A DNA stretch of 33,247 bases from Burkholderiales bacterium (lineage in GTDB: Bacteria; Pseudomonadota; Gammaproteobacteria; Burkholderiales; Burkholderiaceae_C), in contig JAEMQF010000165.1 of the NCBI GenBank assembly GCA_022758925.1, positions 1 to 33,247 on the forward strand, written 5' to 3'. Made by a program: the position numbers and the translations under genes. How positions within the stretch are numbered: the first letter of the stretch is position 1; the number at the start of each line of letters is the position of its first letter. Below, piece after piece: positions 1 to 33,247 of the stretch. Under the pieces are notes generated by a model, which was given only the letters and a program-made list of their open reading frames with translations, was not told where the DNA came from and did not search any database.

Positions 1-856
1 AGCGTGAGTCGTCGATCTGGCCGCGTTGCAGCGCGGCGCGTACTTCGCAGCCCGGCTCGTGCAGGTGGGTGCAGTTGTAGAACCTGCAGCCCGCAGTGTG
101 CGTGCGCAGATCGGGCATGAGCGAGGCCAGTTGCTGGGCATCGATATGGCGCATGCCGAATTCCTGAAAACCCGGCGAGTCGATCAGGGCGCTGCGGCGC
201 TGCGGCGTGAGCCAGTACCAGTGCGTGGCCGTCGTCGTGTGGCGCCCTGAATTCAGCGCTGACGAGATCTCTCCGACCTGCGCCTTCGCGTGCGGCGCCA
301 GCAGATTGATGAGCGTGCTCTTGCCCGCGCCGCTGGGGCCGATCGCGAGGCTGGCTTTGTCGGCGAGCAAGGGCTCAAGCCGCGCCCGCGCTTCGATCGG
401 GCTCGCCTTCAGCGCCAGCTCGATGACCTCGACGCCCATCGCCGCATAGGGCGCGAGCCGCACCCGCGCCGTGGCAATGCTGGCCAGATCGGTCTTGTTG
501 AGCAAGATGAGCGCGGGGATTGCCGCGTCTTGCGCAGCAATCAGGGCGCGCGCCAGTTGCGACTCGCTGAACACCGGCTCGGCAGCGACGAGCACCAGCA
601 GTTGATCGATGTTCGCCGCGAACGACTTCGTCTTCCACTCGTCCTGGCGCGTCAACACATTGCGGCGCGGTTCGAGATGCTCTATCACACCGCTGTCGCC
701 ACTCGCTTGCCAACGGACCCGGTCGCCGACGACGACATCGCTCTTCTTGCCACGCGTATGGCAGATCAGGCGCGTGCCTTCGGGGTTTTCGACGACGCAG
801 TGCCGGCCGTGCGTGGCGACGACCAAGCCAAGATCGAGTTCCGCCGGTTTGCTCAA
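1..856 (-). CDS. rsgA: Ribosome small subunit-dependent GTPase RsgA (C-terminus cut off by window edge)
   Basis: RsgA is a circularly permuted GTPase that checks late maturation of the 30S subunit. The permuted motif order is visible: the G4 motif NKTD (about residue 120) comes before the P-loop GPSGAGKST (173-181) and the G3 motif DSPGF. Near the window edge lies the zinc-binding pattern C-x5-C-x-H-x2-HEPGC that is typical of the family. No ATG or GTG gives a sensible N-terminus. The only suitable start is a TTG at 856-854, which overlaps the TGA of the M48 protease gene (855-853) and gives an N-terminus beginning LSKPAELDLG. About 285 codons are visible and the stop is outside. Co-transcription with the protease gene, with coupled translation, is inferred from the overlap. 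Confidence 0.93.
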   Translation of the reverse strand, partial: MSKPAELDLGLVVATHGRHCVVENPEGTRLICHTRGKKSDVVVGDRVRWQASGDSGVIEHLEPRRNVLTRQDEWKTKSFAANIDQLLVLVAAEPVFSESQLARALIAAQDAAIPALILLNKTDLASIATARVRLAPYAAMGVEVIELALKASPIEARARLEPLLADKASLAIGPSGAGKSTLINLLAPHAKAQVGEISSALNSGRHTTTATHWYWLTPQRRSALIDSPGFQEFGMRHIDAQQLASLMPDLRTHTAGCRFYNCTHLHEPGCEVRAALQRGQIDDSR

Positions 857-2124
857 TGCTGGCCCGAGGCCAAGGCGGCGATGCGCTGCGCCGCGGGCGG
901 GTGCGAATAGAAGAACCGGACGTACAGTGGATCGGGCGTCAATGTCGCGCCATTGTCTTCGTGCAATTTGAGCAGAGCCTGGGCCAGATCGGTGGCGCTG
1001 GCCTGCTGGCAGGCGTAGGCGTCGGCCTGAAACTCGTGGCGGCGCGACAGGCTGGCCATCAGCGGTGAGATGAAGAACACGAAGACCGGCACGAAGAGCA
1101 TGAACAGCAGCAGCGCCAGCGCATCGTTCGGCGCATGCATCGACGGCGTGACCCCGAGCCCGGTGTAGAACCAGACATGACCCGAGAGCGTTCCGAGCAG
1201 CGCAAAGCCCAGTGCGCTGAAGCCGAACAGCACGAGCATGCGCTGAATCACATGACGGTGCTTGAAGTGCCCCAACTCGTGCGCCAGCACCGCCTCGACT
1301 TCACCCACATTCAGCTTGCTCAGCAGCGTGTCGAAGAAGACGACGCGTTTGGCGGCACCGAATCCCGTGAAATAGGCATTGGCGTGGGCTGAGCGCCGGC
1401 TGCCGTCCATCACGAACAGGCCCTTCGCCGCGAAGCCGCACTTGGCCATCAAAGCCTGGACGCGCGAGCGCATCGATTCGTCGCCGAGTGGAACGAACTT
1501 GTTGAACAGCGGTGCGATCACGGTCGGGTAGAGCACCAGGAGCAACAGATTGAACGCGACCCACACGCCCCACGCCCACAACCACCATGCGTTGCCCGCA
1601 GCCGCCATCAGCCACAGGATGACGGCGGCAATCGGCAGGCCGATCAACGCGCCCAGCACAGTGCCCTTGACCATGTCCAGGGCATAGAGCCGCCACGTCA
1701 TGCGATTGAAACCAAACCGTTGCTCCACCCGAAACGTGCGGTACAGATCGAACGGCAGGTCGATCAGACCGCTGATGAGGGCAAAGGCGGCGAGCAGCGC
1801 GAGTTGGTAGGCCATGTCGCCCCAGGCGGGTTGCACGGCACTGAGCAGGGCCGCGTTCAGCGCGTCCAGCCCGCCGAGCAGCGTCCACCCGAGCAGCACG
1901 CCGCCGCCGAGCGCAACTTCGAGCAAGGACAAACGGCTTTTGGCCAGGGTGTAGTCGGCGGCTTTTTGGTGCGCTTCAAGTGAAACCTGCGCGCAAAAAG
2001 CCGTGGGCACGGCACCGCGGTGCGCAGCCACATGGCGCATCTGGCGCGTCGCCAGATAGAAGCGCACGAGCAGCGAGGCGACCAGCGCCGCGGCGAACGC
2101 CAACGTCAATGCCGAGGAATGCAT
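853..2124 (-). CDS. M48 family membrane metallopeptidase (Ste24/CAAX-protease-like)
   Basis: This 423-residue integral membrane zinc protease has the M48 signature HELGH at residues 282-286. The downstream EFQAD motif supplies the third zinc ligand (Glu). Several hydrophobic segments precede the active site (roughly 5-24, 65-90, 105-125, 150-175 and 180-205), and two more follow it, matching the Ste24-like layout with an N-terminal CAAX-protease domain. Substrates in bacteria are poorly defined; turnover of membrane proteins is the usual assumption. The gene is divergent from orn and overlaps the start of rsgA. The ATG at 2124 lies 7 bases after a -10-like TACACT, so the transcript may be leaderless. 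Confidence 0.93.
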   Translation of the reverse strand: MHSSALTLAFAAALVASLLVRFYLATRQMRHVAAHRGAVPTAFCAQVSLEAHQKAADYTLAKSRLSLLEVALGGGVLLGWTLLGGLDALNAALLSAVQPAWGDMAYQLALLAAFALISGLIDLPFDLYRTFRVEQRFGFNRMTWRLYALDMVKGTVLGALIGLPIAAVILWLMAAAGNAWWLWAWGVWVAFNLLLLVLYPTVIAPLFNKFVPLGDESMRSRVQALMAKCGFAAKGLFVMDGSRRSAHANAYFTGFGAAKRVVFFDTLLSKLNVGEVEAVLAHELGHFKHRHVIQRMLVLFGFSALGFALLGTLSGHVWFYTGLGVTPSMHAPNDALALLLFMLFVPVFVFFISPLMASLSRRHEFQADAYACQQASATDLAQALLKLHEDNGATLTPDPLYVRFFYSHPPAAQRIAALASGQH

Positions 2125-2131
2125 GCCTCAC

Positions 2132-2137
2132 AGTGTA
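2132..2137 (-). promoter_or_regulatory. Candidate -10 element of the M48 protease gene
   Basis: TACACT on the minus strand is followed by 7 bases and then the ATG at 2124. The expected start of transcription falls on or next to the start codon. No good -35 hexamer is visible. The GAGG within the 7-base gap is too close to the ATG to act as a normal ribosome binding site. Confidence 0.4.
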
Positions 2138-2192
2138 GGTCTTGGCCTGCACGGTGCAGCGCGCCTGCGAGAATCGGAAACGGAGGATTCCG

Positions 2193-2753
2193 ATGAATGC
2201 AACCTCATTCCCGCATAGCGACCAGAATTTGATCTGGATCGACCTGGAGATGACCGGCCTGCTGCCCGACAGTGACCGCATCATCGAAATCGCGGTCGTG
2301 CTCACTGATGCGCAGATGACACAGCGTATCGAAGGCCCGGTGCTCGCGATTCATCAAAGCGACGCCGTGCTCGACGCCATGGATGCCTGGAACAAGGGCA
2401 CCCATGGCCGCAGCGGCCTGACGGACCGAGTCAAGGCCTCGACCGTCGACGAAGCGCAGGCCGAGACGCAGGTGCTTGAATTCTTGCGTCTTCATGTTCC
2501 CAAGAACGCCTCGCCGATGTGCGGCAACAGCATCTGCCAGGATCGGCGGTTCCTGGCGCGCACGATGCCGGCGCTCGAAGCCTATTTTCACTACCGCAAC
2601 CTCGACGTGAGCACGTTGAAGGAACTGGCGCGCCGCTGGAAGCCCGGGATCCTGGAGGGCTTCAAGAAGGCGCAGGCGCACACGGCACTGGCCGATATTC
2701 ACGAGTCGATCGACGAGCTTGTCTACTATCGCGAGCACTTTCTGATCAAGTGA
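2193..2753 (+). CDS. orn: Oligoribonuclease
   Basis: Orn is a 3'-5' exoribonuclease that degrades two- to five-nucleotide RNA ends, including pGpG, to mononucleotides. The 186-residue product has the DEDDh exonuclease layout: WIDLEMTGL near the N-terminus (first Asp and Glu), an Asp in [10 protein letters not shown], and the C-terminal H-x4-D (HTALADI). The ATG at 2193 is chosen over an upstream in-frame ATG at 2142 because GGAGG sits 6 bases before it and the family normally starts just before this N-terminal motif. Length is usual for the family (about 180). A GAGAAT box about 18 bases upstream may be the -10 element. Confidence 0.96.
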
Positions 2754-2782
2754 AGGCCGTCCTGGGATAGAATCGCGCCTCG

Positions 2783-2808
2783 GCCGCACGTCAGTGCGGC
2801 TTTTCGTT
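2783..2808 (+). terminator. Terminator-like hairpin downstream of orn / in the helicase leader
   Basis: A 7-bp stem GCCGCAC/GTGCGGC with a 4-base loop is followed by TTTTCGTT. It lies 30 bases after the orn stop. A -10-like TAGAAT at 2768-2773 sits just upstream, so the hairpin could also act early in a helicase transcript. The rest of the gap up to 3045 shows no gene that I can support. Confidence 0.65.
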
Positions 2809-3045
2809 CATCGCACCGACCCTTTTTCGATTCTTCCCGCGGCCACGCCGCGCGGCCGGATCGATTTCCAGAGTGGGACTGGTTGGCGCCGATGCCGTCG
2901 CATTGACGGTTCCCTTCGCGCGGCCCTGGGCCCTGCTGCGGGTTCCATCCCTGGCGATCCACCAGTCATCCCGGAACCGGGTTGGCGAGCCTGTGCGCAT
3001 GGCGTTTTGCCGGCGAAGCACGGGTGTTCCCTTGGAAAGATGAAC

Positions 3046-4470
3046 ATGAGTTTCGATCAAATGGGCCTGGAAAGCGCCCTCACGCAAGCCGTGGCACACG
3101 CGGGCTATGCCAGCGCCACGGAAGTCCAGCTGGCCGCGATTCCACCGGCGTTGGCGGGCGAGGACCTGATGGTGTCGTCCTGCACCGGCAGCGGCAAGAC
3201 GGCGTCGTTCATTCTGCCGGCCTTGCAGCGCGTGCTGAAGGCGCGCGCCGAGTTCCATGCGCAACGCACTGCAAACGGCGCAGCCGCGGAATCCGTACGA
3301 CGCGACACCCCGCGCCGCGCCGCGCGCATCCTCGTGCTGGTGCCGACGCGCGAGCTCGCGCTGCAGGTGTCCAAAGCGGCGGACACGTACGGCCGCATGG
3401 TGAAGAACCTGCGCCTTGCCACCATCGTCGGCGGCGTGCCGTATCCGGCGCAACTTGCGGCGCTGCGGGGCGGCCCTGACATCATCATTGCCACGCCTGG
3501 CCGCTTGCTGGACCACCTGCAAAGCGGTCGCTGCGACCTGGGCAGCGTCGAACTGCTGGTGCTCGACGAAGCCGACCGCATGCTCGACCTGGGCTTCATC
3601 GACGACATCAATACGATCGCTGCCGCCGTGCCCGCGGTGCGCCAGACGCTGATGTACAGCGCCACCTTTGCCGGCAACGTCGGCAACCTGGCGCGGCACC
3701 TGCTGCGCGATCCGAAGCGCATCGCAGTCGCCTCGCACACCACGGCGCACGTCAACATCGAGCAGCGCCTGCACTGGGCCGACAACCACAACCACAAGAA
3801 TGCCTTGCTCGATCACATCCTGACGCAACGCGAGGTTGAGCAGGCGCTGGTTTTCACGAGCACACAGCGCGACGCCGATTGGCTCGCCGATCGCCTCGCC
3901 GACATGGGCCACAAAGTGGCCTCGTTGCACGGTGGCATGCCGCAGGGCCGGCGCAACCGTGTATTGCAGGGTCTGCGTTCGCGCCACCTGCGGGTTCTGG
4001 TCGCGACCGATGTGGCCGCGCGTGGCCTCGATGTTCCCGGCATCTCGCACGTCATCAACTACGGCATGCCGATGAAGGCCGAGGACTATGTGCACCGCAT
4101 CGGCCGCACCGGCCGCGCCGGCCGCGATGGCCTGGCGGTAACGCTGGCCGAGCGCATGGACACCGACATGGTGCGGCGCATCCAGAGTTTCACGACGCAG
4201 CCGATTCCGGTCACGATGATCGGCGGTCTCGAGCCGAAGAACCCGCAGCCGCAGGTCAAGACCTTCCGTGCTGCCGGCCGGCCCGGCGAAGGCGCGGCAG
4301 CGCGAGCGGCGCGCCCGACGCAGCCTGGGCGTCAGTCAGTCCCACGCGGGGCTGCCTTTGCATCGCGCAAGAGCGAGGCCCTGCGGCCGCGCGACGCTGC
4401 GCGCCCGGCCCGGCCGGCGCGCAAGCCCGCGGCCGCGAGCCATCGCGCCAAGACCTTCGTCAGCCGCTGA
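3046..4470 (+). CDS. DEAD-box ATP-dependent RNA helicase, RhlE-like
   Basis: This ATP-dependent RNA helicase would act in RNA decay, ribosome assembly or cold adaptation. All core motifs are visible: TGSGKT (residues 47-52), PTRELALQ, GG and TPGRL, DEAD (174-177), SAT (205-207), ATDVAARGLD and HRIGRTGR (350-357). After about residue 380 comes a low-complexity tail rich in Arg, Ala and Pro, typical of RhlE-type proteins and probably RNA-binding. The start at 3046 is preferred to the ATG at 3040 because GGAAAG (3034-3039) is spaced 6 bases from it but touches the earlier ATG. With this start the protein has 474 residues. The exact subfamily (RhlE or another) is not certain. Confidence 0.93.
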   Translation: MSFDQMGLESALTQAVAHAGYASATEVQLAAIPPALAGEDLMVSSCTGSGKTASFILPALQRVLKARAEFHAQRTANGAAAESVRRDTPRRAARILVLVPTRELALQVSKAADTYGRMVKNLRLATIVGGVPYPAQLAALRGGPDIIIATPGRLLDHLQSGRCDLGSVELLVLDEADRMLDLGFIDDINTIAAAVPAVRQTLMYSATFAGNVGNLARHLLRDPKRIAVASHTTAHVNIEQRLHWADNHNHKNALLDHILTQREVEQALVFTSTQRDADWLADRLADMGHKVASLHGGMPQGRRNRVLQGLRSRHLRVLVATDVAARGLDVPGISHVINYGMPMKAEDYVHRIGRTGRAGRDGLAVTLAERMDTDMVRRIQSFTTQPIPVTMIGGLEPKNPQPQVKTFRAAGRPGEGAAARAARPTQPGRQSVPRGAAFASRKSEALRPRDAARPARPARKPAAASHRAKTFVSR

Positions 4471-4563
4471 ACCCACGCCGCCCAACTCGCGGCCCGGCGC
4501 AAGGCGGGATCCGGTGCGCTCGGCACAGAGTGGATTGCGGCGTGCGCCGGGGCAGACGCTGGC

Positions 4564-4908
4564 TCAGCCCAGCAGTTCAACCTCGAACATCAGCGTCGCG
4601 TTCGGCGGGATCACGCTGCCAGCGCCGCGTGTGCCGTAGCCGAGCTGCGGCGGAATCACGAGGAGCCGCGTGCCGCCGACCTGCATGCCCTGCACGCCCT
4701 CGTCCCAACCCGCGATGACCATGCCCTCGCCGAGGCCGAAATCGAACGCGTCGCCTCGATCCTTGCTGCTATCGATCTTGGCGCCCTTGACGCCGTCTCT
4801 GTAGAGCCAGCCCGTGTAGTGCACACTGACTTGCTGGCCGGCTTGTGCCGCGGCGCCGTCCCCCAGCACGGTGTCTTCGTATTGCAGGCCGGAAGTGGTG
4901 GTGATCAT
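4564..4908 (-). CDS. FKBP-type peptidyl-prolyl cis-trans isomerase
   Basis: This small FKBP-fold prolyl isomerase of 114 residues has no signal peptide and is probably cytoplasmic. Family landmarks are VHYTGWL, FDFGLGEGMVIAGWDEG and the IPPQLGYG segment, ending in the usual FEVELLG strand. The ATG at 4908 is chosen because GAGGA lies 7 bases upstream and the N-terminus MITTTSGLQYED matches the family; an upstream in-frame ATG at 4929 lacks this support. It follows gluQ on the same strand after about 40 bases, so the two are probably co-transcribed. It converges with the helicase gene; the 93-bp gap between them shows no clear terminator. Confidence 0.95.
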   Translation of the reverse strand: MITTTSGLQYEDTVLGDGAAAQAGQQVSVHYTGWLYRDGVKGAKIDSSKDRGDAFDFGLGEGMVIAGWDEGVQGMQVGGTRLLVIPPQLGYGTRGAGSVIPPNATLMFEVELLG

Positions 4909-4949
4909 GGGCAATCCTCGGGTCGACATGATGAGTCCAAAGGCCGCGA

Positions 4950-5867
4950 TCATGCCATCCACTGCGCTCTCCACCTTGCCACCGCCTGCGCCAGCGTGTC
5001 CGCCAGGTTTGCCGTGGCCAGCGTCAACCCCAGTTGCGCCGCGGCGTTTCGCAGTGCCAACGTTGGGTCGCTCACATCGAGCGCGCGCGCCTCGTTGCGC
5101 TTGGACAATTTCTCGCCGTCGGCGCCTAGCCGCAATGGTGCATGCAGGTACCGGGGCGTGGCCAGACCCAGCACCTGCTGCAAATGAATCTGGCGCGGCG
5201 TGTTGTCGGCGAGATCCGCGCCGCGCACGATGTGCGTCACCCCTTGCGCTGCGTCATCGACGACGACGGCGAGTTGGTACGCCCACAAGCCATCGGCGCG
5301 GCGCAAGATGAAGTCGCCGACCTCATGCGTCACATCCTGGCGCTGTTCGCCCAGGCGCCGGTCGTACCACCGGACGTCCAGCACTTCGAGCGGCCGCCGC
5401 AAAGATGGCGCCGCAATCATCCGAATCGCGCACCCTGGAGTGGCGCGGCGGGCATCGCGGCAGGTGCCGGGATAGATGCGCTCGGCGTGGCGCGTGCGCT
5501 GCGTGCCAGCAGCGGCGCCCGCGAGTTCGATCTGGCGCCGCGTGCAGGAACAGGCGAAGGCCCAGCCGCGCGCCAGCAATGTGTCGAGTGCCGTCTGATA
5601 GGCTGGCCCACGGCTCGACTGATAGAGCGCTGGAGCGTCGGGGTGCAGGCCGCAGGCCGCAAGCTGCGAAAGAATCTTCGCTGCCGCGCCGGGCCGGCAG
5701 CGTGGTGTGTCCACGTCTTCAATCCGCACCAGCCAGGTGCCACCGTGCGCGCGTGCGTCGAGCCAGGATGCGAGTGCCGCGACCAACGAGCCTTCGTGCA
5801 AGGGCCCGGTGGGTGACGGGGCGAATCGGCCAACGTAGCCTGAGTGCCCTGACGCGAGCGAACTCAC
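4950..5867 (-). CDS. gluQ: Glutamyl-Q tRNA(Asp) synthetase
   Basis: GluQ (YadB) attaches glutamate to the queuosine at position 34 of tRNA(Asp), without tRNA in the activation step. The 305-residue protein resembles a glutamyl-tRNA synthetase catalytic domain without the anticodon-binding half. The HIGH-like signature is [12 protein letters not shown] (16-27), and the KMSKS-like one is KLSKR (253-257). The zinc site specific to this family is visible as CSC followed by YPGTC. Length fits the family (about 300). A perfect 12-bp-stem hairpin lies 16 bases upstream of the ATG, in its probable leader. Confidence 0.94.
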
Positions 5868-5882
5868 GCGCGCACCCGTGGC

Positions 5883-5914
5883 CGGCTTGGGGCGCTGGTC
5901 AACGCCCCAAGCCG
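5883..5914 (-). repeat. Perfect 12-bp inverted repeat in the gluQ leader
   Basis: The arms CGGCTTGGGGCG and CGCCCCAAGCCG are separated by an 8-base loop. Neither side is followed by a T tract, so it is not a simple terminator. It lies just upstream of gluQ in the 219-bp gap before the divergent pirin gene. It could be a leader structure, an operator or a dispersed palindrome. Confidence 0.6.
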
Positions 5915-6049
5915 CGATTGCGCTTCGGGTACCGGGAGCGGGTGTCGTGCGGTCACGCTTGGCTTGTGGCAGGCTGCGAGCCGGATCGTATTTGAAGCGC
6001 AGACAGCCCCGGATCGCTGTGCCCTCGCCCGTCTTGCTCTACAGTGTCT

Positions 6050-6061
6050 GCAGTGCACTGC
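6050..6061. promoter_or_regulatory. Candidate operator: perfect 12-bp palindrome upstream of pirin
   Basis: GCAGTGCACTGC is fully self-complementary and ends 25 bases before the pirin ATG. A TACAGT box lies just upstream (6040-6045), so the palindrome would cover the start of the transcript. Binding by a dimeric repressor is only an inference. Confidence 0.3.
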
Positions 6062-6086
6062 GCGCACCCTGCGGAGAATTCCAGCG

Positions 6087-6809
6087 ATGATCTTTTTGAG
6101 GAAGTCGAACGAACGGGGCTATGCCGATCATGGCTGGCTGAAGAGTTATCACAGTTTTTCGTTTGCCGACTACCACGACCCGAAGCACATGGGATTCTCC
6201 AACCTGCGCGTCATCAATGAAGACCGCATCGCCCCCGGAACGGGTTTCGGCACGCATGGCCATCGCGACATGGAGATCATCAGCTACGTGCTCAGTGGTG
6301 AACTCGCGCACCGCGACAGCATGGGCAACGGCCCGGCGGGTGCGGCACACAGCGCTGTCATCAAGCCCGGTGACGTGCAGCGCATGAGCGCGGGGCGCGG
6401 GGTGACGCACAGCGAATTCAACAACGCACCGCAGGAGACGACACACTTCCTGCAAATCTGGCTGACGCCGAACGCGATCGGCTTGACGCCGGGTTATGAG
6501 CAAAAGCACTTCCCTGCCGCCGTCAAGCGTGGCCGGCTGGCCCTGGTGGCTGCTGCCGATGCCCGCGAAGGCGCGATTCGCATCCATGCCGACGCGACTG
6601 TCTACGCGGGCCTGTTCGACGCTGCGCAAGCCGCGACCCTGCACCTCGCAGCCGACCGCTGCGCCTATGTGCATGTGGTGCGCGGCAATCTGGTCGTGAA
6701 CGGCCAGGCCGCCGCCGCGGGCGACGCCGTGATGCTTCGCGATGAAGCGGCGGTGCGGCTGGAGCAAGGCGTTGGCGCCGAAGTTCTGGTGTTCGACCTG
6801 AAGGCATGA
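6087..6809 (+). CDS. Pirin family protein (bicupin, quercetinase-like)
   Basis: Pirins are double-cupin metalloproteins; the E. coli homologue YhhW shows quercetin dioxygenase activity, but the physiological substrate is unknown. The 240-residue product has the N-terminal cupin metal site: His57 and His59 (GTHGHRD), then His108 and Glu110 (THSEF). Conserved pirin motifs include HSFSFADYHDP near residue 25 and MSAGRGV. Start at 6087 is supported by GGAGA 9 bases upstream. Its stop overlaps the start of the FMN reductase gene by 4 bases (ATGA), so the two are translationally coupled. This points to a shared redox or aromatic-compound role, which is inference. Confidence 0.94.
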   Translation: MIFLRKSNERGYADHGWLKSYHSFSFADYHDPKHMGFSNLRVINEDRIAPGTGFGTHGHRDMEIISYVLSGELAHRDSMGNGPAGAAHSAVIKPGDVQRMSAGRGVTHSEFNNAPQETTHFLQIWLTPNAIGLTPGYEQKHFPAAVKRGRLALVAAADAREGAIRIHADATVYAGLFDAAQAATLHLAADRCAYVHVVRGNLVVNGQAAAAGDAVMLRDEAAVRLEQGVGAEVLVFDLKA

Positions 6810-7417
6810 TCCAGATGCAATTGCAGACCTCGAAGCTGTTGATTCTTTCCGGCAGCTCACGCGCCGGCTCCTTCAATGGCAAGCTCGCAAGTCTGGCGCG
6901 CGGCCTCGCTCTGGGCGAGGGCGCACAGGCTTCGTTGCTGGATTTGCGCGCGCTCGACTTGCCCGTCTATGACGCCGAGATCGAGGCGTCGGCGATGCCG
7001 GCCGGTGCGCTCACGTTTCGCGACGCATTGGCGCGACACGACGCCGTGATCGTGACTTGCCCCGAGTACAACGGTTTCCCGACGCCGCTGTTGATCAATG
7101 CCTTCGACTGGGTTTCGCGCGTGACGGCGGGCAATGGCCTGCCCGCGGGCCTTGCGGCACTGGCCGGCAAACCGGCAGGCGTGATGAGCGCCTCTCCTGG
7201 CCCATTCGGGGGCCTGCGCAGTCTGATGTTCGCGCGCCAGTTCCTGCACAACGTGCTGGGCATGCTCGTTGTTCCCGAACAGTTCGCGCTGAGCCAGGCG
7301 GCTCAGGCGTTCGACAGCGAGGGCCAGTTGCGCGAACCGAAGCACGTTCAGGCGGCGCAGCGCGTGGTGCGCAGCGTGCTTCGGCTGAGCACGGCGCTGC
7401 GCACGGTGTCGCCGTAG
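6806..7417 (+). CDS. NAD(P)H-dependent FMN reductase family protein
   Basis: This flavodoxin-like NAD(P)H:FMN/quinone reductase has 203 residues. The phosphate-binding loop of the flavin site is GSSRAGSFNGKLA (about 16-28), and the second family motif is CPEYNGFPTPLLINAFDW. These are typical of the ChrR/YieF/NADPH-dependent FMN reductase group. The start overlaps the pirin stop. An inner ATG three codons later would be equally possible. No membrane segment or signal peptide is seen. Substrate cannot be told from sequence; reduction of quinones, flavins or other electrophiles is known in the family. Confidence 0.92.
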   Translation: MIQMQLQTSKLLILSGSSRAGSFNGKLASLARGLALGEGAQASLLDLRALDLPVYDAEIEASAMPAGALTFRDALARHDAVIVTCPEYNGFPTPLLINAFDWVSRVTAGNGLPAGLAALAGKPAGVMSASPGPFGGLRSLMFARQFLHNVLGMLVVPEQFALSQAAQAFDSEGQLREPKHVQAAQRVVRSVLRLSTALRTVSP

Positions 7418-7453
7418 CGACGATCCGGCAGCGCGCCGGTGTTTCGAGTCGAA

Positions 7454-7621
7454 CTTGAGAGTACCCCCAGGCCGACGCGTCGCGTCGGCCGCCCCCCGTG
7501 GGGGTTGAGGCAACTTCGGGCGGCCGTGCGTTTCCTCAAGAGTACCCCCAGGCCGACGCGTCGCGTCGGCCGCCCCCCGTGGGGGTTGAGGCAACTTCGG
7601 GCGGCCGTGCGTTTCCTCAAG
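7454..7621. repeat. Two perfect tandem copies of an 81-bp palindromic repeat
   Basis: Copies at 7458-7538 and 7539-7619 are identical over 81 bases. Each copy holds an inverted repeat GGCCGACG-5 bases-CGTCGGCC followed by CCCCCC-GT-GGGGG; the outer ACCCCC can also pair with the last GGGGGT to enclose the first hairpin. The array starts with CTTGAG and ends with CTCAAG, a short terminal inverted repeat. The period is 27 codons, so both strands stay open through it, but no protein is supported. It fills the gap between the FMN reductase and DUF599 genes. It looks like a dispersed extragenic palindromic element; other genomic copies cannot be checked here. Confidence 0.9.
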
Positions 7622-7627
7622 AGCCGC

Positions 7628-7633
7628 TACAGT
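7628..7633 (+). promoter_or_regulatory. Candidate -10 element of the DUF599 gene
   Basis: TACAGT is followed by 7 bases and the ATG at 7641. The region where a -35 would lie is inside the second 81-bp repeat copy. There is no Shine-Dalgarno sequence, so a leaderless transcript is possible. Confidence 0.35.
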
Positions 7634-7640
7634 TCGGTGC

Positions 7641-8360
7641 ATGCAAACCTTCTTCAAGATGATCACGGTGCTTCCCGGCTGGGACTGGGCGGCACTGCTG
7701 GTTTTCTTCAGCGGTTGGATCGGTTATGCGCACTTCGCCAAGCGCCGTGCGACCACCCGGCCTTCGGTACTGGCAAGCACGAACCGGGTGCGGCGCGAGT
7801 GGATGTTGCAGTCGACAAGGCGCGAAGCGCGCGTGATCGACGCGGTCGTGATGCAAAACCTGTCCAGCAGCCCCTCGTTTTTCGCTTCGACCACGATCCT
7901 CATCATCGGTGGCCTGCTTGCCGCATTGAGCACCACGGATCGAGCGAGCGAACTGGTGCGTGAACTGCCGTTTACGGCACAAACCTCGTTGCTCGTGTTC
8001 GACCTCAAATTGCTGCTGCTGCTGGCGATCTTCGTCTACGGCTTCTTCCGCTTCACCTGGTCGATGCGCCAATACACATTCGGCGCGATGCTCGTCGCCA
8101 CCGCGCCCGAGATGGCGCAGTTCGACGCGCAGGGTGCCGCGTCCGAAATGCGGCGCAACGCCTTCGCCGACCGTGCCGGGCGCGTCATCTCACTCGCCGC
8201 GGAATCGTTCAATGACGGCCTGCGCGCCTACTACTTCGCGTTCGCCGCGATCGGCTGGTTCTCATCGCCGGTGGCGTTTGTCGTGGCCACTGCCGGTGTG
8301 ATCGTCGTGCTCTATCGGCGCGAATTCCGCTCGGAGGTCTTGGCCGTCCTCAACTCTTGA
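7641..8360 (+). CDS. DUF599 family membrane protein
   Basis: This is a 239-residue integral membrane protein of unknown function that resembles the DUF599 family. Hydrophobic segments lie near residues 14-32, 75-94, 113-135 and 190-222; the last is long enough for two passes. Between the third and fourth is a soluble stretch with Arg and Glu (SEMRRNAFADRAGRVISLA) that looks conserved. The C-terminus YRREFRSEVLAVL is also family-like. The start is uncertain: ATG 7641 has a -10-like box 7 bases before it, while ATG 7659 is an alternative. It converges with the hydrolase gene, leaving only 6 bases between the stops. Confidence 0.8.
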   Translation: MQTFFKMITVLPGWDWAALLVFFSGWIGYAHFAKRRATTRPSVLASTNRVRREWMLQSTRREARVIDAVVMQNLSSSPSFFASTTILIIGGLLAALSTTDRASELVRELPFTAQTSLLVFDLKLLLLLAIFVYGFFRFTWSMRQYTFGAMLVATAPEMAQFDAQGAASEMRRNAFADRAGRVISLAAESFNDGLRAYYFAFAAIGWFSSPVAFVVATAGVIVVLYRREFRSEVLAVLNS

Positions 8361-8366
8361 GTCGAT

Positions 8367-9314
8367 TCAAGGCTGCAGGCCGAGGAAGCGGCGCACCGGT
8401 GCCAAGCTGGCCACGGGGTCCTCTTCATGCGGTACATGGCCGAGTGCATCGAACACGACCCATTCACTGCCCGCGATATCGGCGGCGAAGCGGCGCGCGC
8501 TGTCGGGTGGGATCAAGCGGTCGCGCCCACCCCACAGGATCAGGGTCGGAGCCTTGATTTCGCGGATGCGCGCCGCGCCTGCGCCGAGGTCGAGTTGCTT
8601 CAGGCGCTGCGCCAGGGCGCGCCGATTGCCTTCGCGCAGCGTCAGCTCGAAATAGCGATCCACCAGCTCCGCGCTCACCTTCGACGGATCGCCGTAGACG
8701 TTGCGCACGCTCGATGCCACCAGCGCACGCGGCAGCGTCCACTGCGAAAGCCAGGCAGCCGCGGGGCTTCGCGCGAGCCGAAAGCCGAGCGGCACCGACT
8801 CTGGCGTGAACGGGTAGCCGGCGGCGTCGACAAGAATCAGTTGCGCGACGCGTTGCGGCGCCAACACTGCGGTGCGCCACGCCGCCTCGCCGCCCAGGGA
8901 GTTGCCGCCGACGACAAAGCGCTGCAGGCCCATGGCGTCGGCGAGGTCGATCACGAACTGCGCATAGCTCGCATCCGAATAGTCGCCGGCGATATTCGGC
9001 CCGGTCAGGCCAAAGCCCGGCAGATCGAAGCGAATCACGCGGCGCGAGCCGCGCAACGCGGCGGCCCAACCGTCCCAGGTGTGCAGGCTTGCCGAAGTGC
9101 CATGGATCAGGAGCAACGGCAACGGATCTTCGCGCGGGCCTTCGTCGCGCAGATGGATGCGCTGACCCTTCAGGACGAAGAAAGTCGATGCTGCACCGGC
9201 CCAGCGCGCTTCGAGGGCCGCTGCCGGCCGATCCGGCTGCCATGAGGCAGCGACCGCCAGCGCAGTGAGCAGCACCAGGGCTGCGAGCAATAGCGGAAGA
9301 CTGCGCCTGAGCAT
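8367..9314 (-). CDS. Alpha/beta hydrolase with N-terminal membrane anchor
   Basis: This serine hydrolase of the alpha/beta fold has 315 residues. Residues 4-24 form a hydrophobic anchor or uncleaved signal ([18 protein letters not shown]). The oxyanion-side HG motif is [14 protein letters not shown], the nucleophile elbow GGNSLGG puts the Ser at about 139, the acid is probably the Asp in WGGRDRLIP, and the His is in [11 protein letters not shown]. The closest general group is esterase/lipase or meta-cleavage-product hydrolase-like proteins, but no substrate can be assigned. The start may be this ATG or the GTG directly before it (9317). No clear ribosome binding site is seen. Confidence 0.88.
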
Positions 9315-9371
9315 CACGAACGTTGAGTGCTGACTTCCATGCGCGGTCGTGCTTCAGCGCGCCGGGTTTAG

Positions 9372-9420
9372 GAGCCTGTGGGGCGTGGGGTCGGGACCCG
9401 ACCCCAAGCCCCACAGGCTC
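9372..9420. repeat. Long near-perfect hairpin (24-bp arms, 1-base loop)
   Basis: The arms 9372-9395 and 9397-9420 pair at 23 of 24 positions (mismatch at 9385/9407) around a single A. No T tract follows on either strand, so it is not a standard terminator. It directly abuts the 3' end of the egtB remnant and lies 58 bases upstream of the hydrolase start. It may be a mobile palindromic unit or cruciform-forming site. Confidence 0.85.
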
Positions 9421-9423
9421 GCA

Positions 9424-9799
9424 GGCCTCGTGCGCCAGCCGCAGAACGCCGAACTGCGACTGCGCTCCGGGCGCGAAGACGTTGCGGGCGCTCGCACGGT
9501 CCCGACCCGCCGGCGTGGCGCAGGAGCCGCCACACGGCACGAACTGGTTGCCCATGAGCTTGCCGTTGTATTCGCCGACGGCGCCGGGGCGAAAGCCGGG
9601 GCAGGGCGCGCCGTTCGACGCCGTCCGCTCCCAAACGTCGCCGAGCATCTGCGCCGCCTCGCCGCTCGCATGAGAGAGCCAGCGCACCGACTCGCGCCGC
9701 AACCCGGGGGATCGGCCGGCGCTGCGCATACGGTGCATGCGCAGGCTTCGGCGACAAGGCGTGTTTGATGTCGGTCAGGATCAGCTCTTGAGTCGCAGT
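9424..9799 (-). pseudogene. egtB: Decayed remnant of egtB (ergothioneine biosynthesis protein)
   Basis: Two EgtB-like blocks are recognisable on the minus strand in different frames. At about 9790-9722, one frame reads [21 protein letters not shown], matching the EgtB segment after the iron-binding HEQQH motif. At about 9654-9424, another frame reads [11 protein letters not shown], then [24 protein letters not shown] and [11 protein letters not shown], matching the C-terminal sulfatase-modifying-factor domain. The stretch between the blocks (normally well over 100 residues) is missing. Conserved residues are changed: VWEWT is VWERT, and RGGS is CGGS. No intact N-terminal half or stop codon remains at the expected place. 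EgtB is an iron enzyme that joins cysteine or gamma-glutamylcysteine to hercynine. This copy cannot be functional. Confidence 0.82.
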
Positions 9800-9901
9800 G
9801 TGCCGCCGCGACCCGGTGCTTGGCCATGGAACTGAGGTCGTCCGCCGAATGCGGCATTGGGGATGGCTCCAGCGAGTAAGGAGTTGCGTCGCCGATTCAG
9901 C

Positions 9902-10642
9902 TCACTGGAGTGTCCTGCTCGCAAGCGCTCCGTCCAGGCAGGTGCGTTCATCGAACACGAAACAGTACCCGTCGAAGTGGGCCGTACCATTGCATTCAAA
10001 GTACTTCAGGATACCGCCGTCGAGTTGCACCACGTTGGCAACGCCTTCGCGCTGCATCCACAGCGCCGCCTTCTCGCAGCGGATCCCACCCGTGCAGTAG
10101 CTGACGACGGTCTTGCCCTCGAGTTCTGCGTGGCGCGCCGCCAAGGCTTGTGGGAAGTCGCTGAAGGAGCGCAAACGCCAATCGAGCGCGCCAGTGAAAC
10201 GCCCGCAATCGACCTCGAAGCCGTTGCGCGTATCCAGCATCACGACTTCGCGGCCGGTGTCGTCGTGGCCCGCGCTCAACCAGCGCGCCAGTGTCGACGC
10301 GTCGACGCCGGGTGCGCGCCGGCGCTGCGGCTGAATCGTCGGCTGGTTCATGCGGATGATTTCGCGCTTGACCTTGACCACCAGGCGCCGAAACGGCAGT
10401 GCCTCGGATTCGCTGAATTTGAGCTCAACATCGGCGAAACGCGGATCGCGGCGCAGCCCGTCGGTCCAGTCGCGCAACTGAGCGTGTGACCCGGCCAGCA
10501 TGAGGTTGATGCCCTCGTGCGCGAGGATCACGCTGCCCAACAGTCCGAGCGCCGCTGCCTGCGCGAAGAGGCGGTCGCGCAGCAACTCGGCGTCGTTCAG
10601 GTCGACAAACCGATAAGCGCTGACATTGGCAACAGGTTTCAC
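9902..10642 (-). CDS. trhO: tRNA uridine(34) hydroxylase TrhO (rhodanese domain, short form)
   Basis: TrhO (YceA, UPF0176) hydroxylates U34 of certain tRNAs to give ho5U, the precursor of cmo5U/mcmo5U. The N-terminal part (NVSAYRFVDL, SVILAHEGINLMLAG) is the acylphosphatase-like domain. A rhodanese domain follows, with catalytic Cys183 in SYCTGGIRCEKA, then DGGILKYFE and FVFDER. The GTG at 10642 gives the family N-terminus KPVANVSAY; an upstream ATG would read through the dnaE promoter. The 246-residue protein ends soon after FDER, so it lacks the cysteine-rich tail seen in the about 350-residue E. coli protein. The GTG lies 7 bases from a TACAAT box with no ribosome binding site. Confidence 0.9.
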   Translation of the reverse strand: MKPVANVSAYRFVDLNDAELLRDRLFAQAAALGLLGSVILAHEGINLMLAGSHAQLRDWTDGLRRDPRFADVELKFSESEALPFRRLVVKVKREIIRMNQPTIQPQRRRAPGVDASTLARWLSAGHDDTGREVVMLDTRNGFEVDCGRFTGALDWRLRSFSDFPQALAARHAELEGKTVVSYCTGGIRCEKAALWMQREGVANVVQLDGGILKYFECNGTAHFDGYCFVFDERTCLDGALASRTLQ

Positions 10643-10649
10643 GCAAAGG

Positions 10650-10655
10650 ATTGTA
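10650..10655 (-). promoter_or_regulatory. Candidate -10 element of trhO
   Basis: TACAAT (5 of 6 to the TATAAT consensus) on the minus strand is followed by 7 bases and the GTG start. It mirrors the dnaE arrangement on the other strand. No strong -35 is visible. Confidence 0.45.
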
Positions 10656-10690
10656 GGCAGCGCGCTCTGCGGCGCAGCCTCACACACTCC

Positions 10691-10696
10691 TAGAAT
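10691..10696 (+). promoter_or_regulatory. Candidate -10 element of dnaE
   Basis: TAGAAT is followed by 7 bases and the ATG at 10704. The transcript would begin at or next to the start codon. The intergenic region shared with trhO is only 61 bases. Confidence 0.45.
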
Positions 10697-10703
10697 GCGG
10701 ATC

Positions 10704-13700
10704 ATGGCCTTCGTCCACCTGCGCACGCACACCGAGTATTCGGTCGTCGATGGCTGCCTGCGCATCGACGATCTCGCGGCGGCTGCGGCCGCCGATGGCC
10801 AGTGTGCGCTGGCGATCACCGACCTGTCGAACCTTTACGGCGCGGTCAAGTTCTATCGCGCGGCGCGTGCCGCGGGCGTCAAGCCGATCCTGGGTGCCGA
10901 CCTGTGGTTGGAGCCGCTGGGCAGCGAGCGTTTCGCGAGCCGGTTGCTGGTGCTGGTGCAAGACTCGCGTGGCTACCACAACCTGTGCGAGCTGATCTCG
11001 CGCGCCTGGCTGGGCAATGTCCAGCGCGGCCAGGCCTGCGTGAAGTGGGCTTGGTTCGATGAATTGAGTGCAGGGCTGATCGCCTTGTCGGGCGCGGAGC
11101 AGGGTGCGCTGGGGCAGGCGTTGCTCGCCGGCGATTCGGTCCGCGCCACAAGCCTTGCGCGGCGCATGGCGGCAATCTTTCCTCGGCGTTTCTACATTGA
11201 ACTGCAGCGCGCCGGCCTTGCCGGCAACGACGTGCATGTTCGCGCTGGTGTGCAGCTCGCCGCAGCGCTGGGCTTGCCGGTGGTGGCCACGCACCCCGTG
11301 CAATTTGCAGAGCCCGATGATTTCGAGGCGCACGAAGCGCGGGTCTGCGTCGCCGATGGCGAAATGCTCGACAACCCCAGGCGCATCAAGCGCTTCAGCC
11401 GCGAGCAGTATTTCAAGTCGCAGGCACAGATGGAAGCGCTGTTCGCCGATGTGCCGAGCGCCGTGCGCAACAGCGTCGAGATCGCAAAGCGGTGCAGCCT
11501 GTCACTGGTATTGGGCAAGCCGAACCTTCCCGACTTTGAGACGCCGCTGGTCGATGGCAAGCGCCTGGCGATGGCCGAATACTTCCGCCAGGCTTCGCAC
11601 GCGGGGCTTCAGGTGCGGCTGATGCAGCTCTACCCCGATGCGCAGTCGCGCGAGACGCAGCGCCCGCGCTATGTGCAACGGCTCGACTTCGAGATCGAGA
11701 CGATCCTGAAGATGGGCTTCCCGGGCTACTTTCTGATCGTCGCCGACTTCATCAATTGGGCCCAGACCCACGGCTGCCCGGTTGGGCCGGGGCGCGGTTC
11801 AGGTGCAGGCTCGCTGGTGGCGTATGCGCTGGGAATCACCGGCCTGGACCCACTGCAGTACCACTTGCTGTTCGAGCGCTTCCTGAATCCGGACCGGGTC
11901 TCGATGCCCGACTTCGACATCGACTTCTGCCAGGCCAATCGCGACCGTGTCATCGAATACGTGAAGCAGAAGTACGGGCGCGATGCAGTCAGCCAGATTG
12001 CCACGTTCGGTACGATGGCGGCGAAAGCCGCGCTGCGCGACGTGGGCCGTGTGCTGGGCATGAGCTATGGCCAGGTGGACAGCATCGCCAAGCTCGTTCC
12101 CGCGCCTCCGGGCAAGGTGGTGACGCTGAAGCGCCCACCCGATCCGCCGGATCCGGGCGTGGTCTATGCACGCGAGGAAGCGCCGGAGATCGAACAGCGC
12201 GAGAAGATGGAAGTGGAAGTTGCGGAACTGCTGGCGCTGGCGGAGCGCCTGGAGGGCCTGGTGCGCAACGTCGGCACGCACGCCGGCGGCGTCTTGATCG
12301 CACCCGGACGCATCACCGACTTTTGCCCGCTGTACATGCAGCCCGGCAGCGACAGCGCGGTGAGCCAATACGACAAGGATGATGTCGAGGCGATCGGCCT
12401 GGTGAAGTTCGACTTTCTGGGCCTGGCCACGCTCACGATCCTGGAACTCGCGAAAGAATTCATCCGCCAGCGCCATGCCGCTCGAAGCGAGTTCACGCTC
12501 GAAGCTCTGCCCCTGGATGACCCTGCCACCTATGAGCTGATGAGCGCGGGCAAGACCGTCGCCGTGTTCCAGTTGGAGAGTTCAGGCATGCAGCGCATGC
12601 TGCGCGACGCCAAGCCCAGCGTGTTTGAAGACGTGATCGCACTCGTCGCGCTGTTCCGGCCCGGGCCGATGGACTTGATCCCGTCGTATTGCGCGCGCAA
12701 GCATGGCCGCGAAGCAGTGCAGTACCCGCACCCGCTGATGGCCGATGTGTTGCAAGAGACCTACGGCATCATGGTCTACCAGGAGCAGGTGATGCAGGTG
12801 GCGCAGCTGCTGGGCGGCTATTCGCTCGGCGCCGCCGATCTGCTGCGGCGCGCGATGGGCAAGAAGAAGGCCGACGAGATGGCCTTGCAGCGCACGATCT
12901 TCGCCCAAGGCGCGGCCAAGAACGGCATCGGTGAGCTGCAGGCGAACGAAATCTTCGACCTGATGGAAAAGTTCGCCGGCTACGGCTTCAACAAGTCGCA
13001 CGCCGCGGCCTACGCCTTGCTGGCCTATCAGACGGCGTGGCTCAAGGTGCACTACCCGGCCGAATTTGCCGCGGCCAACATGAGTGTCGCGCTGGACGAC
13101 ACCGACAAGTTGAAGATCTACCACGACGACGCAGTGGCGATGGGCCTGAGGTTCGAGCCGCCCAACGTCAACAGCTGCACGCATCGCTTCGAACCGGTGG
13201 CGGACAAGGTGGTGCGCTACGGCCTGGGTGCGATCAAGGGCACCGGGCAAAGTGCGGTCGAGGCGATCGTGCACGCACGAGAAACGGGCGGAACGTTCAA
13301 GTCGCTGTTCGACTTCTGCAACCGTGTCGACCGCACCCGGGTCAACAAACGCAGCATCGAATCGCTCATCAAGGCCGGTGCCTTCGACGCCCTCACGCTG
13401 CAGCGCGCATCGCTGTTCGCGAGTGTCGCACTGGCACTCGATTTCGCCGATACCCAGGCGGCGAACGCGAACCAGGGCGGTCTGTTCGACTTTGACGCAG
13501 GCGAGTCCGTGATGCACGGCGCCGGCTCCAGCGAACCGCAATTGATATCGGCTCCAGCCTGGTCGATCAAGGAGCAGTTGACGCATGAAAAGTCGGCTCT
13601 CGGCTTCTGCATCTCGGGCCACCTCTTTGACCAGAGTGCCGGCGAAGTGAGGGCGTTTGCGCGGCGCGCCATTGCCGACATGATCGACACCCGTGAGCCG

Positions 13701-14216
13701 CAGTTGCTGGCCGGCATCGTGAGCGATCTGCGCGTCGTCAATGGCCAGCGCGGGCGGGTTGCGATCTTCAAACTCGACGACAAGAGCGAGGCCATCGAAA
13801 CCGTGGTGAACGAAGAACTGTTCAACGCGCATCGCGACTGGCTGAAAGACGATGAATTGATCGTCGTGCTCGGCAAAGTCTTGCCCGATCGCTTTTCCGG
13901 TGGCATGCGTCTGAACGTACAGCAGGTGTGGGATCTTGCCGCGGCGCGCTGCCGCTTCGGCAAGTACCTGCGCGTCGAAGTCAACGGCCATGTGCCCCCG
14001 GTGGCCGACGTACTGCGCGACTTTCCGGCGCGGCGGGTAACGACTGAACACGGTGAGTTGACACAGGGCATGGCGGTGCGGCTGCGCCTGAAGCGCCAGC
14101 GCGCCAGCGCTGAACTGGACTTGGGCGAGGCTGCGCGCTTTTACCCGAGCGACGCCGCACTGGAGCGCTGGCGGCTGGGGGCCGATGAGGGCCGCGCGAC
14201 GATCGTCTACGACTGA
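10704..14216 (+). CDS. dnaE: DNA polymerase III alpha subunit (DnaE1)
   Basis: DnaE is the catalytic subunit of the replicative polymerase holoenzyme. The 1170-residue protein begins with the PHP domain (FVHLRTHTEYSVVDG). The polymerase active site carries the paired aspartates of MPDFDIDFC (Asp403 and Asp405, close to Asp401 and Asp403 of E. coli). Further landmarks are GPGRGSGAGSLVAYAL, GTHAGGV, FQLESSGMQ and FNKSHAAAYA. The internal beta-clamp-binding motif is QGGLFDF near residue 924, and the tail has the OB-fold. Start at 10704 matches the usual MAFVHLR beginning; ATG 10695 would overlap the -10 box. No ribosome binding site is seen. Nothing in it suggests an intein. Confidence 0.98.
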   Translation: MAFVHLRTHTEYSVVDGCLRIDDLAAAAAADGQCALAITDLSNLYGAVKFYRAARAAGVKPILGADLWLEPLGSERFASRLLVLVQDSRGYHNLCELISRAWLGNVQRGQACVKWAWFDELSAGLIALSGAEQGALGQALLAGDSVRATSLARRMAAIFPRRFYIELQRAGLAGNDVHVRAGVQLAAALGLPVVATHPVQFAEPDDFEAHEARVCVADGEMLDNPRRIKRFSREQYFKSQAQMEALFADVPSAVRNSVEIAKRCSLSLVLGKPNLPDFETPLVDGKRLAMAEYFRQASHAGLQVRLMQLYPDAQSRETQRPRYVQRLDFEIETILKMGFPGYFLIVADFINWAQTHGCPVGPGRGSGAGSLVAYALGITGLDPLQYHLLFERFLNPDRVSMPDFDIDFCQANRDRVIEYVKQKYGRDAVSQIATFGTMAAKAALRDVGRVLGMSYGQVDSIAKLVPAPPGKVVTLKRPPDPPDPGVVYAREEAPEIEQREKMEVEVAELLALAERLEGLVRNVGTHAGGVLIAPGRITDFCPLYMQPGSDSAVSQYDKDDVEAIGLVKFDFLGLATLTILELAKEFIRQRHAARSEFTLEALPLDDPATYELMSAGKTVAVFQLESSGMQRMLRDAKPSVFEDVIALVALFRPGPMDLIPSYCARKHGREAVQYPHPLMADVLQETYGIMVYQEQVMQVAQLLGGYSLGAADLLRRAMGKKKADEMALQRTIFAQGAAKNGIGELQANEIFDLMEKFAGYGFNKSHAAAYALLAYQTAWLKVHYPAEFAAANMSVALDDTDKLKIYHDDAVAMGLRFEPPNVNSCTHRFEPVADKVVRYGLGAIKGTGQSAVEAIVHARETGGTFKSLFDFCNRVDRTRVNKRSIESLIKAGAFDALTLQRASLFASVALALDFADTQAANANQGGLFDFDAGESVMHGAGSSEPQLISAPAWSIKEQLTHEKSALGFCISGHLFDQSAGEVRAFARRAIADMIDTREPQLLAGIVSDLRVVNGQRGRVAIFKLDDKSEAIETVVNEELFNAHRDWLKDDELIVVLGKVLPDRFSGGMRLNVQQVWDLAAARCRFGKYLRVEVNGHVPPVADVLRDFPARRVTTEHGELTQGMAVRLRLKRQRASAELDLGEAARFYPSDAALERWRLGADEGRATIVYD

Positions 14217-14381
14217 AGGCGAGAGGGCATCATCGGGCCCCTGCCGGCGTGACCCGTTGCAGGCCAGCCCGGCCCCGGGCAGCACCCAGGCGAGCGACGC
14301 CTGCGGCATTTGCATGCTGACCCAAAGTGGCAAGCGCGACCTGACCGCAGGCTCGCTCACGATGGCGCGATGCTGGTAGTC

Positions 14382-14405
14382 AAGGCGGTCAGACGCCGCC
14401 TTTTC
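14382..14405 (+). terminator. Terminator-like hairpin downstream of dnaE
   Basis: A 7-bp stem AAGGCGG/CCGCCTT with a 7-base loop runs into TTTTC. It lies 165 bases after the dnaE stop. The 262-bp gap from dnaE to the next gene holds nothing else I can support apart from a TAACAT box at 14432-14437. Confidence 0.55.
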
Positions 14406-14478
14406 GAAGGATCGACGCCCAGGGTCTGACCTAACATCGCGCCGACCTGCGGCTCCCGTGACCGCGCGCTGGTTGACG

Positions 14479-15681
14479 ATGAGCGACAACTCCGACGGAA
14501 ATTCGGCGAATGACATGACGACCGGCCTGGTGCTGACCGGGGGTGGTGCGCGCGCGGCTTACCAGGTTGGCGTGCTCAAAGCGGTGGCGCAAGTTCGGCG
14601 TGAAAGTTCGGCAAGCCGCGCCAATCCCTTCCCGGTCATCACCGGCACCTCGTCCGGCGCCATCAATGCCGCAGCGCTGGCGTGCCGAGCCGATGACTTC
14701 GACGCCGGTGTGAGCGCCCTGTGCCAGGTGTGGGAAGGTTTCCATGCGGACCAGGTCTATCGCGCCGACTCGTTCGGCGTGATTCGCACTGGCGCGCGCT
14801 GGCTGACGATGATGTCGGTGGGGTGGATGATCGCGCGCTGGCGGCGCACCCAGCCGCGCTCGTTGCTGGACAACGAACCACTCGGCGATCTGCTCACGCG
14901 TCTGGTGCCGACGCAGCGGATTCGTGAAGTCATGCGCTCAGGCCATTTGCAGGCGCTTGCAGTTTCAGCATCGAGCTACGGCTCCGGCCTGCATGTCACG
15001 TTTTACGACGCGATGCACGACATTGTCCCTTGGACACGCTCGCAACGCATTGCGGTTCGAGGCGAGATCACGGTCGAGCACCTGATGGCCTCGTCCGCGA
15101 TTCCGTTCGTCTTTCCAGCGGTGGCGCTGAACATCGATGGCAACACCGAATACTGCGGTGACGGCGCGATGCGTCAGGCAGCGCCGATCTCGCCCGCGGT
15201 TCATCTGGGGGCACAACGCATTCTCGTGGTGGGCGCGGCGCGAATGGTCGAACCACCCGGGGTGCGCGCGGGCAGCAATGACTACCCGAATCTGGCGCAG
15301 ATCGCGGGCCACGCGCTGTCGAACATCTTCCTGGATTCGTTGGCCGTGGACGTGGAGCGCCTGCAGCGCATCAACACGACCTTGAAGCTTTTACCGGCGA
15401 GTACGTTGGCGCAAACCGCGTTGCGGCCGATTGAAGTGTTGGTGATCGCACCCAGTCAGCGTCTTGACGACATCGCAGCCAAGCACCTCGGGGACTTGCC
15501 GGCGCCGATTCGTGCCATGTTGCGCGGCGTCGGGGTCTCGGGTCGTGGGCGAGAGGCGCGCGGTGCCGCGCTCGCGAGCTACCTGCTGTTCGAGGCGCCC
15601 TATACCCGAGAACTCATGGCACTCGGCGAGGCCGACGCGTTGGCACAGCGCGGCGATATCGTGCGCTTCTTCGGGTGGTGA
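14479..15681 (+). CDS. Patatin-like phospholipase family protein
   Basis: Patatin-like lipid acyl hydrolases use a Ser-Asp dyad. The glycine-rich oxyanion motif is [14 protein letters not shown], the nucleophile motif GTSSG follows about 45 residues later, and the catalytic Asp lies in CGDGAMRQ. The product is about 400 residues, longer than the minimal patatin domain, with a C-terminal region of unknown role. No signal peptide is evident. The start is uncertain: ATG 14479 is taken; a GTG at 14458 and an ATG at 14515 are in the same frame, and none has a clear ribosome binding site. A TAACAT box at 14432 could be the -10. The gene converges with the comEA-like gene. Confidence 0.9.
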
Positions 15682-15766
15682 ACTCGCCCGTCCGATCTGT
15701 GGGGTGCGGTCCGGATCGACGATTCGCGGGATCTGTTCTTGCCGGTCACAGCCTGGCGCATGCCCG

Positions 15767-15786
15767 AGGCCAGCCTGGGCCTTTTC
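15767..15786 (+). terminator. Possible terminator of the patatin gene
   Basis: A short stem AGGCC/GGCCT with a 6-base loop is followed by TTTC. It lies in the 110-bp gap between the convergent patatin and comEA-like genes. The stem is only 5 bp, so support is modest. Confidence 0.4.
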
Positions 15787-15791
15787 GAAAA

Positions 15792-16145
15792 CTATTCGGC
15801 CGGCGGTGCAGCTGCTGTGCCCTGGGCCGGCGCGGGAGTCAGGTAGGCGGCGCCGTTCACCGTCAAGCCTTGCGCTGACAGATGCGCGGCATAGGCCACG
15901 CCAATGCCGCGCACGCGTCGGATCAAATCGTTCCAGTCCTTGAACGCGGCCTTGTTTCGTGCGTCGATCAGGTTCGCCGCGATCGAGGTACCCAGCCCAC
16001 GGATGCGTTCGATGTCGGCCAAACTTGCGTGGTTCGCATCGATCGTCGATTGCGCAAGCGCGGTCCCAAGCGCCCAGAGGCCGGCGAACAGCAGATGGTG
16101 CGCCTGCCGGAGCAGGGTGCGGATCAAGCCGATGCCGCCAGCCAT
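15792..16145 (-). CDS. ComEA-like helix-hairpin-helix DNA-binding protein
   Basis: This 117-residue exported or membrane-anchored protein carries a ComEA-type helix-hairpin-helix domain. Residues about 8-31 form a signal or anchor ([22 protein letters not shown]). The core reads [22 protein letters not shown] then IRRVRGIG, the two helix-hairpin-helix motifs that bind DNA without sequence specificity. In competence systems ComEA is the periplasmic DNA receptor, but stand-alone homologues occur widely in Burkholderiales. The start ATG at 16145 overlaps the end of rfaD by 22 bases. The C-terminus is low-complexity Ala-Pro. Confidence 0.85.
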
Positions 16146-17116
16146 CGGACGTAATCCGCGACGCCACTGGCCACGTCGGCAAACTCGTGCGTGCAGCCGG
16201 TGGCGCGCAGCCCGGTCAGATCGGCCTGCGTGAAACACTGATACCTGCCGACGAGCGCGGCTGGGAAATCGACGTACTCGAGCAGGCCATCGCCGATCAA
16301 CGCGTCAAGCGGCAGGCGCGTCTGGCCGCGCAGGCCGCGCACAGCGTTGATGGTGGCGAGTGCAATGTCGTTGAACGGCTGGGCGCGACCGGTGCCGAGG
16401 TTGAAGACGCCGCTCTTGTCGGGGTGCTGCAAGAACCACAGGTTGACCGCGACGACATCGTCGACGAACACGAAGTCGCGGGCCTGTGCGCCGGCCGCGT
16501 AGCCGCCGTATTCGCCGAACAGCTTGACCTTGCCGGATTCGATGAACTGGTGGTAATGATGAAACGCGACCGAAGCCATGCGCGCCTTGTGCTGCTCGCG
16601 CGGACCGTAGACGTTGAAGTAGCGCAGGCCGACAACTTGTTGCGCGCAGCCCGGCAACATGCGCCGCACCACGTTGTCGAACAGCAGCTTCGAGTAGCCG
16701 TAGACGTTGAGCGGCTGCTCGAACTGGGGCTGCTCGCGAAACACCGCGCTGCCGCCATAGGTCGCGGCCGACGAAGCATAGATCAGCCTCGTACCCTGCG
16801 CCTGGCAGGCGTCGAGCAGGTTCTTCGAGCAACGGTAGTTGTTTTCCAACATGAACCGTCCGTTGTGCTCCATCGTGTCGGAACATGCTCCCTGGTGCAG
16901 CACGGCGTCGACCCGGCCGAACTCGCCGCGCGCGAAACGTGCGTAGAAATCATCCTTGTCGAAGTAGTCGGCGAACCGGGCTCCGAGCAGATTGCGGTAC
17001 TTGGCACCGTCGGTGAGGTCGTCGACGGCGATCACGTCGTCGACGCCGGCTGCATTCAGCCCGAGCACCAGGTTTGCGCCGATCATTCCGGCGGCGCCGG
17101 TCACGACCACCTTCAT
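16124..17116 (-). CDS. rfaD: ADP-L-glycero-D-manno-heptose 6-epimerase
   Basis: RfaD (HldD) converts ADP-D-glycero-beta-D-manno-heptose to the L-glycero form, the last step in making the heptose of the lipopolysaccharide core. The 330-residue protein is a short-chain dehydrogenase-like epimerase with the NADP-binding loop [11 protein letters not shown] at the N-terminus. Its catalytic Y-x3-K is YGYSK (Tyr139, Lys143), and ASSAATYGG and [10 protein letters not shown] are family motifs. The first bases overlap the rfaE1 stop by 4 bases (ATGA), so the two are translationally coupled. Confidence 0.96.
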
Positions 17117-18048
17117 CCGAACAACTCCTCGTAGCTCACGCTGGCCGTGCCGAACTTGCCGACGACGATGCCGCCGGCGCGGTTTGCCACCGCCAACGCG
17201 TCGCGCGGGCTGGCGCCACAGGCGAGCATCGCGGCCATGGCGGCGATCACGGTGTCGCCGGCGCCGGTCACGTCGAACACTTCGCGTGCTTGCGCAGGCA
17301 CCTGCACGTGGCCGACGGCGTCAAACAGCGACATGCCCTCTTCGGAGCGCGTCAGCAGCAGTGCGCCCAGTTCGAGTTCTTCGCGCAGGCGCTGGGCACG
17401 TTCCAGCAATTGCGCTTCGCTGTTCCACTGACCCACCACTTGCGCGAGTTCAGCGCGGTTCGGCGTGATGACGCTGGCGCCGCGATAGCGGGTGTAGTCG
17501 CTGCCCTTGGGGTCGACGAGCACCGGTTTGCCGGCGTCGCGTGCCTGCGCAATCATCTTTGGAATATGCTCCAGCCCGCCCTTGCCGTAGTCGGAGAACA
17601 GCACGGCGTGGTGCTGACCGAGCACGCGGCCGTAGTCGGCGAGCATGGCGCTGAGCACCTCATGGTCGGGCTGGTTCTCGAAGTCCACTCGAATCAGCTG
17701 TTGGGCGCGGCCGATGACGCGCAGCTTGACGATGGTGTAGAGCTGCGGGTCATGGCCCAGCAGCGCCGTGACGCCGTGCCTTTCGAGCAGGCTGCGCAGT
17801 TTGCGCGCAGGCTCGTCTTCGCCGACCACGGTCAGCAGGGTTGCCTGCGTGCCCAGGGTCTTGACGTTCAGCGCCACGTTCGCCGCGCCGCCGAGCCGCT
17901 CTTCTTCGCGGTTCACACGCACCACGGGCACTGGGGCCTCGGGTGAAATGCGGTCGACGGCGCCGAACCAGTAGCGATCGAGCATGGCGTCGCCCACCAC
18001 GAGCACCTGGGTCGCAGCCATTTGTTCCCGACTCGGCCGCAAGCCCAT
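17113..18048 (-). CDS. rfaE1: D-glycero-beta-D-manno-heptose-7-phosphate kinase (kinase domain only)
   Basis: This enzyme phosphorylates D-glycero-D-manno-heptose 7-phosphate at C1, supplying the precursor for ADP-heptose. The 311-residue protein has the PfkB/ribokinase fold: [11 protein letters not shown] near the N-terminus, and the anion-hole motif [12 protein letters not shown] near the C-terminus. It ends after the kinase domain, so the nucleotidyltransferase half found fused in E. coli HldE must be encoded elsewhere. ATG 18048 is preferred over 18051 because AAGGA then has a 6-base spacing. The open frame extends upstream through a repeat element, which is not counted as coding. Confidence 0.95.
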
Positions 18049-18106
18049 CATCGATCCTTCGCCGCGCCGGTGCCCTGCGCTCGACGCGGGGCCTGGGTCC
18101 TGCGCC

Positions 18107-18134
18107 GGATCCCGGCGTTCACCGGGATGACGTC
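18107..18134. repeat. REP-like palindrome between lapB and rfaE1
   Basis: ATCCCGG-6 bases-CCGGGAT sits inside GGATCC...GATGACGTC, a pattern common in dispersed proteobacterial intergenic palindromes. It occupies the 151-bp gap between the lapB stop and the rfaE1 start, about 60 bases upstream of the latter. Confidence 0.55.
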
Positions 18135-18199
18135 TTCGGCCGTCTCCCTGGCGCATGGCAGGGGCCGGCGTCGGCATGTCGGGCGAAGCTGCGAGCTGA

Positions 18200-19351
18200 T
18201 CATTGATCTTCCAATCGATGTGGCGGATAGGTATCCCAACTCAGACAGCCCGGGCACTGCCAGAAATAGTGCTGAGCTTCAAAACCGCAGGCAGCGCAGC
18301 GGTAGCGCTGCAGCGGCTTGGCCGCACGTGCCATGGCATCACGCAAGCTTGCCAGCGCTGCACCATTCAAGGGCTCAGTCTCGCTCAGCATCAGCAGATT
18401 CTGGGCTGCGGTGAGCGTGGGGTGCTCGTGCATGTGCGCGAGCAGACGATCGCGCTGGTGCGCCGGGTCGGCGTCGAGCAAGGCGATGGCGGCCAGCAGG
18501 TCGACGGATGGGGCGCGCGCATAAAGCACGCGCAAATGTTCGAGCGCGGCTGGCGCGCAGTTCATGGTCAACGCGGCCCGGGCGTAGTCGCGCGCCACCA
18601 GGCTGAACGGGCGTGGGTCGATGCTGAGCAACTTGCCCCACTCGGCCAGCGCCAGCGCCGGATCGCCTCGACTGAATGCACGCTGCCCGGCCAGCACGAG
18701 CGGGCGCGGCGCCTGAGGCGCGGCGTCACGCGCGCTGGCCACGGCGGCATCGGCCTGCGCCGTGGCCTGGCGCGCGTCTGCCTCGACGGCGAGCTCACAC
18801 CAGTAGTGCGAGATACGCGATGCGAACGATGCCGCGCCCACGGTTTCCAGTTGCCGGGCGGTCGCGATTGCGGCGTGCCAATCGCGCCCGCGTTCGTGCA
18901 GCGTCATCAACGCCAGGCGTGCTTCGGTGTCGAAAGCGGTCTCGTGCAGCATGCCGTAGGCTTGTTCGGCGCGGTCGAACAGTCCCGCCTTCAGGAAATC
19001 TTGCGCGAGCGCGTATTGAGCGCGGTCGCGTTCGGCTTTCGGCAAATCGGCACGTTGCAGCAAGTGCTGGTGCAGGCGAACCGCGCGTTCATACTCGCCG
19101 CGGCGCCGGAACAGGCTGCCCAGCGCGAAATGCAGATCCGAGGTGTCAGGGTCCTGCTGCACGGCTTCGATGAAAGCGTCGATCGCCTTGTCGTACTGCT
19201 CGTTGAGCAACAGGTTCAGGCCCTTGTAGTAGGCGCGGGGCGAATCGCGCTGCTCGCGGCGCCATTGGCGCATGTCCAGGCGTGACGCGAGCCAGCCGAT
19301 CGCAAAGACCAATGGCAAGCCGAGCAACAGCCACTGAACGTCAAAGTCCAT
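18200..19351 (-). CDS. lapB: Lipopolysaccharide assembly protein LapB (TPR, rubredoxin-type zinc)
   Basis: LapB (YciM) is an inner-membrane protein that promotes FtsH-dependent turnover of LpxC and so balances lipopolysaccharide synthesis. The 383-residue product has an N-terminal membrane anchor (about 4-23), a cytoplasmic run of TPR helices (for example YYKGLNLLLNEQYDKAIDAF), and a C-terminal rubredoxin-type metal site with Cys352, Cys355, Cys366 and Cys369 (CAAC and CPGC). ATG 19351 matches the family start; no ribosome binding site is obvious. It overlaps the lapA stop by 11 bases. Confidence 0.95.
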   Translation of the reverse strand: MDFDVQWLLLGLPLVFAIGWLASRLDMRQWRREQRDSPRAYYKGLNLLLNEQYDKAIDAFIEAVQQDPDTSDLHFALGSLFRRRGEYERAVRLHQHLLQRADLPKAERDRAQYALAQDFLKAGLFDRAEQAYGMLHETAFDTEARLALMTLHERGRDWHAAIATARQLETVGAASFASRISHYWCELAVEADARQATAQADAAVASARDAAPQAPRPLVLAGQRAFSRGDPALALAEWGKLLSIDPRPFSLVARDYARAALTMNCAPAALEHLRVLYARAPSVDLLAAIALLDADPAHQRDRLLAHMHEHPTLTAAQNLLMLSETEPLNGAALASLRDAMARAAKPLQRYRCAACGFEAQHYFWQCPGCLSWDTYPPHRLEDQ

Positions 19352-19652
19352 CGCGAGGCGCAGGCATGGAAGCGCTGTTGGGCAGGCTGGGTTCGAGGTC
19401 CTGCGGCGCGAGAACTGACGTCCGTGCCGCGCCGCGCCGCGCGCGCGCGCGGTGGCGCCACCAGCTCGGCAACATCGCCAGCGCGCCGCAGGCGCAGCCC
19501 AGCGCCAGCGCGCCCAGGACCAGCAGCACCATCGGGCCCTGCCACTGAACGCCGAAGAAGGCGTGCAGCGTGACCTCATGCAGGTTGTTCAACGCAAACG
19601 CGAACAACGCGAAAAACGCGACGGCGCGCACCAGCCAAACCAGGATTCGCAT
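19341..19652 (-). CDS. lapA: Lipopolysaccharide assembly protein A domain protein (LapA)
   Basis: This small inner-membrane protein of 103 residues has two hydrophobic segments (about 4-22 and 39-62) and the family element NNLHEVTLHAFFGVQW between them (DUF1049). LapA partners LapB in lipopolysaccharide assembly. The C-terminal 40 residues are basic and likely cytoplasmic. It lies 26 bases after ihfB and overlaps the start of lapB, as expected of one operon. Confidence 0.92.
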   Translation of the reverse strand: MRILVWLVRAVAFFALFAFALNNLHEVTLHAFFGVQWQGPMVLLVLGALALGCACGALAMLPSWWRHRARARRGAARTSVLAPQDLEPSLPNSASMPAPRDGL

Positions 19653-19678
19653 CGGTTTGCGGTGACCGTGTACCGGCC

Positions 19679-20038
19679 CTAGTCCCGCGCGGCGGCGCCG
19701 GAGCTGCGCTTGTTGCCCGGCGCAGCGGGCGTGCTCTGAGCCGCGCCGGCGCCGACGCCGCGATCGTCAACACCTTCGCGCAGGGCTTTGCCGGGTTTGA
19801 AATGCGGCGCAAGCTTTTCCGGAATCACGACCTGTTCGCCCGAACGCGGGTTGCGCCCCACGCGCGGCGGGCGGCGATTCACCGTAAAGCTGCCGAAGCC
19901 ACGGATCTCGACGCGGTGCCCGCGGGCAAGGCCATCGGAAATCGCGTCGAGGATCGTCTTCACCGCGAACTCGGTGTCACGGTGAGTGAGCTGGCTGAAT
20001 CGCTCAGCCAGTTCGGTCACGAGATCGGAACGCGTCAT
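19679..20038 (-). CDS. ihfB: Integration host factor beta subunit
   Basis: IHF is a heterodimer that binds and sharply bends DNA. The 119-residue protein begins [10 protein letters not shown] and carries the DNA-binding beta-arm motif [22 protein letters not shown], followed by the [11 protein letters not shown] strand. The first 95 residues cover the whole HU/IHF fold. About 24 extra residues rich in Ala, Gly and Arg follow at the C-terminus, longer than the 94-residue E. coli protein. It lies 40 bases after rpsA, a common arrangement. The alpha subunit is not in the window. Confidence 0.96.
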
Positions 20039-20078
20039 CGGCGCCGCAGCCCTGACAAGCCAGAAGACTCAGGCCCGC

Positions 20079-21800
20079 TCAGGAAGTGCCGTCTTGCTTG
20101 TCGAGCTTGGCGCGCAGCAATGCGCCCAGGCTCGTCGTTCCTGCGTTCTCGCGTTCGGCGCTGGCCGTCAGGCGTTGCATCGCCTCCTGGTTGTCGGCGT
20201 TGTCCTTGGCTTTGATCGAGAGTTGGATCGAGCGCGTCTTGCGGTCGACGTTGATGATCAGCGCCGACACTTCGTCGCCCTCTTTCAGCATGTTGCGGGC
20301 GTCTTCGACGCGGTCGCGGCTGATTTCAGAGGCGCGAAGGTAGCCCGTGACATCGGCGGTGAGCTGGATCTCGGCACCGCGCGCGTCCACCGTCTTGACC
20401 TTGCCGCTGACCGTCTGTCCCTTGTCGTTGACCGAGGTGTAGCTCGTGAACGGGTCGGAGTCGAGCTGCTTGATGCCGAGCGAAATGCGTTCGCGCTCGA
20501 CGTCCACAGCGAGCACGATCGCCTCGACCTCCTGGCCCTTCTTGTAATTGCGCACCGCGGCTTCACCGGGCTCGTTCCACGATAAATCGGACAGGTGCAC
20601 GAGACCGTCAATGCCGGCGGCCAAGCCAACGAAGACACCGAAGTCGGTGATCGACTTGACGGGCCCCTTGACGCGGTCGCCGCGCTGGACCGTGGCGGAA
20701 AACTCTTGCCACGGATTCGCCTTGCACTGCTTCATGCCCAGGGAGATTCGGCGCTTGTCTTCGTCGATCTCGAGCACCATGACTTCGACCTCGTCGCCAA
20801 GCGCCACGATCTTGCTCGGCGCGACGTTCTTGTTCGTCCAGTCCATCTCCGACACGTGCACCAGGCCTTCGATGCCCGGTTCGATCTCGACGAACGCGCC
20901 GTAGTCGGCGATATTCGTGATCTTGCCGAACAGACGCGTGCTGTTCGGGTAGCGCCGCGACACGCCGTGCCACGGGTCGTCGCCGAGTTGTTTGATGCCG
21001 AGCGAGACGCGGTTCTTCTCAGCGTCGAACTTGAGAACCTTGGCTTGCAATTCCTGGCCCACCTGCACCACTTCGCTCGGATGCCGGACACGGCGCCAGG
21101 CCATGTCGGTGATGTGCAGCAAGCCGTCGATGCCACCCAGGTCGACGAACGCGCCGTACTCGGTGATGTTCTTCACCACGCCGTTGACGATGGCGCCTTC
21201 GTGCAATGTACTGAGCAACTTGGAGCGCTCCTCGCCCATCGACGCTTCGACGACGGCGCGGCGCGACAACACGACATTGTTGCGCTTGCGGTCGAGCTTG
21301 ATGACCTTGAACTCCATCGTCTTGCCCTCGAACGGGCTCATGTCTTTCACCGGTCGTGTGTCGAGCAGCGAGCCGGGCAGGAAGGCCCGGATGCCGTTCA
21401 CGAGGACGGTGAGGCCACCCTTGACCTTGCCGTTCACGGTACCGGTGACGAACTCGCCGGAGTCGAGCGAGTTCTCGAGCGACAGCCACGACGCGAGGCG
21501 TTTCGCCTTGTCGCGCGACAGGATGGTGTCGCCGTAACCGTTTTCCACCGCGTCGATGGCCACCGAGACGAAGTCGCCGACCTGGACTTCGAGTTCGCCG
21601 TGGTCGTTCTTGAATTCTTCGATCGGAACATAGGCCTCGCTCTTGAGGCCGGCGTTGACCACCACGAAACTGTGTTCGACGCGCACCACCTCGGCGGTGA
21701 TGACTTCGCCCGTGCGCATCTCGGCGCGTTTGAGCGATTCTTCGAACATGGCGGCGAACGAATCGACGCCTGCGGAGGTGGCAACTTGGGTTTGCGACAT
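20079..21800 (-). CDS. rpsA: 30S ribosomal protein S1
   Basis: S1 brings mRNA to the 30S subunit. The 573-residue protein has six S1 (OB-fold) repeats. The later ones show the classic pattern [21 protein letters not shown], then [22 protein letters not shown], then [22 protein letters not shown]. The first two, more divergent, bind the ribosome. ATG 21800 is chosen because GGAAA lies 6 bases upstream and MSQTQVATS fits; an open frame continues 31 codons further up. Length compares with 557 in E. coli. The 166-bp upstream gap probably holds its own promoter, and a hairpin in it may serve autoregulation. Confidence 0.98.
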
Positions 21801-21813
21801 TGAGGTTTCCGGT

Positions 21814-21828
21814 GCAGCCAGCGGCTGC
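21814..21828 (-). promoter_or_regulatory. Hairpin in the rpsA leader next to the ribosome binding site
   Basis: GCAGCC-3 bases-GGCTGC ends about 2 bases before the GGAAA ribosome binding site of rpsA. S1 is known to repress its own mRNA through leader structure in E. coli, so a role in autoregulation is plausible but inferred. Confidence 0.35.
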
Positions 21829-21966
21829 GGGTTGGGTTGAAAAACCGAACGTTCCAGCGTGCTGAGGCACAGGAGGGAGAACGTCGGAGCCATGCAAAAA
21901 ATCGGGCAACAAGACCGGTGGGGGCCTGGTCACCCGGGCCCGTCGACGCTGCCTGCTTGCGCCGGC

Positions 21967-24018
21967 TCAGCCGAAGGGCCTGCGCTGTTGCCAGGCACTC
22001 AACACCGCGTCCACCGAGGCTTGGACAGACAGTGCAGAGTTGTCGAGCAACACCGCATCCTGGGCCGGCTTCAAAGGCGAGACGGGACGCGACTGGTCGC
22101 GCTCGTCTCGTGCTTCGAGTTCGGCCCGAAGGCCGTCGATGTTAGCCGAAATGCCCTTCAATATCAATTGCTTGTGGCGGCGCTCGGCGCGCGTTGCGGC
22201 GCTCGCAGTCAAGAACACTTTGAGGTCTGCGCCGGGGAAGATGACGGTGCCCATGTCGCGGCCGTCGGCCACCAGCCCAGGCACGCGGCGGTGCTTGAGC
22301 TGGAACTGGCGCAAGGCGGCGCGCACCTTGGGCCAGGCGGAAATTTTCGAAGCAAGTGCTCCCACCTCCTCGAAGCGCAGCATTTCCGTCACGTCTTCGC
22401 CACCAAGGCGTGTCTGTCCAGGCAGGCACTGCAAGTCGAGATTCGCGGCGACAGTGGCCAGGCCGGCTTCGTCGTCGGCCGCGACGCCGGCGCGCATCGC
22501 ACTCAATGCGGTCGCCCGATACGCCGCACCGGAGTCGAGAAAGTGATAACCGAGTTGCTGCGCCACTGCGCTGGCCAGCGTCCCCTTGCCCGACGCCGTG
22601 GGCCCGTCGACGGTGATGACCGGAATATCCGCCTCGTCAGCGTGAACCACGCTGAACAGCGTCTCGAAATAGTCCGGGAAGGTCTTGGCCACGCACTGCG
22701 GATCGAGGATGCGCACCGGTATCGGCATCACCGAGCGGGACCCACCCAGGGCGAGCGGGTTGCAGGCGGCGAGCGAAAGGCACATCGCGATGCGGTGGTC
22801 GTCGTAGGTTTGAATCGCTGCGGCCTGCCAAGTCCGAGGCGGCGTGATTTCGATGAAGTCGGCTCCTGCGCGAACCGATGCGCCGAGATTGCGCAACTGG
22901 GTCGCCATCGCCGCGATGCGGTCGCTTTCCTTGACCCGCCAACTCGCGATGTGGGTCAAACGCGTCGTGCCGCGCGCGAACAACGCCATCACCGCCAGCG
23001 TCATCGCGGCGTCGGGAATGTGATTGCAGTCGAGATCGATGGCCCGCAGCGGAAACGTGCCACGCCGCACTTCCAGCTCCGACGCGCCGCAGGTGACCTC
23101 GGCGCCCATGGCCCGCGCCGCGTCGACAAAGGCGATGTCGCCCTGGATCGAATCCTTGCCCACGCCGACGATGCGCAATGGCGCGTCGCCTGCGGCAATC
23201 GCGCCCAGGGCAATGAAATACGATGCTGACGAGGCGTCGCCCTCGACATGAATCTCCCCCGGCGAGCGGTACACACTTCGCGCCGGAATGACGAAACGGC
23301 GCCACGCGTCGACTTCCACCACGATGCCGAAGCGAGCCAGCAGGTTCAGCGTGATTTCGACATAGGGCCGGGAGATCAAATCGCCGTCGACTTCGATCGT
23401 GATCGGCTGTGCGCTGCTCGCCAAAGGCAACGCAAGCAGCAAGGCACTGAGAAACTGGCTCGAAACATCGCCGCGCACGCGGATCGGCGCGTGGATGCGA
23501 AGCTGCGTGTCGGCGCCGCCGGTTCGATGATCTGCCGCCGCACCGCTCACGCGCAGCGGCGGGTAGCCTACCTCGCCCAGCCACTCGACGTTGCAGCCGA
23601 GCTGGCGCAAGGCGGCAACCAGGTCGCCGATCGGCCGCTCGTGCATGCGCGGCAAGCCGCTGAGTTCAAAGCGCCCGCCTTGGCTCGCCGCCATCACGGC
23701 CAGCGCTGCGCACAGAGGGCGCATCGCGGTGCCGGCGTTGCCCAGGAAGAGTGAAGCAACGCTCCGGCCCAGGCGTCCGCCCAGGCCATGGATGGTGAGG
23801 CTTGCGTCGCCGGCATCGATCTTGCAGCCCAGTTGCCTCAGTGCGGCCAGCATGACCCGCGTGTCTTCGGAGTCAAGGGCGTCGTGGATGCGCGTTGCGC
23901 CTTCACACAAGCCGGCAAGCAGGAGCACCCGATTCGAGATACTTTTCGAGCCCGGCAGATGCACCACGCCGTGAGCCGAGCGCAGCGGGGGAATGTCGAT
24001 AAACGGAATGGAGAACAT
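21967..24018 (-). CDS. aroA-cmk: Fused 3-phosphoshikimate 1-carboxyvinyltransferase / cytidylate kinase
   Basis: A single uninterrupted frame of 683 codons joins two enzymes. Residues 1 to about 455 are EPSP synthase (AroA, shikimate pathway): [41 protein letters not shown] and YDDHRIAM are all intact. From about residue 464 the cytidylate kinase (Cmk, CMP/dCMP phosphorylation) begins with the P-loop [10 protein letters not shown] and continues through DSGAAYRA and [13 protein letters not shown] to the C-terminus. In many relatives these are adjacent separate genes. ATG 24018 fits the AroA N-terminus; no ribosome binding site is evident. It follows tyrA after 34 bases. Confidence 0.96.
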
Positions 24019-24052
24019 GCGCGGGCGCGGGAATCGGCGCCGATGAAGAGAT

Positions 24053-24937
24053 TCAGCGAGTGGAGCCGGAGGGGTTGCCGCCCATGTGCCAACCCGCACG
24101 TGCCTGCGAGGCCCTTCGAATCTGCTCCTTGAGGGCCTCGGCATCGCTGCTTCTGAGCGCTTCCTCCAGCCCCTGGAGCTCGCGCCGGAAGCGTTCGGAT
24201 TGCTTGAGGACCTCTTCGCGGTTGGACATCAACACGTCGCGCCACACCATCGGGTCGCTCGCCGCGATTCGGGTGAAGTCGCGAAACCCTGGGCCGGCCA
24301 ACGACAAGTAGTCGGGCCCGGCTTGCTGGCCCGCGACTGAATTGAAATAGGCGAACGCCAACACATGCGGCAAATGGCTCACTGCGGCGAACGCGGCGTC
24401 GTGGTCTTCCGGCGTCATGCGCTGCACTTGAGAGCCGATCGCGGCCCAGACATCGATGGCCTTCTGCAGCAGATCGGGCGAAGTGCTCGGCAGCGGCGTG
24501 AGAATTACCTGCCTTCCGTTGTAGAGCGCGGCGTCGGCGTTGCCGACACCTGCTGCTTCCTTGCCGGCAACGGGGTGCGCTGGAACGAACGAGCTGACAC
24601 GTTCCTTGAGCGCACGCTGCGCAGCTTCGACGACGTCGCGTTTCGTCGAGCCGACGTCCATGAACAGCACACCCGGCTCGACCAGATCGCGGATCGCCCG
24701 AAACGTCGCCTCCGTGGCTGCCACTGGAACTGCGATCAAGACGATGTCGGAGCCCGACACGGCGAGCAGCGCCGATTCGGCGACGATGTCGATGACGCCG
24801 AGCTTTCTTGCCTTTTCCGTGGTGCTGGGAGACTTGCTGTAGCCGACCACCCGATGCACCAGGCCGGCACGCTTCAGCGCGAGCGCGAACGAGCCACCCA
24901 TCAGGCCGCATCCGATGACACCGAGTTGATTGAACAT
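24053..24937 (-). CDS. tyrA: Prephenate dehydrogenase
   Basis: TyrA oxidatively decarboxylates prephenate (or arogenate) on the way to tyrosine. The 294-residue protein starts with a Rossmann NAD(P) loop, [20 protein letters not shown]. Family motifs are [15 protein letters not shown] and the catalytic-region SHLPH, followed by the helical dimerisation domain ([15 protein letters not shown]). There is no fused chorismate mutase or ACT domain. It lies 27 bases after pheA and 34 before aroA-cmk, forming an aromatic amino acid operon. Confidence 0.95.
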
Positions 24938-24964
24938 GAGCGCGCCCGATTCAACGTCAGTCAG

Positions 24965-26107
24965 TCAGTGGCTGTCGATCGGGTACGCGCCCAGCAGCTT
25001 GAAGAAGGCGCAGGCGTCGCGCAGTTCGTGCAGCGCTGCGGCCACCGTGGGCTGCTCGGGGTGGCCCTGGATATCGATGTAGAAGTAGTACTCCCACTGG
25101 CCGGAGCGCGCCGGGCGCGACTCGAAGCGGCTCATCGACACGCCGTGGCGCTTCAGCGGCACCAGCATGTCGTGCACCGCTCCCGGGCGATTTGTGACCG
25201 AGACCACCAGGCTCGTGCAGTCGTTGCCCGAGGCCTGCGGCTGTGGCTGCCGATCCGGGTGCGCAAGGATCGCAAAGCGCGTGCGATTTTGCGCCTCATC
25301 CTGGATCGCCGGGGCCACGACGTGCAGTCCAAATTGATCCGCGGCGCGAGTGCTGGCGATTGCCGCGAGGTTCGGGTCCTGGCCCGCCATGCGCGCCGCT
25401 TCAGCGTTGCTCGCCGCGGGCCGCCGCTCGACCTGCGGCAGGTGGTTCGCGAGCCAGGCGTGGCATTGGGCCAACGCCTGCGGATGCGCGCATACCGCTT
25501 CAATGGCGTGCAGCGAATCGTGTTTTCGCAGCAGGTTGTGGCGCACCAGCAAACTCGTCTCGCCGATGATGAACAGCGGTGTCGTGAGAAACAGGTCGAG
25601 AGAGCGCGTGACCACGCCTTCGGTTGAGTTCTCCACCGGCACGACAGCGAAATCGGCGGCACCGGTGACGGTGCAATGCAGCACTTCGTCGAAGTTGGCG
25701 CAAGGCAGTTTGACAATCGCCGAGCCGAAGAATGCGAGCGAGGCCTCTTCGCTGAAGGTTCCCGCCGGCCCTAGAAACGCCACACGCGTCGGTGTTTCCA
25801 GGGCGCGGCACGCCGACATGATTTCGCGCCAGATCGGCGCCACGCTCTCAGTGCGCAAGGGCCCGCCGTTGGCACTGCGCAGCGTCGCGATCACCTGGGC
25901 TTCGCGCTCGGGGCGAAACGCAACTGTTCCTTGCCCCCGTTTGACCTCGCCGATCTGCACCGCGACCCGCGCGCGCTCGTTCAGCAGACCCAGCAAGCGG
26001 GCGTCGATCGTGTCGATTTGCGCGCGCAATGCCGTCACATCGGCAACCGCAGGCTCAGGTGGCGCGGCGGCGGGCACGACAAAGGGCGTGTTCGAAAGGT
26101 CAGCCAT
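24965..26107 (-). CDS. pheA: Bifunctional chorismate mutase / prephenate dehydratase (P-protein)
   Basis: PheA converts chorismate to prephenate and then to phenylpyruvate for phenylalanine. The 380-residue protein has an AroQ chorismate mutase domain (about 23-105; LRAQIDTIDARLLGLLNERA), a prephenate dehydratase domain (about 108-285; LGPAGTFSEEA, catalytic TRF at 276-278) and a C-terminal ACT domain with the phenylalanine-binding ESRP (329-332). ATG 26107 is the best start, as the upstream frame reads unlike the family. It follows gyrA after 78 bases; serC, often between them in relatives, is absent. Confidence 0.96.
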   Translation of the reverse strand: MADLSNTPFVVPAAAPPEPAVADVTALRAQIDTIDARLLGLLNERARVAVQIGEVKRGQGTVAFRPEREAQVIATLRSANGGPLRTESVAPIWREIMSACRALETPTRVAFLGPAGTFSEEASLAFFGSAIVKLPCANFDEVLHCTVTGAADFAVVPVENSTEGVVTRSLDLFLTTPLFIIGETSLLVRHNLLRKHDSLHAIEAVCAHPQALAQCHAWLANHLPQVERRPAASNAEAARMAGQDPNLAAIASTRAADQFGLHVVAPAIQDEAQNRTRFAILAHPDRQPQPQASGNDCTSLVVSVTNRPGAVHDMLVPLKRHGVSMSRFESRPARSGQWEYYFYIDIQGHPEQPTVAAALHELRDACAFFKLLGAYPIDSH

Positions 26108-26185
26108 GGCGGAGCAGAATTCTCGCATGCGCTGTCGCTGGGCCTGCGGCGTGCACGCTCGCACCGGGCGCGGCGATGCAGCGCC

Positions 26186-28837
26186 TCAATCTCCCTCTGG
26201 CGTGAGGGGCGCCGCAGCGGTGTCGCCGGACCCACCGTTCTCGCCGTTCGAACCGCTCGCGTCGTTCTCGACGATGCGCTGCAAGCCGATGAGTTTGGTT
26301 CCGTCGTCCAGCGCGATCAGGGTCACGCCCTGCGTCGCACGGCCGAGTTCGCGGATTTCGCTGACGCGCGTGCGCACGACAACGCCGCGGTCGGTGATCA
26401 GCATGATCTCGTCGTCGTGGCGCACCAAGGTGGCAGCGACGACCTTGCCATTGCGTTCGGTCTGCTGGATCGCGATCATGCCTTTTGTGCCGCGCCCGTG
26501 GCGCGTGTATTCGACGATGCTGGTGCGCTTGCCGTAGCCGTTTTCGGTGGCCGTGAGCACGCTTTGCGATTCGTCTTCCGCAACCAGCATCGCGATCACG
26601 CTTTGCCCGGGATCGAGCATCATGCCGCGCACGCCGCGCGCCTGGCGGCCCATGCCGCGCACGTCGTTTTCGTCGAAACGCACCGCCTTGCCGCCGTCGC
26701 TGAACAGCATCACGTCGTGGTGGCCGTCGGTGAGCGCGGCGCCGACCAGGAAATCGCCAGGGTCCAGATCGACGGCAATGATTCCGGCCTTGCGCGGATT
26801 GCTGAATTCATCCAGGCGAGTCTTCTTCACCGTGCCTTGCGCCGTGGCCATGAAGACGAACAACTCGGGCGCAAAGCTGCGTGCCTCGCCGGTCAGCGGC
26901 AGCACGACATTGACTTTCTCGCCGGCCAGCAGCGGGAACATGTTGACGATCGGGCGCCCGCGTGAATTGCGCGAACCCTGGGGCACCTCCCAGACTTTGA
27001 GCCAGTAGACACGGCCACGATTCGTGAAGCACAGAATGTTGTCGTGCGTATTCGCGATGAAAAGTTGCTCGATCCAGTCGTCTTCCTTGGTTTGCGTGGC
27101 CTGTTTGCCGCGCCCGCCGCGGCGCTGCGCGTGGTATTCGGACAAGACCTGGCTCTTGATGTAGCCGGTGTGCGAAAGCGTCACCACCATGTCGGCGGGC
27201 TGAATCAGGTCTTCGGTGCCGAGGTCCTGCGCATTGTGTTCGATCACGCTGCGCCGCGCCCCCAGTTGGGTCTGGCCGAATTCGAGTTTGATCGCGCTCA
27301 ACTCGTCGTCGATGATCGTCGTCACGCGTGGCGGCGTGTTCAGGATGTCGATCAGGTCCGCAATCTGCGCCATCACCTCTTTGTATTCGCTGACGATCTT
27401 GTCCTGCTCGAGACCGGTCAAACGCTGCAAGCGCATTTGCAGGATCTCGCCCGCCTGTTCTTCCGACAGGCGGTACAGGCCATCGGGTTGCAAGCCGAAC
27501 GACGCATCCAGCCCCGCCGGGCGATAGGCCGCGCGCCCGCCGGGCGTCTGCCCTTCGGCGCGCGCCAGCATCTCGCGCACCATCGTCGAGTCCCAACTCT
27601 TGCTCATCAGTGCCGACTTCGCCAGCGGCGGTGTGGGCGAGGTCTTGATCGTCTCGATGAATGAATCGATGTTGGCCAGCGCCACCGCCAGCCCTTCCAG
27701 GACATGGCCGCGTTCGCGCGCCTTGCGCAGCTCGAACACGGTGCGCCGCGTCACCACTTCGCGCCGGTGTTCCAGGAAGATCGAGACCAGATCGCGCAGG
27801 CTGCACAGCTTCGGCTGGCCGCCGATCAGCGCAACCATGTTCATGCCGAACGTGTCTTGCAGTTGCGTCTGCTTGTACAGGTTGTTCAGCACCACTTCGG
27901 GCACTTCCCCGCGCTTGAGTTCGATCACGACGCGCATGCCCGATTTGTCGGACTCGTCCTGGATGTGGCTGATGCCGTCGATCTTCTTCTCGTGCACCAG
28001 CTCGGCGATGCGCTCAAGCAGGTTCTTCTTGTTCACCTGGTAGGGAATTTCGTCGACGATGATGGCCTGGCGCTGGCCCTTGTCGATCTCTTCGAAATGC
28101 GCCTTCGCCCGCATCACGACCTTGCCGCGGCCGGTGCGGTAGCCCTCGCGCACGCCGTTCAGGCCGTAGATGATTCCGGCAGTGGGGAAGTCGGGCGCGG
28201 GCACGATCTGCATCAGTTCATCGACGCTGGCCTGCGGGTTCTTCAGCAAGTGATGACAGGCGTCGATCACTTCATTCAGGTTGTGTGGCGGAATGTTGGT
28301 GGCCATGCCCACCGCGATGCCGCCGGCACCGTTGACCAGCAGGTTGGGCAATCGCGCCGGCATCACCAGCGGCTCTTTCTCGCTGCCGTCGTAGTTGGGC
28401 CCGAAATTCACCGTCTCCTTGTCCAGATCGGCAAGCATTTCATGGGCGATCTTCGACAGCCGAATTTCGGTGTAGCGCATCGCCGCGGCGTTGTCGCCGT
28501 CCACCGACCCGAAGTTGCCCTGCCCGTCCACCAGCATGTGGCGCAATGAAAAATCTTGGGCCATGCGGACAATCGTGTCGTACACCGACTGGTCGCCGTG
28601 CGGGTGGTACTTGCCGATCACGTCGCCGACGATGCGCGCGCTCTTCTTGTACGGCCGGTTCCAGTCGTTGTTCAGCTCGTGCATCGCGAACAGCACGCGC
28701 CGGTGCACGGGTTTGAGACCGTCGCGCGCGTCGGGCAATGCGCGCCCGACGATCACGCTCATCGCGTAGTCGAGGTACGAACGCCGCATCTCCTCTTCGA
28801 GGCTGATCGGCAGGGTTTCCTTGGCGAATTGGCTCAT
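26186..28837 (-). CDS. gyrA: DNA gyrase subunit A
   Basis: GyrA cuts and rejoins DNA during supercoiling. The 883-residue protein has [20 protein letters not shown] at the N-terminus, and the catalytic Tyr122 lies in RYTEIRL. The GyrA box QRRGGRGK that opens the C-terminal wrapping domain begins near residue 571. The quinolone-resistance-determining region reads GDQSVYDT, giving Gln83, Ser84 and Asp87 in E. coli numbering; most enteric enzymes have Ser83. The C-terminal tail is rich in Gly and acidic or polar residues. It is divergent from ompA. A -10-like TAGAAT sits in a palindrome about 75 bases upstream. Confidence 0.98.
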
Positions 28838-28908
28838 GCGGGGGATTGGGCAACGCGACGCGGGCGCGGCTTGCAGCGACGGTTGCGGGGCTGGTCTGGC
28901 GGACGCCG

Positions 28909-28924
28909 CGCAATTCTAATTGCG
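28909..28924 (-). promoter_or_regulatory. Palindrome containing a candidate gyrA -10 element
   Basis: CGCAATT-2 bases-AATTGCG is a perfect inverted repeat. Read on the minus strand it contains TAGAAT, about 75 bases upstream of the gyrA ATG. It may be a promoter overlapped by an operator. The gyrA-ompA gap is 216 bases. Confidence 0.35.
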
Positions 28925-28998
28925 ATGGGCGGACCCTATGGCACAATCCGCCTCCGGTTGTCAGCCATCGCGCTTGCGGCGGCTCACCAGCTTGGTGC

Positions 28999-29004
28999 TA
29001 AGAT
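28999..29004 (+). promoter_or_regulatory. Candidate -10 element of ompA
   Basis: TAAGAT within an AT-rich patch (TAAGATATTTAAACAATT) stands out in this GC-rich region. A TTGCGG 19 bases upstream (28974-28979) could be the -35. It would give a leader of about 43 bases ending in a strong GAGAGGAGA ribosome binding site before ATG 29054. Confidence 0.45.
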
Positions 29005-29053
29005 ATTTAAACAATTCGCAGGCACAACTGCGCCATTCCTCGAGAGGAGAACC

Positions 29054-29746
29054 ATGAAGAAACTGAACCACGTGGCATCGCTGTTTGCTTCCGCTGCGCT
29101 CGCTGCTTCGGTGTCTGGCGCATTTGCGCAGTCATCGGGTACCGACCAGTGGACCAACTCATCGGGCCTTGTCTGGAAAACCGGCAGCGGCGATAACTGC
29201 TGGCGTGACGCCAACTGGACGCCGGCAACGGCCAATCAAGCGTGCGATGGCGCTTTGAAGCCGGCAGCGCCGCCGCCCCCTCCGCCGCCGCCCCCACCGC
29301 CGCCACCGCCGCCGCCGCCGCCGCCGGCCATGGTGCAAGCTCCGCCGCCGCCGCCGCCACCCCCGCCGCCGCCGCCCGCGCCGGTGAGCGAGAAGGTCAG
29401 TTTCGCGGCTGACGCCTTCTACGACACCGGCAAGGCCGTGCTCAAGCCAGAAGGCATGGCCAAGCTCGACGACCTGATCTCCAAGATGCAGGGCATCAAC
29501 CTCGAAGTCATCATTGCGGTCGGGCACACCGACTCCGATGGCGACGATGCTTTGAACCAGAAGTTGTCGGTGGCCCGTGCCGAGTCTGTCAAGGCCTACA
29601 TGACGAGCAAGGGCGTCGAGCAGAACCGCATCTACACCGAAGGCAAGGGTGAAAAGCAGCCGGTGGCCGACAACAAGACCAAGGAAGGCAAGCAGAAGAA
29701 CCGCCGCGTCGAAATTGAAGTGGTCGGAACACGCACCCGCAAGTAA
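29054..29746 (+). CDS. ompA: OmpA family outer membrane protein with polyproline linker
   Basis: This 230-residue exported protein tethers the outer membrane to peptidoglycan. Residues 1-25 are a clear signal peptide ending AFA-QSS. A short Trp-rich segment (about 26-68; [18 protein letters not shown]) follows in place of a large beta-barrel. Then come 19 consecutive Pro codons, a short AMVQA break, 12 more Pro, and the C-terminal OmpA domain (about 115-225) with [22 protein letters not shown] and NRRVEIEV. The GAGAGGAGA ribosome binding site is 3 bases from the ATG. Strong terminator downstream. The linker is encoded by CCG-rich simple repeats that could change length. Confidence 0.94.
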
Positions 29747-29761
29747 ACGGGTTCGTGCTGC

Positions 29762-29795
29762 AACAAACCCCGCCTCGGCGGGGTTTTGTTTTTTC
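29762..29795 (+). terminator. Rho-independent terminator of ompA
   Basis: CCCCGCC-TC-GGCGGGG (29768-29783) is followed by TTTTGTTTTTT, and an upstream AACAAA extends the pairing. It lies about 20 bases after the ompA stop. This is a strong, classical terminator. Confidence 0.92.
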
Positions 29796-29832
29796 CGGGT
29801 CCTGAATGCGCTGGTGAACTGCGGCCGGCCGC

Positions 29833-29838
29833 TAACAT
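29833..29838 (+). promoter_or_regulatory. Candidate -10 element of ubiG
   Basis: TAACAT is followed by 8 bases (mostly C) and the tandem start codons ATGATG at 29847. It lies between the ompA terminator and ubiG, where a promoter is needed. No ribosome binding site is present. Confidence 0.4.
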
Positions 29839-29846
29839 CACCCCCC

Positions 29847-30551
29847 ATGATGTCGAACGCCGATCCTCAAGAGCTCGCCAAGTTCAGCGATTTGGCGCAT
29901 CGCTGGTGGGACCCCGACAGCGAATTCCGGCCGCTGCATCAGATCAACCCGCTGCGCCTGGAATGGATCGACGCCCTGGTGCGTTTGGCGGGAAAGTCGG
30001 TGCTCGATGTCGGCTGCGGCGGGGGCATTCTGGCCGACGCGATGGCGCGGCGCGGTGCGAGCGTATTGGGAATCGATCTGGCGGCCAAGCCGCTCCGGGT
30101 GGCGCAACTGCATGCGCTGGAAGCGCAGACCTCGGGCGTCGAATACCGCGAAGTTTCGGCTGAGGCGCTGGCCGAAGAAAGGCCGCAGAGCTACGACGTC
30201 ATCACCTGCATGGAGATGCTCGAGCATGTGCCCGACCCTTCGGCGATCGTCGACGCATGCGCCAGGCTGACGAAGCCGGGCGGCTGGTTGTTCTTCTCGA
30301 CCATCAATCGCAACCCGAAGGCGTTCCTGTTCGCCATCGTCGGTGCCGAGCATGTGCTGAAGCTGCTGCCCAAGGGGACGCACGAATACGCGCGCTTCAT
30401 TCGACCGAGCGAATTGGCGCAGTGGTGCCGCACGGCGGGCCTGAGCCCAGGTGAGATGCGCGGCATGGAATACAACCCGTTGATCCGACGCTACAGCCTG
30501 ACGCACGACACCAGCGTCAACTACCTGATGGCATGGCGCAAGGCGCCATGA
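29847..30551 (+). CDS. ubiG: Ubiquinone biosynthesis O-methyltransferase UbiG
   Basis: UbiG performs both O-methylations in ubiquinone synthesis using S-adenosylmethionine. The 234-residue protein starts with [20 protein letters not shown], a very typical UbiG N-terminus. The SAM-binding motif is [19 protein letters not shown], followed by [10 protein letters not shown] and LFFSTINRN, and it ends with NYLMAWRK. Start may be ATG 29847 or the next codon, ATG 29850. Its stop overlaps the gph start (ATGA), which indicates coupling. Confidence 0.96.
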
Positions 30552-31222
30552 GTGCGACTGCGATGAACGTGAAGGCGCTGCTGTTCGATCTGGACGGCAC
30601 GCTGATCGACAGTGCACCCGACCTCGCCGGCGCCGCCAACGAAATGCGGGTTGCGCGCGGCTTGCCCGAGCTGCCGCTGAGCCATTTCCGGCCGATGGTG
30701 GGCTCCGGCGCGCGCGGCATGTTGCATCGAGCGCTCGAGGTCGGCCCTGATCACGATGATTTCGCTGCCCTGCGCGACGAGTTCCTCGGCCGCTATGAAA
30801 GCCGCATGACGCTCGAGACGCGCATCTTCCCCGCCATGTTGCCCGTGCTGCAGGCGCTGCTGCTGCGCAGCCTGCCGTGGGCGATCGTGACGAACAAGGC
30901 CACGCGCTTCACCGAGCCGCTGGTGCGTGCGCTGGGCCTGGATCTGCAATCGAAGGCGTTGATCTGTGGCGACACCACGCCGCACTCCAAGCCGCATCCG
31001 GCGCCACTGCTCGAAGCGGCGCGGCGCATGCAGGTTTCTGTTACCGAATGCATCTACGTCGGCGACGACCTGCGCGACGTGCAGGCGGGCCGCGCCGCGG
31101 GCATGGCCACTGTCGCCGTCGCCTGGGGCTATACGGGCCAGGGCGACGTGATCGAGAACTGGGGCGCGGACCATGTGATCCACTGGCCGCATCAGCTCTT
31201 GCAACTCCCGGGATTGGCCTAA
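30548..31222 (+). CDS. gph: Phosphoglycolate phosphatase (HAD family)
   Basis: Gph removes phosphate from 2-phosphoglycolate, formed in DNA repair and, in carbon-fixing cells, photorespiration. The 224-residue HAD hydrolase has motif [10 protein letters not shown], motif II TNKA, and motif IV VGDDLRD. The ATG at 30548 overlaps the ubiG TGA by 4 bases; ATG 30563 just before KALLFDLDG is an alternative. The ubiG-gph pair is conserved in betaproteobacteria. The stop TAA at 31220 is shared with the likely -10 element of ssrA. Confidence 0.94.
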
Positions 31223-31225
31223 ACT
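31220..31225 (+). promoter_or_regulatory. Candidate -10 element of ssrA, overlapping the gph stop codon
   Basis: TAAACT begins with the gph stop codon and ends 10 bases before the mature tmRNA 5' end at 31236. TTGCAA at 31199-31204, inside the last gph codons, could be the -35 with a short 15-base spacer. Confidence 0.4.
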
Positions 31226-31235
31226 ACGCCGCTCT

Positions 31236-31606
31236 GGGGCTGACCTGGCTTCGACGTGGGTTCGGACTTGGAACAGGGCATGCCGAGCACCAGTACGCTC
31301 GTAAATCCACTGGAAACAAAGTAACTGCGAACGACTCTACGTACGCTCTCGCCGCTTAAAACCGGTGAGCTTCGCAACAGTTGGCCGATGGGCTGGGCTT
31401 GAGGGGCAACCTGAAGGCTGCGAAGTCATACACATCAGCTCGTCCTGAGCCGGGTCACTCGGCACAGGGTTAAATCAAGTGACTCGTCGAATGGGTAGCG
31501 TGCTGCTGCGCGACCCAGGAGGCTAAAAACAAATCAGCCAGCTAAGCGTGTAGATCTGCCTGACGAAGGCTTGCGGACGGGGGTTCGATTCCCCCCAGCT
31601 CCACCA
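31236..31606 (+). ncRNA. ssrA: Transfer-messenger RNA (tmRNA)
   Basis: tmRNA rescues stalled ribosomes and tags the incomplete protein for proteolysis. The 5' end GGGGCUGAC...GGCUUCGACGUGG and the 3' end GGGGGUUCGAUUCCCCCCAGCUCCACCA form the tRNA-like half; GGGGCU pairs with AGCUCC next to the CCA. The tag frame at 31327-31359 encodes ANDSTYALAA and ends in TAA, so the full tag is (A)ANDSTYALAA. Length of about 371 nucleotides fits one-piece tmRNA. A strong terminator follows within 8 bases. Confidence 0.97.
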
Positions 31607-31613
31607 GTACCAG

Positions 31614-31647
31614 GACCCCAACTGTTTTCAGTTGGGGTCTTTTTTTT
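31614..31647 (+). terminator. Rho-independent terminator of ssrA
   Basis: A perfect 11-bp stem GACCCCAACTG/CAGTTGGGGTC with a TTTT loop is followed by eight T. On the minus strand there is no T tract, so it does not end fic transcription. The 163 bases from here to the fic stop show nothing I can support. Confidence 0.95.
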
Positions 31648-31810
31648 GCCTGATCGCGACCATCCCACCGTGTTCGCGCGGGTCCGCGGGCTCGTGCCGA
31701 AGCATGCGCAGTTCGCGGGTCGTTGCTTCGGCCCGCTCCCGACCAGCTTGCTCTCGCTTTTGGCCACTCTTCCTTGCCGCCTTGCTTTGTGCGAAGGGCC
31801 CAAGCCTGAC

Positions 31811-32935
31811 CTACTCCGATGAGTCGTTCAGCACGTAGCTGGTGCTGCGCCCGCCCGCATCCGATTTCCGCAGTACCCCACGTGCAAGCAGGTCGGAAAT
31901 GTCGCGAAGCGCCGTGTCCGGCGAGCACTTGGCGATGGCCGCCCACTTGCTGCTGTTGAGCTTGCCTTCAAAACCATCGAGCAGCCGATTGAGAAGCTTC
32001 ACTTGTCGCTCGTTCAGAGGCGTCGTCGCCCAGCGCTGCCAGAACCGCGCCTTGGCGAGCACGGCGTCGAGGGTGTGCTGCGCCTGGTCGACGGCTTGGT
32101 GCAGCGTATCGAGGAACCAGGCGAGCCACCCTGTGACATCAAGCGATGCTCTTTGGCTGCGCTCCAGGATTTCGTAGTACGCCTTGCGCTCCCGCTGGAT
32201 CTGCGCTGACAGGCTGTAGAAACGCTGCGGACTGCCATCGGCACGGGCCAGAAACAGATCGCCGATGGCGCGTGCAACGCGGCCGTTGCCATCGTCGAAC
32301 GGGTGCAGGGTAACGAACCACAAGTGTGCAAGACCAGCCTTGATCAGCGGCGGCTCGTTCGACGCGCTGTTGGTCCATTCGAGAAAGCGGTCGGTCTCGG
32401 ACTGCAGCCGATTCGCTGGCGGCGCTTCGAAGTGCACCCGCTGGCGGCCAAGCGGGCCCGACACGACCCGCATCGGGCCGGTGGCATCGTCACGCCAGAC
32501 GCCCGGGTTGATCCGGGAAAGGCCAGAGTAGCCGGCGGGGAAGAGGGCGGCGTGCCAACCAAACAGTCGATCCCGGGTGACCGGCGCGTTGCAGTTGGCG
32601 GTGGCGTCGAGCACCATCGCGACAACGCCTTCGACGTGACGGTCCACCGCGGCCAGGGCACCGATGTCGACGCCAAGGCGGCGGGCGATGGAGGAGCGCA
32701 CCGCCTGCGTGTTCAGCTTCTCGCCCTCGATCTCGCTGGTCTTGACCACGTCCTCGGTCAGCGCCGACAGGCTGGCCTGGTCGCGCAGAGCCCTTCCGAC
32801 ATCGGCCAGTCGTCCCAGCAACAGACCCTGGGCACGACTGACGTCGGCCAACGAACGCGCGAGTGAAGCCAGGTCATAGCGCCAATCTGGCCATTCGCTG
32901 GCCTGCCAGATGTAGGTGTAATCGCCGCCGTTCAT
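31811..32935 (-). CDS. Fic family protein, class II (N-terminal inhibitory helix, C-terminal winged helix)
   Basis: Fic enzymes usually transfer AMP to protein hydroxyls. The 374-residue product has the full catalytic motif HPFDDGNGRVAR, so it is probably active. An inhibitory motif of the S/T-x3-E-G/N type is present upstream in KTSEIEGEKL (about residues 70-79), which makes it class II, self-restrained. The C-terminal 80 residues look like a winged helix (LNERQVKLLNRLL ... ALRDISDLLARGVLRKS). The ATG at 32935 is chosen because the family N-terminus (YIWQASEWPDWRYD) begins there; an open frame continues 34 codons upstream. A CATAAT box lies 6 bases before the ATG. Target protein unknown. Such genes often sit with restriction or stress loci. 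Confidence 0.94.
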   Translation of the reverse strand: MNGGDYTYIWQASEWPDWRYDLASLARSLADVSRAQGLLLGRLADVGRALRDQASLSALTEDVVKTSEIEGEKLNTQAVRSSIARRLGVDIGALAAVDRHVEGVVAMVLDATANCNAPVTRDRLFGWHAALFPAGYSGLSRINPGVWRDDATGPMRVVSGPLGRQRVHFEAPPANRLQSETDRFLEWTNSASNEPPLIKAGLAHLWFVTLHPFDDGNGRVARAIGDLFLARADGSPQRFYSLSAQIQRERKAYYEILERSQRASLDVTGWLAWFLDTLHQAVDQAQHTLDAVLAKARFWQRWATTPLNERQVKLLNRLLDGFEGKLNSSKWAAIAKCSPDTALRDISDLLARGVLRKSDAGGRSTSYVLNDSSE

Positions 32936-32941
32936 GCGGAG

Positions 32942-33018
32942 ATTATGGGCCGGGTTATCCGCAGGTGACAGGTATTCGCCGCAGTGCGTGCGGCGATAGA
33001 GTGACCTATTCGCCGCAG
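32942..33018 (-). promoter_or_regulatory. fic promoter with direct and inverted repeats (candidate operator)
   Basis: On the minus strand a CATAAT -10 box (32947-32942) lies 6 bases before the fic ATG, with CTGTCA (32972-32967) as a possible -35. Next to it, CTGCGGCGAATA occurs twice, 34 bases apart (32973-32984 and 33007-33018), with a third partial copy at 32954-32964. The inner copy also forms a 7-bp inverted repeat CGCCGCA-5 bases-TGCGGCG (32977-32995). The layout fits an operator, perhaps bound by the winged helix of Fic itself; that is inference. Confidence 0.45.
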
Positions 33019-33146
33019 CGCTATTCGGGCCAGTCATCGGGCGCAGCAGCTTGGTTCGAACGGCGAAGGATCTCAGCGCCGCCAGATGGTGGCCGCCTCG
33101 ACTCGTGCCCCTGGCTTAACCGCTCACGCCTGAACCCGCTGTTCCA

Positions 33147-33247
33147 TCAATACGACTTCGGCAGGTCCAGCACCTTTTCGGCGATGAACGACAGGATCAG
33201 TTGTTCGGTGACCGGCGCGATGCGTGTGATCATCACCTCGCGCAGCA
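33147..33247 (-). CDS. C-terminal fragment of an unidentified protein (cut by window edge)
   Basis: A frame open to the window edge encodes 32 residues and stops at 33147. It contains REVMITRIAPVTEQLILSF and ends in LDLPKSY. The composition (normal helix-like pattern, no low complexity) looks like real coding sequence, but I do not recognise the family. It is upstream of fic on the same strand with about 210 bases between. A restriction or helicase-type neighbour would fit the usual company of Fic genes but cannot be shown. Confidence 0.5.
   Translation of the reverse strand, partial: LREVMITRIAPVTEQLILSFIAEKVLDLPKSY

Follow-up and report, generated by a model that had tools for sequence, protein, structure and literature searches.

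The two identical 81-bp repeats that precede a DUF599 gene in a Burkholderiales genome likely represent two copies of a mobile element of Burkholderiales, a small palindromic repeat that is non-autonomous and very probably belongs to the BRE (Beta-proteobacterial repeat element) family. They lie on contig JAEMQF010000165.1, of which a stretch of 33,247 nucleotides (the window) was analyzed as a whole. The element is dispersed, and it is absent from the orthologues of the window site that we examined.

The array occupies the 223-bp gap between a gene of the NADPH-dependent FMN reductase family (6806-7417; PF03358) and the DUF599 gene (7641-8360; PF04654), and both genes and all features of the array are given here on the + strand. 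TRF reports 7458-7623 with a period of 81, 2.0 copies and a 100% match. Unit 1 (7458-7538), which consists of AGAG and 77 bp, and unit 2 (7539-7619) are identical, so that the two perfect tandem copies described in the first-pass annotation are confirmed. A terminal AGAG (7620-7623) closes the array and repeats, in direct orientation, the AGAG found at 7458-7461 and 7539-7542. The nested inverted repeats ascribed to the unit are also there, although the palindromes are triple rather than double. Hairpin A (7470-7490 in unit 1, 7551-7571 in unit 2) has a perfect 9-bp stem and corresponds to helix 1 of the alignment, which covaries. Hairpin B, CCCCCCGTGGGGG (7492-7504 and 7573-7585), pairs CCCCC with GGGGG and forms helix 2, which varies little. 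Hairpin C (7507-7537 and 7588-7618, with unit 1 arms at 7507-7514 and 7530-7537) is the covarying helix 3; its stem has one mismatch, common to both window units and to the copy C101:9423. The sequences CTTGAG (7454-7459) and CTCAAG (7616-7621), previously proposed to bound the array, are both present at its start and end, but the boundary that repeats is NGAG, one copy of which is shared between the units.

The two units are 100% alike, whereas the next nearest copy is 96% alike. Both carry a TA (7462-7463 and 7543-7544) that is absent from all other arrays among the 146 read, together with a second uncommon change, GAGGCAAC, that is found in one other copy, C101:9423. Because the units are identical, including a change that is otherwise unseen, the window pair points to a recent local duplication, as had been supposed from the perfect identity.

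We searched for further copies in the host genome, which comprises 4.62 Mb in 422 contigs. The unit as a DNA query gave 53 matches at E ≤ 10, and R1, a covariance model derived from 15 copies, gave 120 matches at E ≤ 1, including the two window units, of which 79 reach E ≤ 1e-4. A 39-base core was present at 15 places with three or fewer mismatches, and the reversed pattern at none. With 118 further matches and a core that has no reversed counterpart, the window repeat is not a product of chance, and the genome-wide search for the unit, as the first-pass annotation had suggested, reveals more than a local duplication. A tandem duplication of purely local origin, or an artefact of assembly, without any mobile element involved, which the identity of the copies and the nearness of many arrays to contig ends might suggest, is therefore refuted as a full explanation by these matches, by period-81 tandems in other genera and by an empty site in Burkholderia (below), and we give it next to no weight.

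The best 109 of the 120 matches (E ≤ 0.033) were taken for closer study, and 108 of them were read with their flanks; 86 of these 108 copies are units of 81, 78 or 75 bp. The 109 matches group into 87 arrays, 21 of which hold several matches, in every case on one strand. By reading, 14 of the 21 are tandem units, some of mixed subtypes, and seven are single 156-bp long forms (C101:9423, C167, C251, C259, C276, C375:3 and C78) with an extra 75 bp module after hairpin A. The arrays of mixed subtypes point to insertion beside an older copy. Diverged subfamilies with TGAC or GGTG ends were seen at C128:12472 and C178:8390; these are tandem as well, and the loop of hairpin C is kept. A contig end is no more than 200 bp away from 18 of the 87 arrays in this draft assembly, which indicates that the element disturbs assembly and that the copy number at the window site may be wrong.

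To describe the fold, we aligned 86 copies (85 distinct), with GC contents of 0.63-0.80: 25 from 24 of 80 host stretches, one from Burkholderia arboris and 60 that were the top-scoring among the family-genome matches listed, from 20 other genomes. Cells at paired positions are paired in 96.4% of cases. Changes on both sides of a pair account for 220 cells, compared to a mean of 58 in shuffled and 8-67 in slid controls, in an alignment that was fitted to the model and so favours pairing. This covariation is carried by hairpins A and C, which are maintained by compensatory changes, while hairpin B is nearly invariant. By reading, hairpin C has a loop (CTTGGGGCGGCCCGGCG or a close variant) that is far less variable than the stem. 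The ends of the element are mostly NGAG on both sides, and the copies read with flanks have no terminal inverted repeats, the left end being CGCCCC and the right end TTCCTTG(A/T) or similar. An integron attC site was considered and provisionally set aside on the core motif of such sites.

The element extends through the host's family and beyond it. Among 150 genomes of the family, 116 have a match at E ≤ 0.01 and 82 at E ≤ 1e-4, host included. Only the host and one more member of the same family match at E ≤ 1e-4 among 185 genomes of the class, family names being listed for part of the other 183. At the level of the order, at least 31 of 399 genomes match at E ≤ 1e-3 with 11 candidates scored per genome, and 22 of them are outside the family. 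Most of these 22 matches, when read, contain CCCCCCGAGGGGG and the core of hairpin C, and the locus L401 shows the architecture of the element. A plain DNA search found the unit in four of 30 genomes, host included, and tandem copies with a period of 81 also occur in other genera.

One locus in Burkholderia provides an empty site. B. arboris carries one unit of 77 bp, from TGAG to AGAG, whose start coincides with the TGA stop of an ORF upstream, and the same locus is empty in B. cenocepacia (TGAGCCCCCGACC, with two extra C compared to the B. arboris right flank) and in B. stagnalis (TGAACACGACC). GAG flanks the B. arboris copy on both sides, and a single GAG is present in the empty site of B. 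cenocepacia. We infer that the difference arose by insertion in B. arboris and not by two precise losses. The B. arboris replicon has a second, weaker match (E 0.0012). Plasmid searches with two subtypes returned one good match, that of B. arboris; a partial match (E 0.05) on pAKD16 and JN106175 is an element copy by reading, and the remaining plasmid matches are chance-like. The pAKD16 copy begins at the TAA stop of sdpA.

The flanks of other copies were compared in 120 left-right pairs from the 146 arrays, after leaving out host arrays with E > 1e-3 and arrays with CCCC no more than eight bases past the right end, a filter that also removed some agreeing 4-mer pairs. Left and right 4-mers are equal in 26 of the 120 pairs, compared to 15.9 expected from permutations (p = 0.0008, subfamilies pooled). 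Where the left 3-mer is other than GAG, the right side agrees in 2 of 45 cases. The flanks support a target duplication in part, and one of three bases appears likely.

At the window site, we compared the best 80 of 140 DUF599 relatives in named genomes, headed by Rhizobacter, Piscinibacter and Methylibium. R1 has seven matches at E ≤ 1 in the 80 loci (six at E ≤ 0.1), none of them in the 300 bp that precede the DUF599 start. Reading of 26 sequences upstream of DUF599 revealed no unit; those of L232 and L260 include a short GC-rich segment similar to part of a unit. Pelomonas sp. CA6 (L291, 2304-2636) has three weak R1 matches at a spacing of about 122 bp, 365-700 bp upstream of DUF599.

The upstream sequences may also bear on how the DUF599 gene is expressed. 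A TA[CAG]A[GT]T box lies 5-8 bases before the start in 22 of the 26 loci read, in forms like TACAGT, TAAAGT or TACATT, and in 11 of those 22 it is preceded by TG one base before. The window has TACAGT at 7628-7633, seven bases 5' of the ATG and lacking that TG. The second unit ends eight bases before this -10-like box, so the array does stand directly upstream of it, as previously noted. A consensus scan of 7400-7660 found no sigma-70 promoter pair, -35 box or intrinsic terminator. The position of the box, 5-8 bases before the start, suggests that DUF599 has a leaderless start. Any effect of the array on DUF599 transcription would be incidental, and the array itself would be nothing unusual, a mobile repeat duplicated in place that lies upstream of a promoter-like box. 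Elsewhere in the window, a CGC-rich triplet array (29268-29376) lies in an ORF that encodes a long run of prolines and is OmpA-like by reading.

We then asked where copies reside relative to genes, using 133 arrays (73 from the host at E ≤ 1e-3 and 60 from other genomes). Sixteen lie within a single open gene that reads through them in frame, and none causes a frameshift; three have a stop in the array, 21 separate differing same-strand frames and 14 separate opposite strands. In 63 a flank is unclear, and in 16 a contig end is too near. The codon-usage caller behind these assignments was correct for 128 of 129 tiles, the tiles being from the model's own training genes. The first-pass annotation had remarked that a period of 81 bp is 27 codons and keeps frames open. 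This property matters at the 16 arrays within genes but is irrelevant at the intergenic window site. In the TGAG-type family consensus, four of the six frames have no stops, one has an internal stop and one has TGA at the ends (by reading).

Seventeen proteins with an insert (the 16 and C15) were scanned, and Pfam domains were found in 15. In nine of the 17, one domain spans the insert or is split by it: adh_short, Ham1p_like, Abhydrolase_1, AMP-binding (L128), CT_A_B, CoA_transf_3, Aminotran_1_2, MacB_PCD and DPPIV_N. PDB homologues are near-contiguous at the insert point in the three cases aligned, namely RdgB, HemN and an aminotransferase; the SDR protein as a query gave no PDB match at E ≤ 1e-30. 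The SDR insert adjoins what we take to be the NAG core motif of that family and may inactivate the protein. A Rieske-like gene at C222:72 is broken by a stop within the element. Both strands and several frames are used in genes, which argues that the inserted peptide is not the conserved thing. All 16 arrays within genes have a length that is a multiple of three, compared to 92 of the other 117, a weak difference (p = 0.04). We rejected it as proof of selection, since R1 favours a length of 85 and the copies share descent.

Stop codons are a second recurrent context. Enough left flank was available for 125 arrays, and to the left of 44 of them a gene in sense orientation is clear. Twenty-eight of the 44 start with TGA, and in 23 of these 28 that TGA is the gene's own in-phase stop (about one-third expected, p = 1.5e-7). 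All three arrays with a stop inside belong to these 23. Selection against harm together with a GAG target is enough to produce this excess, and active targeting is not required.

Taken together, we propose that an enzyme encoded elsewhere would recognize the folded single strand, as DNA or RNA, and insert it at GAG. Copies would survive between genes, or at a TGA stop followed by G, where the stop is rebuilt. Within genes, the survivors would be those that combine an inserted length that is a multiple of three with an open frame. A GAG at each end could permit head-to-tail stacking, either because a further unit inserts at one end or through slippage in place or unequal exchange, and the window pair probably formed through local duplication.

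The strong covariation could instead mean that the RNA itself is useful, as a small RNA, an mRNA stabilizer or a terminator-like element, and many copies do lie right behind stop codons. Moreover, two transcripts, bprJ1 and bprJ2 (80 and about 200 nt), cover one copy of the published BRE repeat, according to the part of that report available to us (PMC3110155). A functional or regulatory RNA nevertheless seems improbable, because the single orthologous site tested shows no conservation of position, and copies are found inside genes as well as in either orientation. The window contains no terminator-like T run. Rfam searches of seven loci gave one chance-level miRNA match (E 0.83), those of 10 other loci gave none, and that of the window gave only tmRNA. 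The tmRNA gene (RF00023, 186 bits) is at 31236-31606.

For the mobile element that we prefer, the question is what moves it. No mobilizing enzyme was found in the 10 stretches examined (half-matches and the Y1 contig), and no autonomous long copy with the same ends was seen there. Small GC-rich palindromes that are both dispersed and clustered recall REP/BIME elements moved by RAYT (HUH/Y1) transposases, the system to which the first-pass annotation had looked. Indeed, the host genome has one Y1_Tnp gene, and Y1_Tnp occurs in 112 of the 150 family genomes. However, 32 loci that cover 31 Y1_Tnp genes and up to 1.5 kb on either side contain no element match at E ≤ 1, and the single host gene has no adjoining copy. 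Strong matches (E ≤ 1e-8) are present in 34 family genomes, of which 20 have Y1_Tnp and 14 have no detected match to it; some of the 14 are drafts, and two (G061 and G072) are 100% complete. Because of these 14 genomes and the 32 loci without the element, RAYT is probably not the mover. Orientation also shows no replication-strand bias (29 vs 33 in three genomes, with the terminus assumed to be opposite dnaA), and the unit of 75-81 bp with three hairpins differs from REP sequences of 20-40 bp tagged with GTAG/CGTC, as these are described in the text available to us (PMC3733652). A REP/RAYT origin thus appears very unlikely, more so than a functional RNA. The sole host Y1_Tnp gene (L039, G000:C356) is adjoined by a different short repeat, approximately TTTAAGACCTGACCCCTATGACC, in several copies.

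Beyond the identity of the element, we tentatively suggest, as a possibility short of an even chance, that BRE-type repeats are a distinct mobility class. Each such repeat would be a short nucleic acid of three hairpins whose CTTGGGGCGGCCCGGCG-like loop stays constant. The enzyme that inserts it at GAG would be conserved, encoded by the host or by a mobile element, and distinct from both RAYT and terminal-repeat transposases. Insertions would survive chiefly at TGA stops and in frame in protein loops, and core enzymes throughout Burkholderiales would repeatedly have gained peptide loops in this way.

Several known repeats invite comparison. Elements derived from IS200/IS605 have subterminal hairpins and a fixed short target. 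The element described here differs in that no such transposase lies beside it at the loci tested, there is no strand bias, and a short repeat is present on both sides. REP, REPIN and BIME sequences are likewise dispersed palindromes that form clusters, but the present element has no GTAG/CGTC tag, a larger unit, NGAG ends, head-to-tail arrays and no RAYT link that we could see. RU-1/ERIC, RU-2/YPAL, RU-3 and MITEs are described in the accessible text as small non-autonomous repeats with open frames that are sometimes intragenic (PMC2759123). Most enterobacterial repeats of the RU/MITE kind have terminal inverted repeats and TA ends, as far as the source available to us goes (PMC2229807), and our element has neither. 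YPAL/RU-2 is nearer in design, with internal inverted repeats and no TA ends in the text consulted. RPE elements, given as 105-146 bp with terminal inverted repeats in the available part of their description (PMC2229807), are palindromic and lie in frame inside conserved protein genes, and by sequence reading the same is true here. The present element differs from RPE in its 75-81 bp, its three hairpins, the lack of terminal inverted repeats and its free-living hosts.

The closest likeness is to BRE. The part of the report by Hot et al. (2011) available to us gives BRE as 75-91 bp and GC-rich (63.7-78.9% in Bordetella), scattered, with up to eight copies in tandem, variable in number between strains and suspected to be mobile (PMC3110155). 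Most BRE copies are intergenic and some are wholly within coding sequence, orientation is not tied to replication, and the hosts listed there are Bordetella, Azoarcus and other Betaproteobacteria, particularly the Comamonadaceae (PMC3110155). Our units of 75, 78 and 81 bp with GC contents of 0.63-0.80 fall within that size and are likewise GC-rich. Tandem arrays occur here too (14 in the host genome), 16 of the 133 arrays are in coding sequence, and orientation is even (29 vs 33). The matches are in the family and order of the host, which may accord with the range of BRE. Up to 29 BRE copies per genome are reported there, compared to 79 at E ≤ 1e-4 here, under a different threshold. The element is therefore probably a member of BRE, as judged from the accessible published description. 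In the part available, that description offers neither a hairpin model nor a target site, and it contains no empty site, stop-codon signature or analysis of in-frame copies (PMC3110155). If the two repeats are the same, BRE gains a covariation-backed fold, one empty site and a stop-codon signature. The in-frame insertions reported here fall in conserved enzyme families of free-living bacteria, and together with the fold, the empty site and the stop-codon signature they make the mover, and the tolerance of surface loops to RPE-like insertions, testable.
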